Positions 1 through 64,000 of a stretch of DNA of 64,000 nt are shown piece by piece. Under the pieces are notes generated by a model. That model saw only the letters and a list, made by a program, of their open reading frames with translations, made no database searches and was not told the origin of the DNA. Origin of the DNA: Synechococcus sp. SynAce01 (lineage in GTDB: Bacteria > Cyanobacteriota > Cyanobacteriia > PCC-6307 > Cyanobiaceae); NCBI RefSeq assembly GCF_001885215.1, contig NZ_CP018091.1:1240001-1304000 (forward strand). Direction: 5' to 3'. Made by a program: the position numbers and the translations under genes. Position 1 is the first letter of the stretch. The number at the start of each line of letters is the position of its first letter.

Positions 1-630
1 GTCCGCAAAAAGTGGCCCGATCTTATGGCCAGAGCGGCACTGGCGAATCACACCATAACCAACAAGCCGGCCGTTATGAATCATTCCCAGAGCCTCACAA
101 TTTGGTTGCTTAATCCAGGTCGAAAGGAACGGAGACCGGTCTGCAGGAAAAAATGGCTGGTCGTAATGTTCGATCATTTCAAAGGGCAATGTATTCAGCT
201 GCACGATGTCTGCATTTACAGGCATGCTGCCGCTGCCAGCTCCTTGATAGCGTCTGTTGCGATAGGCCAAATGGAAGCCTGACCTTTCGTAGTTGGCTTG
301 CTGGTCTGCGACGCCATCAAGGCCAATGGTGCGGCCTTCAAGCTGCTGAAGGCCGGCGTTCCAGATCTGGATGCCATAGCCTCTGCCGCGATACCCTGGC
401 TTCACAATGTAGAACCCTAAAAATCCAAAAGATTCGCCATATTGGATTGCGGAGATCGTAGCAATCGGTTCATCACCAAGAAATCCAATCAGAAAACCAT
501 TGGGATCAGCGGTATAGTAGCAATGAGCGTCATGAAGTCCTGGATTCCATCCTTCCTGCGCCGCCCAATCAACAGCGATAGCAACTTCGCTTCGGCTCAT
601 TGTCTTGATTCTGTAGTCGTTGTTTTGCAT
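1..630 (-). CDS. GNAT N-acetyltransferase, two-domain type (3' end outside window)
   Basis: Reading the minus strand from ATG at 630 gives 210 uninterrupted codons running off the left edge. The N-terminal part is a GNAT fold with the acetyl-CoA loop RGRGYG around residue 85. The following part, with FFPADRSPFLSTWI and ending YGVIRQCRSGHKIGPLFAD, resembles the second domain of YitH/HolE-like GNAT proteins (PF18014 type); this match is from memory. The substrate cannot be inferred. It is the leftmost cassette visible: a weak attC-like site (708-770) lies upstream, leaving an 80-base leader without an obvious Shine-Dalgarno, as is common for cassette genes. The C-terminal residues and any downstream attC lie outside the window. 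Confidence 0.82.
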   Translation of the reverse strand, partial: MQNNDYRIKTMSRSEVAIAVDWAAQEGWNPGLHDAHCYYTADPNGFLIGFLGDEPIATISAIQYGESFGFLGFYIVKPGYRGRGYGIQIWNAGLQQLEGRTIGLDGVADQQANYERSGFHLAYRNRRYQGAGSGSMPVNADIVQLNTLPFEMIEHYDQPFFPADRSPFLSTWIKQPNCEALGMIHNGRLVGYGVIRQCRSGHKIGPLFAD

Positions 631-707
631 GAAGGAAATTTCTGTTTTGTGCCCCGATCACTTGGCCACAGAGGCAGGCGAATGGCGGTGCTAGACAGTT
701 GAACTTA

Positions 708-770
708 CCTCAACTTCAGGGCTCGCACGCAATTGACCCAATGGCGTAGCGATGAGGCTTGAGGTTGGGA
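708..770 (-). other. Tentative attC-like site between the GNAT cassette and the 54-aa ORF
   Basis: The segment is an imperfect inverted repeat: CCTCAAC at 708-714 faces GTTGGGA at 764-770, with weaker internal pairing (TCGCACGCAATT against TCGCTACGCCATT read from the other strand). On the minus strand the cores are TCCCAAC and GTTGAGG, each one base off RYYYAAC/GTTRRRY. It sits where a cassette boundary is expected, but the outer core does not complement the start of the cassette to its right, so support is weak. Confidence 0.35.
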
Positions 771-790
771 CCTCTATCTTCAAGAGCCGC

Positions 791-955
791 TTAAAGATAG
801 GCTGATATATCTTGACCTAGAAAGGCTTGTCCTATACTGAAAGAATGCGAAAACACTCGCCAGCGTTCTGGGTAAAATAGATACGGCAGCCTGAGGCAGT
901 TCAATATCAAACCCAAACCTCCTTCCCTAGCATGTCGAATATCCACTGGATTCAT
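791..955 (-). CDS. Hypothetical 54-residue cassette ORF
   Basis: A 54-codon frame opens with ATG at 955, 17 bases inside the cassette boundary core at 972-978, and closes with TAA at 791. The same short start-to-boundary distance is seen for three neighbouring cassette genes (14-22 bases). The protein begins MNPVDIRHAREGG and has no domain I recognise, no signal peptide and no membrane segment. There is no clear Shine-Dalgarno. It could be a chance frame filling a small cassette; position is the main argument. Confidence 0.35.
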   Translation of the reverse strand: MNPVDIRHAREGGLGLILNCLRLPYLFYPERWRVFSHSFSIGQAFLGQDISAYL

Positions 956-971
956 AGATGCAGTTGTCACC

Positions 972-1058
972 CTCTAACGCTCCAGATCAGAAGCGAGCCC
1001 GCCTTTTGCCGTTAAACAATCACCCATTGATCCCATCTTCTGTATCTTAATGTTAGCC
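972..1058 (-). other. attC recombination site (hicBA cassette)
   Basis: An 87-bp imperfect palindrome bounded by CTCTAAC (972-978) and GTTAGCC (1052-1058). Inner arms AGATCAGAAG and CTTCTGTATCT pair imperfectly. On the minus strand the outer core reads GGCTAAC, matching the complement of the hicBA cassette start (GTTAGCT at 1590-1584) at six of seven bases. The crossover core reads GTTAGAG, one base off GTTRRRY. Confidence 0.65.
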
Positions 1059-1073
1059 GAGACCACGCCAACT

Positions 1074-1284
1074 TCACAGGTCGCCTGGCTCAAGGCCGGT
1101 GTGCTTGGCGATTTGGACAAGCATACTGGGGCCTATCTCCACGCCCTCATGGAAAGCAAAGACATAGTCCGGGTATCCCTCATGTTCAAGCGTCTTGTGT
1201 GATCCTGATTGTCGCTTAACTCTCCATCCAATTGACTTGAGCGCGGCAAAGACCTTTTTGCTTTGGGTGACGGCTATTGCTCAT
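1074..1284 (-). pseudogene. hicA: HicA-family toxin gene with a +1 frameshift near its start
   Basis: The minus strand encodes a HicA-like mRNA interferase: QSKKVFAALKSIGW, the RNA-binding/catalytic GSHKTL with its conserved histidine, then DYVFAFHEGVEIGP and IAKHTGLEPGDL before TGA at 1074. An ATG at 1284-1282 overlaps the hicB stop as ATGA, the usual translational coupling, but ATG to TGA is 211 bases, one more than a multiple of three. Reading Met-Ser-Asn and dropping one A gives a normal HicA start. As written, the toxin frame has no standard start codon. HicA would cleave mRNA; here it is probably inactive unless translated from a non-standard start or the base is an error. Confidence 0.75.
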
Positions 1285-1490
1285 GCAGAGAGTGGAAGTG
1301 AGAAGCTGATGCTGATTGGCTCGAATTCCCCATTTTCAAGTCGATCAGCGATGACGCGAAGAGCCAAAACCTCAGCCTTTGCCATCGCATTAGCAGAAGA
1401 ACCCCCATAAGCCAGAACTCCAGGCAGCTCTGGCACTTCGGCGATCCAGCGACCGTCTACTTCTTGCTCACACTCCAACGAGAAATTCAT
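1281..1490 (-). CDS. hicB: HicB-family antitoxin
   Basis: A 69-residue protein with the HicB (UPF0150-like) pattern: CEQEVDGRWIAEVPELPGVLAYG followed by a helix with NAMAKAEVLALRVIADRLENGE. HicB proteins bind and silence HicA toxins and may repress their operon; this short form has no separate C-terminal DNA-binding domain that I can see. A good Shine-Dalgarno (GGAGG) lies about five bases upstream of ATG 1490. It sits in its own integron cassette (972-1590) upstream of, and overlapping, hicA. Toxin-antitoxin cassettes are known to stabilise cassette arrays; here the toxin partner is frameshifted. Confidence 0.85.
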   Translation of the reverse strand: MNFSLECEQEVDGRWIAEVPELPGVLAYGGSSANAMAKAEVLALRVIADRLENGEFEPISISFSLPLSA

Positions 1491-1583
1491 GTCTTCCTCC
1501 CAGCAGAGGCGACGGGAGCAAGTTCCAGGTTAAAGCACATCCATTCCTTAAAAACAGCCTGGCCGATGCCCTCCTACCGATTC

Positions 1584-1671
1584 AGCTAACGCTCAAGATC
1601 AGCGGCGGGAAGTTGATCATTGCTCAGATTAAGAGTTGAATACGCCCGCCCGCTGAATCTTGATGTTAGAT
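1584..1671 (-). other. attC recombination site (5'-nucleotidase cassette)
   Basis: An 88-bp imperfect palindrome between AGCTAAC (1584-1590) and GTTAGAT (1665-1671); inner arms CTCAAGATCAGCGG and CCGCTGAATCTTGATG pair with one bulge. On the minus strand the outer core ATCTAAC is the exact complement of the start of its own cassette, GTTAGAT at 2741-2735. That self-complementarity is what a circularised cassette would produce. Confidence 0.8.
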
Positions 1672-1704
1672 ATCTCTGGAATCGCTTGCGGGAGCAGCCT
1701 CAAG

Positions 1705-2727
1705 CTAGCCCAACAGACTAGATTCATTGTCGCCGATTGTCAGTCCGACTTCCTCTATGCTAACAGTAGAAGCGACTGGCGCATTAACGGGTATTTCAAG
1801 ATTCCGATTAGCGATTCCGAATGGAATGTGAACCATAGGAATGTCACTGGCCGGCGACTCGAGATGACTGATCTGGTCATCAAAGAACATGTGTGGGCGC
1901 AAGATTGTGAGAATACGGTGCTTCTCCATGCCACCCAAAAAGAATGCCTCATCCACTGAAACCCCCCAAGCTTTGAGGGTCGTTACAACGCGTTCGTGAG
2001 CTGGCGCATTTCGCGCAGTCACAATTGCAATTCTCAGTATCTTCTTGTATTGAGGATCATCTTTTTGCTGCTTTTGTTCTAGCTTTTGCATGAAAGCAAG
2101 TTTTTTGAATAGGTCGGCCAAAGGCCCTGGCTGATGAGGCGTTTCCTGATGAACTGTTTCATGCGCCTGGAACTCTACAAGATCATTGTTCTTCTTGAAA
2201 ACGGCCTCCGCTTCATCGTTTGCAATCACACCGTCAAAGTCGAAAGCGACTCTTAGTTCGGCGTCGGCAGCATCATCGAAGACTTTTGACTGCAGCACAA
2301 CTCCAGCGGGATAATCCGAAGCAATTGCTTGCCGGACATCGCTTGGGTTTGCGCTTAGAAAGAGAGATGCGTTAAATGCAGGGAGATATTCGTGCGGCGA
2401 CCGGCCAGCAATAAATGCAGCTCTTGTTATATTAAGCGAGTAATGGTGAATAGAGCGAAAAACTCGTAGGCCTGTCTCAGGAGAATTCTTTGATAACAAA
2501 ACTACCTCAACAGGCTCTCTCTCGGGAAACGCCCGATTAATGCCAAGAAATCGACGAATGAAAGGAAATGCCACTCCCTTAGACAAGGGAATGTCAATAT
2601 TTTCCTCCTGGTGCACACGATATTTTTCAATGCCCTCCTCATTAAATATCCGATTTGACTCGGACAAGTCAAACAGGGCGCTTGAGGCGACGCCGATAAC
2701 CAGCTTTCGATCGATGGGGTAAGGCAT
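1705..2727 (-). CDS. 5'-nucleotidase, cytosolic cN-I-like family
   Basis: A 340-residue protein resembling the cN-I 5'-nucleotidase family (PF06189 type). It opens with KLVIGVASSALFDLSESNRIF, continues with PLSKGVAFPFIRRFLGIN, and carries the HAD-like nucleophile motif FDFDGVIAND near residue 165, a threonine motif IVTARNAP near 240, and an acidic motif MFFDDQ near 280. The family removes phosphate from nucleoside monophosphates in the cytoplasm. ATG 2727 is only eight bases from the attC at 2735, and the stop lies 34 bases before the next attC, so the gene fills one cassette. There is no strong Shine-Dalgarno. Family assignment is by recalled motifs. Confidence 0.8.
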   Translation of the reverse strand: MPYPIDRKLVIGVASSALFDLSESNRIFNEEGIEKYRVHQEENIDIPLSKGVAFPFIRRFLGINRAFPEREPVEVVLLSKNSPETGLRVFRSIHHYSLNITRAAFIAGRSPHEYLPAFNASLFLSANPSDVRQAIASDYPAGVVLQSKVFDDAADAELRVAFDFDGVIANDEAEAVFKKNNDLVEFQAHETVHQETPHQPGPLADLFKKLAFMQKLEQKQQKDDPQYKKILRIAIVTARNAPAHERVVTTLKAWGVSVDEAFFLGGMEKHRILTILRPHMFFDDQISHLESPASDIPMVHIPFGIANRNLEIPVNAPVASTVSIEEVGLTIGDNESSLLG

Positions 2728-2734
2728 AGAGCAA

Positions 2735-2824
2735 ATCTAACGCTCGCAATCACCTGGCCGCAAAGGGAGATTGCGATTCACAATGTCCATGCGGTGGCGG
2801 CTCAGGTGAATGGCGATGTTAGGC
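2735..2824 (-). other. attC recombination site (214-aa protein cassette)
   Basis: A 90-bp imperfect palindrome bounded by ATCTAAC (2735-2741) and GTTAGGC (2818-2824), both matching the attC core consensus. The inner pair TCACCTG / CAGGTGA and the segment CACCTGGCCGCAAAG are shared with the site at 3479-3579. The outer core GCCTAAC (minus strand) is the exact complement of this cassette's start, GTTAGGC at 3485-3479. The TAA stop of the upstream gene lies inside the core. Confidence 0.85.
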
Positions 2825-3463
2825 AGACCTAGCCGCCGCAATGAAGTCTTTCGCATCATCTGAATTACCGAGAGCCTGTCCGATGGCTACGGCTTCAACT
2901 AGCAAGCCATCAGTATTATGAACCATGATTCTTTTTTCAGCTTTACCGAGGCGATCTATTAGCTTCTTCTCCTGCTTCCGCGCTTGAGAGCTCAGGTGGA
3001 CACCTCCTTTGACGTTGGCAATATATTTAATCACCTCACGGCGCTTGAACCTCCTCCCGTGAATTACTCCTGAGGTGGAATCAAGGAAATCTGTCAGCGT
3101 GAATACACGCTCAAAGGGATAGCCGTTTTCACGAATTGGCTCCGGCGGCGGATTGCCAAGAGGACCATTTCCTTTGTGGATCACCATTGCAGCCATCTGG
3201 ACGCCTCTGAAGTCAGCTCCGCCGGCAAGAGCAATATCCATCAGGTTCCAATCATTCCCTAGAATCATGTCTAGATCTACTGCGATGAGCCTTGGCTGTT
3301 TAGGGCGTCCAAGTGATCTCCAGGCGTGCCCATATGCGACCTCCACGAGCAATCGACGCAGGACAGCGGTGCCCCGCCGAATTTCTGGATACTTGATATC
3401 TCCGCACCAAGTTGCCAAATATTCTAGATCCTCGGCCACTAGCAGAATTGATTCGGTGTCCAT
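2819..3463 (-). CDS. Unrecognised 214-residue cassette protein
   Basis: I do not recognise this protein. I place the start at ATG 3463 (MDTESILLVAEDLEYLATWC) because the longer frame from 3529 would begin inside the attC at 3479-3579. It looks soluble: an N-terminal helix, a hydrophobic strand followed by acids (LIAVDLDMILGNDWNLMDIALAGG) near residue 60-85, a proline-rich turn GNPPPEP near 105, then a basic stretch FKRREVIKYI and a lysine-rich helix near 165. No signal peptide or membrane segment is visible. The stop codon overlaps the attC core, so the whole gene is cassette cargo. Confidence 0.75.
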   Translation of the reverse strand: MDTESILLVAEDLEYLATWCGDIKYPEIRRGTAVLRRLLVEVAYGHAWRSLGRPKQPRLIAVDLDMILGNDWNLMDIALAGGADFRGVQMAAMVIHKGNGPLGNPPPEPIRENGYPFERVFTLTDFLDSTSGVIHGRRFKRREVIKYIANVKGGVHLSSQARKQEKKLIDRLGKAEKRIMVHNTDGLLVEAVAIGQALGNSDDAKDFIAAARSA

Positions 3464-3478
3464 GGTTTGAATAGTTCC

Positions 3479-3579
3479 GCCTAACGCTGCCATCACCTGG
3501 CCGCAAAGGTTGTGTGTAACGAGAGCCACAGTGATACAGGGCTTATTTGTGGCAGCTCAGGTGAATGGCTGTGTTAGGG
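3479..3579 (-). other. attC recombination site (GIY-YIG cassette)
   Basis: A 101-bp imperfect palindrome bounded by GCCTAAC (3479-3485) and GTTAGGG (3573-3579), followed by a G run. Inner arms CATCACCTGGCC and CAGCTCAGGTGAATG closely match the site at 2735-2824, so the two cassettes share an attC type. The outer core differs at two positions from the complement of its cassette start (GTTAAGC at 4034-4028). Confidence 0.8.
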
Positions 3580-3691
3580 GGGGGGCATCCTTGGCAACAT
3601 TTAGAATAACGCCCGAACGGACCATAGTCACCAGCTACATGCCCTTATCGGGCACAGGCAACAAAGTTCGGTACAACCAGCAGTGCCACTC

Positions 3692-3988
3692 ATGAAGCAG
3701 GTATACAAGATCACATATCCGACAGGCAAGATTTACATTGGCAAGGACAGTGTTGGGAGCGCCCGATACATGGGCAGCCCTGACATGAACCTGGTTAACG
3801 CTGACTTTGAAACACTTCCAGATCACATTCGCAGAGACTACACCCTGCGAAAGGAGATTCTCTGGGAATCTGATAGTGCAACTGAAGCCGAGCTCTCCGC
3901 AAAGGAAGTAGAGATGATCCGTCTCTATCGATCCAATGACCCAACGGTTGGATACAATAGATGGCCAAAGCCATCAACTGATGATTGA
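3692..3988 (+). CDS. GIY-YIG domain small protein, antisense to the cassette array
   Basis: A 98-residue frame starting at ATG 3692 (MKQVYKITYPTGKIYIGKD) contains the two halves of a GIY-YIG core, VYKIT and IYIGKD, with a glutamate-rich helix (EAELSAKEVEMIRLYRS) that could hold the metal-binding glutamate, and ends GYNRW. GIY-YIG domains are nuclease folds found in homing endonucleases, UvrC and small orphan proteins. No DNA-binding domain follows, so the target is unknown. The gene is on the plus strand while all the other cassette genes are on the minus strand; no convincing minus-strand gene fills this cassette (3485-4034). An upstream ATG at 3683 is possible. Confidence 0.7.
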   Translation: MKQVYKITYPTGKIYIGKDSVGSARYMGSPDMNLVNADFETLPDHIRRDYTLRKEILWESDSATEAELSAKEVEMIRLYRSNDPTVGYNRWPKPSTDD

Positions 3989-4027
3989 GTGGAGAATTGT
4001 TCTTCTATGGAACCAAATCAGCAACCC

Positions 4028-4099
4028 GCTTAACGACCAAGCTGCGCGGCACAAACGAAGCGAAGCGTAGTTTGTGCCCGAACGAGCGCCTTGTTAGCG
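4028..4099 (-). other. attC recombination site (lipoprotein cassette)
   Basis: A 72-bp imperfect palindrome bounded by GCTTAAC (4028-4034) and GTTAGCG (4093-4099), with perfect inner arms GGCACAAAC and GTTTGTGCC. On the minus strand the crossover core is GTTAAGC (consensus) and the outer core CGCTAAC is the exact complement of the cassette start GTTAGCG at 4642-4636. It is shorter and of a different family from the sites at 2735 and 3479. Confidence 0.8.
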
Positions 4100-4621
4100 T
4101 TTACTATCATTATCATTCGACTGTAAGGATGGCAAGTAATCGAGACGCTCAGTTACGCTTAACGTACAAGTAGCCTCGCACTTCATACCTTCCTTAGACT
4201 CTCCTTTTGACGTATGTTCGGATATTCCTTCTAGCCTCATTTCTGACTGGGAGTATTTGACTTGAGAAATACCCCCAAAACTGACAGTAAACGGCAGATA
4301 GTATTTGTACGGATTCTTAATCTTCTCAACCATTTTCTCTGGAACAAGAAAATCACTGAGATGAACAGATCCATACCTGGAATGTTGATCTTTTGTTTCG
4401 TTATACCAATGAACAAGATCACCTGAGTAGCCCCCGGCCTCTCTCACATGGTTTTCGTAACAAGTACCTTCCACTTTTAAATATTCAATGAATTTATATT
4501 CATCCTTGGGCTTTTCTTCAGAACAAGCTTGCAGAACAAGCTTGCAGAACAAGCTTGCAGAACAAGCTTGCAGAACAAGCACTGTAACTAAAGAAACCAT
4601 CATTTTCTGAATGCCTCTCAT
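4094..4621 (-). CDS. Cassette-encoded lipoprotein with a repeat-expanded signal peptide
   Basis: A 175-residue protein starting MRGIQKMMVSLVTVLVLQAC. The lipobox-like LVLQAC appears twice, near residues 15-20 and 28-33, because the signal region contains a 13-bp tandem repeat. Removing three repeat units (39 bases, 13 codons) would give an ordinary lipoprotein start, LVLQAC followed directly by SEEKPKDEY. The mature part is hydrophilic, with cysteines at positions near 53, 149 and 153, and belongs to no family I recognise. The start lies 15 bases inside the cassette boundary at 4636-4642 and the TAA overlaps the attC core, so it is the cassette nearest the integrase. Surface anchoring is inferred from the lipobox only. 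Confidence 0.75.
   Translation of the reverse strand: MRGIQKMMVSLVTVLVLQACSASLFCKLVLQACSEEKPKDEYKFIEYLKVEGTCYENHVREAGGYSGDLVHWYNETKDQHSRYGSVHLSDFLVPEKMVEKIKNPYKYYLPFTVSFGGISQVKYSQSEMRLEGISEHTSKGESKEGMKCEATCTLSVTERLDYLPSLQSNDNDSKR
4521..4580. repeat. 13-bp tandem repeat, four full copies plus 8 bases
   Basis: The unit GAACAAGCTTGCA occurs at 4521-4533, 4534-4546, 4547-4559 and 4560-4572, followed by GAACAAGC at 4573-4580. Copies are identical, pointing to recent expansion. It lies inside the signal-peptide codons of the lipoprotein gene at 4094-4621. Thirteen is not a multiple of three, so gain or loss of one or two copies would shift the reading frame. Confidence 0.95.
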
Positions 4622-4635
4622 ATATTTTCTTTAAA

Positions 4636-4642
4636 CGCTAAC
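4636..4642 (-). other. Crossover core joining the integrase side to the first cassette (attI-like)
   Basis: On the minus strand GTTAGCG marks the right end of the cassette array. It complements the outer core of the attC at 4093-4099, as expected for the first base triplet of an inserted cassette. The attI site, if any survives, should lie in 4643-4812, next to the 3' end of the integrase remnant. I could not define integrase-binding sites there. Confidence 0.5.
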
Positions 4643-4654
4643 TTGTTATTGGAC

Positions 4655-4667
4655 GGTTCTGAGAACC
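4655..4667. repeat. Palindrome GGTTCTGAGAACC
   Basis: A perfect 13-base palindrome (arms GGTTCT/AGAACC around one G), 13 bases to the right of the first cassette boundary. The same GAGAACC/GGTTCTC word recurs at 4779-4798 and 6556-6571. Confidence 0.7.
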
Positions 4668-4778
4668 AACCTGCAGGGCGCCGCTGCTTCTGTGAACCCT
4701 GCTCATGGCGAAGGCGCCTCTTGGTCAGAATCAAGTAGCCGTCTAGATCCTTAGGATCCGCAAGCACAATCCGTCCGC

Positions 4779-4798
4779 GGTTCTCTGGTCAGAGAACC
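4779..4798. repeat. Inverted repeat just downstream of the integrase remnant
   Basis: Arms GGTTCTCTG (4779-4787) and CAGAGAACC (4790-4798) form a perfect 9-bp stem with a two-base loop. It follows the 3' end of the integrase remnant on the minus strand. It is not followed by a T run, so it is not a clear intrinsic terminator. Confidence 0.7.
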
Positions 4799-4812
4799 AC
4801 ATGTTCAATCTG

Positions 4813-5416
4813 CTACATAAAATCTGCGGGGCTGCTCACGCCCAGGGGGCCTCTGTTCAGCACATGCGTGTAGATCATGGTGGTGCCCACATCCTGATGG
4901 CCCAGCAACTCCTGAATCGTACGGATGTCCTGGCCCCGTTCCAGAAGGTGCGTTGCAAAGGAGTGGCGAAAGGTATGGCAGCTGGCAGCTTTGCTCACGC
5001 CAGCATTAGCCACCGCCTGTTTCACGGCTCGCTGCACCACGGTGGGGTCGAGGTGGTGTCTTCCCTGGGCCCCTGTTGTGCGATCCAGCCAGCGTTTCTG
5101 CTGGGGAAACACCCACTGCCAGGCCAGCTGCCAGATCCCCCTGGTGCAACCGCCGAATCTCTAATAGATGCTGCCGAAGATCAGCCATCTGGCTCTGGGG
5201 CAGCAATGTGAGCCGATCCTTCCCGCCCTTGCCGTCCCGAACCAACAGTTCACGACGCTCGAAGTCAAGATCTTTCACCCGTAATCTCAGCGCCTCCATC
5301 AGCCGAAGGCCACTGCCATACAACAGACCCACCACCAATGCCGGCACCCCTTCTAGCCGCTGACGCACGGCTTTCACCTCCCCCTCGCTGAGCACCCCTG
5401 GATGCAGCTTCAGCAT
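4813..5416 (-). pseudogene. intI: Integron integrase remnant (IntI-type tyrosine recombinase)
   Basis: Two minus-strand frames together encode the catalytic half of an integron integrase. The first (from about 5416) has VLSEGEVKAV, the arginine motif GSGLRLMEALRLRVKDLDF, lysine motif VRDGKGGKDR, and ends near LHQGDLAAG at about 5124. The second resumes with [11 protein letters not shown] and continues through the IntI-like block [45 protein letters not shown], stopping at 4813. About 20-25 codons and the frame are lost between them, and the roughly 90-residue N-terminal core-binding domain is absent: sequence upstream is the 5' end of hisC on the other strand. All catalytic residues (R, K, HxxR, H, Y) survive, but the enzyme cannot be made intact. 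It runs in the same direction as the cassettes. Confidence 0.9.
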
Positions 5417-5451
5417 TCCGCGTTGCAGCGGCCTCCCTACGCTGCCGGAGG

Positions 5452-6579
5452 TTGTCGCTCCGCTGTGCCTTGACCCCTTGCCTGCCTGACGGTCCCCAGG
5501 CCCGGCCCGAGGTGGAGAGCCTGCAGTCATACAGCGCTCCGCTGGAAGGGCGGCGCGGTTTGCTGCGGCTCGATTTCAACGAAAACACCATCGGCCCCAG
5601 TCCGCAGGTGGTGGCGGCGATCCGCGCCATCCCGGCCGATCACTACGCCATCTACCCCGAATACGACGGCCTGCGTGAAGCGGTGCTGGCCAACCTGGGA
5701 TTGCCGGCCCTCAGCCCTGGCCACATCGGCCTGTTCAACGGCGTCGATGCGGCGATCCATGCTCTCTTTCATGCCTTCGGAGCTGCGGGCAACGTTCTGC
5801 TCACCACCAGCCCCACCTTCGGCTACTACAGCCCCTGCGCCCAGATGCAGGGCATGGCGATCGAGGCGATCCCGTACCTGGGAGCGGATTTCAGCTTCCC
5901 CCTGGGGGCGATCCGCACCGCCCTGTTCAAGCGGCCCAGCCCGCGCCTGTTGCTGCTCTGCAATCCCAACAACCCCACCGGCACTCGCCTGGCTCCCGAG
6001 TTGATCCTGGAGCTGGCTGCTGCCGCACCGGCCACGCTGGTGGTGGTGGATGAGCTCTATGAGGCCTTCACCGGCGACAGCGTGCTGCCCAGCGCCGACT
6101 TCAGCGCCACACCCAACCTGCTGGTGCTGCGCTCCCTGGCCAAAACGGCCGGCTTGGCCGGGTTGCGTATCGGTTTTGCGATCGGAGCGAAGGCGGTGGT
6201 GGATCGCCTCAGCCGTGTCACCGGCCCCTACGACATCAACAGCTTTGCGGTCACGGCCTCCCGGGCGGCTTTGGCGGATCAGGCCTTCACCGATGCCTAC
6301 GTGGCCGAGGTGTTGCGCTCCCGTAGTTGGCTGCTGGAGCAGCTGCGGGGCGGGGCCGTGCGTCACCACGCCGCCGGTGGCAACTACCTGCTGATCTGGC
6401 CCAGCCGTCCCGTGCAGGCGGTGGAGGCGGAACTGCGCGCGACAGGCATTCTGGTGCGCTCAATGGCCGGCAAGCCCCTGATCGATGGCTCCTTGCGCGT
6501 CAGCATCGGCACCAAGGAGCAGATGGAGCATTTCTGGACGGCCTACCGCGAAATTGAGAACCTAGGTTCTCTCGCTTGA
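5452..6579 (+). CDS. hisC: Histidinol-phosphate aminotransferase-like PLP enzyme
   Basis: A 375-residue fold-type I aminotransferase. It shows RLDFNENTIGPSP near residue 39, NPNNPTG at 171-177, DELYEAF from residue 200, and the PLP-binding lysine at 231 in SLAKTAGLAGLRIGF. HisC converts imidazole-acetol phosphate and glutamate to histidinol phosphate; related enzymes act on other amino acids, so the exact substrate is less certain than the fold. The start is unclear: ATG 5452 or GTG 5512, the latter just before the conserved LQSYSAPLEGRRG. The 5' end abuts and partly overlaps the integrase remnant on the other strand, so a rearrangement joined them here. The last codons contain a 16-base perfect palindrome. 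Confidence 0.85.
   Translation: MSLRCALTPCLPDGPQARPEVESLQSYSAPLEGRRGLLRLDFNENTIGPSPQVVAAIRAIPADHYAIYPEYDGLREAVLANLGLPALSPGHIGLFNGVDAAIHALFHAFGAAGNVLLTTSPTFGYYSPCAQMQGMAIEAIPYLGADFSFPLGAIRTALFKRPSPRLLLLCNPNNPTGTRLAPELILELAAAAPATLVVVDELYEAFTGDSVLPSADFSATPNLLVLRSLAKTAGLAGLRIGFAIGAKAVVDRLSRVTGPYDINSFAVTASRAALADQAFTDAYVAEVLRSRSWLLEQLRGGAVRHHAAGGNYLLIWPSRPVQAVEAELRATGILVRSMAGKPLIDGSLRVSIGTKEQMEHFWTAYREIENLGSLA
6556..6571. repeat. 16-base perfect palindrome at the 3' end of hisC
   Basis: GAGAACCTAGGTTCTC reads identically on both strands and encodes part of the C-terminal ENLGSLA tail of HisC. It shares the GAGAACC/GGTTCTC word with the palindromes at 4655 and 4779. Confidence 0.75.
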
Positions 6580-6827
6580 AACAGCTTATCGGTCAGCTGT
6601 CATCACAACATGAGCTATCTGGACTGGGCCATTCGTCAATTCCAAAGCAGAGAAAGTTAAGAACTTGAACAGACAGAAAGTGGACGCATGGGTTGAAAGG
6701 TTCAGTTCAGCCCGGCGGTCAGCCTTCTATTGGGTTATGGGGTGATCGCTTCATCTGTTTCATCTACCGAATCCACTAGCCTGATTCGATCAACTGGTCT
6801 TCGGATTTAGGATTTGATGGTATCTGC

Positions 6828-7844
6828 ATGAAAAGCATTGGCCTGGCCTTGGGCAGCGGTGGTGCCAGGGGCTGGGCACACATTGGCGTCCTGCGTGCTC
6901 TTGAGGAAGCAGAGATCAGGATTGATTGCATCTCCGGTGCCAGCATTGGCGCACTCGTTGGCGCCATCTATTGCGCTGGTGAACTGGATGATCTCGAAGA
7001 CTTCATCAGAGACCTGAGTTGGAAAGACATGCTGTCCTACTTCGACCTGGTGTTTCCCAGTTCTGGCCTGCTGGATGGCAACAAGATCTACGACCTGCTT
7101 TCAGAACACATCCAGGGGATGAGGATTGAGGAATCAGAGATCAAGTTCTGTTGTGTCGCCACCGATCTGATCAAAGGAGAGGAAATGCATCTCAGCTCAG
7201 GTTCAATGGTGGAAGCCGTGCGAGCCAGCATCTCTGTACCAGGTATCTTTACGCCCTTCTGCCATGGCGATCTGTTCTTAGGGGATGGCGGTATTGTCAA
7301 TCCAGTGCCGGTAGACGTAGCCAAGGCCATGGGAGCTGATCTGATCATCGCCGTGAATCTCAACTGCGCTGACAGCACCAAAATTGGAGCAGAAGCCACC
7401 AAAATCGAGATCACTGGCGGTGCAGAGCAATCGGACAATCCACAAGAGAAGGATCACAAGGAGAGTCAGTCCCAACGGGAAAGCAGTGAGGCCTCAAAAC
7501 TGCGCAAGCAGTCATTTCTGAAGAATCTCAGTGATCGCTACTCAGACCTGGAGGACAAACTCCATTACAAGGTAGAAAACTGGTTGGCCAACGAAAATCC
7601 ATGCCCAAACATTTTCGAAGTAATCGGCACATCGCTCAATGTGATGGAGCAGCAAGTGACCCGTAGCCGCCTAGAAGCGCACGCTCCTGATCTTCTTGTT
7701 GAACCGAAACTCACTGACTACGCCATTTTTGACTTTCACGAAGCCGATGCGATCATCCGCAAAGGCTATGCCGCCATGAAGGAACAGCTGCCAGCTCTCG
7801 AGAAGCTGCTTCAAGAAGAATCAGCCGAAGGGAAGAGTCAATAA
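6828..7844 (+). CDS. Patatin-like phospholipase (RssA family)
   Basis: A 338-residue cytoplasmic patatin-family hydrolase. The oxyanion-hole motif GSGGARG is at residues 9-15, the nucleophile elbow GASIG at 37-41 (Ser39), and the catalytic aspartate in LGDGG at 151-155. Together these form the Ser-Asp dyad of patatins, which hydrolyse acyl esters of lipids. A charged insert rich in Glu, Ser and Lys (about residues 195-230) separates the catalytic core from a C-terminal helical part. No signal peptide is present. It stands alone, with about 250 bases of upstream sequence, and its end overlaps by seven bases the convergent small gene on the other strand. Confidence 0.9.
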   Translation: MKSIGLALGSGGARGWAHIGVLRALEEAEIRIDCISGASIGALVGAIYCAGELDDLEDFIRDLSWKDMLSYFDLVFPSSGLLDGNKIYDLLSEHIQGMRIEESEIKFCCVATDLIKGEEMHLSSGSMVEAVRASISVPGIFTPFCHGDLFLGDGGIVNPVPVDVAKAMGADLIIAVNLNCADSTKIGAEATKIEITGGAEQSDNPQEKDHKESQSQRESSEASKLRKQSFLKNLSDRYSDLEDKLHYKVENWLANENPCPNIFEVIGTSLNVMEQQVTRSRLEAHAPDLLVEPKLTDYAIFDFHEADAIIRKGYAAMKEQLPALEKLLQEESAEGKSQ

Positions 7845-8146
7845 TCAATTCGGATGAGTTGGTCCAGACGGAAGCCATCTTTGCCTGGGGGTCTTAGATT
7901 CATTTGTTGATTCAGCCTCATGCCCTCTGCTTCAACGTCATACCCAGTGCTTAGGGGATCACAACCTTGTGACGCGAGGATTTCGCGCTGCTGCCGAACC
8001 GTTGCATCCATAGATTCTGTCGGGCTACGACTGCCCAGTTGCGTCAAGAGCTGCTGCGAAAGCTGCATACACTCCTGAGTTTGTGCCACAATCGGCGGGA
8101 CGAAACCTGGCAAAAGCAGGCTGAAAAGGAAGACAACAATCTTCAT
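7838..8146 (-). CDS. Small secreted protein, unknown
   Basis: I start this at ATG 8146 (MKIVVFLFSLLLPGFVPP) because that gives a clean signal peptide with a probable cleavage near IVAQ; an ATG at 8170 would add eight hydrophilic residues. The mature protein is about 80 residues, with two cysteines (ECMQLS and QGCDP) that could form a disulfide, and a C-terminal tail LRPPGKDGFRLDQLIRIDY. No known domain is recognised. Its 3' end overlaps the end of the convergent patatin gene by seven bases. Confidence 0.6.
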   Translation of the reverse strand: MKIVVFLFSLLLPGFVPPIVAQTQECMQLSQQLLTQLGSRSPTESMDATVRQQREILASQGCDPLSTGYDVEAEGMRLNQQMNLRPPGKDGFRLDQLIRIDY

Positions 8147-8281
8147 CAGGGCGTGGCTGAGACCATCCATTCAAGCTCCAGTCTGCCACCTATACCAATC
8201 ACATGGAGAAACAAAAAAGAAGCTTACCTGTAGCACCGAAGCTTTGTGCTGCTACGTAAATACGGCCAAGTACTAGTGCAA

Positions 8282-8680
8282 TCACTGAATAACGTCGCGC
8301 TTGGCAACCAGAAAGAAAGCTATGGCGAGAAGAAGAAAAACAAGAAAGACGAGTTTTGTATAGCCCACCACTGCACCAGCAAACCCGCTAAATCCAAACA
8401 GTGCAGCAGCAAGAGCAATGATTAAGCAAGTACCTGCGGTTTTACGCATGGAAGCCTTGCTGATCAGTTGATTTTTTAGAGAATCAGGTGGGCTGGCTCT
8501 CTTCGATAGGGTGCTGCAGTCAGCAAGGGTGCTGGGATTGTCGGCCGAGTCCTGAAAACATTTTTCACGCTGCTCAAGCCCATCTTCAACATTGTTCTGC
8601 TTGGACCGTTCATCCACAGTGCCAAGAGCTTCAGGTGTAACCGTGGGCATCGCTTGCAGATTATTGGAATTCGTGTTCAT
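8282..8680 (-). CDS. Membrane protein with a C-terminal DUF1328-like domain
   Basis: A 132-residue protein. Residues 1-75 are hydrophilic and low-complexity. Residues 77-128 form two membrane helices with the pattern CLIIALAAALFGFSGFAGAV then LVFLVFLLLAIAFFLVA, resembling the short DUF1328/YtjA-type stress membrane proteins, which are usually only about 50 residues. The long N-terminal extension is unusual for the family. An alternative is that the native protein starts at the internal Met near residue 77 (MRKTAGTCLI), but the upstream frame is open and starts well. Function unknown; DUF1328 proteins are often stress-induced. Confidence 0.6.
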   Translation of the reverse strand: MNTNSNNLQAMPTVTPEALGTVDERSKQNNVEDGLEQREKCFQDSADNPSTLADCSTLSKRASPPDSLKNQLISKASMRKTAGTCLIIALAAALFGFSGFAGAVVGYTKLVFLVFLLLAIAFFLVAKRDVIQ

Positions 8681-9397
8681 GGTGTTGTCCTTGGGTTGTT
8701 ATGAGCAAATGGTTGTTATCCACTGATGCCAAGCCAATGATCGAGGGGCTTCAGAAGTGCTAACGATCCACATCAATTCAATGTGGCGATGACTGTGGTG
8801 CATCTGCCTTTCATGCCGATGAATCGTTTGTACCTACCCATTTCCAGGCCAGCAAAGGCTTGCAGCACAGCCGAATTGACTCAAGATTTCAAGGCCTGAT
8901 CGTTTCCTTGAAGACCTGCTGCCCAAATTGTCGAGAGCCCGAAGCCAAGGGAGACAGGATCAGGATGTAGCGGAAAAACGTTTCCAACTCTGGGGCAATA
9001 TAAACCTGCATTTAGACTTACGAATAGCCCACAGGAACTCTTGCTAAAGCCAGTTTAACACATGGTTCTCATTCACCAACGTCCCAGCCATATCAGCAAA
9101 AGCGAGCTGTTTGGCAGGACAATCTGAGAATAACCGATAGATTCAAGGTTGTCAGCGGGAGAATGATCCCGCGTCCAGGGGGCAGACCTCCGCAGCCTCT
9201 GAGTTGTTTTGGAGCCATTCGGACCTCCGTAAAACGACTTGTTCTCCACGCAAAAGTCCAAGGTAGCCCATTCAACCTTTTCTGCATAGAGATTACAGAC
9301 CGACAATGCAGATTTATACTAGGTTTCCCGAGAGAAGACTGACAGATATCAGCTAATATAGCAAAGGCTAGTCCATTCAAGTATTTCAGAGCTTTTT
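8681..9397. other. Gene-free stretch of about 717 bases
   Basis: I see no convincing gene, RNA or repeat here. Two overlapping minus-strand frames (about 9073-9380) have no recognisable protein and shift into each other. The region is lower in GC than the core genome and lies upstream of an mscS-type gene, so it may hold that promoter or the debris of a lost gene. Confidence 0.5.
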
Positions 9398-10477
9398 ATG
9401 ACCGGATGGATTTTGTATCTAATCACAGCGATTGGCAAGGTGTTTATTGCCTCTGCAGTGGTATTCATAACTTCGAAGCTATTAGCAAGTTGGGCGAGAC
9501 GGCTTACTAGAAGAACAACATCAGACCTCGATGATCGCTTGGCACAGTCTATTCTGAAGACTGCAGCCCCCATCGGCTACTTACTTGCCTTGTGGTGGGG
9601 GTGGAACTCTTTCGTTGGCGATTCAGACTTGGTGGCTATTGAAAGCATGGTCACGCGGATAGCGGAAGCCACTATATTGTTATTAATCACCATTCTGCTC
9701 GTCAGAATGGTCAACCGCATAGCCATTCTGGTTCTCGATAAGTCACTTCGGCGCGCGGGGAAGCAAGAACAGCTAGCCGTACTACACAGCTTCGAACCAA
9801 TGATTCGAACTGTTGTCTTTATCCTAGGGATTCTGGTATTCCTGCAAACGCAAGGAGTACAAATGGGAGTCATCTATGCATCACTGGCAGGCGCTGGCAT
9901 CGGGGTTGGCTTGGCCTTAAAAGGTCCAATTTCCAATTTCTTGAACTACTTAACGATTTTGCTGGATGAACCGTTCAAGATCGGCCACTTCATCCGATTT
10001 GCCGGAATGCTTGGAACAGTCGAGAGTGTCGGCATGCGCTCCACACACGTCCGCAGCCTCAGTGGTGAGCTCATCGTGATCAGCAATGAGGAATTGCTAA
10101 GTAATATCATTCAGAATTATGGTGACCTACCAAAACGTCGCATTGCCACCACAATTGGGGTTGAATACAAAACACCTTTGAAAACCATCAAACAAATTCC
10201 AGAATTGGTTGCAGCTGTTATTCGCAGAAATAGGCCCGCAGAGTTTGACCGCTGTCACTTCACCCGTTTTGCAGACAGCTCACTGGAGTTCGAATTCGTA
10301 TACTTTGTTCCCGATGCCGATATCGTACTTTATCTTGATTTACAACAAGATATCAACCATGGTTTGATGGAGGAATTCCAAGACAAGAATATAAGCTTTG
10401 CCTATCCCAGTCAAACGCTTTATCTTGAATCAGCCCTAGGAGAAGCAAAAAGCAAGTTAGAGGTAGCCGTCAACTGA
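9398..10477 (+). CDS. MscS-family mechanosensitive channel (first of two)
   Basis: A 359-residue membrane protein. Hydrophobic helices occur near residues 5-30, 55-75, 85-108 and 130-155, followed by the pore-lining, glycine/alanine-rich helix GVIYASLAGAGIGVGLALKGPISNF and then the MscS beta domain with PFKIGHFIRFAGMLGTVESVGMRSTHV. The soluble C-terminal alpha/beta domain follows (from about residue 250). Such channels in the inner membrane open under tension to release solutes on hypo-osmotic shock. The next gene, 49 bases downstream, is a second MscS homologue, so the two are probably co-transcribed. The upstream 700 bases contain no gene. Confidence 0.9.
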   Translation: MTGWILYLITAIGKVFIASAVVFITSKLLASWARRLTRRTTSDLDDRLAQSILKTAAPIGYLLALWWGWNSFVGDSDLVAIESMVTRIAEATILLLITILLVRMVNRIAILVLDKSLRRAGKQEQLAVLHSFEPMIRTVVFILGILVFLQTQGVQMGVIYASLAGAGIGVGLALKGPISNFLNYLTILLDEPFKIGHFIRFAGMLGTVESVGMRSTHVRSLSGELIVISNEELLSNIIQNYGDLPKRRIATTIGVEYKTPLKTIKQIPELVAAVIRRNRPAEFDRCHFTRFADSSLEFEFVYFVPDADIVLYLDLQQDINHGLMEEFQDKNISFAYPSQTLYLESALGEAKSKLEVAVN

Positions 10478-10526
10478 TAAGAGTTCTGTTTTCATTGGCC
10501 AACTCCCATACGTAACTTTAGGACCA

Positions 10527-11387
10527 ATGAATCAGCTGTTGACAAGCCTAGATGAGCTCCTTGGTACGCGCCAAATGGCAGAGAATGTGCTGAACTGGAT
10601 CCCGAATGCGGCGTCAGCAGCCGGGATTCTTTTCGCTTACTGGGTGGTTTGGGGCCTGGTGCGGCGCAGTGTTAAATATGCAGCCCTACGCGCTAATCTT
10701 GATCGAACAGCCTTAGATTTTCTTCTCACAATCCTGAAATACGCCATTCTCAGTCTTGGCGTTGTCATGGCGCTGGGCAGGCTTGGCATCAACACCACAT
10801 CGCTGCTGGCCAGCATTGGCATTGCTGGTATTACCGTAGGTTTTGCAGCGAAGGATGTGATTTCGAATATGATATCTGGACTCTTTATCTTCTGGGATCG
10901 ACCGTTTGTGCTTGGAGATCTCGTTGAAGTTGGAGGGCATTATGGCCGCGTTGAAAGCATCACGATGCGATCAACGCGCGTTGTGACACCAGACGGCAAG
11001 ATGCTTGCAGTTCCTAATTCAGTGGTGATCAATACAACCGTTGCTTCCTATACCAATTTCCCTCACCTCCGCATTGATATTCCGTTTGCCGTGGCAGTTC
11101 AGGAAAATCTGGGCAGGGTTCGCTCCATCCTGCTATCGATGTGCCATCAGAATATTTCGCTTCTTGATGAACCCGCGCCTGCAGTTATCGTCACTGACCT
11201 CAATGATTACAACGTTGGCATGCAGCTCCAGGTATGGCTTGATGATGAAGAGCAGCATATCGTTGTGAGACAGCAGCTCTATGAACAAGTTTTTGAAGCC
11301 CTGCGCAAGGCTGGTGTCGACATGCCATTCCAAACTCTCTCGCTCACGTCAGTAGAGATTGAGCGCCCAACAACAATGCAAGATTAG
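10527..11387 (+). CDS. MscS-family mechanosensitive channel (second of two)
   Basis: A 286-residue protein closer to the minimal MscS of E. coli (about 286 residues). Three membrane helices lie near 30-50, 65-88 and 90-118. The pore helix is SIGIAGITVGFAAKDVISNM, followed by the signature LFIFWDRPFVLGDLVEVGGH and TPDGKMLAVPNS. The C-terminal cytoplasmic domain runs from about residue 180 to the end. It follows the longer MscS gene with 49 bases between, and a DUF2254 membrane protein lies 102 bases downstream. Two different channel sizes side by side may give a graded osmotic response; that is inference. Confidence 0.92.
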   Translation: MNQLLTSLDELLGTRQMAENVLNWIPNAASAAGILFAYWVVWGLVRRSVKYAALRANLDRTALDFLLTILKYAILSLGVVMALGRLGINTTSLLASIGIAGITVGFAAKDVISNMISGLFIFWDRPFVLGDLVEVGGHYGRVESITMRSTRVVTPDGKMLAVPNSVVINTTVASYTNFPHLRIDIPFAVAVQENLGRVRSILLSMCHQNISLLDEPAPAVIVTDLNDYNVGMQLQVWLDDEEQHIVVRQQLYEQVFEALRKAGVDMPFQTLSLTSVEIERPTTMQD

Positions 11388-11489
11388 ATGAAGCCTCAGC
11401 CATATTATGCCAATGAATGCCTATTTAGCGGCTACCCTGAATAAACCGTACATCCACAAGGCGGTGCATTCTTGCTCCGCCCATTCCCA

Positions 11490-12836
11490 ATGCCACCCAG
11501 CCTCTTTGCTCCCGGCCTGAGGGATCGTCTCCAGTTCAACCTCAACCGTCTGCGCGAGAAGATTTGGTTTCGGCCACTACTGCTCTGCCTGGTGTCGTTG
11601 ATCGGGGTCGGCATGGCCCATCTCGCCGATGATCTGCTTCCGATGGCCCCGCTCCCTGATGTCTCGAGCGACACGCTGGAGACCTTGCTGCGAATTATCA
11701 CCTCCAGCATGCTGGTCATTGCGGTGTTTGCCGCCGGTTCCATGTTGACCGCTTACTCCTCGGCCGCTTCCGTCGCCACGCCCCGCGCCTTCACCCTGGT
11801 GGTCGCTGACGACATTTCCCAATACGCCCTCTCCACCTTCATCGGGGCCTTCATCTTCGGGATCGTCGGCTTGATCGCCTTGATGAATGGCTTTTATGGC
11901 CGCAGCGGTCGATTTGCCTTATTTCTAATCACCGTAACGGTGTTCACCATCGTGGTCCTCAGCTTCGTCACCTGGGTTGACCGTATCGCCAGGCTGGGTA
12001 GGGTGACGAACACGATCGACCGGGTTGAAAAAGCAGCGACCAGTTCCTTGATGGAGCATGGCAGGTCGCCCACCCTGCGCGCTCGCTCAGCCGCCAACGA
12101 TGCATTCAAAAACCCAGATTCCTCGTGGGACTTGGTGATCCGCGCCCAGGAGGTGGGTTATCTCCAGAGGATCAATCTCGCTGAGCTGCAGCAGGCATCG
12201 GAATCACTCGATCTGGAGGTAGTCATCGAGATCTTGCCGGGTGCTTTCGTGACACCCCAACGGATCTTGGCCCGGGCCATCAGTTCCAAGCCGATCGAGT
12301 CAGGCGCTGCCGAGCGCCTGGCCATGTCGTTCCGAGTCGGCAATCGACGCACCTTTGATGACGACCCCCGTTTCGGCTTGTTGGTGCTCTCGGAAATTGC
12401 CAGCAGGGCCCTCTCCCCTGCCGTGAATGACCCCGGAACAGCCATCTACATCATTGGTACCTTCGTGCGTCTGTTCACCAAGTGGGTTGATGGCTCCTGC
12501 CAGCGACCAGACGACGCAGATGAGCCGCCACGTTTCGATCGGCTCTGGATGCAGGAGCTGGCCCTGGAGGATCTGTTCGATGATGCTTTTCAGGCCATCG
12601 GCCGCGACGGTGCCTCCACCTTGGAGGTTGGCCTCAGGATTCAGAAGGGTCTCTCCTTGATCAGTGCGTTGCCGAAATCCGGAATCCGTGAAGCCGCCAG
12701 AGCTCAGGCCACCCTGGCGTTGCATCATGGTGAGAAAGCCCTACGGCTGGCTCAGGACGTGGCGCGGCTGCGCAAGGCTGCCGGTTGGGTGCTCCACCCA
12801 GAGCATCTTGGCGATGAGATCACTCTCGGTAGATGA
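11490..12836 (+). CDS. DUF2254-family membrane protein
   Basis: A 448-residue predicted membrane protein. I start at ATG 11490 (MPPSLFAPGLRDRLQFNLNRLREKIWFRP); an in-frame TTG lies 18 bases upstream. Four membrane helices occupy about residues 30-52, 75-95, 112-140 and 148-170, followed by a soluble domain of about 270 residues containing RRTFDDDPRFGLLVLSEIASRALSPAVNDPGTA, the block I associate with DUF2254. Biochemical function is unknown. It follows two MscS genes on the same strand, which suggests an envelope or osmotic context only by neighbourhood. Confidence 0.85.
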   Translation: MPPSLFAPGLRDRLQFNLNRLREKIWFRPLLLCLVSLIGVGMAHLADDLLPMAPLPDVSSDTLETLLRIITSSMLVIAVFAAGSMLTAYSSAASVATPRAFTLVVADDISQYALSTFIGAFIFGIVGLIALMNGFYGRSGRFALFLITVTVFTIVVLSFVTWVDRIARLGRVTNTIDRVEKAATSSLMEHGRSPTLRARSAANDAFKNPDSSWDLVIRAQEVGYLQRINLAELQQASESLDLEVVIEILPGAFVTPQRILARAISSKPIESGAAERLAMSFRVGNRRTFDDDPRFGLLVLSEIASRALSPAVNDPGTAIYIIGTFVRLFTKWVDGSCQRPDDADEPPRFDRLWMQELALEDLFDDAFQAIGRDGASTLEVGLRIQKGLSLISALPKSGIREAARAQATLALHHGEKALRLAQDVARLRKAAGWVLHPEHLGDEITLGR

Positions 12837-12848
12837 GTGTTCACTCCC

Positions 12849-14222
12849 TCAACCAGAGTGTCGTCGAACAGAGCCCCAAGCACCCATCGAACCAAGATAA
12901 ACATCGAGTTGCTTGAAGCCTCTGCTCGCAAGCCATCCAGCTGCCACCGTCGCACGCGAACCGCTGGCACACATGAGCGTATAACTCATGTCCTTATCTA
13001 GATCTTTCCACTGTTCGTTGAGATGCCCAACATAGATATGCCAAGATCCCTCAATAGCCGCCAAAGTACGTTCGTCCTGATCACGCACATCAAGCAGGAT
13101 CCAACCACTTGGAACGTCTTTTAGGCGCCGCTCAATTTCGTGGGTTCCTATCATGGGAATTGACAGCATCTCTTCACCGCTCGCCGCTGCAGAAACAACA
13201 CCGACATAACCTCCAATGATATTGTCGAGAGAGATACGCAGCAGTTGCTCACTAGCTGACTTCAATTCGCTCTCATCTGACGCAATGAGCACAATTCTCT
13301 GGCCTTCACTGATGAACCAACCAGCGAAGGCCGAAATCATATTGACTGGAAGGCTCATGGCTCCCTGTAAGTGACCGGCCGCATAAGCCATTGGCTCACG
13401 CACATCGACGAGATGGTCAGCCTTGCAATCGTTTAACTCGTTAAGCGAGAGGATGCGCGGACACGAGACACGAGGGACAGCCGTTCCACCTTCGAGATTA
13501 AGGCGCTCCATCAGCCTAAAATAAGGTGGTTGATAATGATTTTCTGCTACTTTCACACGAATAAACTCGCCTCTGCTGTCAATCTGCAAACGGGGATTAT
13601 TGCGACGTTCGTGACCAATGCTGGAGAATTCACGAGCTGCCATGCTTGAGCCACAAACGGAGCCTGAGCCGTGGGCGGGATAGATGATTGCCTGATCACC
13701 AAGCAAAGCAATTTTACGAAGGGAATCGAATAGAAGACCAGCTACTTCCTCTTTGCGGTCGGGATAAAAATCGGTGCGCCCAACATCACCGACAAACAGT
13801 GCATCACCAGTAAACACGCCCACGGCCCCATCTGGATACTCGGTGTCATAAAGGACATAGGCAATATGGTCGTCGGTATGACCTGGTGTTTCCAGTACTT
13901 CAATGAGCAGCTGTCCGAGTTCGAAGCGTTCACCATCTTGCACATAATCGGCATAAACCACCTCTCCTGCTGGATTGGGACCATGCAAGACCCGGGCACC
14001 CGTCATCGCGGCGAGAATTGGCGCACCAGATACGAGGTCTTCATTCCGATGTGTTTCAAATATATACACAATTTCAAGCCCTGAAGCACGAGCTACTTCA
14101 ATATAAACTTCACAATCCCTACGTGGATCAACAACCGCCGCCTTACCAGCTGAACCAAGGACATAGGAAAGGTGTGATAGACCTGGCGTTTTGACTGTTT
14201 GGAGCAGCATCGTTGAACCCAT
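12849..14222 (-). CDS. MBL-fold hydrolase fused to two rhodanese domains (persulfide dioxygenase-like)
   Basis: A 457-residue protein. Residues 1-240 form a metallo-beta-lactamase fold of the ETHE1/glyoxalase II type; residues 255-345 and 360-457 are rhodanese domains. The usual metal motif HxHxDH is replaced by H58-R-N-E-D62-L, while H115 (TPGHTDDH), D140 (FTGDALFVGD) and the later PAHGSG histidine are kept. The second rhodanese has an active-site cysteine loop, LMCASGSRA; the first has no cysteine at that place (IVLIASDESE). This layout resembles sulfur-handling proteins such as CstB, suggesting persulfide or thiosulfate chemistry, but the altered metal site makes the reaction uncertain. 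It is separated by 12 bases from the convergent DUF2254 gene. Confidence 0.82.
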   Translation of the reverse strand: MGSTMLLQTVKTPGLSHLSYVLGSAGKAAVVDPRRDCEVYIEVARASGLEIVYIFETHRNEDLVSGAPILAAMTGARVLHGPNPAGEVVYADYVQDGERFELGQLLIEVLETPGHTDDHIAYVLYDTEYPDGAVGVFTGDALFVGDVGRTDFYPDRKEEVAGLLFDSLRKIALLGDQAIIYPAHGSGSVCGSSMAAREFSSIGHERRNNPRLQIDSRGEFIRVKVAENHYQPPYFRLMERLNLEGGTAVPRVSCPRILSLNELNDCKADHLVDVREPMAYAAGHLQGAMSLPVNMISAFAGWFISEGQRIVLIASDESELKSASEQLLRISLDNIIGGYVGVVSAAASGEEMLSIPMIGTHEIERRLKDVPSGWILLDVRDQDERTLAAIEGSWHIYVGHLNEQWKDLDKDMSYTLMCASGSRATVAAGWLASRGFKQLDVYLGSMGAWGSVRRHSG

Positions 14223-14415
14223 TATTTTTACTGAGAGACATTAGAATTGCAAACACCTTATCGCTAGAGTGCCTTTACAATTGGGAGATCATCAGCGAGA
14301 TTACTTCGACTTTTAGTTTCATGTTACAGGCCACAGAATTGCCCAACCTTTGGATTCACCATCCTGGCCTGCGAACCCAGAAAGCCTGGCTCTCGAAGGT
14401 CAGAAATCAACGGTC

Positions 14416-16005
14416 TTAGCCCTCCGCCCCGCACCAAGCAATGCCGGCGAGGTCGGCCAGATCTCGATGCCAGCTGGTGAGATCGTGAGCAGCAAAACCG
14501 CTGAGTGTGGTGTGGCCACAGGCACGGGCCATCACCTGCATCAGATCGACCGAGGCTTGCAGAAAGCGCGCCAAACGATCAGCGGCATGGTCAATGTTCA
14601 GCTTGCGGCGCAGATCGGGGTTCTGGGTGGCGATGCCGGCGGGACAGTTGTTCGTATGGCAGATCCGGGCCCCAACGCAGCCAATCGCTTGGATCGCGGC
14701 GTTGGCCAAGGCAATCCCATCGGCTCCAAGGGCCATGGCCTTGATGAAGTCGGCGGGAGTTCTTAGGCCGCCCGTGATGATCAAGGTGACACGACCGCTG
14801 GCCCCCCGGCGATCAAGATGGCGCCGCGCCCGCGCCAATGCGGGGATCGTCGGCACCGAGATGTGATCACGAAACAGCAAGGGAGCACCTCCTGTGCCAC
14901 CACCGCGTCCATCGAGAATGATGTAATCAGCCCCAGCCTTCAGCGCAAAATCCAGATCGGCTTCGATCTGCTGAGCACTCATCTTGAAGCCAATGGGAAT
15001 CCCTCCGCTGATCTCCCTCACCTGATCTGAGAATCGCCGGAAGTCATCCACCGTGATCAGATCCTTGAAGGTCGGTGGAGAAATCGCCGCTTGGCCCTCA
15101 GCGACGCCACGCAATTCGGCGATACGGTCTGTCATCTTGCTGCGTGGCAGATAACCTCCGGTTCCGGTCTTCGCCGCTTGGCCTCACTTGAAGTGGAAGG
15201 CCTGTACGTGCTCAAGCAACTCCGGCCTGTAGCCGAATCGCCCTGAGGCGTATTCATAGAAATAACGCGTGGACTCCGCCTGTTCCTCGGGCAGCATTCC
15301 TCCTTCCCCGGAGCAAATGCCTGTTTCGGCTTTTTCGGCACCTCGTGCCAGGGAAACTTTCGCCTCCATGGAGAGCGCTCCAAAGCTCATGTCTGAAACG
15401 AACAGGGGTATCCGTAACGACAGGGGCTTGGCGGCCTGCGGACCAAGCACCAGTTCCGTTCCCACCGATGCGTCATCCTGCAAAGGTGTTCGAGCGAGCT
15501 GGGCCACCAGGATCTGGATGTGATCCCAACTCGGAAGTTGGCTGCGGGGCACTCCCATCGCCTCGACTGGCCCATGACTCCCCACCTGATCGAGGCCATG
15601 CTCAGCCAATTCATGAATGAAGCGGACATATGGTTCCACAGCAGTGGAATGGGGTTCCGGCATCTGAGCCTGATCAGGCTGCTCCGAAACTGAATCCTTT
15701 TTTGCATCGGAATCGGAATCCGAGCCCGAGTCCGAATGGGACAGGGCCTGCCCGACCTGCTCGTCAGAAACCTGGGCGTGGCTGCCATCGCAATAGGGAG
15801 GATGATCCGTCTGCTTACAGCGGCAAAGTGCGGACTCGCCCCCTGATTCGGGCGTGAAAGACAGGGGGGTAAAACGACTGCCTTCATGGGAGCCATCGCA
15901 GAACGGTTGCTCGCTTGAGCGTCCACAGGTGCAATACAGGTAGCTTTTCCCTGCCTTCAGATCGACAGATATAGGTTCATTCGCTGAAACGATGGCTTGG
16001 TTCAT
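14416..16005 (-). pseudogene. CDGSH-glutamate synthase (FMN domain) fusion interrupted by an in-frame TGA
   Basis: From ATG 16005 the frame encodes two CDGSH iron-sulfur motifs, YCTCGRSSEQPFCDGSH and LCRCKQTDHPPYCDGSH, a Ser/Asp-rich linker, and the start of an FMN-binding glutamate-synthase domain (SDMSFGALSMEAK, GICSGEGGMLPEE), then stops at TGA 15186-15184 after QAFHFK. The same frame continues without a shift: GQAAKTGTGGYLP, IGFKMSA, ILDGRGGGTGGAP, GCVGARICHTNNCPAGIATQNP, to the TAG at 14416. The TGA falls in the highly conserved K-x-x-Q-[GA]-AK block, so this is one gene broken by a nonsense codon, not two genes. Members use an FMN TIM barrel; the exact reaction of the CDGSH-fused type is unknown. 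Confidence 0.85.
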
Positions 16006-16051
16006 ACAAGACTGGCGTGATGGTGAGGCTGGCGCAACCGTGACAGCCTCG

Positions 16052-17052
16052 TTAGAGACGCCGGTTGCTGGAGAGCGGATGGCTGCTAATCGCGTACGCA
16101 GAGGCAAATCTCAGCAGCTCTTCCACTTGCGCCGCACTGGCAAGGCCTCGGGAGCCAGCGGCCGACTTGCCAACCAGTTCAGGTTGGCTGCAGAGACCAT
16201 CGAGGACAGCGGCCAGGAAGTTTTGGCTACAGCTTCCCCCATCGTCTTGGCTGTTGAGCGCTAAAAGACCACGATGACCACCCAGACACCACTGGATCGT
16301 GCCGGTGGGGCCGGGAATCAGCACGGAGGGGCGATTCGCCAATTGCCCATGAATCGCTGTCGCGTCGGTGGTACCAAAGAAATGATCGGCTTCTTCTTTG
16401 GTGCAGTGGATCAGACTGGCCGCTTCAGATAGAAGTTTGAAACGCTGCAACACGTCCGCACTCGGCGCTGAGCCTGGAGGCAGGCCCCAGAACGACGGTT
16501 GCCAGGCCACATCAAGGGCAACGCAAACTCCTTGTGCCCGCGCACGCTTGAGCAACAGGCTGATCGCCATGTAGTTGGAGAGCTCCTTCAGCGAATTAGT
16601 GGCAACGAGCAACCAGCGGGCCTCATCCAGGTAAGGCATGATCGATTCGGCCAGGGTTTCTGGAACCAGGGCTTGATCGGCAAAACCGACGTCCTGACTG
16701 CCGAGAAAATTGGTTCGCTCATGACCCCCATTTCGGTTGAGAAAGACTTCTGCCGTACGGGTGGGTCGGTCTGAATCGAACTGGAGAGCCACAGGGGCAA
16801 TATTCAGACTTGTCAGCAAGGAGCCCAGTTGACGGCCGATGGCATCCTCACTGAAGCGCCCCAAGAAGCCCACGGGAACCCCAAGCAAGGCGGCACTGCA
16901 AGCCACATTGAAGGGCTGTCCACCGGGGAAGGATCCGACGAACTGATCCCCTGTTTCTGTTGAAGCATGGACATGATTCAGCGAGACTTCGCCAATACAA
17001 ACAATGTAGGTTGCTCTGTTGAGCCGACGCTGATACTGGGAGTGGTTAACAT
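16052..17052 (-). pseudogene. PfkB-family carbohydrate kinase with a probable 5' frameshift
   Basis: A good Shine-Dalgarno (GGAGAA) precedes ATG 17052, which reads MLTTPSISVGSTEQPTLFV and then stops after about 24 codons. The PfkB sequence continues in another frame: VCIGEVSLNHVHAS, FPGGQPFNVACSAALLGVPVGFLGRFSEDAIG, through the sugar-kinase body to 16052. The span is 1001 bases, one short of a multiple of three, consistent with a single-base deletion near codon 20. The in-frame part has no good start before a GTG at about 16906, which would remove the substrate-binding strand. The C-terminus keeps only a weak version of the usual GAGD motif (QDDGGSCSQNF), so activity was questionable anyway. 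It lies 46 bases upstream of the CDGSH-glutamate synthase pseudogene. Confidence 0.7.
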
Positions 17053-17116
17053 AATTTCTCCAGATAAAGGATTGTGATCGCTTGGCTTCAGCGGCTTTTT
17101 GTGAGCTCTTGGCGCC

Positions 17117-17596
17117 TTACTGCAGAAGGCTCGCCAGCTTCCAGGCTGTCTTTTGGTGCGTGCGCAGCCGCTGCGTCAGCAAGTCGGCGCTGCCTTCATC
17201 GCCGGTCTCTTGAGCCTGAGCCAGCGCCTTTTGGCAATGGGCCGCGAGATGGCGGTGATCAGCCTCAAGCTCCCTCACCATGGCCATTGCATCAGGACTG
17301 CCACTGGCATCACAGAGAGAGGAGAGCCTGGAAAGGGCCGCCGCTCCATAGGGTGCTTCGACCCTGAGCACACGGATGCGCTCAGCCAGCTCATCGATGG
17401 CTTCGAACAGTTCGGTGTATTGCTCCATGAACAGAGCATGCAGGGACGTGAACATGGGACCCGTCACATTCCAGTGAAAGCCATGGGTTTTGCTGTAGAG
17501 CACGTAAGTGTCAGCCAGCACCTGCTTCAAGCCAGCAACGTTCTTGCCGTGGCTGTTTGCCGTTTGCGTTGTGGGGGCAATCAATGTGTTCGTCAT
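17117..17596 (-). CDS. dps: Dps-family ferritin-like DNA-protection protein
   Basis: A 159-residue Dps homologue. The ferroxidase-site signature is present: YVLYSKTHGFHWNVTGPMFTSLHALFMEQYTELFEAIDELAERIR (given here as the block from about residue 35 to 80, with His, His, Asp and Glu ligands). The C-terminal helix has LEADHRHLAAHC and ends with a helix KTAWKLASLLQ. Dps forms a dodecamer that oxidises and stores iron and protects DNA. I choose ATG 17596 (MTNTLIAPTT); an in-frame ATG at 17620 is possible, since an AAGGAG lies between them. The pfkB-like gene lies downstream on the same strand after 65 bases. Confidence 0.9.
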   Translation of the reverse strand: MTNTLIAPTTQTANSHGKNVAGLKQVLADTYVLYSKTHGFHWNVTGPMFTSLHALFMEQYTELFEAIDELAERIRVLRVEAPYGAAALSRLSSLCDASGSPDAMAMVRELEADHRHLAAHCQKALAQAQETGDEGSADLLTQRLRTHQKTAWKLASLLQ

Positions 17597-18269
17597 AAAA
17601 AATATTGTGGACTCCTTCATCACTATCACGATTGACCGAAGGAGACAAATGAAGGCACAACAGAATTCAACCTCAAGAGGCATGAGTCATTAGGATCACT
17701 CATGAACAGGCTCAACATCCTCAGCCTGCAGTCTGATGTTGCTATAAAGAAAGGATAAAGCTGTTCGATTCTGCTTGAATCAGCAGAAAAAAGGGCTCAA
17801 AAACTTTCATCGGCAAGCCAAGCAGTCAAGAAAACTGATCAATGATCAGGCCCTGTCTGCTTAACCGGCGAGATCGCTTGCGCTGCCGATCATCTCAGCG
17901 GTGAATCGAAGCAATCAGCCCTGCCCAGCCTGGCATCTATCGCTTGACCGCAATCTGCCTATCGGTTACGGTAGAGCAATCGGATCAAGATCAGCGCATC
18001 ATGCGATTGGTCGTTCAAACGATTGTTTGAGCATTTTCCCGAGCTGTCCGCCTAGGCACTGCCTAGTGAGAGATTGCCGGCGAAGACACTTCTGGCGGGC
18101 TCTCTGCTTACGAGGGCTCTATTTTCAAAGCTTCGGCTTAAGCGACGTCTTTCGCGAGCTTCGCGAAAGACGCAGACACGTTTGGCGATCCCTTTCTTGC
18201 CCAGCCATCACGCCGGGGCAGATGCAGTGATCTTGGTTCCGTCCCCTATCAACTCTATCGAGACCACCT
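17597..18269. other. Gene-free stretch of about 670 bases with a strong hairpin
   Basis: It separates dps (minus) from the coiled-coil gene (plus) and should hold both promoters. The one frame of note on the plus strand (17901-18230) is arginine- and cysteine-rich with no family resemblance. The 12-bp perfect hairpin at 18146-18172 is the only structure I could define. Confidence 0.5.
18146..18172. repeat. Perfect 12-bp hairpin with 3-base loop
   Basis: CGTCTTTCGCGA (18146-18157), loop GCT, TCGCGAAAGACG (18161-18172). It is about 100 bases upstream of the coiled-coil gene at 18270. No T run follows on either strand, so it is not a standard terminator; it may be an operator, a transcript leader structure or the relic of a mobile element. 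Confidence 0.8.
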
Positions 18270-18668
18270 ATGACGATGACCAAAGACAACACCCTGATGA
18301 CCAACGCCAAGCAAGTTCTCAGTGACAAGGAGCGCCAGGCCTACTTCGAGCAGCAGCAGGCCCGCCTTGATGAGTGGACAGCTGAACTGGAGAAACTCAA
18401 GGCGAAAGCCAGCTATCAAAGCGCCTCGGCCAAGCAAGCGGTACTTGAGAAGATCGACCAACAACTGGACACACTTCAAGAAGCCCGCAGCTTTGTTCAC
18501 AGCAAACTCCTCAATGTTCAAGAAGCCTCCAGTGATCAATGGAACCAGCTTGTTGAGGAATCAGACCACCTCTTGAGTCAACTATCGGAGAAGGTCAAAG
18601 GGTTCATGGACGACATCAATGGATCGCCTACCGACGGTGCGGCGAACCAGCAACAGGACCAGGCCTGA
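18270..18668 (+). CDS. Small coiled-coil protein, unknown
   Basis: A 132-residue, highly charged, almost entirely helical protein without cysteine, signal peptide or membrane segment. Heptad-like spacing is visible through EQQQARLDEWTAELEKLKAK and again through KAVLEKIDQQLDTLQEA-type sequence and WNQLVEESDHLLSQLSEKVK. It resembles small cyanobacterial coiled-coil proteins of unknown role. Alternative starts exist at ATG 18276 and ATG 18297. It has its own long upstream region and converges on the lipoprotein gene at 18700. Confidence 0.65.
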   Translation: MTMTKDNTLMTNAKQVLSDKERQAYFEQQQARLDEWTAELEKLKAKASYQSASAKQAVLEKIDQQLDTLQEARSFVHSKLLNVQEASSDQWNQLVEESDHLLSQLSEKVKGFMDDINGSPTDGAANQQQDQA

Positions 18669-18699
18669 ATCCTGAAGCCAGGGCTTCCATGCCCTGGCG

Positions 18700-19377
18700 C
18701 TACCCAGGCCAGCGACACCCTTCCTCGCCTGCACCCACTGAATCGATGAAGCCAATCAAGCTTCCATTCGTCAGTTTGAAGGCCGGATTGATGGCAAAGC
18801 CCGCGCTTCTCAAACCCCTGGCCGTCCACTGGTTGCAGGTGCTGAACAGGTGATAGGAGCCCGTAGCTTCGTAGAACTGGTTCACGCCTTGCCTGCCTGT
18901 TGGCGTCGGCAACAGGCCTCCCTTTGCATCCCTGAGAAAACTATCCGCCAGAAATTGGCTCAATGATCTGATCTGTTCCTCACTCAGGCACAGGCGCCGT
19001 ACAACGCGATCAGGGAACGACCGGTAGGGCGAGCTGGGAACAGACACCACATGCACGACGGAGTCGGTGGGCCAGAACAACGCCTTCAGCGTGTGGTCCG
19101 TCCTTTTTTCTCCAGCTTGATAGAAATCATTGTCCCCCCAGCCCACCTCGAGATAGCGGCCGGCAGGAAATCGCTCGGCCAATCCCGGCAGCAGATCTTG
19201 CAGTTGCTCGCTTGGAACAACGATTCCGGTGTGCAAGCCATGGGTCACCAGATAGGCCGAATGCCGACCTGATGCTTGCGTATGCCCTTGTGGAACAGGG
19301 CGCCGATGCTGTTGAGGACTCGCGCACCCAACGCTCAGCAGCACCACTAACGAAACCAGCCCAAGGCGTAAGCCCAT
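18700..19377 (-). CDS. DUF2459 (TIGR02117-like) lipoprotein
   Basis: A 225-residue protein with an N-terminal hydrophobic segment and a possible lipidation cysteine (VVLLSVGCAS). Family-typical blocks follow: THGLHTGIVVPSEQL near residue 45, YLEVGWGDNDFYQAG near 75, and FSTCNQWTARGLRSAGF near 180 with a conserved cysteine. These histidine and cysteine blocks look like a hydrolase active site, but no reaction is established. The family was noticed near polyhydroxyalkanoate genes in other bacteria; none are here. It is transcribed leftwards, 34 bases from the gene at 19412. Confidence 0.82.
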   Translation of the reverse strand: MGLRLGLVSLVVLLSVGCASPQQHRRPVPQGHTQASGRHSAYLVTHGLHTGIVVPSEQLQDLLPGLAERFPAGRYLEVGWGDNDFYQAGEKRTDHTLKALFWPTDSVVHVVSVPSSPYRSFPDRVVRRLCLSEEQIRSLSQFLADSFLRDAKGGLLPTPTGRQGVNQFYEATGSYHLFSTCNQWTARGLRSAGFAINPAFKLTNGSLIGFIDSVGAGEEGCRWPG

Positions 19378-19411
19378 GGCACCAACCCCAGGGCCCGAGC
19401 CCTTGACGTGA

Positions 19412-20152
19412 TCAGCGCATCACCTTGATCTCAGTGTTGTCGCTCAACGTTGCCGAGAGGCTGAAGCTGCGGCCCACCCGTTGCACGGGGGTGCCGGCCA
19501 TCGCATCGAGGAAAGGTTGCAGGCCGCCCTGATCGCATTGGGCCGGGGTTGTGCCGCTCACGTATTGCACCGGGATCACCCGGCGGGGCTGCAGCTCCCG
19601 CACCACTTCGGCCGCTTCGGCACCGGTGTACACCTTGGCGCCGCCGCCCACACCGATCACGAGCACATCAGGGCGACCCAGCAACACCCGGTCTTCCGGC
19701 CGCAGGCCGGCGGCGGTGCCGCCCAAATGGGTGAACTCCAGGCCGCCTTGCTTCCAGCGCCAGATCGTGGCCATGCCGAAGCGGCGGCCGCCGAGACGGT
19801 CGTGGGGAATGGACACCCCTTCCAGCTGAAGCCCGGCCATCCGGTATGAGCCCGGGTTGACCAGCAGGGGCCCGGAGGCCACCGGCGCCCCTTCATCGAG
19901 CAGGCGGCTGCTGGCCAGGATCACATCGGCGCTCACCCGCGGCTCGGCCAGCCCGGCGGCGCAACCCACCGCCTTGAAGGGATTGAGCAGCACCCGGGCA
20001 CCGCCACCCTGGATCAGCAGGGCGGTGTGGCCATAGCTGGTGATCGTCACGCCACTGGCCTGGCTGGCCGCAGGGCTGACAAGGCCGAGACCCAGCAGCA
20101 GGGCCGCTGAGGAGGTGGCCAGGCTGGCCGAAAGCTTGGTGGCGCTGGCCAT
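19412..20152 (-). CDS. Secreted MBL-fold-like protein with degenerate metal site
   Basis: A 246-residue protein starting MASATKLSASLATSSAALLLGLGL, a long signal peptide ending near AASQA. The rest resembles the UlaG/L-ascorbate-lactonase-like MBL fold: TSYGHTALLIQGGGARVLLNP, ADVILASSRLLD where HxxxDH is expected, FTHLGGT near residue 140, and LVIGVGGG near 165. Most of the histidine ligands of the family are missing, so it may be a non-metal relative. It is the last gene of the leftward prfB-trpG run, after a 62-base gap, which suggests co-transcription but not function. Confidence 0.75.
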   Translation of the reverse strand: MASATKLSASLATSSAALLLGLGLVSPAASQASGVTITSYGHTALLIQGGGARVLLNPFKAVGCAAGLAEPRVSADVILASSRLLDEGAPVASGPLLVNPGSYRMAGLQLEGVSIPHDRLGGRRFGMATIWRWKQGGLEFTHLGGTAAGLRPEDRVLLGRPDVLVIGVGGGAKVYTGAEAAEVVRELQPRRVIPVQYVSGTTPAQCDQGGLQPFLDAMAGTPVQRVGRSFSLSATLSDNTEIKVMR

Positions 20153-20214
20153 GGCAGGGTGCGCCCTGGCGGCGCCTGGAGTGGCGCGAACCTAGCAGCG
20201 CCGATCCAGGGATC

Positions 20215-20829
20215 TCAGCGCAGCGTTCCGGTGACGGCTCCGGCGGCCTGGCGCAGGAAATTGGCCAGCAGGCGATGGCCGTCCTGGGTGAGCACACTCT
20301 CCGGGTGGAACTGCACGCCCTGCAGGTGGCGATGCTGGCGGTGCTGCAGGCCCATGATCGTGCCGTCCTCGAGCCAGGCCGTGATCTCCAGGCAAGGCGG
20401 CAGGCTGTCGCGCTCGGCGATCAGGCTGTGGTAGCGGGTGGCGGTGAGCGGGCTGGGCAGCCCCTCGAACACCCCTTCGCCGCCATGCAGCACCGGCGAG
20501 GTCTTGCCGTGCATCAACTCCGCCGCCCGCACCACCCGGCCACCAAACACCTGGGCCAGGCATTGATGGCCGAGGCACACGCCGAGGATCGGCAGGGTGG
20601 GGCCCAGTTCCTTCAACACCTCCAAGCAGATGCCGGCCTGGTTCGGATCGCCCGGACCCGGCGAGATCAGGATCGCTTCGGGGGCAAGGGCGCGGATGCC
20701 ATCCAAGGAGAGTGCGTCGTTGCGCACCACCCGCACCTCGGCGGCCAGGGGGTGATCAGCGGCCAGTTCACCGAGGTATTGCACCAGGTTGAACGTGAAG
20801 CTGTCGTAGTTGTCGAGAACGAGAAGCAT
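20215..20829 (-). CDS. trpG: Glutamine amidotransferase of anthranilate/aminodeoxychorismate synthase
   Basis: A 204-residue class I glutamine amidotransferase. The N-terminus [22 protein letters not shown] is diagnostic of TrpG/PabA; the oxyanion turn ISPGPGDP is at residues 55-62, the nucleophile Cys85 sits in ILGVCLGHQ, and GVQFHPES provides the catalytic His and Glu. It releases ammonia from glutamine for the partner subunit that makes anthranilate or aminodeoxychorismate; in cyanobacteria one such subunit may serve both pathways. It follows dgkA by 42 bases in the leftward operon. Confidence 0.93.
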
Positions 20830-20871
20830 TCATCCGGGGCCAGAGGGCCCGATCCGGGGCCAGGCCCCCCA

Positions 20872-21327
20872 TCAAAGACCAAGCACGACCAGCAGCGGCG
20901 GCAGCAGCAGCAACAGGGCAATCAACAGCGAGGCCACGGCGGCCACCAGCACCGCCGCTGCGGCGCAATCCTTGGCGATCCGGGCCAGGGGATGGAAGCG
21001 GCGGCCGATGGCCAGATCCACCACCGACTCGATCGCCGTGTTGATCAGCTCCAGCACCAGCACCGCCGTGACCGTGAGCACCAGTACGGCCAATCGGTCC
21101 GGGCTCAACTGCAGCCAGAGGCCCAGGCCGAAGGTGAACGCCCCCACCACCACATGGATGCGGAAATTGCGCTGGGTCAGAAAACCATGGGCCAGCCCCT
21201 GGGCGGCGTAGCGCAGGCTCAGGGGCAGGTCACCGGCCACACGCCAGGGACCCGTCCGCCGGCCCCGTCCCCGTGGACGGATCTCGTTGGCCAAAGGGGC
21301 TGGATTGGCGGGGAAAAGTGTTGTCAT
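20872..21327 (-). CDS. dgkA: Diacylglycerol/undecaprenol kinase (DgkA family)
   Basis: A 151-residue small membrane kinase. After a basic N-terminus, the family block SLRYAAQGLAHGFLTQRNFRIHVVVGAF leads into three membrane helices: one near residues 55-75, LVLTVTAVLVLELINTAIESVVDLA with the catalytic ELINTAIE, and the C-terminal AAVLVAAVASLLIALLLLLPP. The ATP/metal aspartate in IAKDCAAAAVL is kept. It phosphorylates a lipid alcohol in the cytoplasmic membrane. I choose ATG 21327 because the ATG at 21384 overlaps the ybeY stop region and adds unconserved residues. Confidence 0.92.
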   Translation of the reverse strand: MTTLFPANPAPLANEIRPRGRGRRTGPWRVAGDLPLSLRYAAQGLAHGFLTQRNFRIHVVVGAFTFGLGLWLQLSPDRLAVLVLTVTAVLVLELINTAIESVVDLAIGRRFHPLARIAKDCAAAAVLVAAVASLLIALLLLLPPLLVVLGL

Positions 21328-21392
21328 GGGGCCCTGTTTCCGGCCTGCATCGCACCCTACCGTCGATTTTTGTTCACGCCACATTTGGTCGC

Positions 21393-21932
21393 TCAGTCCG
21401 CACAGCCGAGCAGCTGGTCCTGGCGGGCAAGCATCGCCTGCAGGCGGGCCTCCGTCGGGTGATCCCAGCCCAGCAGGTGCAGCAGGCCATGGCTTGCCAG
21501 CCAGGGAAGCTCCCGCTCCAGGCCCTCGCCCGCCGCTGTGGCCTGACGAGCGGCCGTCTCCAGGGAAATCACGATGTCACCGAGTTCAAGCGGTTCAAGC
21601 TCCATCTCGGCAGGCTGTGGGGGGGTCGGGGCCGCATCAAGGTCGGCGTCCTGGGCGGCAAAGGCCAGCACATCGGTGGGGCCTTCCACCTGCCGCCAAC
21701 TGGCATTGAGCTCAGCGATCTCGGCGTCGCCACAGAGGCTGAGCCCGAGGCTGTAGGCCTGGGCACTGAGGCCCGGCGGCAGCTCGGCCGCCAGCTGGAC
21801 CAGCCAGCCGCCCAGTAGACCCTGCCAGTGCTCTTCAGCGGCGTTCGGATCGCCATAGGGGCCAGCCGCCCGAAGCAGATCGGCAGGCAGGGCCGGATCG
21901 AGGCTGAAGGCCAGATCGAGCGTCAGGCTCAT
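21393..21932 (-). CDS. ybeY: Endoribonuclease YbeY (16S rRNA maturation)
   Basis: A 179-residue YbeY homologue. The zinc-binding motif HGLLHLLGWDHPTE (near residue 150) carries the three histidines, and NASWRQVEGPTDVLAFA (near 75) matches the family's NxxxRxxxxPTDVLSF block. YbeY matures 16S rRNA and takes part in ribosome quality control. An acidic, proline-rich insert (residues 100-120) lengthens the protein, as in other picocyanobacteria. Its start codon overlaps the DUF3285 stop (21929-21932), showing translational coupling. Confidence 0.93.
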   Translation of the reverse strand: MSLTLDLAFSLDPALPADLLRAAGPYGDPNAAEEHWQGLLGGWLVQLAAELPPGLSAQAYSLGLSLCGDAEIAELNASWRQVEGPTDVLAFAAQDADLDAAPTPPQPAEMELEPLELGDIVISLETAARQATAAGEGLERELPWLASHGLLHLLGWDHPTEARLQAMLARQDQLLGCAD

Positions 21933-22195
21933 TGGGGAAGGCTGGGCCGACCGAACCAGGCCAGCAGGAACAGCAGCGCGCTGAAGCCCACCGCGGTGAG
22001 CCCGAAGTGGACCAGGCTCTGGCGCCCCTTCCTGACCATGTTGCGCATCGCCAGCTTCACGAAGCTGGGTGGCGGGCTGGTGGGGGCCGGCGGCTCCAGA
22101 GGGGCTGGATCTACTGGGTTTTGGTCAATGAGGCCTGGCTCAGTGAGGCCTGGTTCAGAGAGGCCTTGATCCATGGGGCTGCTGCTGTCAGTCAT
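21929..22195 (-). CDS. DUF3285-family small membrane protein
   Basis: An 88-residue cyanobacterial protein. A proline-rich N-terminus contains a short repeated word (GLSEPGLTEPGLIDQ), followed by FVKLAMRNMVRKGRQSLVHFGLTAVGFSALLFLLAWF, a basic stretch running into one membrane helix. This block is what I associate with DUF3285. Function unknown. It lies between prfB and ybeY, overlaps ybeY by four bases, and is 28 bases from prfB. The Ser/Pro-rich N-terminal part is probably variable between strains. Confidence 0.82.
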   Translation of the reverse strand: MTDSSSPMDQGLSEPGLTEPGLIDQNPVDPAPLEPPAPTSPPPSFVKLAMRNMVRKGRQSLVHFGLTAVGFSALLFLLAWFGRPSLPQ

Positions 22196-22223
22196 TGGTC
22201 AGTTTTCGGGGGATCGGCAGGGC

Positions 22224-23349
22224 TCAAGCGGCCACATCGGCGGCGATCTCCACACCCTGGCGCAACAACGATTGGATGAACGGGTCGAGATCGCCATCCA
22301 TCACCCCCTGCACATCGGTGGTTTCCACGGCCGTACGCAAATCCTTGACCATCTGATACGGGTGAAACACATAGTTGCGGATCTGGTTGCCCCAGGCCGC
22401 CTCGACGATGTCGCCGCGAATGTCGGCGATCTCCGAGGCCCGCTGCTCCTGGGCGATCACCAGCAGCTTGGCCATCAGCAGCGCCATCGCCTTCTCCTTG
22501 TTCTGCAGCTGGGAGCGCTCCTGGGTGCAGCGCACCGCCAGGCCGGTGGGCACGTGCAGGATGCGCACCGCCGTCTCCACCTTGTTGACGTTCTGGCCTC
22601 CGGCACCGCCGGAGCGGGAGGTGGTGACCTCCAGGTCCTTGTCGGGGATGTCGAGCTTGACGCCCTCCTCCAGCTTCGGCATCACCTCGACGCCGGCAAA
22701 GCTGGTCTGGCGTTTGTCGTTGGCGTTGAACGGTGAGATCCGCACCAGCCGGTGGGTGCCCTTTTCGTTGCGCAGATAGCCGTAGGCATAGCGGCCATCG
22801 ATCTCGATCGTGCAGCTCTTGATGCCGGCCTCTTCCCCTTCCGAGAGCTCATTCACCGACACCTTCATGCCGTGGTCTTCGCCCCAGCGGGTGTACATGC
22901 GCATCAGCATCAACGCCCAGTCCTGGGCGTCGGTGCCGCCAGCGCCGGCGTTGATCGAAATCACAGCACCTTCCTTGTCGTAGATGCCGGAGAGCAACCG
23001 CTCCAGCTCCCAGCGATCCAGCTCGGCCTTGAGGGTTTGCAGGCCGCCATTGGCTTCGGCCAGCAGCTCCTCGTCGGGTTCGAGGTCGTAGAGCTCCAGG
23101 GTGGCGCGGCCGTCATCCACAGACGTTCGCCACTGCTTCAGCTGCTCCAGCTGCGCCTTCACCTCATCGAGCTGGCGCATCTGCTTCTGGGCCTGCTGCT
23201 GGTCGTCCCAGAAGTCGGGCTGGGAGGCGAGCTGCTCCAGGTCCTGCTGGCGTGCGTTCAGTGCCGGTACGTCAAAGACAGTCCTGGGCATGGCCCAGGC
23301 GGTCAGTGAGCTCGGAGAGATCGCGTTTGAAATCGGTGAGATCGAGCAC
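22224..23349 (-). CDS. prfB: Peptide chain release factor 2, with programmed +1 frameshift
   Basis: RF2 recognises UAA and UGA and triggers peptide release. The first frame starts at GTG 23349 ([24 protein letters not shown]) and stops at TGA after 25 codons; shifting +1 at CTT TGA C continues into [16 protein letters not shown] and the rest of RF2. The stop-recognition loop and GGQ motif are present ([20 protein letters not shown]). The total is about 374 residues. The GTG start has no strong Shine-Dalgarno. This gene heads the leftward operon with DUF3285, ybeY, dgkA and trpG, and is divergent from grxC. Confidence 0.95.
23271..23277 (-). promoter_or_regulatory. prfB programmed frameshift site CTTTGAC
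   Basis: On the minus strand CTT (codon 25) is followed by in-frame TGA and C, the classical RF2 slippage site. Scarce RF2 slows termination at TGA and favours the +1 slip, so RF2 controls its own synthesis. An AGGA lies a few bases upstream and may act as the stimulatory Shine-Dalgarno-like element. Confidence 0.93.
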
Positions 23350-23477
23350 CGGGTGGAAGCTAGAGACTGAAATTGACCGTATCAGCAGGGCCACCAACAC
23401 TGCGGTGTGCCGAATCCACCAGCACAGGGGCGTACGGAGCAAGACTTCTAGGATCCCCTTTCCTTCCCCGCCCAGCG

Positions 23478-23741
23478 ATGGCCGCCAACGTCGAGATCTA
23501 CACCTGGCGGTTCTGCCCCTTCTGCATCCGCGCCAAGGCCCTGCTCGATCGCAAAGGCGTGCCTTACCAGGAGTTCGCCATCGACGGCGACAACGCGGCC
23601 CGTTCCGCCATGGCGGAACGGGCCGAGGGGCGCAAAAGCCTGCCCCAGATCTTCATCGATGACCAGGGCATCGGCGGCTGCGATGAACTCCACGCCCTGG
23701 AGCGGGCCGGCCGGCTTGATCCGCTCCTACAAGGGAGCTGA
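23478..23741 (+). CDS. grxC: Glutaredoxin 3
   Basis: An 87-residue dithiol glutaredoxin. The active site CPFC lies near residue 12 in [15 protein letters not shown]; the cis-proline and glutathione-binding blocks are [20 protein letters not shown]. It reduces protein disulfides and glutathione mixed disulfides in the cytoplasm. I start at ATG 23478 ([10 protein letters not shown]), since upstream in-frame codons show no conservation. Two bases separate its stop from the GTG of gshB, so glutathione synthesis and use are linked in one operon. Confidence 0.95.
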
Positions 23742-23743
23742 GG

Positions 23744-24766
23744 GTGACGGCCAGCGCCATGGGGGGCGGTGAGCCCCAACTGTTCGTCGTCGATCCGCTG
23801 GAGCGCCTGCGCCCGGCCAAGGATTCCAGCGTCGCCCTGATGCAGGCGGCCCAGCGGGCCGGCCAGGCGGTGTGGGCCTGCCGCACGGCCGATCTGGCGG
23901 TGGAGGGGCAACGCAGCGAAGCGGCCACTGGCGGCTGCACACCGATGGTGCGCGCCCAGCCGCTCAGCCTCGCCGACATCCGCCCCAACAGCACCCACAG
24001 GAGCGGCTGGCAGGTGCCCGATCCCTGGTTCACGGCCGGTGAACCGCGCTGGCTGCCGCTCAGCCACTTCCCGGTGGTGTGGATGCGTAAGGATCCGCCC
24101 GTCGACGAGGTGTACCTCTACGCGACGCTGCTGCTGCAGCTGGCCGAACAGCAGGGGGTGCGGGTGCTCAACCGGCCGGCGGCCCTGCTGGCCTGGAACG
24201 AGAAGCTGGGTTCGCTGCGTTTCAGTGAGCTGATGGCGCCCTCGCTGGTGAGCGCCAACGTGGAGCGGCTGGCTGGCTTCGCCGCCGAACACCAGGAGGT
24301 GGTGCTCAAACCGCTGGGTGGGCGGGCAGGCCAGGGGGTGGTGCGCTGTGCCGCAGCAGCGCCCGGTCTGCGGGCGCTGCTGGAGCTGGTCACCCAGCAG
24401 CAGACGCTGCCGGTGATGGTGCAGGCCTTCCTGCCGGCGGTGACCGCCGGCGACAAGCGCATTCTGTTGGTGAACGGTGAGCCGCTGGGCGCGATCAACC
24501 GCCGGCCCCTGCCCGGCGAGTTCCGCAGCAACCTGGCCGTGGGCGGCGAGCCCGAAGCCACCACGCTCACCACCGCTGAACGGGCGATCTGCGCAGAGCT
24601 GGCCCCCGCCCTTCAGGCCGACGGTCTGTTTTTCGTTGGCATTGATGTGATCGGCGAGCGGCTCAGTGAGATCAACGTCACCAGCCCCACCGGCATCCGC
24701 GAGATCGAACGGCTCGGGGCTGTGCCCGTGGCCGACCTCACCATGGAGCGTTTGTTGAAGGGGTGA
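23744..24766 (+). CDS. gshB: Glutathione synthetase
   Basis: A 340-residue ATP-grasp ligase that joins gamma-glutamylcysteine and glycine. Recognisable blocks are [23 protein letters not shown] near residue 110, [15 protein letters not shown] near 190 (ATP-grasp lysine and glycine loop), [31 protein letters not shown], and [22 protein letters not shown] (metal-binding Asp and Asn). The start GTG 23744 follows the grxC stop by two bases; ATG 23759 is an alternative. The 3' end overlaps the convergent menF gene by 29 bases. Confidence 0.95.
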
Positions 24767-26150
24767 GTGGCAGGCTGAGTTGCTGCTGCAGCACCCCCAG
24801 CTTCAGGGCCACCTCCTGCAGTTCCCGCTCCGGCTCCGAGCCTTTCACCAGGCCAGCGCCGGCGGTCAGTTCCAATTGATCACCGCGCAAGCGGCCGCTG
24901 CGGATCGCCACCCGCAGTTCCGCATCGCCGGCATTGTCGATCCAGCCGATCGGTGCGGCGTAATGGCCCCGCTCGAACACCTCCAGGCTGCGCAGCCAGG
25001 CCATCGCCTCCCGCCGTGGCAGCCCTGCCACGGCGGGAGTGGGATGGAGGGCTGCGGCGATTGAAAGGGGCTGATGGGCGCCGATCGCGGCGGTGATCGG
25101 TGTCTGCAGGTGCACCAACTGACCATGGCGGACCAGCCGCGGCTGGCGGGGCCAGCGGGGAGACAATCCGGCAACGGCCAGCACGTCGGTGATCGCTTCC
25201 ACCACCAGCGCGTGCTCATGACGATCCTTACCGGAGCGGCTGAGCTGGTCGGCGAGCGGGCCCCAGGGAGCGGTGCCGGCCAGGGCGTCGCTGCGCAGCT
25301 GGCCCCGACGTACCGCCAGCAGTCGCTCGGGCGAGGCACCGATCAGGGCATCACCGGGGCTTTGCTGCCAGAGAAAGCGACAACTACCCGGCTGGTGCCG
25401 CCGCAGCTGCTGGAGCAGCACCAGCGGGTCGAGCGGACGATCGAGTTGCAGCTGCTGGCGCACGGCCACCACCAACTTGCGCAGCTCGCCGCTCTCCACT
25501 AAGGCGAGGGCGCGCTGAACCGCCAGGCGGTAGCCCGTCTCCCAGCTGGAGCGCTGGGCGATGTCGGGGCTGCGCTCCCAGCGGGCTCCGGCCTCGCTGG
25601 GATCGGGCAGGCGCTCCAGGCGACGGGCCTCCTCCCAGAGTTCTTCGGCCACGCTGCGGGCCGTGACGCCGCCCCCCAGCGGGCGCTGCAGCCGCAGCCA
25701 GCAGTGAAGGCCCTGGCGGCTCAACTGCCAGCGCGGCAGCACCGCCTGCACCCCAGCCACCCCCGTGCCCTCCTGCAACGGGCTGTCGAAGAAGGAGAAC
25801 GCCAACAGCACCCGCGGCCGAGCCATGGGCAAACAGACCTGCGGCACCGTCACCAGCCGGCTGAGGCAGATGGTGCTGAAGCGCTGGGCCAGCTCAAAGC
25901 GCCGCGGACCGCTCAGCTCCAGGCTGTTGGCGCTGCCACAGGCGGCCAGGCAGAGGCCAGGAGCCCCATCCCAGAGGAAACGAAAGCGATGGCCAGTCCC
26001 CAGCGCGCTCAACAGGGCCAGTGGATCGGGGCCAGCCCCCTGGGCAGGCACGGCCAGCGGCAGCGCCAGGCTCAGCACGCCTTCCTCCTCCAGCTGCCGG
26101 CCCCCCTCGGCGGCAGCGGCCAGAAGCTCGCTGAAGGAGTAGGGAACCAT
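24738..26150 (-). CDS. menF: Isochorismate synthase
   Basis: A 470-residue chorismate-utilising enzyme. It makes isochorismate, the first step toward phylloquinone in cyanobacteria. The C-terminal catalytic half shows [90 protein letters not shown] and [15 protein letters not shown], in the order of the MenF/TrpE fold. I start at ATG 26150 ([17 protein letters not shown]), because the longer frame would overlap menA. It is divergent from menA across 74 bases, so the men genes probably share a control region. Confidence 0.9.
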
Positions 26151-26224
26151 GCCGGTTGCGAGGTCCGGGGGGTGGGGGCTGCTCAAATGTATGGGCCCCC
26201 TTCCCGTCAGCGTCGGCCCCGCCC

Positions 26225-27223
26225 ATGTCAGGCCCCCAGGTCGTCGCAAGCCGTTACGCCGCCGCTGGCGGCCGCCGCCAGCTCTGGAAGGCGGCGATCA
26301 AGTGGCCGATGTATTCGGTGGCGGTGATGCCGGCACTGCTGGCGGCCGGCTGGTGGCTGGCCCAGGGTCAGCCACCGCGCTGGGGCCAGCTTCTCGGGTT
26401 CTTGCTGGCGGCCGTGCTGCTGCTGGCCTGGGAAAACCTGGCCAATGACGTGTTTGATGCCGACACCGGCGTCGACCGCCAGGGCAAGCCCCACTCCGTG
26501 GTGAACCTCACCGGCCGCCGTGACCGGGTGGCGCTGCTGGCCAACGGCTGCCTGCTGCTGGGGTTGGGGCTGATCGCCCTGGTGGCCGCCCGCAGCAGTC
26601 CGGCGGTGCTGGTCCTGGTGCTGGCCTGCTGCGGCATCGGTTACGCCTACCAGGGTCCACCGCTGCGGCTGAGCTATCGGGGTCTGGGGGAACCGCTCTG
26701 CTGGCTGGCCTTCGGTCCGCTGGCCACCGCCGCCGCCCTGTTGGCGCTCGCCCCGGTGACGGGCGAAGCCAGCCCCTTTTCTGGCCTGGTGGTGCCCTGG
26801 CGGTCAGCGATCGCCCTGGGCGGAGGGCCAGCGATCGCCACCAGCCTGGTGCTCTATTGCTCCCATTTCCACCAGGTGGATGAAGACGCGGCCCATGGCA
26901 AGCGCTCACCCGTGGTCCGGCTCGGCACGGCCGCAGCCGCCGGCCTGGTGCCCTGGTTCATCGCCCTGACCCTGGCGCTCCAGTGGGCGCCGGTGCTGGC
27001 GGGCCGCTGGCCGCTCACTGCCCTGCTCGGCGTGATCGGCCTGCCGCCAGGTCTACGTTTGATCCAGCTGCTGGGAGACCACCACGCCAGCCCGGAGCGC
27101 ATCAGCGGTAGCAAGTTTCTGGCCCTGAAGTTCCAGGCCTTCAACGGGCTGGGCCTGGCCTGTGGCCTGGCTGTGGGGCCGTGGCTGGGCGCCGTGAACA
27201 CCAGCTGGTTCCAGGGCCGATGA
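26225..27223 (+). CDS. menA: 1,4-dihydroxy-2-naphthoate phytyl/polyprenyltransferase
   Basis: A 332-residue UbiA-superfamily membrane prenyltransferase. Eight or nine hydrophobic segments are visible. The two aspartate-rich motifs are NLANDVFDADTGVD near residue 75 and, on the second side, HFHQVDEDAAHGKRSPVVRLG near 220. It attaches the isoprenoid tail to dihydroxynaphthoate; in cyanobacteria this gives the phylloquinone precursor for photosystem I. Start ATG 26225 is chosen because upstream codons overlap the menF promoter region. menC follows after 13 bases. Confidence 0.92.
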   Translation: MSGPQVVASRYAAAGGRRQLWKAAIKWPMYSVAVMPALLAAGWWLAQGQPPRWGQLLGFLLAAVLLLAWENLANDVFDADTGVDRQGKPHSVVNLTGRRDRVALLANGCLLLGLGLIALVAARSSPAVLVLVLACCGIGYAYQGPPLRLSYRGLGEPLCWLAFGPLATAAALLALAPVTGEASPFSGLVVPWRSAIALGGGPAIATSLVLYCSHFHQVDEDAAHGKRSPVVRLGTAAAAGLVPWFIALTLALQWAPVLAGRWPLTALLGVIGLPPGLRLIQLLGDHHASPERISGSKFLALKFQAFNGLGLACGLAVGPWLGAVNTSWFQGR

Positions 27224-27236
27224 AGCGGAACCAGCG

Positions 27237-28298
27237 ATGAAGCTGCAGTGGCGGCCGTTCCGCTTTCAGCTGCCCCGGCCCCTGATCACGGCGAATGGGA
27301 GCTACACCCACAAGCGTGGCTGGTTGCTGCGGCTGGAGGCCGAGGAGCTGCCCGTGGCCGGACGGATCGGTTGGGGGGAGGCCTCGCCGCTGGAGGCCGA
27401 TCCTGCGGCCCAGGCCAGGGCCCTGGCCCAGCTGGAGGCGGCGATCTCAGCCCTGGGGGAGCGCCAGCAGCGCCAGCGGCTGGAGGCCGCGCTAACGGGT
27501 TTGCCGGCAGCGCTGGGCTTCGCGATCGGCGCCGCCCTCGCCGAAATCGATGGGCAGGTGGGGGCGTGCAGGGGCGGCGGCCAGAGTGGCAGCGAAGGTG
27601 GCTGGCTCCCGGCTCCGCGCTCCGCCGTGCTGCTGCCGGCGGGAGAAGCGGCCATCGAGGCCCTGGAGGCGCTGATTGGTGGAGCAGCCGGTGAACAGGC
27701 AGAAGCAGTGGCAACGAGCACCCCGCCGCTGACGCTGAAATGGAAGGTGGCGGCCGCCGCTGATGCCGTCGAGCGGCAGGTGTTGGCCACCCTGCTGCAA
27801 CGGTTACCGGCCAGCGCCAAGCTGCGACTGGATGCCAACGGCGGTTGGGATCGGCCGACGGCAGACCAGTGGGCCCGGATCCTGGCGGGCGAACCTCGGC
27901 TGGAATGGCTGGAGCAACCGCTGGAGCCCGCCGACGCCGCAGGGCACCAGGAGCTGGCGGCCCAGCTGCCGGTGGCGCTGGATGAATCGCTGCGCCACTG
28001 CCCCTCGCTCTACCGGAACTGGAGCGGCTGGCAGGTGCGGCGTCCGGCCCTGGAGGGCGATCCCAGGCCCCTGCTGGCCCAGCTCCAGGCCTGCAGCCCC
28101 AGGCTGATGCTCAGCACCGCATTCGAAACCGGCATCGGCCGGCGCTGGCTCAACCACCTGGCCGCCCTGCAGCAACGAGGCCCCACCCCCACCGCGCCCG
28201 GCCTGGCCCCCGGCTGGAGGCCGGCGGGGGCCCTGTTCAGCGGCGATCCCCAGCAGGTGTGGGCAGCGGGCCTGGCCGGCAGGGGGGGTCCGGAATGA
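27237..28298 (+). CDS. menC: o-Succinylbenzoate synthase
   Basis: A 353-residue enolase-superfamily enzyme that dehydrates SHCHC to o-succinylbenzoate. The catalytic lysine is in LTLKWKVAAAAD near residue 165, and the metal ligands are in LRLDANGGWD near 200, LEWLEQPLEP near 225 and ALDESLRH near 250. The sequence is long for MenC because of a Gly/Ala-rich insert around residues 105-160. It sits between menA and menE; its TGA overlaps the menE ATG. Confidence 0.92.
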   Translation: MKLQWRPFRFQLPRPLITANGSYTHKRGWLLRLEAEELPVAGRIGWGEASPLEADPAAQARALAQLEAAISALGERQQRQRLEAALTGLPAALGFAIGAALAEIDGQVGACRGGGQSGSEGGWLPAPRSAVLLPAGEAAIEALEALIGGAAGEQAEAVATSTPPLTLKWKVAAAADAVERQVLATLLQRLPASAKLRLDANGGWDRPTADQWARILAGEPRLEWLEQPLEPADAAGHQELAAQLPVALDESLRHCPSLYRNWSGWQVRRPALEGDPRPLLAQLQACSPRLMLSTAFETGIGRRWLNHLAALQQRGPTPTAPGLAPGWRPAGALFSGDPQQVWAAGLAGRGGPE

Positions 28299-29611
28299 CC
28301 TGTCTGGGGGGCAATGCCGATGACGCAGCTGAGGACTGGGCCGACGACCCGGCCGCCGCGGCCGTCGCCCTGGAGCGTCTCTGGGCCGCCGGCGAGGTGG
28401 TGGGTCTGGCGGCGCCCGAGGAGCGGGCCGAGCTGCGGCAGCTGCTCGATCGGGCCGGCGAACCGCTGCGGTACTGGGGGCCGGCGGTGGTGATCGGCAG
28501 CGGCGGCAGCAGCGGCGGCCGGCGCTGGTGCCTGCAACCGCTCAGCCATCTGCGCCAATCGGCCGCCGCCACTGGGGAATGGCTGCGGCGTCAGGGGATC
28601 GATCCGGCCGGCACGGTCGTGGTCAACCCATTGCCACTGCATCACGTCAGTGGTCTGCTGCCGTTGTTGCGTAGCCGCCATTGGGGCGTACCGCTGCGCT
28701 GGCTAGCCCCAGCGGTGATGCGGCAGACGGCGGCCCTGCTGGCCCTCGATCCCCTGCCGACAGAGCGGCAGGCCCTGATCTCCCTGGTGCCCACCCAACT
28801 GCATCGCCTGATGGCCGATCCGGCCGGGCTGAGCTGGCTGCGGGGCTTTGCCGTGATCTGGGTGGGCGGAGCCAGCCTGGCGCCGGCCCTGGCGGCGGCG
28901 GCCCGCCAGGCCGGCCTGCGCCTCTCACCTTGCTACGGAGCCACCGAAACGGCGGCGATGGTGGCGGCCCAGCCACCCCAGGCCTTCCTGGCCGGCGAGA
29001 CGGGTTGCGGAGCGGCCCTGGCGGATGTGGAGCTGCGCCTCTGCAGCGGTGGCGGTGAAGGCGTCAACGGAAGTGGCGCCATCGAAGTGCGCACCTCCCG
29101 GCTGAGCCCAGGCTGGTTGCGGGCGGGTCCGCTGAGCCCCGGGGCACCCGCCCTGCAGCCCTTCGCTGGCCCAGAGGGCTGGTGGCGCAGCGGGGATGCC
29201 GGCTGGCTCGATGGCACGGGGCTGGGGGTGCACGGCCGGCTCGATGGGGCGATCCTCAGTGGCGCTGAAACGGTGTTTCCTGAACGGGTGGAGGAAACGC
29301 TGAAGCAGCGGGCCCGCCAGGCCGGCCTGCCCATCGCCGAGCTGCTGCTGCTGCCGGTGGCCGACCCCCTCTGGGGGCAGCGGCTTGTGGCCCTCTACAG
29401 AACCGAGGACATCGTCGGCCGTCCAGAAACCAGCCTGGGGCCTTCCTTCGCCGAGATCGCCCGGCAGCTGCCAGCGGCGCAGCGCCCCCAGCGCTGGATC
29501 GCCTGCCCGCCGCTCGAGCGCAACGGTCTGGGGAAGTGGGAACGAAAGCGCTGGCAAGCCTGGCTGGTCAGTGGCCATGCGAGCAGCAGCCTGGGCGGCG
29601 CCATCCTCTGA
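28295..29611 (+). CDS. menE: o-Succinylbenzoate-CoA ligase
   Basis: A 438-residue acyl-CoA synthetase (ANL superfamily). The ATP-binding P-loop is VVIGSGGSSGGRRWCLQPL near residue 70, the adenylate motif CYGATETAAMV near 215, WWRSGDAGWLDGTGLGVHGRLD near 300 carries the conserved aspartate and hinge region, and the C-terminal lysine is in LERNGLGKWERKR. It activates o-succinylbenzoate for ring closure. ATG 28295 overlaps the menC stop as ATGA, so translation is coupled. Short for the family (often about 450-500). Confidence 0.92.
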   Translation: MTCLGGNADDAAEDWADDPAAAAVALERLWAAGEVVGLAAPEERAELRQLLDRAGEPLRYWGPAVVIGSGGSSGGRRWCLQPLSHLRQSAAATGEWLRRQGIDPAGTVVVNPLPLHHVSGLLPLLRSRHWGVPLRWLAPAVMRQTAALLALDPLPTERQALISLVPTQLHRLMADPAGLSWLRGFAVIWVGGASLAPALAAAARQAGLRLSPCYGATETAAMVAAQPPQAFLAGETGCGAALADVELRLCSGGGEGVNGSGAIEVRTSRLSPGWLRAGPLSPGAPALQPFAGPEGWWRSGDAGWLDGTGLGVHGRLDGAILSGAETVFPERVEETLKQRARQAGLPIAELLLLPVADPLWGQRLVALYRTEDIVGRPETSLGPSFAEIARQLPAAQRPQRWIACPPLERNGLGKWERKRWQAWLVSGHASSSLGGAIL

Positions 29612-29665
29612 GCCGACGGGCCAGCATGGGGAGAGGCAAACCAAGCGTCCCCGACCACCGCTCCG

Positions 29666-30634
29666 ATGAACCCCTGCTCACCGCCAGCTGTCTCAGCCAG
29701 CACACCACCGAACTGGGTCGACGACCGCACGCCCCTGGGCTGGCTGATCGCCCGTGTGCTGGCAGTGGAGCCCCTGCGGCAACTGCTGTTTCTGCAGGCG
29801 CGGCGGATGATGATCCGCACCGCCGAGCGGCGGGGAATTCCCTGGCGGGCCCGCCGCGACGCGCTGCAGCGCCAGGCCGAACCCCTGCTGGAGCAGAGCA
29901 CCAGCGCCGGGGTCAGCACCCCCGCCTACTACCGGGCCCGCTTCCACGCTTACGCCGATGGCAACCTCTGCTGGGCCGCCGCCTGTGAGGCCGAGCAAGC
30001 CACCGCCTCGGTGGCGCTGCGGGTCTGGAAAGAGGAAGCACTGAGCGCTGAGGCCGCCCAGGCGCGGATGCGGGACGCGATCTTTGCCGCGATCGAGCCG
30101 AGCCTCACGGGTCCGGTGCGCCAGGCTCTCGATGTCGGTTGTTCCGTTGGCGTCGGCACCCTCGCCCTCAAGGATTGGCTTGACACGCGCGTGGGAAGCT
30201 CCGTGGCCGTCAGCGGCCTCGACCTCTCCCCCCAGATGCTGGCCGTGGCCCGGGTGCGCGATGCAGGCGGCCGGATCGAAGCCTGGCACCACGCCGCCGC
30301 CGAAGCCAGCGGACTGCCTAGCGCCAGCGTCGATCTGATCACCCTGCAGTTCGTCTGCCATGAGCTGCCTGGCGAGGCCACCCGCGCCGTGCTGTCTGAG
30401 GCGGCCCGGCTGTTGCGGCCCGATGGCGTCGTGGCCCTGGTGGATCAGGATCCGGAATCGGAGGTGATCCGGGCGATGCCCGCCCCCCTGGCCACCCTGC
30501 TCAAGAGCACCGAGCCCTACCTGGAGGATTATTTCCGCCTCGATCTGCCCGCGGCCTTGGCGGACGCCGGCTTCCGCCGCATCCGCCGCGTGGCCTCCGA
30601 CCACCGCCACCGGGTGATGGTGGCCAGCCGTTGA
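29666..30634 (+). CDS. SAM-dependent class I methyltransferase
   Basis: A 322-residue protein. The N-terminal 150 residues are helical and not recognised; the C-terminal half is a Rossmann methyltransferase with motif I ALDVGCSVGVGTLALKDW near residue 160, acidic loop SGLDLSPQMLAVARVR near 190, and post-motif sequence VDLITLQFVCHELP near 225. The substrate is unknown; the long N-terminal helical part and the HELP block resemble cyanobacterial UbiE-like proteins of unresolved role. It is 54 bases after menE on the same strand, and its stop overlaps the moaD start, so a menaquinone-ring methylation role is possible but unproven. Confidence 0.82.
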   Translation: MNPCSPPAVSASTPPNWVDDRTPLGWLIARVLAVEPLRQLLFLQARRMMIRTAERRGIPWRARRDALQRQAEPLLEQSTSAGVSTPAYYRARFHAYADGNLCWAAACEAEQATASVALRVWKEEALSAEAAQARMRDAIFAAIEPSLTGPVRQALDVGCSVGVGTLALKDWLDTRVGSSVAVSGLDLSPQMLAVARVRDAGGRIEAWHHAAAEASGLPSASVDLITLQFVCHELPGEATRAVLSEAARLLRPDGVVALVDQDPESEVIRAMPAPLATLLKSTEPYLEDYFRLDLPAALADAGFRRIRRVASDHRHRVMVASR

Positions 30635-30915
30635 CGGGCCCCCTGCAACACGGCCAGATCCGCGTGCGCCTGTTCGCCGCCCTGCGGGAACGTGCCGGCT
30701 GGAGCGAACGCTCCATTGCGCTCACTCCTGGCCAGCCCCACCCCACCGCCTCCGACCTCTGGTGGCAGCTGGAGCTCGGGGGCACGGCCGCCAAGGACGA
30801 TGGCGCCCTGCCCGCCAGCCTGCGCGTCGCGATCAACCAGGCCTTCGCCAGCTTGGATCAACCGCTGCAGGCCGGAGACGAGCTGGCCTTCCTGCCCCCG
30901 ATCAGCGGAGGCTGA
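30631..30915 (+). CDS. moaD: Molybdopterin synthase sulfur carrier subunit
   Basis: A 94-residue ubiquitin-fold protein ending in the Gly-Gly needed for thiocarboxylation (FLPPISGG). The N-terminal block IRVRLFAALRERAGW is typical. MoaD carries the sulfur that MoaE inserts to make the dithiolene of molybdopterin. The start is probably TTG 30631, overlapping the methyltransferase stop; a GTG at 30664 is the alternative and would remove the first beta strand. moaE follows after four bases. Confidence 0.88.
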   Translation: MTGPLQHGQIRVRLFAALRERAGWSERSIALTPGQPHPTASDLWWQLELGGTAAKDDGALPASLRVAINQAFASLDQPLQAGDELAFLPPISGG

Positions 30916-30919
30916 GGCC

Positions 30920-31402
30920 ATGGCACTGCGGGTCCGACTCCACCACGACGCCTTCGATCCACTCGCCGCCCTGGCCGCCTGGCAGCGGCACCTGGAGCTG
31001 GAGCTGGAGCTGGATCCAAGCAGCCCGCCAGAACCATCCCGACAAAGAGCTGCCGCCGAAGCCCATTTCATCGGCCGGGTCCGCGGCATCAACGCCGCCG
31101 GCGAACCCCTCGACGCGCTCGAACTGGAGCACTACCCCGGCATGACCGAGGCCCAGATTGAACACCTCGCCGCTGCCGTCTCGGCACGCCACGGCCTCAT
31201 CCACGCCCTGGTGGAACACCGGGTGGGGCGGGCGCTGCCGGGGGAGGCGCTGGTGCTGGTGGCCGTGGGCGCCGATCGTCGTGGCCCGGCCCAGCGCGGT
31301 TGCCAGGAGCTGCTGGAGGCGCTCAAGCACGAGGCCCCGTTCTGGAAGCGGGAGTGGATCGGCAGCAGCGGCCGCTGGATCGAAGGCAACACGCCCCTTT
31401 AA
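30920..31402 (+). CDS. moaE: Molybdopterin synthase catalytic subunit
   Basis: A 160-residue MoaE. Family blocks are AHFIGRVRGINAAGEPLDALELEHYPGM (residues 48-75), GLIHALVEHRVGRALPGEALVLVAVGADRR (about 90-120), and the catalytic KHEAPFWKREW near 140 with the two lysines. With MoaD it converts cyclic pyranopterin monophosphate to molybdopterin. It is four bases after moaD and convergent with moeA, separated by seven bases. Confidence 0.94.
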   Translation: MALRVRLHHDAFDPLAALAAWQRHLELELELDPSSPPEPSRQRAAAEAHFIGRVRGINAAGEPLDALELEHYPGMTEAQIEHLAAAVSARHGLIHALVEHRVGRALPGEALVLVAVGADRRGPAQRGCQELLEALKHEAPFWKREWIGSSGRWIEGNTPL

Positions 31403-31409
31403 GCACAGT

Positions 31410-32735
31410 TCAGAACAGGGGCAGGCGCAGCAGCTGGGCCCAGAGCTCCGTGCCCGCCTCCAGGCCGCCTTGTTCCGCAGGAATCTCCAGCAGCAGGTCG
31501 GCGCCTTGCAGCGAACCGATGCGGGAGGAGGCCTGGCTGCCCTCCACCGACGCCTGAAGCTCACCGTCTGGCCCCACCAGCAGCCGGGCGCGCGCCAACT
31601 CGGGCCGGCCCGCCGAGCGCCTGATCGGCGCGGCCAGGCGCACCTTCAGCCGCGGCAGCAATTCCACCGGCGCCCCCTCGAGGTGCTGCAGGGCGGGCCA
31701 GAGCAGCTGCAACGCCGTGATCGCCGCCGCCACCGGATTGCCCGGCAAACCAAAGAAGGGCTTGCCGCCCAGCTGGCCGAAGGCGAAAGGCCGACCCGGC
31801 CGCAGGAACAACTTCCAGAAGTCCACCGCTCCGAGTTCCGCCAACAGCGGCCGGATCCAATCGGTGTCGCCGGCCGAAACGCCACCGGTGCTCACAACAA
31901 CATCAGCGGCTGCCGCCAGCTCGCTGAGCGCCTGCCGCAACAGGGCCGGATCATCGGCCACCACCCGCCGCTCGGCCACCACCCCCCCCAGCCGGGCCAG
32001 CAGGGAAGCCAGCAGGACGCCGTTGCTCTCCCAGATCTGGCCGGGGCCCCGGGCCAGGCCGGCCGCCACCAACTCATCACCGCTGATCAACAGCCCCACC
32101 CGGGGCCGAGGGCGCACGCCGAGCTGGGCCACACCGCAACTGGCGAGGCGGCCGAGATCAGCCGGGCCCAGGCGGTGACCACCGGGCAGCAGCTCTTCGC
32201 CGGCCGCGGCCTCCTCATCGGCGGCGCGGATCCAGGGGTTGCGGCCCAACTCCCCCTTCAAGGTCAGAGCCTCTGCGCCGCTGCCTTCCCCGCTGCCCGG
32301 ACCGGCCAACCGCTCCACCAGCTCCTGGGGCAACACCCGCTGGGCCCCGGCCGGAAGCGGGGCGCCGGTGAGGATGCGGATCGCCTCGCCGGGCCGCAAC
32401 ACATCGCAGAGCGATGGATCAGCTGATTCATCACCCGATTGAGCTCGATCGCGCTGGAAGGGGGCACCGGGGGCGGATCGACCCACCAGCTGCCACAGCG
32501 CTCCAACCGCTGGAGCCTCCAGCTCGGCAATGGCATAGCCATCCATGATCGAGGCCCTGAACCCCGGCACCGCCTCCAGCGCCAGCACGGGCTCGGCCGT
32601 GACCCGCCCGAGCGCGGCCTCCAGCGGCACCTGTTCGCGGCCCGCCAGGGGTTGGAGCGCGGCCAGGATGCGCTGGCGGGCCTCAGCCAGGGGCAGGCCT
32701 TCGCGGGGGAACGGCTCACGCGAGCCAGGGTCCAT
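31410..32735 (-). CDS. moeA: Molybdopterin molybdenumtransferase
   Basis: A 441-residue MoeA. Recognised blocks: EPFPREGLPLAEARQRIL (start), FRASIMDGYAIA near residue 72, GEAIRILTGAPLPAGAQRVLPQE, the active-site STGGVSAGDTDWI and KPFFGLPGNPVAA. It inserts molybdate into adenylylated molybdopterin. I choose ATG 32735, which begins 13 bases after the moaC stop and just before the conserved region; ATG 32792 would overlap moaC by 44 bases. moaC-moeA form a leftward pair facing moaD-moaE. Confidence 0.92.
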   Translation of the reverse strand: MDPGSREPFPREGLPLAEARQRILAALQPLAGREQVPLEAALGRVTAEPVLALEAVPGFRASIMDGYAIAELEAPAVGALWQLVGRSAPGAPFQRDRAQSGDESADPSLCDVLRPGEAIRILTGAPLPAGAQRVLPQELVERLAGPGSGEGSGAEALTLKGELGRNPWIRAADEEAAAGEELLPGGHRLGPADLGRLASCGVAQLGVRPRPRVGLLISGDELVAAGLARGPGQIWESNGVLLASLLARLGGVVAERRVVADDPALLRQALSELAAAADVVVSTGGVSAGDTDWIRPLLAELGAVDFWKLFLRPGRPFAFGQLGGKPFFGLPGNPVAAAITALQLLWPALQHLEGAPVELLPRLKVRLAAPIRRSAGRPELARARLLVGPDGELQASVEGSQASSRIGSLQGADLLLEIPAEQGGLEAGTELWAQLLRLPLF

Positions 32736-32748
32736 CGCCAACGGCACT

Positions 32749-33300
32749 TCAGGCACGGGAGCCCACGGCGTCGGGATGGCGCCAGGGGCCATGGCGTCCC
32801 CCTGCTTTCTCCAGCAGGCGCACCGGGCCGATCGTCATGGCGGGATCGGCGGATTTGACCATGTCGTAGAGGGTGAGCAGGCCCACCTGAACGGCGGTGA
32901 GGGCCTCCATCTCGACGCCGGTGGGCGCGTTGGTGCGGGCGCTGGCCTCCAGCCGCAGTCCGCAGCCATCGGCACTGGGCTCGATGCGCACCTCCAGGCC
33001 GGTGAGCGCGATCGGATGACAGAGGGGAATCAGCTCCCAGGTGCGCTTGGCCGCCTGAATCGCCGCCACCCGCGCCACCGCCAGGACGTCACCTTTGGGG
33101 GCACGGCCCTCCATCACCAGCGCCAGCACCTCCGGGGCCATGGCCAGGAAGCCCTCGGCAACGGCAGAGCGGTGGGTGGCGGGGCGATCGCCCACCTCCA
33201 CCATGTGGACTTCGCCACTGGCGTTGAGATGGCTGAGCTGGGTGGGCGGATCGAGGTGTTCGGCCAAGGCCTTGCTGCCGCTGCCACGAGCTTGCTGCAT
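32749..33300 (-). CDS. moaC: Cyclic pyranopterin monophosphate synthase
   Basis: A 183-residue MoaC. The active-site histidine/lysine blocks are present: [29 protein letters not shown] near residue 22, [29 protein letters not shown] near 70, and [23 protein letters not shown] near 125. With MoaA it makes cyclic pyranopterin from GTP. The protein has an Arg/Gly-rich C-terminal tail ([12 protein letters not shown]) beyond the usual end. Its start is only 23 bases from the divergent MFS gene. Confidence 0.95.
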
Positions 33301-33323
33301 CGGGGCCCAGGTCCCATGGGAAG

Positions 33324-34577
33324 GTGAGCCACGACCGCGGGGAGCCCCTGTTGCGCCGGCCTCAGCCCTCCACCTTGTTCTGCGCGTTCCTCACCCTGCT
33401 CAACGATCGGTTGAGCGAGAGCATCGTCTTTCCGCTGCTGCCCTTCCTGCTGGCCAGCTTCACGGGTGATGCGCGCACCCTCGGCCTGCTGGCGGGCTGC
33501 TACGCCCTGGCCCAGTTCCTGTTCACGCCCCTGATCGGCGCCCTCAGCGATCGCTTCGGCCGTAAACCGGTGATCACCGCCTGCGTGACCGGCTCGGTGC
33601 TGGGCCTGGGCCTGTTCGCCTTCACCGTGTCGCTCGACTGGCCGGCCGGCAGCCTCTGGCCGCTGCCGCTGCTGTTCACCGCCCGCCTGATCGATGGGGT
33701 GAGCGGCGGCACCGCCGCCACCGCCGGGGCCGTGCTGGCCGACATCAGCCCGCCCCAGCAGCGGGCCCGGGCCTTCGGGCTGATCGGTGTGGCCTTCGGC
33801 TTCGGCTTCATCCTCGGTCCGGCGCTGGGCGGGGTATTGGCGGAAATCGACATCAGCCTGCCGTTGCTCGTCGCCGTGAGCGTGGCGATCCTCAACCTGG
33901 TGCTGGTGGTGAAGGTGCTGCCGGAGACCCTGCCGCCGGCGGCCCGCCTGGCCCTGCCCCGCAAGCGGGACCTCAGCCCGCTGGTGCAGCTCCAGCGGGT
34001 GTTCGGCAACCCCAGGGTGCGGCGGCTGTGCGCGGCCTTCTTTCTGTTTTTCCTGGCCTTCGGCGGCTTCACCGCCGTGCTGGTGCTCTATTTCAAACAG
34101 GCCTTCGGCTGGGGCCCGGGCCTCTCGGCCACCGCCTTTCTGGTAGTGGGCGTGGTCGCCACCCTGGTCCAGGGCGCCCTGATCGGGCCGTTGGTGCAGC
34201 GCTTCGGCGAAGGGCGCCTCACCCTGGTCGGGCTTGGCCTGGTGATCAGCGGCTGCCTGCTGGTGCCGCTCGCCACCCCCGCCAACGCCCAGCCGCTGGT
34301 GTTCATCGCCGTGGGAATCCTGGCGGCAGGCACCGGCCTGGTCACCCCCTGCCTGCGCAGCCTGGTGTCGCGCCGCCTCGATGGCTCCGGCCAGGGGGCT
34401 GCCCTCGGCAGCCTCCAGGGTCTGCAGAGCCTGGGCAGCTTCATCGGGCCGCCGCTGGCCGGAGTGGCCTATGAGCTGCTGGGTCAGAAAAGTCCGTTCT
34501 GGCTGGGCACGGCCTTGCTGGTGGGCGTGGCCCTGCTGGTGGCCAAGCAGCTCCCTGCCGAGCCAGGCGGAATCTGA
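33324..34577 (+). CDS. MFS transporter (TetA-like drug/metabolite exporter)
   Basis: A 417-residue protein with twelve predicted membrane helices. The loop 2-3 motif [13 protein letters not shown], the [25 protein letters not shown] helix 4 block, and [14 protein letters not shown] (motif C of drug/H+ antiporters) place it in the TetA/multidrug-type DHA1 family. The substrate cannot be read from sequence. GTG 33324 is the likely start, 23 bases from the divergent moaC. ppk follows 43 bases downstream on the same strand. Confidence 0.88.
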
Positions 34578-34620
34578 TTGCTACCTTGCCTGCGTGATCC
34601 GCAAAGGCCTGTTCGTCCCC

Positions 34621-36756
34621 ATGAGCGATCAAGTGGTGGCCCCGGAGCTCTACATCAACCGGGAATTGAGCTGGATCGCCTTCAACAGCAGGGTGCTGGC
34701 CCAGGCGCTGAATGAACAGACACCCCTGCTGGAGCAGGCCAAGTTCAGTGCCATCTTCAGCAACAACCTCGATGAATTTTTCATGGTGCGGGTGGCTTCG
34801 CTGAAGTCACAGCTGGAGGCTGGCGTGACCGCCCTCAGTGACGACGGCCTCACCCCCCAGCAGCAACTTCTCGAGATCCAGAAGACCCTCAGGCCACTGC
34901 TGGAGAAACAACAGGTTCATTACCGCCAATACCTCAAGCATCAACTCGCCGACCAGGGCGTCCAGCTGGTCGACTACGAACGGCTCAATAAAAAACAGAA
35001 AGAATGGACGGATCAGTATTTCCGGATGGCGATCTTCCCGGTGCTGACACCACTGGCCGTGGATTCGGCCCACCCCTTCCCGTTCATGAGCAACCTCAGC
35101 TTGAACGTGGCCGCCCTGATCCTCGACCCCGACACCGGCCAGCAACAGTTCGCCCGGGTGAAGATTCCGCAGAAGAACCTGCCTCGCTTCGTCGAGATCC
35201 CCGCCGAGCTGAGCAGCCGTCAACCAAAGCCGCTGTACACCGCCGTGCCGCTGGAGCAGGTGGTGGCTTTCAACATGCAGCTCCTCTTCCCCGGCATGAC
35301 GATCGAAGGGCACTACTTCTTCCGCGTCACCCGTGACGCCGACCTGGAGCTGCGGGATCTCGAAGCCGACGACCTGATGGAGGCGCTCCAGGAAGGTCTG
35401 CGCAAACGCCGCCGTGGTGGTGAGGTGGTGCGCCTTGAGGTGGCCAATGAAATGCCCGATGAGGTGGTCGAGCGGCTGGTGGAGGCCACCGACATCCAGC
35501 CCGAAGACCTCTATCGCGTCCAGGGGCCGCTCGGACTCGACGACCTGATGAGCCTGCTCTCGCTCCCCCTGCCTGAACTCAAGGACAAACCGCACCTGGG
35601 GCGTACCGCCTCGGCGCTGGTGCAGGCCCAGAAGAGTCAGCTGGAGGACGGCTCGATCAAGCCCGAAGAGTTCCAGAGCATCTTCTCGGTGATCCGCCGC
35701 AACGATGTGCTCCTGCATCACCCCTACGAACTGTTCGCCACATCGGTGGAGGAGTTCATTAACCAGGCCGCCGACGACGCCTCGGTGCTGGCGATCAAGA
35801 TGACCCTGTACCGCACCTCCAAGGATTCACCGATCGTCTCCGCCTTGATCCGGGCGGCCGAGAACGGCAAACAGGTGATGGCCCTGGTGGAACTCAAGGC
35901 CCGGTTCGATGAAGACAACAACATCCAATGGGCCCGCCAGCTGGAGCGCTCCGGCGTGCATGTGGTCTATGGCGTTCTGGGTCTGAAGACCCACACCAAA
36001 ATCATGCTGGTGGTGCGCAAGGAAAAGGAACGCCTGCGTAGCTACGTGCACATCGGCACCGGCAACTACAACTCCAAAACTTCCGGCCTCTACACCGACA
36101 TCGGCCTGCTCTCGGCCCGTCAGGAACTCGGCCAGGACCTGGTGGAACTGTTCAATTACCTCACAGGCTTCTCCAAACAGCAGAGCTTCCGGCGGCTTCT
36201 GGTGGCCCCTGTCACCCTGCGCAAGGGGATGGAGGCCCTGATCGAGCGGGAGATCGGCCATGCCCGCGCCGGCGGGGTGGGCGCGATCAGGGCAAAAATG
36301 AATGCGCTGGTGGATCCTGGGATCATTGCCCTGCTCTACGAAGCCTCCCAGGCGGGCGTCCAGATCGATCTGCTGATCCGTGGCATGTGTTGCCTGCGGC
36401 CAGGGGTGGCCGGTGTCAGCGACAACATCCGGGTGCAGAGCATCATCGGCCGCTTCCTTGAGCACTCCCGCCTGTTCTGGTTTGGCAACAATGGCGAACC
36501 GGAGATCTTCTTCGGCAGTGCCGACTGGATGCCCCGCAACCTCGACCGGCGCGTCGAGGCCGTGGCGCCGGTGGATGATCCCAGGCTCAGGGCCCAGCTG
36601 GAGCGCTTGCTGGAGGCCTATTTCGCCGACAACTGCGCCGCCTGGGACATGCAGAGCGACGGCAGCTTCCAACAACGCCAACCGGAGGGTGAGCCGCACA
36701 GTGCCCAGCTCGATCTGATCAAGAACTGGCGGAAGGGGCTCCTGGCTGAAGCCTGA
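34621..36756 (+). CDS. ppk: Polyphosphate kinase 1
   Basis: A 711-residue PPK1, the usual length. The N-terminal domain begins YINRELSWIAFNSRVLAQA with NNLDEFFMVRV; the catalytic domain includes the autophosphorylated histidine in GLKTHTKIMLVVR and the second PLD-like block around SADWMPRNLDRRVE. It reversibly makes polyphosphate from ATP, the phosphate store of cyanobacteria. ATG 34621 is chosen because the longer frame overlaps the MFS gene and lacks conservation. Confidence 0.97.
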   Translation: MSDQVVAPELYINRELSWIAFNSRVLAQALNEQTPLLEQAKFSAIFSNNLDEFFMVRVASLKSQLEAGVTALSDDGLTPQQQLLEIQKTLRPLLEKQQVHYRQYLKHQLADQGVQLVDYERLNKKQKEWTDQYFRMAIFPVLTPLAVDSAHPFPFMSNLSLNVAALILDPDTGQQQFARVKIPQKNLPRFVEIPAELSSRQPKPLYTAVPLEQVVAFNMQLLFPGMTIEGHYFFRVTRDADLELRDLEADDLMEALQEGLRKRRRGGEVVRLEVANEMPDEVVERLVEATDIQPEDLYRVQGPLGLDDLMSLLSLPLPELKDKPHLGRTASALVQAQKSQLEDGSIKPEEFQSIFSVIRRNDVLLHHPYELFATSVEEFINQAADDASVLAIKMTLYRTSKDSPIVSALIRAAENGKQVMALVELKARFDEDNNIQWARQLERSGVHVVYGVLGLKTHTKIMLVVRKEKERLRSYVHIGTGNYNSKTSGLYTDIGLLSARQELGQDLVELFNYLTGFSKQQSFRRLLVAPVTLRKGMEALIEREIGHARAGGVGAIRAKMNALVDPGIIALLYEASQAGVQIDLLIRGMCCLRPGVAGVSDNIRVQSIIGRFLEHSRLFWFGNNGEPEIFFGSADWMPRNLDRRVEAVAPVDDPRLRAQLERLLEAYFADNCAAWDMQSDGSFQQRQPEGEPHSAQLDLIKNWRKGLLAEA

Positions 36757-36802
36757 TCCAGGCCCTGGGGCGGCATGGCTGTTCTCGGCCGTTCAGCTGG
36801 TT

Positions 36803-36827
36803 GATCAGTTTGATGGATCAGTTTGAT
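36803..36827. repeat. Two copies of GATCAGTTTGAT in the sigma-factor leader
   Basis: GATCAGTTTGAT occurs at 36803-36814 and 36816-36827 (13-base period), with a partial third match (GATCGTTCAGCT) following. It lies between ppk and the sigma factor, about 230 bases upstream of the latter. It could be a regulator-binding repeat or a chance duplication. Confidence 0.5.
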
Positions 36828-37054
36828 CGTTCAGCTTGGTCGTTGCGGTCAGAGAAGATCTCTCACGAAGAGATTTTTTGCAGGTATTTTGCTCGCCAGC
36901 CCTGCGGTCCAGCCATCAGCTTGCGGAGAATTTCATTTGATGACGAAGGATCAGGGGCGATCTGTTCACATTCCCCTCAAAAGTCTCTGATTTGAAACGC
37001 TGAAAGCAACGCATATCTGCTAAGTTCCGCCGATAACTTACGGAGCATGAGGTG

Positions 37055-38032
37055 ATGGGGACACCTCCGAGACTCACGGCTGCAAACGCAGACAAGGGTG
37101 ATGACGACAAGCCGTCAGCCAAAGTGGGTCAGTCACGGACGAGTGGACGGTTAAGCGCCGATTCGATTGGCTGGTATCTCAGCACGATCGGTCGGGTACC
37201 CCTGCTCACGGCGGCGGAAGAAATCGAGCTGGCCCATCATGTCCAAGGTATGAAGGTGCTGCAAGCCCTTCCCCCCGACACCCTCACCCGGCGCCAGCAC
37301 CATCAGATTCGGATGGGCACGCGCGCCCGCACCCGGATGATGGCCGCCAACTTGCGTCTGGTGGTCAGCGTGGCCAAGAAATATCAGAACCAGGGTCTCG
37401 ATCTGATGGATCTCGTGCAGGAAGGGGCGATCGGCCTCGAGCGTGCCGTCGATAAGTTCGATCCCGCCATGGGCTACAAATTTTCCACCTACGCCTATTG
37501 GTGGATCCGCCAGGGCATGACCCGGGCAATCGACAACAGCGCCCGCACGATCCGCCTGCCGATTCACGTCAGTGAAAAGCTCTCGAAGATGCGGCGGATC
37601 ACCCGTGAGCTCTCCCATCGTTTCGGGCGCCAACCCAACCGACTCGAAATGGCCCATGCCATGGGCATCGAGCCCAAGGACCTGGAGGATCTGATCACCC
37701 AGAGCGCTCCTTGCGCCTCCCTTGATGCCCACGCCCGCGGCGACGAAGACCGCAGCACCCTGGGAGAACTGATTCCGGATCCGGCCAGCAACGAGCCGAT
37801 GGATTCAATGGATCGCAGCCTCCAGAAGGAGCACTTAGGCGCCTGGCTGTCCCAGCTCAATGAACGGGAACAGAAGATCCTCAAGCTGCGCTTCGGTCTG
37901 GAGGGCGCCGAGCCCCTCACCCTCGCGGAGATCGGTCGCACGATCAATGTCTCGCGCGAGCGGGTGCGGCAGCTCGAAGCCAAGGCGATCATGAAGTTGC
38001 GGCTGATGAGCAGCTACCAGCAGGCCGCCTGA
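37055..38032 (+). CDS. Group 2 RNA polymerase sigma factor (RpoD family)
   Basis: A 325-residue sigma-70. Region 1.2 is SIGWYLSTIGRVPLLTAAEEIELAHHVQ; region 2 has MAANLRLVVSVAKKYQNQGLDLMDLVQEG and FSTYAYWWIRQGMTRAIDN; region 3 follows; region 4.2 has LTLAEIGRTINVSRERVRQLEAKAIMKLR. It lacks the long region 1.1 of the primary factor, so it is a group 2 sigma of the kind cyanobacteria use for stress and circadian programmes. The start is ATG 37055 or GTG 37052. The nearly 300-base upstream gap suggests its own promoter. Confidence 0.93.
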   Translation: MGTPPRLTAANADKGDDDKPSAKVGQSRTSGRLSADSIGWYLSTIGRVPLLTAAEEIELAHHVQGMKVLQALPPDTLTRRQHHQIRMGTRARTRMMAANLRLVVSVAKKYQNQGLDLMDLVQEGAIGLERAVDKFDPAMGYKFSTYAYWWIRQGMTRAIDNSARTIRLPIHVSEKLSKMRRITRELSHRFGRQPNRLEMAHAMGIEPKDLEDLITQSAPCASLDAHARGDEDRSTLGELIPDPASNEPMDSMDRSLQKEHLGAWLSQLNEREQKILKLRFGLEGAEPLTLAEIGRTINVSRERVRQLEAKAIMKLRLMSSYQQAA

Positions 38033-38037
38033 GGCTG

Positions 38038-38742
38038 TTGGCCCTGCAGAGCTGGTGGGCTGGCCTGGCTGGCTGGAGCCAGCAGGTGCTTGGTGTGGGA
38101 GCCGTGGCCCTTTGGCTTGCTGCCGTGGTCGCTGCGGCCCTCGGCGTGCGCTGGCTCTGGCCGCAGCAACGGGAATGGAGCCGGAAGTTGCTGCACATCG
38201 GCACCGGGCCGGTGGTGCTGATCGCCTGGGCCCTGGGAATCGATCGCTGGATCGCCCTGCCTGCCGCGGCCTTGGTCACCCTGATCACGGCCCTCAACCA
38301 CCGCTTTCGCCTCCTGCCGGCCATTGAGGATGTGGGCCGCGCCAGCTACGGCACGGTGGCCTATGGAGCGGCGATCACCCTGCTGTTCGGCCTCTTCTGG
38401 CCCCTCCACGCCGATGCCGTCGCGGCCGGGGTGCTGGTGATGGCCCTCGGTGACGGCCTTGCCGGCCTGCTGGGAGCGGCGATCCCCTCCTGGAGCTGGA
38501 GGGTCTGGGGGCAGCGCAAATCGCTGCTAGGCACAACCACGATGGCGTTGGTCGGATTGGCCGTGTTGCTGGCCCTGCGGGCCGCCATCGACCTGGGGAG
38601 CGCGGAGCTACCCACCGCCAGCCTGGCGGGGATCGCTGTAGTGGCGACACTGCTGGAGCAGGTCGCCGTCCTCGGGCTCGACAATCTGAGCGTGCCGGTG
38701 ATCACCGGCCTGCTCTGGGCCTGGCTGGCGGCTCAGGCCTGA
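38038..38742 (+). CDS. Phytol kinase-like membrane protein
   Basis: A 234-residue protein with six or seven membrane helices. The block EWSRKLLHIGTGPVVLIAW near residue 42 and MALGDGLAGLLGAAIPSWSWRVWGQRKSLLGTTTM near 135 match the CTP-dependent phytol/dolichol kinase family (VTE5-like). These phosphorylate phytol salvaged from chlorophyll for tocopherol or phylloquinone. The likely TTG start is six bases after the sigma-factor stop, so the two are probably co-transcribed. The 3' end overlaps the convergent gene by 10 bases. Confidence 0.85.
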   Translation: MALQSWWAGLAGWSQQVLGVGAVALWLAAVVAAALGVRWLWPQQREWSRKLLHIGTGPVVLIAWALGIDRWIALPAAALVTLITALNHRFRLLPAIEDVGRASYGTVAYGAAITLLFGLFWPLHADAVAAGVLVMALGDGLAGLLGAAIPSWSWRVWGQRKSLLGTTTMALVGLAVLLALRAAIDLGSAELPTASLAGIAVVATLLEQVAVLGLDNLSVPVITGLLWAWLAAQA

Positions 38743-39074
38743 AGCATGCGTTCACAGCGGTTCTGCCAATCGTCGTGGGTGCCGAGGCCGGCCACCAGCA
38801 GGCGATCGGCTGGCTCCTGACGCAGACGCCACTGCCATTGGCGGATCACCTCGGCCCGCTCCATCCAGACATTGAGCACCGTGCTCTCGATCCCCTCGGC
38901 GTCCCAGCCCCGCCGCTGGCAGGAGGCCTGGGCCCAGCCGAGCAGGTCGTCGAGCTGGAAGGGACGGAAGCCGGCAAACACCGGACCGGATTGTGGCGTT
39001 GCGGCGGCACTCTGCTCGAGATAAAAGATCTGCAGTGGCTCTGAGAGTCCACAGAATTGAAGGAGATAGGCCAT
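38733..39074 (-). CDS. Conserved hypothetical cyanobacterial protein
   Basis: A 113-residue soluble protein with MAYLLQFCGLSEPLQIFYLEQ at the start, FRPFQLDDLLGWAQASCQRRGWDAEGIESTVLNVWMERAEVIRQWQWRLRQ in the middle (helical, tryptophan-rich), and DDWQNRCERMLQA at the end. I do not recognise a domain. Codon use and GC match the neighbouring core genes, and it is tightly packed (10-base overlap with the phytol-kinase gene), so I consider it real. Confidence 0.7.
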   Translation of the reverse strand: MAYLLQFCGLSEPLQIFYLEQSAAATPQSGPVFAGFRPFQLDDLLGWAQASCQRRGWDAEGIESTVLNVWMERAEVIRQWQWRLRQEPADRLLVAGLGTHDDWQNRCERMLQA

Positions 39075-39201
39075 CGTCCAATCACCCAGCGAAAGGATGG
39101 GCGAAACTTAAGCAATCCCCAGCAAAGAGCTGTTCAGCCAGAACGTTTTGTTGCAGTCAAACTAAACCTGGCAATCACAACTCGCGAGTGCCAAAAAGAG
39201 T

Positions 39202-40275
39202 TCAGACCGGGGCCAGCGAGGCCGCCTGCAACTCCGCCACCGCCTCGGCCAGCTCCTTGAGCAGCGCCTGGGTGGTAGCCAGATCAATGCAGGCATCGGT
39301 GATGCTCTGGCCGTAGGTGAGCGTGGAGCGGTCCGAAGCGATCGCCTGGTTGCCGGCCACCAGATGGCTTTCGAGCATCAGCCCCATCACCGGCGAGGAG
39401 CCCTGGCGCACCTGCTGGGCCACCTGGCGTAGCACCTCAGCCTGGAGCCGGTAATCCTTGTTGGAGTTGCCATGGCTGCAATCCACCATCAACCGAGGCG
39501 GCAGGCCGGCTTTGGCCAGGCTGGAGGCAGCGGCGGCCACGGCCTCACCGTGATAGTTGCTGCCGCCTTTGCCGCCGCGCAACACCAGGTGGCCGTCAGG
39601 GTTGCCGGTGGTGGAAACGATGGCGGCATGGCCCAGCTGACTGATGCCAAGGAAATGATGGGGGCGGGCAGCCGCTTCCATGGCGTTGATCGCTGTGAGC
39701 ACGCTGCCATCGGTGCCGTTCTTGAAGCCGATCGGCATCGACAGTCCCGAGGCCATCTCCCGGTGGGTCTGGCTTTCGGTGGTGCGGGCACCGATGGCCG
39801 TCCAGCTGATCAGATCGGCGATGTATTGGGGCACCACCGGATCAAGAAGTTCTGTGGCCGCCGGCAGACCCAGCTCAGCGAGGTGCAGCAGCAGGCCACG
39901 GGCCAGGCGCAGACCGGTGTTGATGTCGTAGCTGTGATCCAGGTGCGGATCGTTGATCAGCCCCTTCCAGCCCACGGTGGTGCGCGGCTTCTCGAAGTAA
40001 ACGCGCATCACCACCTCGAGCTGCTGGTGATGGAGCCGCTGGGTTTCGGCGATCGCGGCCGCGTACTCGCGGGCGGCGCCTAAGTCATGGACCGAGCAGG
40101 GGCCGACGATCACCAGCAGCCGTGGATCGCGGCCATGCAGGATCGCCTTGATCCGCTCCCGCGCCCCTGAAACGGTGGCGGCGGCTCCGGGCGAAAGGGG
40201 CAGTTCACGGTGCAGGACAGCGGGAGCGACCAGCGGCCGGGTCTCGACCACATGCAGGTCAGAGGTGGGGTTCAT
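39202..40275 (-). CDS. 3-deoxy-7-phosphoheptulonate synthase (class I DAHP synthase)
   Basis: A 357-residue AroF/G/H-type DAHP synthase, first step of the shikimate pathway. Blocks include VIVGPCSVHDLGAAREYAAAIAE, VMRVYFEKPRTTVGWKGLINDPHLD, GFKNGTDGSV, LRGGKGGSNYHGEAV, LMVDCSHGNSNKDYRLQ and GLMLESHLVAGNQ, with metal and PEP ligands intact. I start at ATG 40275 (MNPTSDLHVVETRPL); an ATG at 40308 adds only 11 unconserved residues. Feedback specificity (Phe, Tyr or Trp) cannot be read reliably. The gene is divergent from acnB across 130 bases. Confidence 0.94.
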   Translation of the reverse strand: MNPTSDLHVVETRPLVAPAVLHRELPLSPGAAATVSGARERIKAILHGRDPRLLVIVGPCSVHDLGAAREYAAAIAETQRLHHQQLEVVMRVYFEKPRTTVGWKGLINDPHLDHSYDINTGLRLARGLLLHLAELGLPAATELLDPVVPQYIADLISWTAIGARTTESQTHREMASGLSMPIGFKNGTDGSVLTAINAMEAAARPHHFLGISQLGHAAIVSTTGNPDGHLVLRGGKGGSNYHGEAVAAAASSLAKAGLPPRLMVDCSHGNSNKDYRLQAEVLRQVAQQVRQGSSPVMGLMLESHLVAGNQAIASDRSTLTYGQSITDACIDLATTQALLKELAEAVAELQAASLAPV

Positions 40276-40405
40276 GCCGGTCGCGCTCGAGAACCGTGGA
40301 CGGATCATCCAGCCTAAACAGTCAGAACACCCCCGTATTGGCAGCGATGACGACCACCTCTGTCAAAACGGGGGCGAGAATGGGGCCTCCTAACATTGGA
40401 TTGGA

Positions 40406-43036
40406 ATGCAGGCCGTCACCTCTGCCCCCTTCGACCTTCTGGCCAGCTACCGCCAGGAGGCGGCGGAGCGCGAGGCCCAAGGTGTCCTGCCCCTGCCGCT
40501 CACGGCCGCCCAGACCCAGGCCCTGACGGCCCTGCTGGAGCAACCCCCCGCCGGCGAGGACGCCGTGCTGCTCGATCTGCTCAGCGAGAGGATTCCACCG
40601 GGGGTGGATGAGGCGGCGTATGTCAAGGCCACCTGGCTGAACGCCGTCGCCCGGGGCGAGGCCGTCAGCCCGCTGCTGAGCCCGATCGAGGCCACCCGCC
40701 TGCTGGCCACCATGATCGGCGGCTACAACGTCAGTGCCCTGGTCGGCCTGCTGAGCCACGCCGATGCCGCCATCGCCGCCGAGGCGGCCACGGGCCTGAG
40801 CCGCACCCTGCTCGTCTACGACGCCTTCCACGACGTACTTGAGCTCGCCGCCAGCAACCCCTGGGCGAAGCAGGTGGTGGAGAGCTGGGCCGCGGCCGAG
40901 TGGTTCACCGCCAGGCCCGGGCTGCCCGAAGCCATCAGCGTCACCGTGTTCAAGGTGGAGGGCGAGACCAACACCGACGACCTCTCCCCGGCCACCCACG
41001 CCACCACCCGCCCCGACATCCCGCTGCACGCCATGGCGATGCTGGAGACCCGCATGCCCGGCGGCCTCAAGCTGATCGAGCAGCTCAAGGCCAAGGGCCA
41101 TCCCGTCGCCTACGTGGGCGATGTGGTCGGCACCGGCAGCTCGCGCAAATCAGCGATCAACTCGGTGCTCTGGCACACCGGTACCGACATCCCCCATGTG
41201 CCCAACAAGCGTGGGGGGGGCGTGATCCTGGGCGGAAAGATCGCCCCGATCTTTTTCAACACCGCCGAGGATTCCGGCGCCCTGCCGATCGAATGCGATG
41301 TCTCGGCGCTGAACTCGGGCGATGTGATCACGATCCGCCCCCACGTCGGCACGATCGAGCGGGCCGAAGGCGAGGCCAACGCCGGTGAGGTGGTGGCCCG
41401 TTTTGAGCTCAAGCCCAGCACCATCGCCGATGAGGTGCGCGCCGGCGGCCGCATCCCCCTGCTGATCGGCCGTTCACTCACCGACAAGGTGCGAACCCAG
41501 CTGGGCCGGCCGCCCTCGGAGTTGTTCATTCGCCCGTCGGCGCCGGCTGAAACGGGCAAAGGCTTCACCCTGGCCCAGAAAATGGTGGGCCAGGCCTGCG
41601 GCCTGAGCGGCGTGCGGCCCGGCACCAGCTGTGAGCCACTGATGACCACCGTGGGCAGCCAGGACACCACCGGGCCGATGACCCGCGATGAGATGAAGGA
41701 GCTGGCCTGCCTCGGTTTCTCCGCTGATCTGGTGCTGCAGAGCTTCTGCCACACCGCCGCCTACCCCAAGCCGGTGGATCTGAAAACCCACGCCGAACTG
41801 CCCGATTTCATCAGCTCCCGCGGCGGCGTCGCCCTGCGCCCCGGCGACGGCATCATCCACAGCTGGCTGAACCGCATGCTCCTGCCCGACACCGTCGGCA
41901 CCGGCGGCGACAGCCACACCCGCTTCCCGCTCGGCATCTCCTTCCCGGCCGGTTCTGGCCTGGTGGCCTTTGCCGCCGCCATCGGCGCCATGCCGCTTGA
42001 CATGCCGGAATCGGTGTTGGTGCGGTTCACCGGCTCGCTCCAGCCCGGCGTCACCCTGCGCGATGTGGTGAATGCGATCCCCTATGTGGCGATCCAGAAG
42101 GGGCTGCTCACCGTGGCCAAAGCCGGCAAGGTCAACGTCTTCTCCGGCCGGATCATGGAGATCGAGGGCCTGCCCGATCTCAAGCTGGAGCAGGCGTTTG
42201 AGCTCACCGACGCCACCGCCGAGCGCTCCTGCGCGGGGTGCACGATCAAGCTCTCCGAGGCCACGGTGGCGGAGTATCTCAGCAGCAACGTGGCCCTGCT
42301 CAAGAACATGATCGCCCGCGGTTACGACGACGCCCGCACGATGGCGCGGCGGCTGCGGGCGATGGAGGCCTGGCTGGCCGATCCCCAGCTGATGGCCGCC
42401 GATGCCGACGCCGAGTACGCCGAAGTGATCGAGATCAACCTCGATGACCTCACCGAGCCGGTGCTGGCCTGCCCCAACGATCCCGACAACGTCAAGCTGC
42501 TCTCGGAGGTGGCCGGTGCAGCGATCGATGAGGTGTTCATCGGCTCCTGTATGACCAACATCGGCCACTACCGGGCCGCCGCCACCGTGCTCAAGGGGGC
42601 CGGCAGCAGCCAGGCCAGGCTCTGGGTCTGCCCGCCCACCCGCATGGACGACGAGATGCTGCGGGCGGAGGGCTACACGGCGATCTTCGAGGCCGGCGGC
42701 GCCCGCATGGAACTGCCCGGCTGTTCGCTCTGCATGGGCAACCAGGCCCGCGTCGACGACAACACCACCGTGTTCTCGACCAGCACCCGCAACTTCAACA
42801 ACCGCCTCGGCAACGGCGCCCAGGTGTACCTGGGCAGCGCCGAACTGGCCGCCGTCTGCGCCCTGCTGGGCCACATCCCCACCCCGGCCGAATACCTGGA
42901 GATCGCGGCCGCCAAGATCGATCCGCTGGCGGCCGATCTCTACCGCTACCTCAATTTCGATCAGATCGAGGGCTTCGGTGACGAGGGCCGGGTGCTGAGC
43001 AGCGCCGAGCAGGCCAACGTGCTGGCGGAGGTCTGA
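40406..43036 (+). CDS. acnB: Aconitate hydratase B
   Basis: An 876-residue AcnB. The order of domains is the AcnB-specific one: an N-terminal HEAT-like domain (residues 1-160), the swivel domain (about 170-380, with [23 protein letters not shown] and [15 protein letters not shown]), then the Fe-S catalytic core. Cluster cysteines lie in ERSCAGC and [12 protein letters not shown]; substrate blocks include GGDSHTRFP and SFPAGSGLV. It interconverts citrate and isocitrate in the incomplete cyanobacterial TCA cycle. Confidence 0.97.
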
Positions 43037-43055
43037 GGGGAGGCGCGGGCCCCTG

Positions 43056-44495
43056 ATGCACGCCAAAGCCAGCGGCCGGACCAAACCTGAGCAGCAACGG
43101 CTTCAGACCGTCACGATCCGGCGGCTGCTCGAGAACAAGTGGCTGGCCGTGGTCCTGGCCCTGATGCTCACCGGTCTGGGTGCCGCCACCGCCGGCTTGT
43201 TCCTCAAACTCGGCCTCGACAACCTCGGCCGGGCCCGGCTGCAGTTGCTTGAGCTTGGACCTTCCCTGCTGCTGCTGCCGGCAATCGGCGGCGCTGGCGG
43301 CTTGATCGGCGGTTTGCTGGTGCAGACCCTGGCCCCGGCAGCCCAGGGTTCCGGCATCCCCCAGGTGATCCAGTACCTGCGCCGGCAGCCGATTCCGATG
43401 GGGCTGCAGGTGGGCGTGGTCAAGTTGATCGCCAGCATCGTGGCGATCGGCAGCGGCTTCCCCCTTGGCCCTTCAGGCCCCTCGATTCAGATGGGCAGCT
43501 CGATGGGCTGGCAGGTGGCGCGCTGGATCAAGGCGCCCAGTTCCTTCCTGCGCATGATCGTGGCCGCCGGTGGCGGCGCCGGCATTGCCGCTGTCTTCAA
43601 TGCCCCGATCGCCGGCTTTTTCTACACGATCGAGGAACTGCTCAAAGGAGCCCGCCCGGTGGTGATGCTGCTGGTGCTGGTCACCACCTTCTGGGCCGAC
43701 ACCTGGGCCGACCTGCTGGGCCTGGCCGGACTGGGACCGACGGCCAGCGGCTGGAATCCAGGCGGCAGCCTGGAGCTGGAGCGCCAGGTGTTGCCGTTCA
43801 TCCAGGTGCTGCCGATCGATCTGGTGGTGCTGTTCGGCTTCGGAGGCCTGGTGGCCTTCGCCGCCGAGGCCTATTGCCGCTTCGTGGTGGTGCTGCAACG
43901 GCTACGCCGCCAATGGCAGGTGCCACTGGCGGCGGGCATGGCCTGCACCGGCGTGCTGATCGGACTGGTCGACGCGCTGCTGCCGACTGACTTCATCAAC
44001 CGCGCCGGCATCCGCCAGGTGGTGGTGGAAGGCGACGTGGACATTTCCCGTGCCCTGGCGATCTTTGTGGTGCTGTTCTTCAGCACCGGTCTGGCCGCCG
44101 CCGCCGGTACCCCCGGCGGACTGTTCGCGCCGATGCTGACGCTGGGCGGTGCCCTTGGCCTGGCCGCCGCCGGTCTGATCGAGCAGTGGGGCGGTCAGGC
44201 CCCCAGCACCGTGGTGTTTGCCGGCATGGGGGCCTTCATGGCGGCCTGCGCGCGCACACCGATGACGGCCATGTTCCTCACCTTCGCCCTCACCAAGGAT
44301 CTGTTGATCCTCAAACCGTTGATGGTGGCCTGCCTGGGCAGCTTTCTGATGGCCCGGGTGTTTCACAAGCATTCGATCTTCGAACGCCTGATTTCCCTGG
44401 GACCTCCCTGGCGCGAACCTCCACCCTCCAGCGGGACCATTGGCACAAAGGAACTCACCCTTCCCTCAGTGCCGCTGCCGCCCAGAAAGCTCTGA
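43056..44495 (+). CDS. ClC-family chloride channel/transporter
   Basis: A 479-residue ClC protein with the expected helices. Selectivity-filter blocks are GSGIP at residues 98-102, GPSGP at 138-142 (where the gating glutamate of GREGP transporters should be, here Ser140), FNAPIAGFFYTIEE with the inner proton glutamate, and GTPGGLFAPML. The missing gating glutamate suggests an ungated or channel-like conductance instead of classical 2Cl-/H+ exchange. No CBS domains follow. It begins 19 bases after acnB on the same strand, perhaps by readthrough. Confidence 0.9.
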   Translation: MHAKASGRTKPEQQRLQTVTIRRLLENKWLAVVLALMLTGLGAATAGLFLKLGLDNLGRARLQLLELGPSLLLLPAIGGAGGLIGGLLVQTLAPAAQGSGIPQVIQYLRRQPIPMGLQVGVVKLIASIVAIGSGFPLGPSGPSIQMGSSMGWQVARWIKAPSSFLRMIVAAGGGAGIAAVFNAPIAGFFYTIEELLKGARPVVMLLVLVTTFWADTWADLLGLAGLGPTASGWNPGGSLELERQVLPFIQVLPIDLVVLFGFGGLVAFAAEAYCRFVVVLQRLRRQWQVPLAAGMACTGVLIGLVDALLPTDFINRAGIRQVVVEGDVDISRALAIFVVLFFSTGLAAAAGTPGGLFAPMLTLGGALGLAAAGLIEQWGGQAPSTVVFAGMGAFMAACARTPMTAMFLTFALTKDLLILKPLMVACLGSFLMARVFHKHSIFERLISLGPPWREPPPSSGTIGTKELTLPSVPLPPRKL

Positions 44496-44671
44496 TGGGG
44501 CGTGGCTTGTTGAGCGTCGCCAGCCATGGGGCTCGCAGCTGAGTGGAAAGGCCGGGACGGCCTGCGCGGAACGATCTGTGTTGATCATGACCAATTCCAA
44601 AGAAGAGCGAACCCGCTGGGTGAATCCCACAGGGATCGGTAGGTTGCTCTGGACACAAGATTGCCTTCCTT

Positions 44672-45121
44672 ATGACTGCATGGCCTCGGCTTCTCGGCAC
44701 CTACACCGTCCTCCTCGCCGCCGCCGGCTCTCTGGCCCTTGGCGGCTGCAGCGGCACCAAGGAGTCCATGAAACAGGCTGGTGACAAGATGGGTGATGCA
44801 GGCCAGACGGCCGCCAGCGGGGCCGCACAGACGGCCCTGGCCCCCGCCGTCAATCCAGTCATCGACATGCTCCAGGAAGGACGCAGCGAAGTGGAGGCTG
44901 GCAATCTGGACAAAGCCAGCGCCACGATGGCCGGCTTCAAGCCGCTCTGGGAGAAGGCTTCACCGGTGATCAAGCCCCTGGCTGGCGACAAGTTCCCCGC
45001 CATCGAAAACGCCGCCAACACCCTGATCAGCACCTTCAGCGGTGGGCAGCCGGACGCCGGGCCTGCCTCCGCTGCGATCAGTGGATTGCTCGGACCGCTC
45101 TCCTCCCTGATGGGCAGCTAG
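44672..45121 (+). CDS. Small lipoprotein, unknown
   Basis: A 149-residue protein with signal peptide MTAWPRLLGTYTVLLAAAGSLALGGC and a clear lipobox (ALGGC). The mature part begins SGTKESMKQAGDKMGDAGQTAAS, a glycine/alanine-rich helix, then a helical domain AVNPVIDMLQEGRSEVEAGNLDKASATMAGFKPLWEKASPVIKP of a kind seen in other cyanobacterial lipoproteins. No assigned function. Upstream sequence of about 175 bases holds no gene. Confidence 0.72.
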   Translation: MTAWPRLLGTYTVLLAAAGSLALGGCSGTKESMKQAGDKMGDAGQTAASGAAQTALAPAVNPVIDMLQEGRSEVEAGNLDKASATMAGFKPLWEKASPVIKPLAGDKFPAIENAANTLISTFSGGQPDAGPASAAISGLLGPLSSLMGS

Positions 45122-45167
45122 CCCGATGGGGTGACACGCTGGAAGGCCGACCCTTTTCGGCTAACCC

Positions 45168-46826
45168 CTGAACCAGGAGATCCTGCTATTCGAGCCGGCC
45201 CAACCGGCCGCCGATGCGCTCAAGGCGGTGCTGGCCTTCCCCAGCACCTACACCGTCGGGATCACCAGCCTGGGCTACCAGGTGGTCTGGGCAGCCCTGG
45301 CCAGCCGGGGTGATCTCGACGTGCGGCGTTTGTTCACCGACCAGGGCGATCCGGCTCACCGCCACTGCGATCTGTTCGGGCTGTCGTTGAGCTGGGAGCT
45401 TGATGCCCCGGTGCTGCTCGATTTTCTCGAGCGTCAGCACATCCCGCTCTGGAGCAGCGAGCGCGGCGAGCGCGATCCGCTCGTGTTCGGGGGCGGGCCG
45501 GTGCTGACCGCCAACCCCGAGCCGCTCGCGCCCTTTTTCGATGTGCTGCTGCTCGGGGACGGCGAGCTGCTGCTGCCCGCCTTCATCGATGCCGTCCAGG
45601 CCCACCGGGGAGCGCCCCGGGCCGAGCGACTGCGAGCCCTGGCGGCGGTGCCGGGCGTCTATGTGCCGGCGCTCTATGCCCCCCGCTACAGCAGCGACGG
45701 CCAGCTGCTGGGCGTCGAGCCGATCGGCAGCGGCATCCCGGCCCGGGTGGCCAAGCAGACCTGGCGAGGCAACACCCTCAGCCACTCGATGGTGATCACG
45801 CCGGAAGCGGCCTGGCCCTCGATCCACATGGTGGAAGTGGTTCGCAGCTGCCCGGAGCTCTGCCGCTTCTGCCTGGCCAGCTACCTCACCCTGCCGTTCC
45901 GCACCCCCAGCCTTGATGACGGCCTGATCCCGGCGGTGGAGAAGGGCTTAGTCGCCACCCAGCGCCTGGGGCTGCTGGGAGCGTCCGTCACCCAGCACCC
46001 CCAGTTCGCCGACCTGCTGAGCTGGCTCGATGGCGACCGCTTCGAGGACACCCGGGTGAGCGTCAGCTCGGTGCGCGCCGCCACGGTGACCCCCCAGCTG
46101 GGGCGGATCCTGGCGCGGCGGGGCAGCAAATCGCTGACGATCGCGATCGAAAGCGGCAGCGAGCGCCTGCGGCGGGTGGTCAACAAAAAGCTGGAGAGCG
46201 AGGAGATCTTCGCGGCCGCCCGCTACGCCAAAGAAGGCGGATTGAGCGGCCTGAAGCTCTATGGCATGGCCGGTTTGCCCAGCGAAACCAACGACGACAT
46301 CGAGGCCACCACCGCCCTGTTGATCGCGCTCAAGGGCGCCACCCCAGGTCTGCGCCTGTCGCTGGGGGTGAGCAGCTTCGTGCCCAAGGCCCACACCCCC
46401 TTCCAGTGGGAGGGGGTGCGGCCGGAGGCAGAGAAACGGCTGAAGCTGCTGGCCAAGCGGCTCCAACCCAAAGGCATCGCGCTCCGCCCCGAGAGCTATG
46501 GCTGGAGCGTCATCCAGGCGCTGCTCTCGCGCAGCGATCGCCGTCTGGCGGCCGTGATTGCTGCGGTGCGTGGCAACAACAACACCCTGGGGGGCTGGAA
46601 GAAGGCCTATCGCGCCGTGGCCGCCGAAACGCCAGCGCCCGGATCAGCCCCTCTGCCCGCCTGGCAGGAGGTGATCCACGCCAGCTGGAGCCCCGATCGG
46701 GTTCTCCCCTGGGACCATCTCGACGCCCCCCTGCCGAAAGCCACCCTGGCCGGCCATCACCGCGACGCCCTCGCCATTGGCCTCACCGCTGCGCCGGCTG
46801 TGATGGCTGCAGAAGGGTCGCCCTGA
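45168..46826 (+). CDS. B12-binding-type radical SAM protein
   Basis: A 552-residue protein. The N-terminal 190 residues resemble the cobalamin-binding fold of B12-radical SAM enzymes (AFPSTYTVGITSLGYQVVWAAL, FGGGPVLTANPEPLAPFFDVLLLGDGE) but I do not see the DxHxxG base-off motif. The 4Fe-4S motif is CPELCRFC (CxxxCxxC) near residue 225, followed by the SAM barrel. The C-terminal third has FVPKAHTPFQWEG. Substrate unknown; similar proteins occur in most cyanobacteria. The conserved sequence LNQEILLFEPAQP precedes the first GTG (45228), so I start at CTG 45168, 4 codons after TAA; GTG 45228 is the conservative alternative. Confidence 0.82.
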   Translation: MNQEILLFEPAQPAADALKAVLAFPSTYTVGITSLGYQVVWAALASRGDLDVRRLFTDQGDPAHRHCDLFGLSLSWELDAPVLLDFLERQHIPLWSSERGERDPLVFGGGPVLTANPEPLAPFFDVLLLGDGELLLPAFIDAVQAHRGAPRAERLRALAAVPGVYVPALYAPRYSSDGQLLGVEPIGSGIPARVAKQTWRGNTLSHSMVITPEAAWPSIHMVEVVRSCPELCRFCLASYLTLPFRTPSLDDGLIPAVEKGLVATQRLGLLGASVTQHPQFADLLSWLDGDRFEDTRVSVSSVRAATVTPQLGRILARRGSKSLTIAIESGSERLRRVVNKKLESEEIFAAARYAKEGGLSGLKLYGMAGLPSETNDDIEATTALLIALKGATPGLRLSLGVSSFVPKAHTPFQWEGVRPEAEKRLKLLAKRLQPKGIALRPESYGWSVIQALLSRSDRRLAAVIAAVRGNNNTLGGWKKAYRAVAAETPAPGSAPLPAWQEVIHASWSPDRVLPWDHLDAPLPKATLAGHHRDALAIGLTAAPAVMAAEGSP

Positions 46827-48072
46827 TCCCCGCCATCAGAATCCAGCCCACCACATTGATCCTGCTGTCGTAGAGCGGCATGTCGGTGGCATGGAGCGCG
46901 ACCAGCACCAACGCCGCCGCCCACCAGGCCCGCTCGAAAACCGCTCCGGTGGCCATGCCCCGCTGGGCGGAGCGGATCAGCAACCAGGCCACCAGCCCGA
47001 CCAGCAGCAGCGCCACCGGCAGGCCATGGCTCAGGGCCAGATCAATCGGCAGGTTGTGGGGATGGCCATGCCAGAAGCCTGTGCGCAGCGGGTAGATCAC
47101 GCTGAACGCGGCCGCACCCCAGCCCAGCCAGGGGCGCTCCGCCACCAGCTGGAGCGCCACACCCCACTGGCTCAGCCGGGTGATCGCCAGGGGGCGCTCG
47201 CTTGCGAAGGTGAGATCGCTCAACCGGCCCCAGATGCCATCGGGCACCAGGCTCCGGGCCGGTTGCTGGATGGCTGCTGGCACACCGGAAAGGCTGGCCA
47301 AGCCCACAGGAATCAGCAGTAGCAACAAAAGGGGCAGCAGCCACAGCCAGTTGGCTGGACCGGCCACGATCGGCAACACCAGCACCAGGGCCCCCCAGGC
47401 ATTGCGCGAATCGGTGAGCGCCAGGGCTGCCACCAGGGAGCTGGCCACGGCCAGGGCCGCCAGACGGCGCGGCCACACCTGGCGGGGCTGCATCAGGGCC
47501 GCCAGGGCGAATGGCCAGGCCAGGGCCAGCCAGGCCGCGGCGATATTGGCGTAATCGAACAGGCCCGCCAGCCGACCCGTGGGGTTGCCGCCTGCCTTGA
47601 GGTGCCAGATGATCAGGCCACCGAGGCTTTGGAAGGGTCCGCTCCAGCCCCAGAAGAGCTGGCCCAGGCCGGTGAGGATCACCGGCACCGTGCCAGCCAG
47701 TATCCAGAGCGCCACCCGGCGGCGGGCCTGCGCTTCGCCCAGGTAGGGCTGAAATCCCCAGAAGGCCCAGAAGAATGGGAGCCAGTTGCCCAGGCCCACC
47801 CAGGCCAGCCAGCCGCTGCTGGCCGTGAAGCCGCCCAGCAGCATCAGGGCCGCCAGCAAGAGCAGCACCGCGTTGACCCGGTCGGCCAGGAACGGCTGGC
47901 GCCCGCGGCCGCCGAGCACCAGGGCGATCAGCAGCAGCGGACCACCGAGCAGGGCGCTGCTGGCAAGCAGGAACATCCCGAGCTGAAAGCACCTCCAGCC
48001 GAGTGGCGAGGCCGCCTCGGGCCTGGTGCTGTCGAGACGACGCAGAACAGCACCAGGGTCAGGCCGCGCCAT
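46783..48072 (-). CDS. O-antigen ligase/polymerase-like membrane protein (Wzy_C type)
   Basis: A 429-residue membrane protein with about ten hydrophobic helices. The long periplasmic loop between residues 265 and 340 carries SQWGVALQLVAERPWLGWGAAAFSVIYP and GHPHNLPIDLALSHGLPVALLLV, the ligase-family block with the catalytic histidine. It probably joins or polymerises surface polysaccharide at the outer face of the membrane; the substrate is unknown. Its 3' end overlaps the convergent radical SAM gene by 44 bases. purU lies three bases upstream-side on the same strand (ending 48076 is downstream-adjacent), but no functional link is evident. Confidence 0.82.
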   Translation of the reverse strand: MARPDPGAVLRRLDSTRPEAASPLGWRCFQLGMFLLASSALLGGPLLLIALVLGGRGRQPFLADRVNAVLLLLAALMLLGGFTASSGWLAWVGLGNWLPFFWAFWGFQPYLGEAQARRRVALWILAGTVPVILTGLGQLFWGWSGPFQSLGGLIIWHLKAGGNPTGRLAGLFDYANIAAAWLALAWPFALAALMQPRQVWPRRLAALAVASSLVAALALTDSRNAWGALVLVLPIVAGPANWLWLLPLLLLLLIPVGLASLSGVPAAIQQPARSLVPDGIWGRLSDLTFASERPLAITRLSQWGVALQLVAERPWLGWGAAAFSVIYPLRTGFWHGHPHNLPIDLALSHGLPVALLLVGLVAWLLIRSAQRGMATGAVFERAWWAAALVLVALHATDMPLYDSRINVVGWILMAGIRATLLQPSQPAQR

Positions 48073-48075
48073 CGC

Positions 48076-48930
48076 TTAGGAGAACACCGCCGTGCGGCCT
48101 CCGTACACCATCACCTGGCGGCGCAGGTGAACCCGAAGGGCGCGGGCCAGGGCCAGCCGTTCGCTGTCGCGGCCCTTGCGGATCAGATCCTCCACCTCAT
48201 CGCGGTGACTCACCGCCACGGTGGCCTGCTCAATGATCGGCCCGGCATCGAGTTCCTCGGTCACGTAGTGGGCCGTCGCTCCGATCAGCTTGACGCCGCG
48301 CTGCCAGGCCCGTTGGTAGGGCTGGGCCCCTTGGAAGGCCGGCAGGAAGGAATGGTGGATGTTGATCACCGGTGGGCAGCCGGCCAGGAAGGTGGGACTG
48401 AGCACCTGCATGTACTTGGCGAGCACCACCAGCTCGATGCCCTCCTCGGCCAGCAGGGCCAACTGGGCCGCTTCGCCCTCCTCCCGGCTGGCCGCAGAGA
48501 TCGGCCGATGGGCGAAGCGAGCACCGAACGTCTCCGCCAAAGGCCTGAGGTCGGGATGGTTGGAGACCACCAGCGGCACCTGCATCGGCAGTTCACCGGC
48601 CTTGGTGCGCCAGAGCAGATCCACCAGGCAGTGGTCCTGCTTGCCCACAAAGATCGCCACCCGGGGCAGGGAATCAGAGAAGTGGAGCTGGCCTTCGCCG
48701 CCGAGTCGCTCGGCCAGGGCCAGCGCGGCTGGGGCGATCGCGTCGCGGGGCAAGCCGAAACCCTCAAGCTGCCATTCGATGCGGCTGAGGAAGAGACCGG
48801 CCCCAGCATCGGTGTGGTGATCGGCATGGCGGATGTTGCCGCCATTGGCGGCCACCCAACCGGAGAGCGCACTGACCAGACCTGGCCGGTCCGGGCAGAT
48901 CAACTGGAGGATCGCCGTTGGGGTGCTCAT
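48076..48930 (-). CDS. purU: Formyltetrahydrofolate deformylase
   Basis: A 284-residue PurU, the usual length. An N-terminal ACT domain (ILQLICPDRPGLVSALSGWVAANGGNI, residues 6-80) is followed by the formyltransferase-fold domain with VGKQDHCLVDLLWR, VVLAKYMQVLS, and the catalytic INIHHSFLPAFQGAQPYQRAWQRGVKLIGATAHYVTEELDAGPII (residues about 215-260). It releases formate from 10-formyl-THF for purT and one-carbon balance; purT is also encoded in this window. ATG 48930 is chosen, since upstream in-frame sequence overlaps the psbQ leader and is not conserved. Confidence 0.95.
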   Translation of the reverse strand: MSTPTAILQLICPDRPGLVSALSGWVAANGGNIRHADHHTDAGAGLFLSRIEWQLEGFGLPRDAIAPAALALAERLGGEGQLHFSDSLPRVAIFVGKQDHCLVDLLWRTKAGELPMQVPLVVSNHPDLRPLAETFGARFAHRPISAASREEGEAAQLALLAEEGIELVVLAKYMQVLSPTFLAGCPPVINIHHSFLPAFQGAQPYQRAWQRGVKLIGATAHYVTEELDAGPIIEQATVAVSHRDEVEDLIRKGRDSERLALARALRVHLRRQVMVYGGRTAVFS

Positions 48931-49006
48931 CGCCGCATCGGCTCGCCAAAGCGGCATTGTGCCCGCCCGGAGCCGGCCTAAAGTCCCGCCGACCGTCTCA
49001 GACGCC

Positions 49007-49462
49007 ATGGCTGCCCTGTTGAAGCGAATCGCCCTTCTCTGTCTGGCCGTGGTGCTCTCGTTCGGCCTCACCGCCTGCGGCGGCGCCCAGGCCAAAGCCC
49101 CCACGATCAGCGCCGAGGATCTGGCGACGATCCAGCGCCAGGCCGAAGGTTTCCTTGCCGCCAAAGACCGGCTGCCCGAGCTGGCCGAGCTGGTGAACGA
49201 ACGCAACTGGGTGTTCACCCGCAACTTGATCCACGGACCGATGCAGGAAGTGGGGCGCCAGATGCTCTACATCAACCAACGCCTGCTGCCCGCCGACCGC
49301 CCCGAGGCCAACAAGTTGGCCGCCAGACTCAAGGGCGCCCTGGCTGAACTCGACGAGTCGGCCCGCCTCCAGGACGGCGAGCGTTTGCGCAAGGCCTACA
49401 TCAAGGTGGCCAGCGGCTTCGGCAACTACGGCGAAGTGCTGCACGCCGACGGCATCTCCTGA
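49007..49462 (+). CDS. psbQ: Photosystem II extrinsic protein PsbQ (CyanoQ)
   Basis: A 151-residue lipoprotein with signal sequence LLKRIALLCLAVVLSFGLTAC and lipobox LTAC. The mature protein is a four-helix bundle with the cyanobacterial PsbQ blocks LVNERNWVFTRNLIHGPMQEVGRQMLYINQRLLP and KVASGFGNYGEVL. CyanoQ binds the lumenal face of photosystem II and stabilises oxygen evolution. The start is ATG 49007, 76 bases from the divergent purU. This gene is the clearest phototroph marker in the window. Confidence 0.92.
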   Translation: MAALLKRIALLCLAVVLSFGLTACGGAQAKAPTISAEDLATIQRQAEGFLAAKDRLPELAELVNERNWVFTRNLIHGPMQEVGRQMLYINQRLLPADRPEANKLAARLKGALAELDESARLQDGERLRKAYIKVASGFGNYGEVLHADGIS

Positions 49463-49484
49463 GCGAGTCGGGCCATCGGTTGGC

Positions 49485-50574
49485 ATGGTGATCGGCAACC
49501 GTCGCGACCGTGACCGCGTGCTGGTCATCGGCGCCGGCATCGTCGGCCTGGCCAGCAGTTGGAGGCTGCAGCGCCTTGGCTATGCCGTGACACTCGTGGA
49601 CCCGGCAGCAGCCGGGCCCCAGCCCGCAGGCAGCGGCAGCAGTGCCGCCCTCGGGGTGTTCATGGGCGATGTCTTCCATCGCGCCAGCGGGCGGGCCTGG
49701 CGATTGCGTCAGCAATCCCTTGATCTCTGGCGCCGCTGGTCGGCGGATCTGGCAGCCCAGGGCCTGCCCCTGTCGTTCCAGGCCGGCCTGTTGCTGCTGG
49801 CCGCAACAGCCGAGCAGGAGGTCCGCCTGCAACGGTTGGCGCACGAACGCCAGCAGGCAGGCCTGCCCCTCGAACTCTGGTCCAAGCAGCAGCTGCGGCG
49901 CCTGACACCATCGCTGCCTGCTGGCGCCTTGTGCGGCCTGTTCTCCCCCCGGGACGGCCAGCTGGATCCGCTTGAAGCCATGCGGGCCTTCCGCAGCGAT
50001 GGCCAACGCGCAGGCCTGGAACTGCGCCATGGGGCCGTGGTCCGCCTGGGGCGCCTCGCCGGCGCTGACTGGCAGGTGGAGCTGGAAGGCGGTGAAACCC
50101 TTGAAGCCAGCTGGGTGGTGCTGGCCAGCGGGCTTTCAACCCCGGCACTGCTGGAGCCCCTGGGGCATGAACGCCCCCTGGAGGCGGTGCTCGGCCAGGC
50201 GGTGGAGCTGCAGCTCCCGGCTGGCGCCCCGGCCTTCGCGCACTGGCCGGGGGCGGTGGTGTGGCAAGGGGTGAACCTGATCCCTAGGCCGGATGGAAGG
50301 CTGTGGCTGGGGGCCACGTTGGAGCCGGGACAAGTCGCCGATCCCCAGAGCCTGGAACCACTGCTTCAGCTCGGTGGTCAAGCGCCCGCCTGGCTGCGTG
50401 AGGCCGAACTGGTGAGCCGCTGGCAAGGGCTTCGCGCCAGGCCCATCGGCAGACCGGCGCCCCTGCTCGAGGTGCTCGAGCAGGGGCTGGTGTTGGCCTG
50501 CGGGCACTACCGCAACGGCATCCTGCTGGCGCCGGCCAGCGCCCAGTGGGTCACTGACCAGATCGAGGCCGGGA

Positions 50575-50591
<17 letters not shown>
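49485..50591 (+). CDS. FAD-dependent amino-acid oxidase (ThiO/DadA-like)
   Basis: A 368-residue flavoprotein. The dinucleotide fold is [29 protein letters not shown] at residues 11-39; the middle has [10 protein letters not shown] and [15 protein letters not shown]; the C-terminus has the second FAD block [19 protein letters not shown], the form typical of glycine oxidase ThiO. ThiO makes iminoglycine for the thiazole of thiamine. DadA-like D-amino-acid oxidation is the alternative. Its 3' end overlaps dnaK by 17 bases, convergently. Confidence 0.85.
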
Positions 50592-52488
<1,897 letters not shown>

Positions 52489-52634
52489 GGGTGCTTCCCC
52501 GCTTGGATCGAATGAGTTCCTTCCGTTGCATCCTCATCAGCAGAGGCCATCTGAGGCGAGGGGTGGTTTCCGAACCGCTGCCGTACCGTGCCGCCCATTG
52601 ATCGCGGCAGAGTCGCGGCAGAGCGCCAGGATTC

Positions 52635-53513
52635 ATGCCCGTTTCGATTTCAGGCCAGACAGCCCTGGTGGGGCTTCTCGGCGATCCGGTGGCTCACTCA
52701 CTTTCGCCGGCCATGCACAACGCAGCCCTCGCTGAGCTGGGCCTGAACTGGCGCTACCTGGCCTTTCCGGTGGCCGCAGCGGAGCTGGGCACGGCCCTGC
52801 GGGGTCTTGAGGCCCTGGGCTGCCGTGGTCTGAACGTGACCCTGCCGCACAAACAGGCGGCGGCGGCGGCCGCGGCCGAGCTCACACCGCTGGCCGAGCG
52901 ACTGGGCGCGGCGAACACCCTGGTGCGCCGCGCCGAAGGGGGCTGGCTCGGGGCCAACACCGATGTGGAGGGCTTTTTGGCCCCCCTGGGCGACCTGCCG
53001 AGCGGAGCCAGGGCGCTGGTGCTGGGCTGCGGCGGCAGTGCCCGGGCGGTGGTGGCGGGTCTGGTGGAGCGGAATCTGGAGGTGATCGAGCTGGCCGCCC
53101 GCGACCCCCAACGGCGCGCAGCCTTCCTCTCAAGCTGCCAGGCCTGGGCCCCCCAACTGCGCGGCCTTAATTGGACCAGCGAGCTGCTGCTGCCGGCCCT
53201 TGCCGCAGCCGATCTGGTCGTGAACACCACCCCGGTGGGCATGGCGGCTGACGCCTGCCCGCTGGCTCCAGCGGAGCTGGAGGCCTTGCGCCCCGAGACC
53301 CTTGTCTACGACTTGATCTACACGCCGCGGCCGAGTCGCCTGCTGCGGGAAGCCCGCGAGCGTGGCTGCCAAAGTCTGGACGGCCTGGAGATGCTGGTGC
53401 AGCAGGGAGCCGCAGCGCTACGGCTCTGGTTGGCCGCCGCCGGCGACGAAACCACCGTTCCGGTGGCAGCGATGCGGCAGGCCGCCCTCAACCAGCTCGG
53501 GCACGACCCCTAA
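52635..53513 (+). CDS. aroE: Shikimate dehydrogenase
   Basis: A 292-residue AroE. Substrate-binding blocks are GDPVAHSLSPAMHNAAL near residue 17 and GLNVTLPHKQAAAAAA near 68 (catalytic lysine); the NADP fold has ALVLGCGGSARAVVAGLVERNLEVIELAARDPQR near 128; LVVNTTPVGMA and DLIYTPRPSRLLREARERG follow. It reduces 3-dehydroshikimate. The DAHP synthase gene of the same pathway is 12 kb away. The start ATG 52635 is well placed and the gene is divergent from dnaK. Confidence 0.96.
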   Translation: MPVSISGQTALVGLLGDPVAHSLSPAMHNAALAELGLNWRYLAFPVAAAELGTALRGLEALGCRGLNVTLPHKQAAAAAAAELTPLAERLGAANTLVRRAEGGWLGANTDVEGFLAPLGDLPSGARALVLGCGGSARAVVAGLVERNLEVIELAARDPQRRAAFLSSCQAWAPQLRGLNWTSELLLPALAAADLVVNTTPVGMAADACPLAPAELEALRPETLVYDLIYTPRPSRLLREARERGCQSLDGLEMLVQQGAAALRLWLAAAGDETTVPVAAMRQAALNQLGHDP

Positions 53514-53537
53514 CCTTGGAAGACGCGGTCTGCCTCA

Positions 53538-54002
53538 ATGCAAATTCCCCCCTGGCAACGCCTGCTGGCGCTGCTGGCCTACCTGTTGCCGTGGAGCGAC
53601 GGCGTGATGTTCGGCGAATCGCTGTTCACGCTCTTCCCGGCCCTGCAGTGGACGGTCTTGCCGGCCCTGCCGTTGCTCAGCCTGCAGCGGCTGGTGCCGT
53701 TCGGCGGCTTCCTGCTGTTCCTGGCCCTGTTCCTGGGGGTGGTGCGCAACCAGCGCGTCCCTTACTTCATCCGCTTCAACGTCCTGCAGGCGATCCTGCT
53801 GGACATCGTGCTGATCCTGCTGTCCCTGGCATTCCGGCTGCTGCTGGCTCCGCTCGGCGGCAGTTTCGCCCTGCGCACGCTCAGCAACACCGTCTTCTTC
53901 GGCACCCTGCTGCTGGTGCTGTTCGCCGTGGTCCAGTGCGTACGCGGCAAGGAGCCCGATATCCCGACCGTGTCCGAGGCGGTGCGGATCCAGCTGTACT
54001 GA
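53538..54002 (+). CDS. Tic20/Ycf60-family membrane protein
   Basis: A 154-residue protein with four membrane helices: the first around [18 protein letters not shown], then [48 protein letters not shown], and a last [35 protein letters not shown]. The [14 protein letters not shown] and PDIP(T)VSEAV blocks are Tic20-like. The chloroplast homologue is part of the protein import channel; the cyanobacterial function is unresolved. It starts 24 bases after aroE on the same strand. Confidence 0.88.
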
Positions 54003-54111
54003 GGCGTCTGGACTGACGGGGTACGGTGCCGCGTTACGGTATCGAGTCCGTCGCTGGCAGCCGCAGGGCCGCTGGCCTCACTCGAGCCCGTCACGGAGGT
54101 TTCAGCCCGTC

Positions 54112-54459
54112 ATGTCGCAGCAGCCCTACTACGAAACGATGTACATCCTTCGCCCGGACATCGCGGAGGAAGAAGTCGAAGGCCATGTCAACAAGTACCG
54201 CGATCTGGTCACCGAGGCCGGCGCCGAAGTGCTCGACACCCAGATGCGTGGCAAGCGCCGTCTGGCCTACACGATCGCCAAGCACCGCGAAGGCATCTAC
54301 GTGCAGCTGAACCACAGCGGCGATGGCCAGCAGGTGGCGGCCCTGGAGCGGGCCATGCGGCTGAGCGAGGATGTGATTCGCTATCTCACCGTCAAGCAGG
54401 ACGGCCCCCTGCCCGCCCCCCGCGGTGCCGGCGGCGAAGCGGTCAGCGCTGAAGCCTGA
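54112..54459 (+). CDS. rpsF: 30S ribosomal protein S6
   Basis: A 115-residue S6. Family blocks are [55 protein letters not shown] and [19 protein letters not shown]. It binds the central domain of 16S rRNA with S18. It has a short unconserved C-terminal tail. The gene stands alone here (rpsR is not adjacent) with its own upstream region, and ends before the strong terminator at 54493-54527. Confidence 0.97.
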
Positions 54460-54492
54460 GCTAGCCACAACACCTCCACCATTTCTGGTCAA

Positions 54493-54527
54493 AAAGCCAG
54501 GCATCCCCCAACTGGATGCCTGGCTTT
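54493..54527. terminator. Bidirectional intrinsic terminator between rpsF and argG
   Basis: Perfect 14-bp arms AAAGCCAGGCATCC (54493-54506) and GGATGCCTGGCTTT (54514-54527) flank a 7-base loop. On the plus strand TTTGGTTTT follows; on the minus strand AAAGCC is preceded by further A/T-rich sequence (TTTTTGACC read leftwards). It can end both rpsF and the convergent argG. Confidence 0.92.
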
Positions 54528-54604
54528 GGTTTTGAGATGGTTCGTCTGATCAGCGGCTCTTGAAGATGAGCTGTTCTTGGCCAGCGTGACTCCGCTGATT
54601 GGCC

Positions 54605-55837
54605 CTAGCGGCGCAAGCTGGCGGCCCAGAGCCGGGCCGGCAGCCCCCAGATATAGATGAATCCTTCGGAGGCGCGGTGATCAAAACGATCGTCGCCGCC
54701 ATAGGTGGCCATGGTGGGCACGTAGAGGCTGTCCAAAGCTGAACTCCTGCCGATCACGGTGGCATTGCCCTTGTGCAGCCGGATCCGCACCGTGCCGTTC
54801 ACCGTGGCCTGGGTGGCATCGAGGAAGCCATCGAGGGCCGCCTTGAGCGGGCCGAACCAGAGGCCCTGATACACCAGATCCGCCCAGCTGGACTCGATCT
54901 GGCGCTTGTAGCGCTGCACATCGGCCGCCAGGGTGAGGCTTTCGAGTTCCTGGTGAGCGCGAATCAACAGCAACAGGCCGGGAGTTTCATAGATCTCCCT
55001 CGACTTGATGCCCACCACCCGGTTCTCGATGATGTCCAGCCGACCGAAGCCGTGGCTGCCAGCCAGGTCATTGGCGCGCCGGACCAGGCTGACCGGATCG
55101 AGCATCTCGCCATTGAGGCTGACGGGATTGCCCTGCACGAAGCCGATCTCCACCACCTCGGGCTCTTCGGGGGCCGCCGCGATCGAGCGGGTCATGGCAA
55201 ACACCTCCTCGGGTGGCTCCACCTGCGGATCCTCGAGGGGGCCGGCTTCAACACTGCGCCCGAGCAGGTTGAGGTCGATCGAATAGGGATTGGCCTTGCT
55301 CACCGGTGCCGGCATCCCGAAGCGCTCGCCGTAGGCGATCGTTTCCTCCCGGCTCATACCCCACTCCCGCGCCGGGGTGAGCACCTTGAGCTCGGGCGCC
55401 AGGCAGGCGATCGCCACGTCGAAGCGGACCTGGTCGTTGCCCTTGCCGGTGCAGCCGTGGGCGACGGCATCGGCGCCCACCAGGCGAGCCACCGCCACCA
55501 GCTCCCGGGCGATCAGCGGCCGGGCCAGGGCTGTGGAGAGGGGATAGCGACCCTCATAGAGGGCGTTGGCGCGAATGGCGGGGAAGGCGAACTCCGTGAT
55601 GAACGGCTCAATCAGATCCCCCACCAGCGATTGGCTGGCGCCGGCTTCGAGGGCCTTGAGACGGATCGGTTCGAGCTCATCGCCCTGGCCCAGATCGGCG
55701 GCGAAGGTGATCACCTCCTCGACACCCCACTCCTCGCGCAGATAGGGAATGCAGACGCTGGTATCGACCCCACCCGAGTAGGCCAACACCACCTTGCGGG
55801 CACGCCCGACCCCTTGCCCCGCCAACTCCTCTCCCAT
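54605..55837 (-). CDS. argG: Argininosuccinate synthase
   Basis: A 410-residue ArgG. The ATP pyrophosphatase P-loop is [16 protein letters not shown] near residue 15; other blocks are [61 protein letters not shown], and [25 protein letters not shown]. It joins citrulline and aspartate in arginine synthesis. The start ATG 55837 adds 11 residues before the conserved region; the next in-frame start would cut into it. The upstream small membrane gene ends only four bases away (55842). Confidence 0.97.
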
Positions 55838-55841
55838 CCGC

Positions 55842-56090
55842 TCAGTCCTGCTCGTGAATGCCGTTGGAGGATTGTCCCCTGTCGCCGTTCAAGTTGCCGT
55901 CGAAATGGCGCCAGCGCGTGGCCAGCCACAGGGCCAGCAGGCCAGGAGGCCCCAGCACCAGGGCCCAGACCAGTTGCGGCTGAATCGCCAACGGCTCGGG
56001 CCAGCGTTCACCGCCGCGCACCAGCAGGGCGGCGAGCAGAAGGGCGGCCCCCCAGGTGATCAGCAGCTGGAAGGCTTTGGGCCAGGTCAC
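55842..56090 (-). CDS. Small membrane protein, unknown
   Basis: An 82-residue protein with two membrane helices, [24 protein letters not shown] and [21 protein letters not shown], and a short polar tail ([16 protein letters not shown]). It lies immediately upstream of argG on the same strand, four bases apart, so it is likely co-transcribed. No known domain. Typical of cyanobacterial conserved small membrane proteins. Confidence 0.68.
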
Positions 56091-56173
56091 AGAGGAAGAT
56101 CAGCAGCATGACCTATCGTGATGGATTGGCGTGTTGCCCGCTTCGCAGGCTTGCTGCGCCCCCAAGGCCGTCC

Positions 56174-56425
56174 ATGAGCACACTCGACAGCATCAATCCT
56201 TCCCTTACCCGCTACCGCAGGGATGAGCCCGCCCCGGTGCTGCCCCTGCGCGATGAGCCCGACCTGCTCAGCTGGCTGGAGACCAGCGGCCGCCTGGTGG
56301 CCGATGAAGAGGCCGCCGCTCCCGATGTGAGCACGGTGGAAGAGGAGGAACTTTCAGCTCTGATGGGCGAGAAAGAGGAATACAACGCCGCCGACGAGCA
56401 GACCGAGGAGAACTGGGAAGACTGA
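56174..56425 (+). CDS. DUF3134-family small acidic protein
   Basis: An 83-residue acidic protein. It begins [41 protein letters not shown], the block I associate with cyanobacterial DUF3134, and ends in a strongly acidic tail ([28 protein letters not shown]). Function unknown. ATG 56174 is preferred over ATG 56108, which would add unconserved sequence. It precedes mraY by five bases, so it is probably co-transcribed. Confidence 0.82.
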
Positions 56426-56430
56426 GCCCT

Positions 56431-57534
56431 GTGCCATTGACCCAGACCACACAGGCCCCCTCAACCCTGCCCTTGCCTGACCGTGAACAGGTGGCTTGGC
56501 GCTGGCTGGCCCTGCTTGTTCTTGGCGTCTGCTTGCTGACGGACGCACTGAGTCGCGCACCCCAGCTGACACCGCCCCTGCTGGTGGCGGGCTTGGTCAG
56601 CTGGGGTCTCGGCCGCTGGGGGGTGCCGAATCTGCGGGCCCTCAAGCTCGGCCAGGTGATCCGCCAGGAAGGGCCCCAGGCCCATCACAGCAAGGCCGGC
56701 ACTCCCACGATGGGGGGCCTGCTGGTCGTACCGGTTGGGGTGATTGTCGGCAGTTTGGTCGCCCCGAGCGATCCACGCCTGCCAGCGGTGGCCGCGATCA
56801 CCCTGGCCTTCATGGCCATCGGCGGCTTCGACGACTGGCGCAGCCTGACCCGCCGCACCAACACCGGCCTGAGCCCCCGCGGCAAACTGCTGCTTCAGGC
56901 CCTTGCTGCCGCGCTCTTTCTGTTGGTGGCAGCCTGGAACGACTGGATTTCCCGCAGTGTGGGCTTGCCGTTCGGCCTCGCCCTGTCGCTCGGCTTGCTG
57001 ATCCTGCCGCTCGGCCTGTTCGTGTTTCTGGCCGAAAGCAACGCCACCAACCTCACTGACGGGCTCGATGGGCTGGCGGCAGGCTGCGGGGCCGTGGTGT
57101 TCGCTGGCTTCGGGGTGCAGTTGATGCTGCGGGGCCATCTGGGCGATCCGGCCCTGGCCGGGTTCTGTGCCGCCATGGCCGGCACCTGGCTGGGTTTCCT
57201 GGCCCATAACCGCCATCCGGCCAGGATGTTCATGGGTGACACTGGCTCCCTGGCGATGGGGGCGGCCCTGAGCGCCGTGGCCCTGCTCAGCGACAGCCTC
57301 TGGCCCTTGCTGCTGATGGGCGGCGTGTTCGTGGCCGAATCTCTCTCGGTGATCCTGCAGGTGTGGGTGTTCAAGGCCACCAAGGGGGCCGATGGTCAGG
57401 GCCGCCGCCTGTTGCGGATGGCCCCACTCCACCACCACTTCGAGCTGGCCGGTCACTCCGAGCAACGGGTGGTGGTGGGATTTTGGATGATCAGCTTGCT
57501 GCTGGTGGCCATCGGCCTGCTGCTGCTTCCCTGA
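56431..57534 (+). CDS. mraY: Phospho-N-acetylmuramoyl-pentapeptide transferase
   Basis: A 367-residue polytopic MraY, starting lipid I synthesis for peptidoglycan. The cytoplasmic catalytic blocks are [22 protein letters not shown] (the family HxxKxGTPTMGG), [12 protein letters not shown] with paired aspartates, [15 protein letters not shown] and [14 protein letters not shown]; the HHHFE block appears as [10 protein letters not shown]. About ten membrane helices are visible. The start could be GTG 56431. No other division-cluster gene is adjacent. Confidence 0.96.
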
Positions 57535-57594
57535 TTCGGGTGGCTGCTGGTGCCAGCTGGGGCCAAGCTGATGGCATGGCTTCAAGTTGGTGTT

Positions 57595-57855
57595 ATGGCT
57601 TATTTCACCTGGAAAGAAAAGGGGCTGACGGCCGATTGCGCCAGCCTCGCGGCGATGGCTTCACGGTTTGAGGAGGCTGCGGCCCTGATGCGCCGCATGG
57701 CCGACGAAGGCTTCGAGTTGGAACGCCACAGCGATGGTCAGCACATCACCCACCCCGACGACCAGGTGTTCGAGGCCTACGGCTTCATCAGTGAGGAGAC
57801 GCCCGTGCGCCAGCTCGACCTGATTGCGGACCTCCCGTCCGGCCGCGAAGACTGA
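57595..57855 (+). CDS. Conserved hypothetical protein, 86 residues
   Basis: A small soluble protein: MAYFTWKEKGLTADCASLAAMASRFEEAAALMRRMADEGFELERHSDGQHITHPDDQVFEAYGFISEETPVRQLDLI is its order of blocks (helix pair, then a beta region). I recall similar proteins encoded near mraY/argG in marine Synechococcus, but know no function. ATG 57595 is chosen over ATG 57550, as the extra residues look unconserved. Spacing to mraY is 60 bases. Confidence 0.68.
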   Translation: MAYFTWKEKGLTADCASLAAMASRFEEAAALMRRMADEGFELERHSDGQHITHPDDQVFEAYGFISEETPVRQLDLIADLPSGRED

Positions 57856-57883
57856 TCCGACCCTTGCATCCGAACAAAACAGC

Positions 57884-58057
57884 TCAGGAGCGGCGCAGCA
57901 GGCCCAGTCCCCAGACGAGCACGAAGGCGAGGGAGGAAATCCCCAGATAGATCAACACCCCCCGCTGCAGGCCCGCCACATCCCAGCCAAACGGCAGGCC
58001 GTTGGCCACATCGCCGGCCGTCGAGAAGGCCAGAACGGCCTGGGAGGAGATCAACAC
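57884..58057 (-). CDS. Small single-helix membrane protein
   Basis: A 57-residue frame from GTG 58057: SSQAVLAFSTAGDVANGLPFGWDVAGLQ then one membrane helix VLIYLGISSLAFVLVWGLGLL and RRS at the end. The hydrophobic segment, its tail and its place divergent from purT look like a real small cyanobacterial membrane protein. The start is uncertain: TTG 58054 is also possible. I do not recognise a named family. Confidence 0.58.
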   Translation of the reverse strand: MLISSQAVLAFSTAGDVANGLPFGWDVAGLQRGVLIYLGISSLAFVLVWGLGLLRRS

Positions 58058-58144
58058 GGCGGGCCGTTGCAGCGGAGTGGGTCGCCGAGCACTTCTAGCA
58101 GGCCCGTCAGGCAGCAGGATCGGAGCCTCCGCAACCCGCGCGCC

Positions 58145-59353
58145 ATGCCCATGCCCGCCACCTCCTTTCCCCGCACCCTGATGCTGCTGGGCAGCGGTGA
58201 ACTGGGCAAGGAGGTGGCCATCGCCGCCCAGCGCCTGGGTTGCCGCGTGATCGCCGTCGACCGCTACCCCGGCGCCCCGGCCATGCAGGTGGCCGATGCC
58301 GCCGAGGTGATCGCCATGACCGATCCCGAAGCGCTCAAGGCCGTGGTGCGCCGCCACCGGCCCGATCTGCTGATTCCCGAGATTGAGGCCCTGGCCGTCG
58401 ATGCCCTGGCGGAACTTGAAGCGGAAGGGTTCACCGTGATCCCCACCGCCCGGGCCACGGCGGTGACGATGAACCGCGACCGGATCCGCGACCTGGCCGC
58501 CGGCAGCCTCGGCCTGCGCACCGCCCGCTTCGCCTATGCCGGCAGTGCCGCCGATCTGGCTGAGGCCGCCGCGCCCCTGGGCTGGCCGGTGGTGGTCAAG
58601 CCGGTGATGAGCTCCTCGGGCAAGGGCCAGAGCGTGGTGGAGGGGCCTGAGGGAATCACAGCCGCCTGGGAGGCCGCCCTGGCCGGCGCCCGCGGCGCAG
58701 GGGCGCGGGTGATCGTCGAGGAGTTTTTGCGTTTCGAGCAGGAGATCACCCTGTTGACCGTGAAGCAGTGGGATGGGCCCACCCTGTTCTGCCCGCCGAT
58801 CGGCCACCTCCAGGAGCGGGGCGACTACCAGTGCAGCTGGCAGCCGGCGGACCTGGGTGCCAGCGCCCTGGCCACGGCCGAAGCGATGGCCCGCCGCGTC
58901 ACCGACCACCTGGGTGGGGCCGGACTGTTTGGCGTTGAGTTTTTCCTCTGCGGCCCACGCGGCCAGGAGGAGGTGGTGTTCTCGGAACTCTCGCCGCGGC
59001 CACACGACACCGGCCTGGTCACCCTCAGGGGCCAGAACCTCAGCGAGTTCGACCTGCACCTGCGGGCTGTGCTGGGGCTGCCGATCCCCGCCATCCACTC
59101 CCGCGGCGCGGCCGCCAGCCGGGTCATCCTGGCCACAGGCAACCTCGCCAGCGTCGCCTATGAGGGCGTTGCTGCGGCCCTGGCCGAGCCTGACACCCAG
59201 GTGCTGCTGTTCGGCAAACCGGAGGCTCGGCCCCAGCGACGGATGGGCGTGGTGGTGGCCGGTGGCGAAGATCTGGCCGAAGCCAGAGGGCGCGCCGATC
59301 GGGCCGCCAGCAAGGTCAACGTGGTCGCCGGAAGCCCAACAGAGCTGGCCTGA
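58145..59353 (+). CDS. purT: Formate-dependent phosphoribosylglycinamide formyltransferase
   Basis: A 402-residue ATP-grasp enzyme using formate and ATP to formylate GAR. Blocks: MLLGSGELGKEVAIAAQRLGCRVIAVDRY near residue 13, IPEIEALAVDAL near 79, WPVVVKPVMSSSGKGQSVVE near 150, FLRFEQEITLLTVKQ, LGGAGLFGVEFFLCG and SELSPRPHDTGLVTL. It supplies an alternative purine route linked to formate, which PurU (also in this window) can provide. ATG 58145 is the start nearest the conserved region. Confidence 0.96.
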   Translation: MPMPATSFPRTLMLLGSGELGKEVAIAAQRLGCRVIAVDRYPGAPAMQVADAAEVIAMTDPEALKAVVRRHRPDLLIPEIEALAVDALAELEAEGFTVIPTARATAVTMNRDRIRDLAAGSLGLRTARFAYAGSAADLAEAAAPLGWPVVVKPVMSSSGKGQSVVEGPEGITAAWEAALAGARGAGARVIVEEFLRFEQEITLLTVKQWDGPTLFCPPIGHLQERGDYQCSWQPADLGASALATAEAMARRVTDHLGGAGLFGVEFFLCGPRGQEEVVFSELSPRPHDTGLVTLRGQNLSEFDLHLRAVLGLPIPAIHSRGAAASRVILATGNLASVAYEGVAAALAEPDTQVLLFGKPEARPQRRMGVVVAGGEDLAEARGRADRAASKVNVVAGSPTELA

Positions 59354-59393
59354 CCGGGGATTGGGTTTTAAGCTGCGCCCAACAGGACACTTC

Positions 59394-60386
59394 ATGGCCC
59401 AGGCCCAACCGCGTCGTCGCTCCAACCCTCCCGGCACCGTGTCCCACTTGGACCGGCGAAGCGGGAGCCAGCCCCCCGCCCCACCCGAGCTGCCGGCTGG
59501 CGGCCCAGAGAAGCCCCGACTCTCCCGTCGCGCCCTGCTGATCGGCTTCGGTTGCGGGCTTGCTTTCGGCTACGCCCTGGCCGGCCCGTTGCCGGGCCTG
59601 CTCGGCGGCGCCTTGGCCAATCTGCAGCGCTCCACCCCGGCCTTGACCTCGCTGGTCAACCCTCTCAGCCTGGATAATCGCCGCATCCTGGTGCTGGGCA
59701 CCGATCAGATCAGCGGCAGCACCGATGTGATGTTCACCGTTGAGGTTCTCGACGGTGTCACCCAGATCACCCAGGTTCCGCGGGACACCTTCATCGAGTC
59801 TGAATCGTTCGGTGTGATCAAGGCCAACGCCCTCTATGCGGTGGGCGGGGTGAACGTGGCCAAACAGGAGGTCTCGAGCCTGCTCACGACAGACATCGAT
59901 CGCTACTTGATCGTCAATCTCGACGCGGTCGAGAAGCTGGCTGAAGCCCTCGGTGGCGTCGAAATCGATGTTCCCAAGAGCATGTATTACGTCGACAGTC
60001 GCCAGGATCTCTACATCGATCTCTACCCGGGTCCCCAATTGCTCAAGGGCCGGGACCTGGAAGGCTTCCTGCGCTATCGCAACGACGAGCAAGGCGACCT
60101 GGGCCGCATGGAACGCCAGCAGATGGTGTTGCGCGAGGCCTTCAAGAAACTGGTTCAACCCTCCACCATTGCCAGGCTGCCGTCGTTGCTGGCCATCGCC
60201 GACGAGGACATCACGACCGACCTGTCGCCGGTGGAGCTGGCCAGGCTGCTCTCCGTGATGGGCAACAGCAAGCTGAGCAGCCAACGCCTGAACGGCAGGC
60301 TGTTCTGGCACGGCGACCTGAGCTACTGGATGCCCGATATCAACACCCGCTATGCCGGCCAGGACAGCGCCGATCCTGAGTACTAG
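59394..60386 (+). CDS. LytR-CpsA-Psr (LCP) family ligase
   Basis: A 330-residue type II membrane protein. A basic, proline-rich cytoplasmic tail is followed by one membrane helix (ALLIGFGCGLAFGYALAGPL, near residue 45) and the LCP domain: RILVLGTDQISGSTDVMFTVEVL, QVPRDTFIE, IKANALYAVGG, LGGVEIDVPKSMYYVD, and FLRYRNDEQGDLGRMERQQMVLR with the conserved arginines. LCP enzymes transfer glycopolymers from lipid carrier to peptidoglycan. It begins 40 bases after purT. Confidence 0.9.
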   Translation: MAQAQPRRRSNPPGTVSHLDRRSGSQPPAPPELPAGGPEKPRLSRRALLIGFGCGLAFGYALAGPLPGLLGGALANLQRSTPALTSLVNPLSLDNRRILVLGTDQISGSTDVMFTVEVLDGVTQITQVPRDTFIESESFGVIKANALYAVGGVNVAKQEVSSLLTTDIDRYLIVNLDAVEKLAEALGGVEIDVPKSMYYVDSRQDLYIDLYPGPQLLKGRDLEGFLRYRNDEQGDLGRMERQQMVLREAFKKLVQPSTIARLPSLLAIADEDITTDLSPVELARLLSVMGNSKLSSQRLNGRLFWHGDLSYWMPDINTRYAGQDSADPEY

Positions 60387-60440
60387 CCGCGAGGGTTCAG
60401 CCCCCAGCCAGCCCGCAGCACAGGGATAGGGATTCTCCGA

Positions 60441-62018
60441 TCACGGACTGGCTTGCAATCGCTCCGTCACATCGAAGAGCGGACGGCTGGTATTCCCCCA
60501 GCCGTTGGCGGGAAGGAGGGATGGGGCGGCCGGTCCTGGAGCGGCGGCGGCACCAGCGGCAAAGGCCCCGTCCACCCAGGCCAGCAGCAGGCCACCGAGC
60601 GCGCCGCCGCCCTCCTCCCCGTAGCGGGAGCCGAGGTTGAAATGATCACCGCCTTCGGCAATCACCAGCCGGTGACCACCACCGGCGGCACCGGCCTCAG
60701 CAGCCAGCGGCGTGATCGCCTCAGGGCCAGACGGCACGACCCAGTCGCGGCTGCCACTGACCACCAGGGCGCGGGCATTCATGCCCAGGGCAGCGCCGTA
60801 GTTGAACAGCAACGACATCGGTGGACTCACCGCCACCACCGCCTTGACGCGGGGATCGGCCAGCGAGGCCTCGCTGGCCGAACTGATGAAGCTGCACTGC
60901 AGCACCCAGCTGAGGTTGCGGGCCGGATCCTTGACATCGCCGCAGCGTTCCTCCAGCAGGGTGGCGCTGGGCTGGGCGCCGGCGAGCTGCAGCACGGTGG
61001 TGGCCCCCCACGACTGACCAAGCACCGCGACGAAATCGGTGCGCAGGCCGGCCGCCAACCCGAGCTTGCCGGCGGCGGCACCGTCGATCAACGACGAGAC
61101 ATCGAGGGGCCGCAACCTCAGCTCTGCCGGGCTCGGTGGTGGGGCGGTGCCGGAGAGCATGGCCCGCTGCTGGCTGAGGTCACTGCCGGGATGGCGTGGC
61201 AGCAGCACGGTGTAGCCATGGCTGGCCAGATGGCTCGCCCAGCCCTCGAAGCTTTCCGGATCATCCCAGAGCCCATGGGAAATCAAGACCAAACGGCCGT
61301 TTCCCGCCCGGCCGGGGCTCACCACCACCACCTGGAGAGGATCGGGGCGATGGCTGACCACCAGGCTGGTCTCGCGCCGCTCCACCGCCAGGGGGCCAGG
61401 GCGAACCAGGGAGGGAGCCTGGCGGGCCGCCGCCCCCGCGGCGATCAGCCTGTCGGCCGGTTGCAGCTGGCGGCTGAGGCGCTGGACAGCGAACAGGGCC
61501 AGCTCCAGGTCAACGGAGGCCGTCTGGCCGGGCAAGGCCTGGAGCACCGTGAGCATGGTCAGCGGACCCCTGGTGGCGGCGCGATCGAGAACGCGGCGGA
61601 GCTCTTCACCATTGATGTCGGCAGGCAGGCCATCGATGCCGCCGATGGCCGAAACCAGCAGCAGGGCCTGGCTGGCCAGGGGCGAATCGGCCGTTTCGCG
61701 CACCACCGCCAGCGACTGAATCGGCAGCGGGTAATTGAAGAACTCCAGCAGACGCCGCCCGATCGCCCCGTTGGTGGCTCGATCGAGCTCGGCCAGATCA
61801 CTGGTGCCGGCGAACAGGCCGCCGGGTGCATTCAGCTCCGACAGGTTGACCGTGAACATGGTGTCCAGCACCGGAATGTTCAGATCGATCTGCTCAAGGG
61901 CAGCCGCCGGCCTGGGCGCCCCCCCCATCGAGGCGAGCAGCGCTGCTGCCACGACCAGCCAACGGGTCGGCAACGGAAAACTGGGCGGGCGCACGGTGGC
62001 TGGGCGTATTGCCACCAT
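60441..62018 (-). CDS. Secreted alpha/beta hydrolase with DUF1400-type N-terminal domain
   Basis: A 525-residue protein with signal peptide WLVVAAALLASMGG and AAALEQIDLNIPVLDTMFTVNLSELN. Residues 40-200 resemble the cyanobacterial DUF1400 domain; residues 225-500 are an alpha/beta hydrolase with oxyanion region LVLISHGLWDDPESFEGWASHLASHGY, nucleophile elbow VLGQSWGATTVLQ and a catalytic histidine in GGDHFNLGSRYG. Esterase or lipase activity in the periplasm is likely; substrate unknown. The short N-terminal extension before the signal peptide leaves the start uncertain. Confidence 0.85.
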   Translation of the reverse strand: MVAIRPATVRPPSFPLPTRWLVVAAALLASMGGAPRPAAALEQIDLNIPVLDTMFTVNLSELNAPGGLFAGTSDLAELDRATNGAIGRRLLEFFNYPLPIQSLAVVRETADSPLASQALLLVSAIGGIDGLPADINGEELRRVLDRAATRGPLTMLTVLQALPGQTASVDLELALFAVQRLSRQLQPADRLIAAGAAARQAPSLVRPGPLAVERRETSLVVSHRPDPLQVVVVSPGRAGNGRLVLISHGLWDDPESFEGWASHLASHGYTVLLPRHPGSDLSQQRAMLSGTAPPPSPAELRLRPLDVSSLIDGAAAGKLGLAAGLRTDFVAVLGQSWGATTVLQLAGAQPSATLLEERCGDVKDPARNLSWVLQCSFISSASEASLADPRVKAVVAVSPPMSLLFNYGAALGMNARALVVSGSRDWVVPSGPEAITPLAAEAGAAGGGHRLVIAEGGDHFNLGSRYGEEGGGALGGLLLAWVDGAFAAGAAAAPGPAAPSLLPANGWGNTSRPLFDVTERLQASP

Positions 62019-62116
62019 GATCCCCCGACAGGGTCACCCATCGACCGATTTCCAACCAACTCCCTGAACCCGTACGCCAGACAACCGCTTTAATTGGGAC
62101 GACTCGAAAGGATTGG

Positions 62117-62587
62117 ATGAACCTTTTTGCCCTGTTGGCCCTGGCGGCGCCGCTTCTGATTGGCAGCGGATCTGGCGCGTCCGTTGCCGCCGAGCGCTGC
62201 ACCTTTCTGCAGCCCATCGGCGGCGATGGCACCACACCGATCGTGAACAAGCAGGTGAGCCGCGCCAAACTTCTCGGCAAGACGAACTGGAACACCGACT
62301 TCATCGTCGACCAGCCTTATACCAGTTTCAAGTTCTTCTTCACCGCCAACTCCTCCGATCCAGGCGCAAAATACCCGGTGGAAGGGTTCATGAAGTTCAG
62401 CGATGGCTCCAACCTCCAGGTGATCAATGAAGTAATGAATCCACCGATCGGCACAGGCCGCATGTTCGGCCCGTTTGCGGCTGTCGAAGGCAAGCAGGCC
62501 AGCCAGATGAATTTCAAGGTGGGCGCCAGCGCCGACCCCAAAGCCCTTGGATTCAGCTATCGCCTCTCCGTTCAGGGCTGCAGCTGA
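62117..62587 (+). CDS. Secreted protein of unknown function
   Basis: A 156-residue protein with signal peptide MNLFALLALAAPLLIGSGSG and cleavage near VAA-ER. The mature part is beta-rich: TFLQPIGGDGTTPIVNKQVS, TNWNTDFIVDQPYTSFKFFFTAN, VINEVMNPPIGTGRMFGPF, with two cysteines (ERCTF at the start and SVQGCS at the end) likely disulfide-linked. I recognise no family. It is divergent from the hydrolase by 98 bases and convergent with uvrA (9 bases). Confidence 0.7.
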   Translation: MNLFALLALAAPLLIGSGSGASVAAERCTFLQPIGGDGTTPIVNKQVSRAKLLGKTNWNTDFIVDQPYTSFKFFFTANSSDPGAKYPVEGFMKFSDGSNLQVINEVMNPPIGTGRMFGPFAAVEGKQASQMNFKVGASADPKALGFSYRLSVQGCS

Positions 62588-62596
62588 CGCCGGGGT

Positions 62597-64000
62597 TCAG
62601 ACCGTCGCCCCAGCAACGGCGGGGTGTTGGGCCAGCACCTCTTTGAGGTAGCGGCCGGTGTGGCTGCTGGGGTGCTCGGCCACCTGCTCGGGCGTGCCGG
62701 CCGCCACGATCTCGCCACCCTTGTTGCCCCCCTCGGGGCCGAGGTCGATCAGCCAGTCAGCGCAGCGGATTACATCGAGGTTGTGCTCGATCACCACGAT
62801 CGAATTGCCCTTGTCCACCAGGCGCTGCATCACGTCCATCAGCTTGTGGACGTCGTAGAAGCTGAGGCCGGTGGTGGGCTCGTCGATCAGGTAGAGCGTC
62901 TTGCCGGTGGCCCGTTTTGACAGCTCCGTGGCCAACTTGACCCGCTGAGCCTCGCCGCCGGAGAGGGTGGGGGCCGGTTGACCGAGCTTGATGTAGCCCA
63001 GCCCCACATCCACCAGGGTGCGCAGCCGATCCGCCGCCTGGGGGATCGCACTGAACACATCGGCAGCCTGCTCCACCGTCATCTGCAGCACCTCAGCGAT
63101 GGTGTGGCCCTTGTAGGCCACCTGGAGGGTTTCGCGGTTGTAGCGGGCCCCCTTGCAGACATCGCACTGCACATACACATCGGGCAGGAAGTTCATCTCG
63201 ATCACGTTCACTCCCTGGCCGCTGCAGGCCTCGCAACGTCCCCCTTTGACGTTGAAACTGAATTGCCCCACCTGGTAGCCGCGGGCCTTGGCCTCCACGG
63301 TGGCGGCAAACACCTGGCGGATCGGATCGAAGGCACCGGTGTAGGTGGCGGGATTGGAGCGGGGCGTGCGGCCGATCGGGCTCTGATCGATCACGATCAC
63401 CTTGTCGATCGACTTGATCCCGCGCAGCTCCTGGAGCCCGGAGGGGAAGGGCACCTTGAGGCCGAGCTTGTGCTCCAGGGCCGGATGCAGCAGCTCATTC
63501 ACCAGGGTGCTCTTGCCGCTGCCGCTGACGCCGGTGATGCAGACCAGACGACCGAGGGGAATGTCGAGATCGAGGTCCTGAAGGTTGTTGCGGCGGCACT
63601 GCACCAGGCTGAGCTTGCGGCTGCCGGCGTTGCGGCGCTCCGGCGGTGTGGGGATCGAGCGGCGACCGCTGAGATAGGCACCGGTGATGGAGTCTTCCGC
63701 CTCCAGCAGGTTCTGCAGCGAACCCTCAGCCACGATGTGGCCGCCATGTACGCCGGCCCCCGGCCCGATGTCGACCAGATGGTCAGCAGCGCGGATCGTG
63801 TCCTCGTCGTGCTCGACCACGATCAGGGTGTTGCCCAGGTCGCGAAGTTTGAACAGGGTGGCGAGCAGGCGGTCGTTGTCGCGCTGGTGCAGGCCGATGC
63901 TTGGTTCATCGAGCACGTAGAGCACGCCGGTGAGGCCGGCGCCGATCTGGGTGGCCAAGCGAATGCGCTGGGCCTCGCCACCGGAGAGGGTCATCGCCGG
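62597..64000 (-). CDS. uvrA: Excinuclease ABC subunit A (5' part outside window)
   Basis: The C-terminal 467 residues of UvrA, continuous to the right edge. They include the first-domain ABC signature [16 protein letters not shown] with Walker [17 protein letters not shown], the second Walker [19 protein letters not shown], the zinc module [27 protein letters not shown], and the second signature [15 protein letters not shown] with [17 protein letters not shown]. UvrA finds bulky DNA damage with UvrB in nucleotide excision repair. The missing N-terminal half lies beyond 64000. Confidence 0.97.

Follow-up and report, generated by a model that had tools for sequence, protein, structure and literature searches.

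A perfect 13-bp repeat in the signal peptide of a cassette-borne lipoprotein gene of Synechococcus sp. SynAce01 suggests recent slippage expansion and a latent low-rate switch

Within a stretch of 64,000 nucleotides of the Synechococcus sp. SynAce01 genome, referred to here as the window, we identified a perfect 13-bp tandem array in the signal-peptide coding region of a predicted lipoprotein gene that appears to lie on an integron cassette. The explanation we favor, and consider moderately probable, is that the array arose by recent replication slippage in a cassette of foreign origin and would behave as a passive, low-rate and reversible ON/OFF hotspot in a gene whose product is lipidated most likely on Cys20. 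The two features at the center of this reading are:

4519..4580, minus strand: array of 13-bp units CTTGTTCTGCAAG, 4.8 perfect copies, within the signal-peptide coding region (TRF, Markov simulations)
4094..4621, minus strand: predicted lipoprotein of 175 aa without known family; Cys20 in the first lipobox, Cys33 in the duplicated lipobox

The array was the top TRF match of the window, with period 13, a length of 62 bp, 4.8 copies, 100% matches and a score of 124 at positions 4519-4580, compared with 63 for the second-best score. Read on the coding (minus) strand, it comprises four full units CTTGTTCTGCAAG and 10 of the 13 bases of a fifth, as described in the initial annotation, although its left edge lies 2 bases beyond the 4521 given there. 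The longest run in which each base equals the base 13 positions earlier was 49, while 20 simulations of 64 kb each under an order-2 Markov model gave at most 16 for any period between 5 and 60; a perfect 62-bp array is, thus, far above chance. Against a repeat background of 356.5 kb (13% of the SynAce01 genome), it was the sole perfect array with at least three copies and a unit longer than 8 bp, and one longer, impure array (48-bp unit, 79%) scored slightly above it. The two-unit pattern had no other occurrence in the genome. Because the unit ends (CAAGCTTG) are palindromic, the single-stranded array folds into hairpins, with a folding energy of −19.2 kcal/mol versus −12.3 on average for shuffled sequences (z −3.3; better than 200 of 200 shuffles). 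Hairpins of this self-complementary unit type promote slippage but give no rate. A terminator-like match inside the array is simply the hairpin of the unit, and we did not interpret it as a terminator.

The product of the minus-strand open reading frame (ORF) at 4094-4621 starts with MRGIQKMMVSLVTVLVLQACSASLFCKLVLQACSEEKPKDEYKF. The array occupies about codons 15-35, placing a non-triplet repeat near the 5′ end, and is in frame, encoding LVLQACSASLFCKLVLQAC; this translation bears out the doubling of the lipobox LVLQAC proposed earlier. By hydropathy, the signal features of an SPase II substrate are present, with a basic n-region (MRGIQK), a hydrophobic h-region (MMVSLVTVLVL) and a lipobox with its cysteine (LQAC), and hydropathy peaks at 2.77 just ahead of Cys20. 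Since this peak immediately precedes Cys20, and the first lipobox and Cys20 itself remain unchanged, lipidation of Cys20 would be expected in every ON state. The host also has Lgt and LspA, in keeping with a lipoprotein of this class. The initial annotation had also suggested that copy number alters which cysteine is lipidated. This is weak, as Cys20, its position and the sequence preceding it are constant in all ON states; use of Cys33 is possible, though not favored. The likely effect of four copies as opposed to one is a mature N-terminal tether that extends 13 residues further after Cys20. No family was found for the 175-aa protein in Pfam, NCBIfam or PHROG, a PDB sequence search with it gave no match and Rfam also gave none. 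An AlphaFold2 model built from a two-row alignment contained mostly beta strands at a pLDDT of 49, too poor for a fold search. A PADLOC match of the lipoprotein to PrrC (E 0.012) was dismissed as chance.

The consequences of copy number were followed in silico for 0-10 full units. Full-length protein resulted from n = 1, 4, 7 and 10, and a truncated product from n = 0, 2, 3, 5, 6, 8 and 9, with early stops after 25-56 codons for n = 0, 2, 3, 5 and 6 and after 25-69 codons across all OFF states tested. The earlier arithmetic, by which only copy numbers equal to the present one modulo three keep the mature protein in frame, holds throughout this series. Starts in frame with the mature domain, which could rescue an OFF state, were limited to TTG codons within the array, which lack an evident Shine-Dalgarno sequence, and the n = 0 form contained no start codon at all in that frame. 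As in opa-type loci, gain or loss of units, therefore, toggles in silico between full-length and truncated product.

A search of genome contigs returned a single homologue, 43% identical, on a Deltaproteobacteria metagenome-assembled genome (MAG) contig, L004. Taking the ATG at position 302 of that contig as its start, the homologue has a 20-residue signal peptide with a single lipobox at residue 20 (MGAKTGVVVAIILILISNGC), a few residues beyond which lies the conserved KDEYKFIEY. If three units are taken out, the window gene reads MRGIQKMMVSLVTVLVLQAC followed by SEEKPKDEYKF, and the lipobox of this one-copy form falls at residue 20, as in L004. Because the removal yields a 20-residue signal like that of the homologue, the gene in its present form is most plausibly an ancestor plus 39 bp, exactly three units, the ancestral length being derived from this one sequence at 43% identity. 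The repeat-poor ancestor would, as had been anticipated, have encoded a normal lipoprotein. In a comparison that likewise comprises one sequence only, the retention of the repeat among homologues that characterizes opa-type loci was not seen, L004 having one lipobox and no repeat. Identities of 0.57/0.65/0.40 at the three codon positions between the two genes fit a constrained protein family. Homologues were absent from 60 relatives and 388 class genomes, among which the lipoprotein gene is a singleton, and from the plasmids and viral contigs searched. The ancestral stretch CTTGTTCTGCAAGCTTGTTCTG contains a 9-bp direct repeat, CTTGTTCTG, at 13-bp spacing, which would offer a natural seed for slippage.

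These data suggest the following course of events. An ancestral signal peptide (MRGIQKMMVSLVTVLVLQAC followed by SEEKP) would by chance have borne the direct repeat CTTGTTCTG at its 13-bp spacing, and mispairing there, aided by the self-complementary unit ends (CAAGCTTG), may have led to the gain of three units (39 bp) with the frame kept. Any later change in unit number other than a multiple of three would stop translation early and abolish the lipoprotein, and further slippage could restore the reading frame, making the ON/OFF change reversible. In the present ON state, Cys20 would most likely be lipidated and carry the hydrophobic tether with its 13 additional residues. The array is probably young.

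Alternatively, the additional 39 bp may represent a fixed in-frame expansion that lengthens the N-terminal tether or doubles the lipobox, neutral or mildly useful and free of switching. The net change of exactly 39 bp, in frame, is compatible with this, as is the presence of Lgt (PF01790) and LspA (PF01252) in the host, but the identity of all copies points to a young array or to turnover, and arrays of non-triplet units remain prone to mutation; we regard such a fixed expansion as distinctly improbable. The in-frame state is expected in one of three cases by chance anyway, which counts against the fixed expansion and also against the slippage scenario we prefer.

Published systems give some guidance on rates. 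Tandem repeats undergo 1e-3 to 1e-6 mutations per generation, with purer arrays changing faster, and a review names unit number as the chief determinant of instability (PMC3899988). Fewer than five units is a small number in this respect, and arrays with few copies of a long unit usually change at a low rate. For E. coli variable-number tandem repeat (VNTR) alleles of up to 13 units, a constant low rate was reported with a detection limit of 4.4e-5, and about half of the changes involved several units at once (PMC3777172). A further point against slippage expansion is that growth from n = 1 to n = 4 by single steps crosses two OFF states; given the frequency of multi-unit VNTR changes, a single jump of +3 is possible. 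That such a design can work is known from opa genes, which have CTCTT repeats in their leader-peptide region and a switching rate of about 1e-3 (PMC3960869, PMC3899988). For the window array, we infer a low slippage rate in a gene that would be expressed and whose switching would not be under selection.

The last point separates this reading from that of a selected phase-variation (contingency) locus, at which frequent slippage would turn a surface lipoprotein ON and OFF adaptively, for example, in response to phage or grazers. Such a locus would resemble the opa leader peptides in having a non-triplet repeat near the start of a gene for a surface protein (PMC3960869, PMC3899988), and it would account for perfect array copies, self-complementary units and a downstream ORF that is intact although stepwise growth passes through OFF intermediates. 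On the other hand, the copies are few and the unit is long, in the range where E. coli VNTR alleles of up to 13 units change at a constantly low rate (PMC3777172), the sole homologue lacks the repeat, the repeat recurs nowhere else in the genome and the gene is a singleton among the 388 genomes of the class sample. We, therefore, judge a selected contingency locus unlikely.

The initial annotation had described the gene as cassette-borne. This is supported by an attC-like hairpin after the gene, by four more such sites at 974-3579 and by integrase remnants at 4813-5530, with attC-like sites called by a simple script that is uncalibrated as an attC model:

4028..4638, minus strand: integron gene cassette with the lipoprotein gene, first in the array (G+C; attC; sequence)
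4028..4099, minus strand: attC-like hairpin of the lipoprotein cassette (CGCTAAC ... GTTAAGC), 3′ of the gene
974..1056, minus strand: attC-like site, same array
1584..1671, minus strand: attC-like site, same array
2735..2824, minus strand: attC-like site, same array
3479..3579, minus strand: attC-like site, same array
4813..5530, minus strand: integron integrase pseudogene, frameshifted and truncated, with TIGR02249 pieces in two frames

A cassette boundary, GTTAGCG, was read from the sequence near 4632-4638. The attC site at 4028-4099 matches a site in plasmid pTBH13 of the gammaproteobacterium Thiolapillus brandeum with 89% identity across 66 bp and is unlike the remaining sites in the array. 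Because of this resemblance, and because the cassette has a G+C content of 0.416 in a window of 0.633, a foreign origin of the cassette appears likely. None of the relatives searched, among them members of the same genus, carries the cassette, and the neighboring aminotransferase reaches no more than 78% identity with its best match in that genus. The linked integrase is not intact; an intact IntI frame lies elsewhere in the genome (G000:C1:183055). Photosystem II genes mark the host as cyanobacterial, Synechococcus elongatus being the sole match in the control set, and it is probably a picocyanobacterium.

This setting bears on two further explanations. The array could be a neutral repeat in a decaying cassette that is not expressed and lies next to a defunct integrase, with the gene silent and its frame irrelevant. 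Although the integrase is a pseudogene, cassettes are mostly promoterless (PMC3607928) and a promoter search found none convincing for the lipoprotein gene, the 142 codons 3′ of the array are uninterrupted and retain the motifs conserved in the homologue, whose codon-position identities suit a constrained family; we consider a silent cassette very improbable. Quite unlikely, too, is a true contingency switch on a mobile cassette, in which the self-complementary units would speed slippage and the switch could cross phyla with its gene.

Among known systems, Neisseria opa genes share with the window gene a non-triplet repeat in the signal-peptide coding region whose copy number sets the frame of an exported surface protein. 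They differ in that the window unit has 13 bp rather than the five of CTCTT and fewer than five copies, and in that the window gene is a single integron cassette gene of a cyanobacterium that encodes a lipoprotein, not a beta-barrel, and for which switching is putative. Bacterial minisatellite or VNTR loci, such as those used in E. coli O157 MLVA (PMC3777172), resemble the window array in being perfect and expected to slip, with single- and multi-unit steps occurring in such loci; in contrast to these, the window array lies in a signal peptide and its unit length is no multiple of three, which would make most changes inactivating. With chromosomal integron cassettes, the window cassette shares an attC-like hairpin, a cassette-sized single gene, mixed attC types and a nearby integrase remnant, but here the cassette gene itself bears a frame-breaking repeat, for which a literature search returned no report in an integron cassette gene. 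If switching occurs, a cyanobacterium would harbor a phase-variable gene on an integron cassette that can be transferred; to judge by the few papers that a literature search returned, slippage-based phase variation appears little studied in this group. If it does not, the gene still illustrates clearly how a lipobox can be doubled through the gain of exactly three slippage units.

Several observations concern the surrounding integrons. In all four integron loci of cyanobacteria that we examined (two from SynAce01 and those of G204 and G008), the attC sites are located past the 3′ end of intI; hence, the integrase of the four loci (window 974-5530; G000:C1:168844-184035; L051; L053) reads toward the cassettes, an atypical layout described for Treponema (PMC3607928). 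Another cassette of the window array, at 1705-2727, encodes a 5′-nucleotidase-family protein (PF06189, E 1e-127) that also matches the PADLOC candidate defence family PDC-S08 (1.8e-138), and a further one contains a small minus-strand ORF (1281-1490) that by eye is HicB-type antitoxin-like. The ORF at 3683-3988 runs opposite to the other cassette genes and, judged by eye, may contain a GIY-YIG-like motif; its PHROG homing-endonuclease matches are weak (E 0.04-0.07). On pTBH13 (L050), which bears the related attC site, TIR-domain and caspase-family genes occupy neighboring positions. Finally, a tyrosine recombinase frame of 317-331 aa is present in three identically scoring copies (G000:C1:179343-182598 and 260247-261023), and the two at 179-183 kb, which are located next to the intact integron integrase, each adjoin the same transposase-like ORF of 352 aa.
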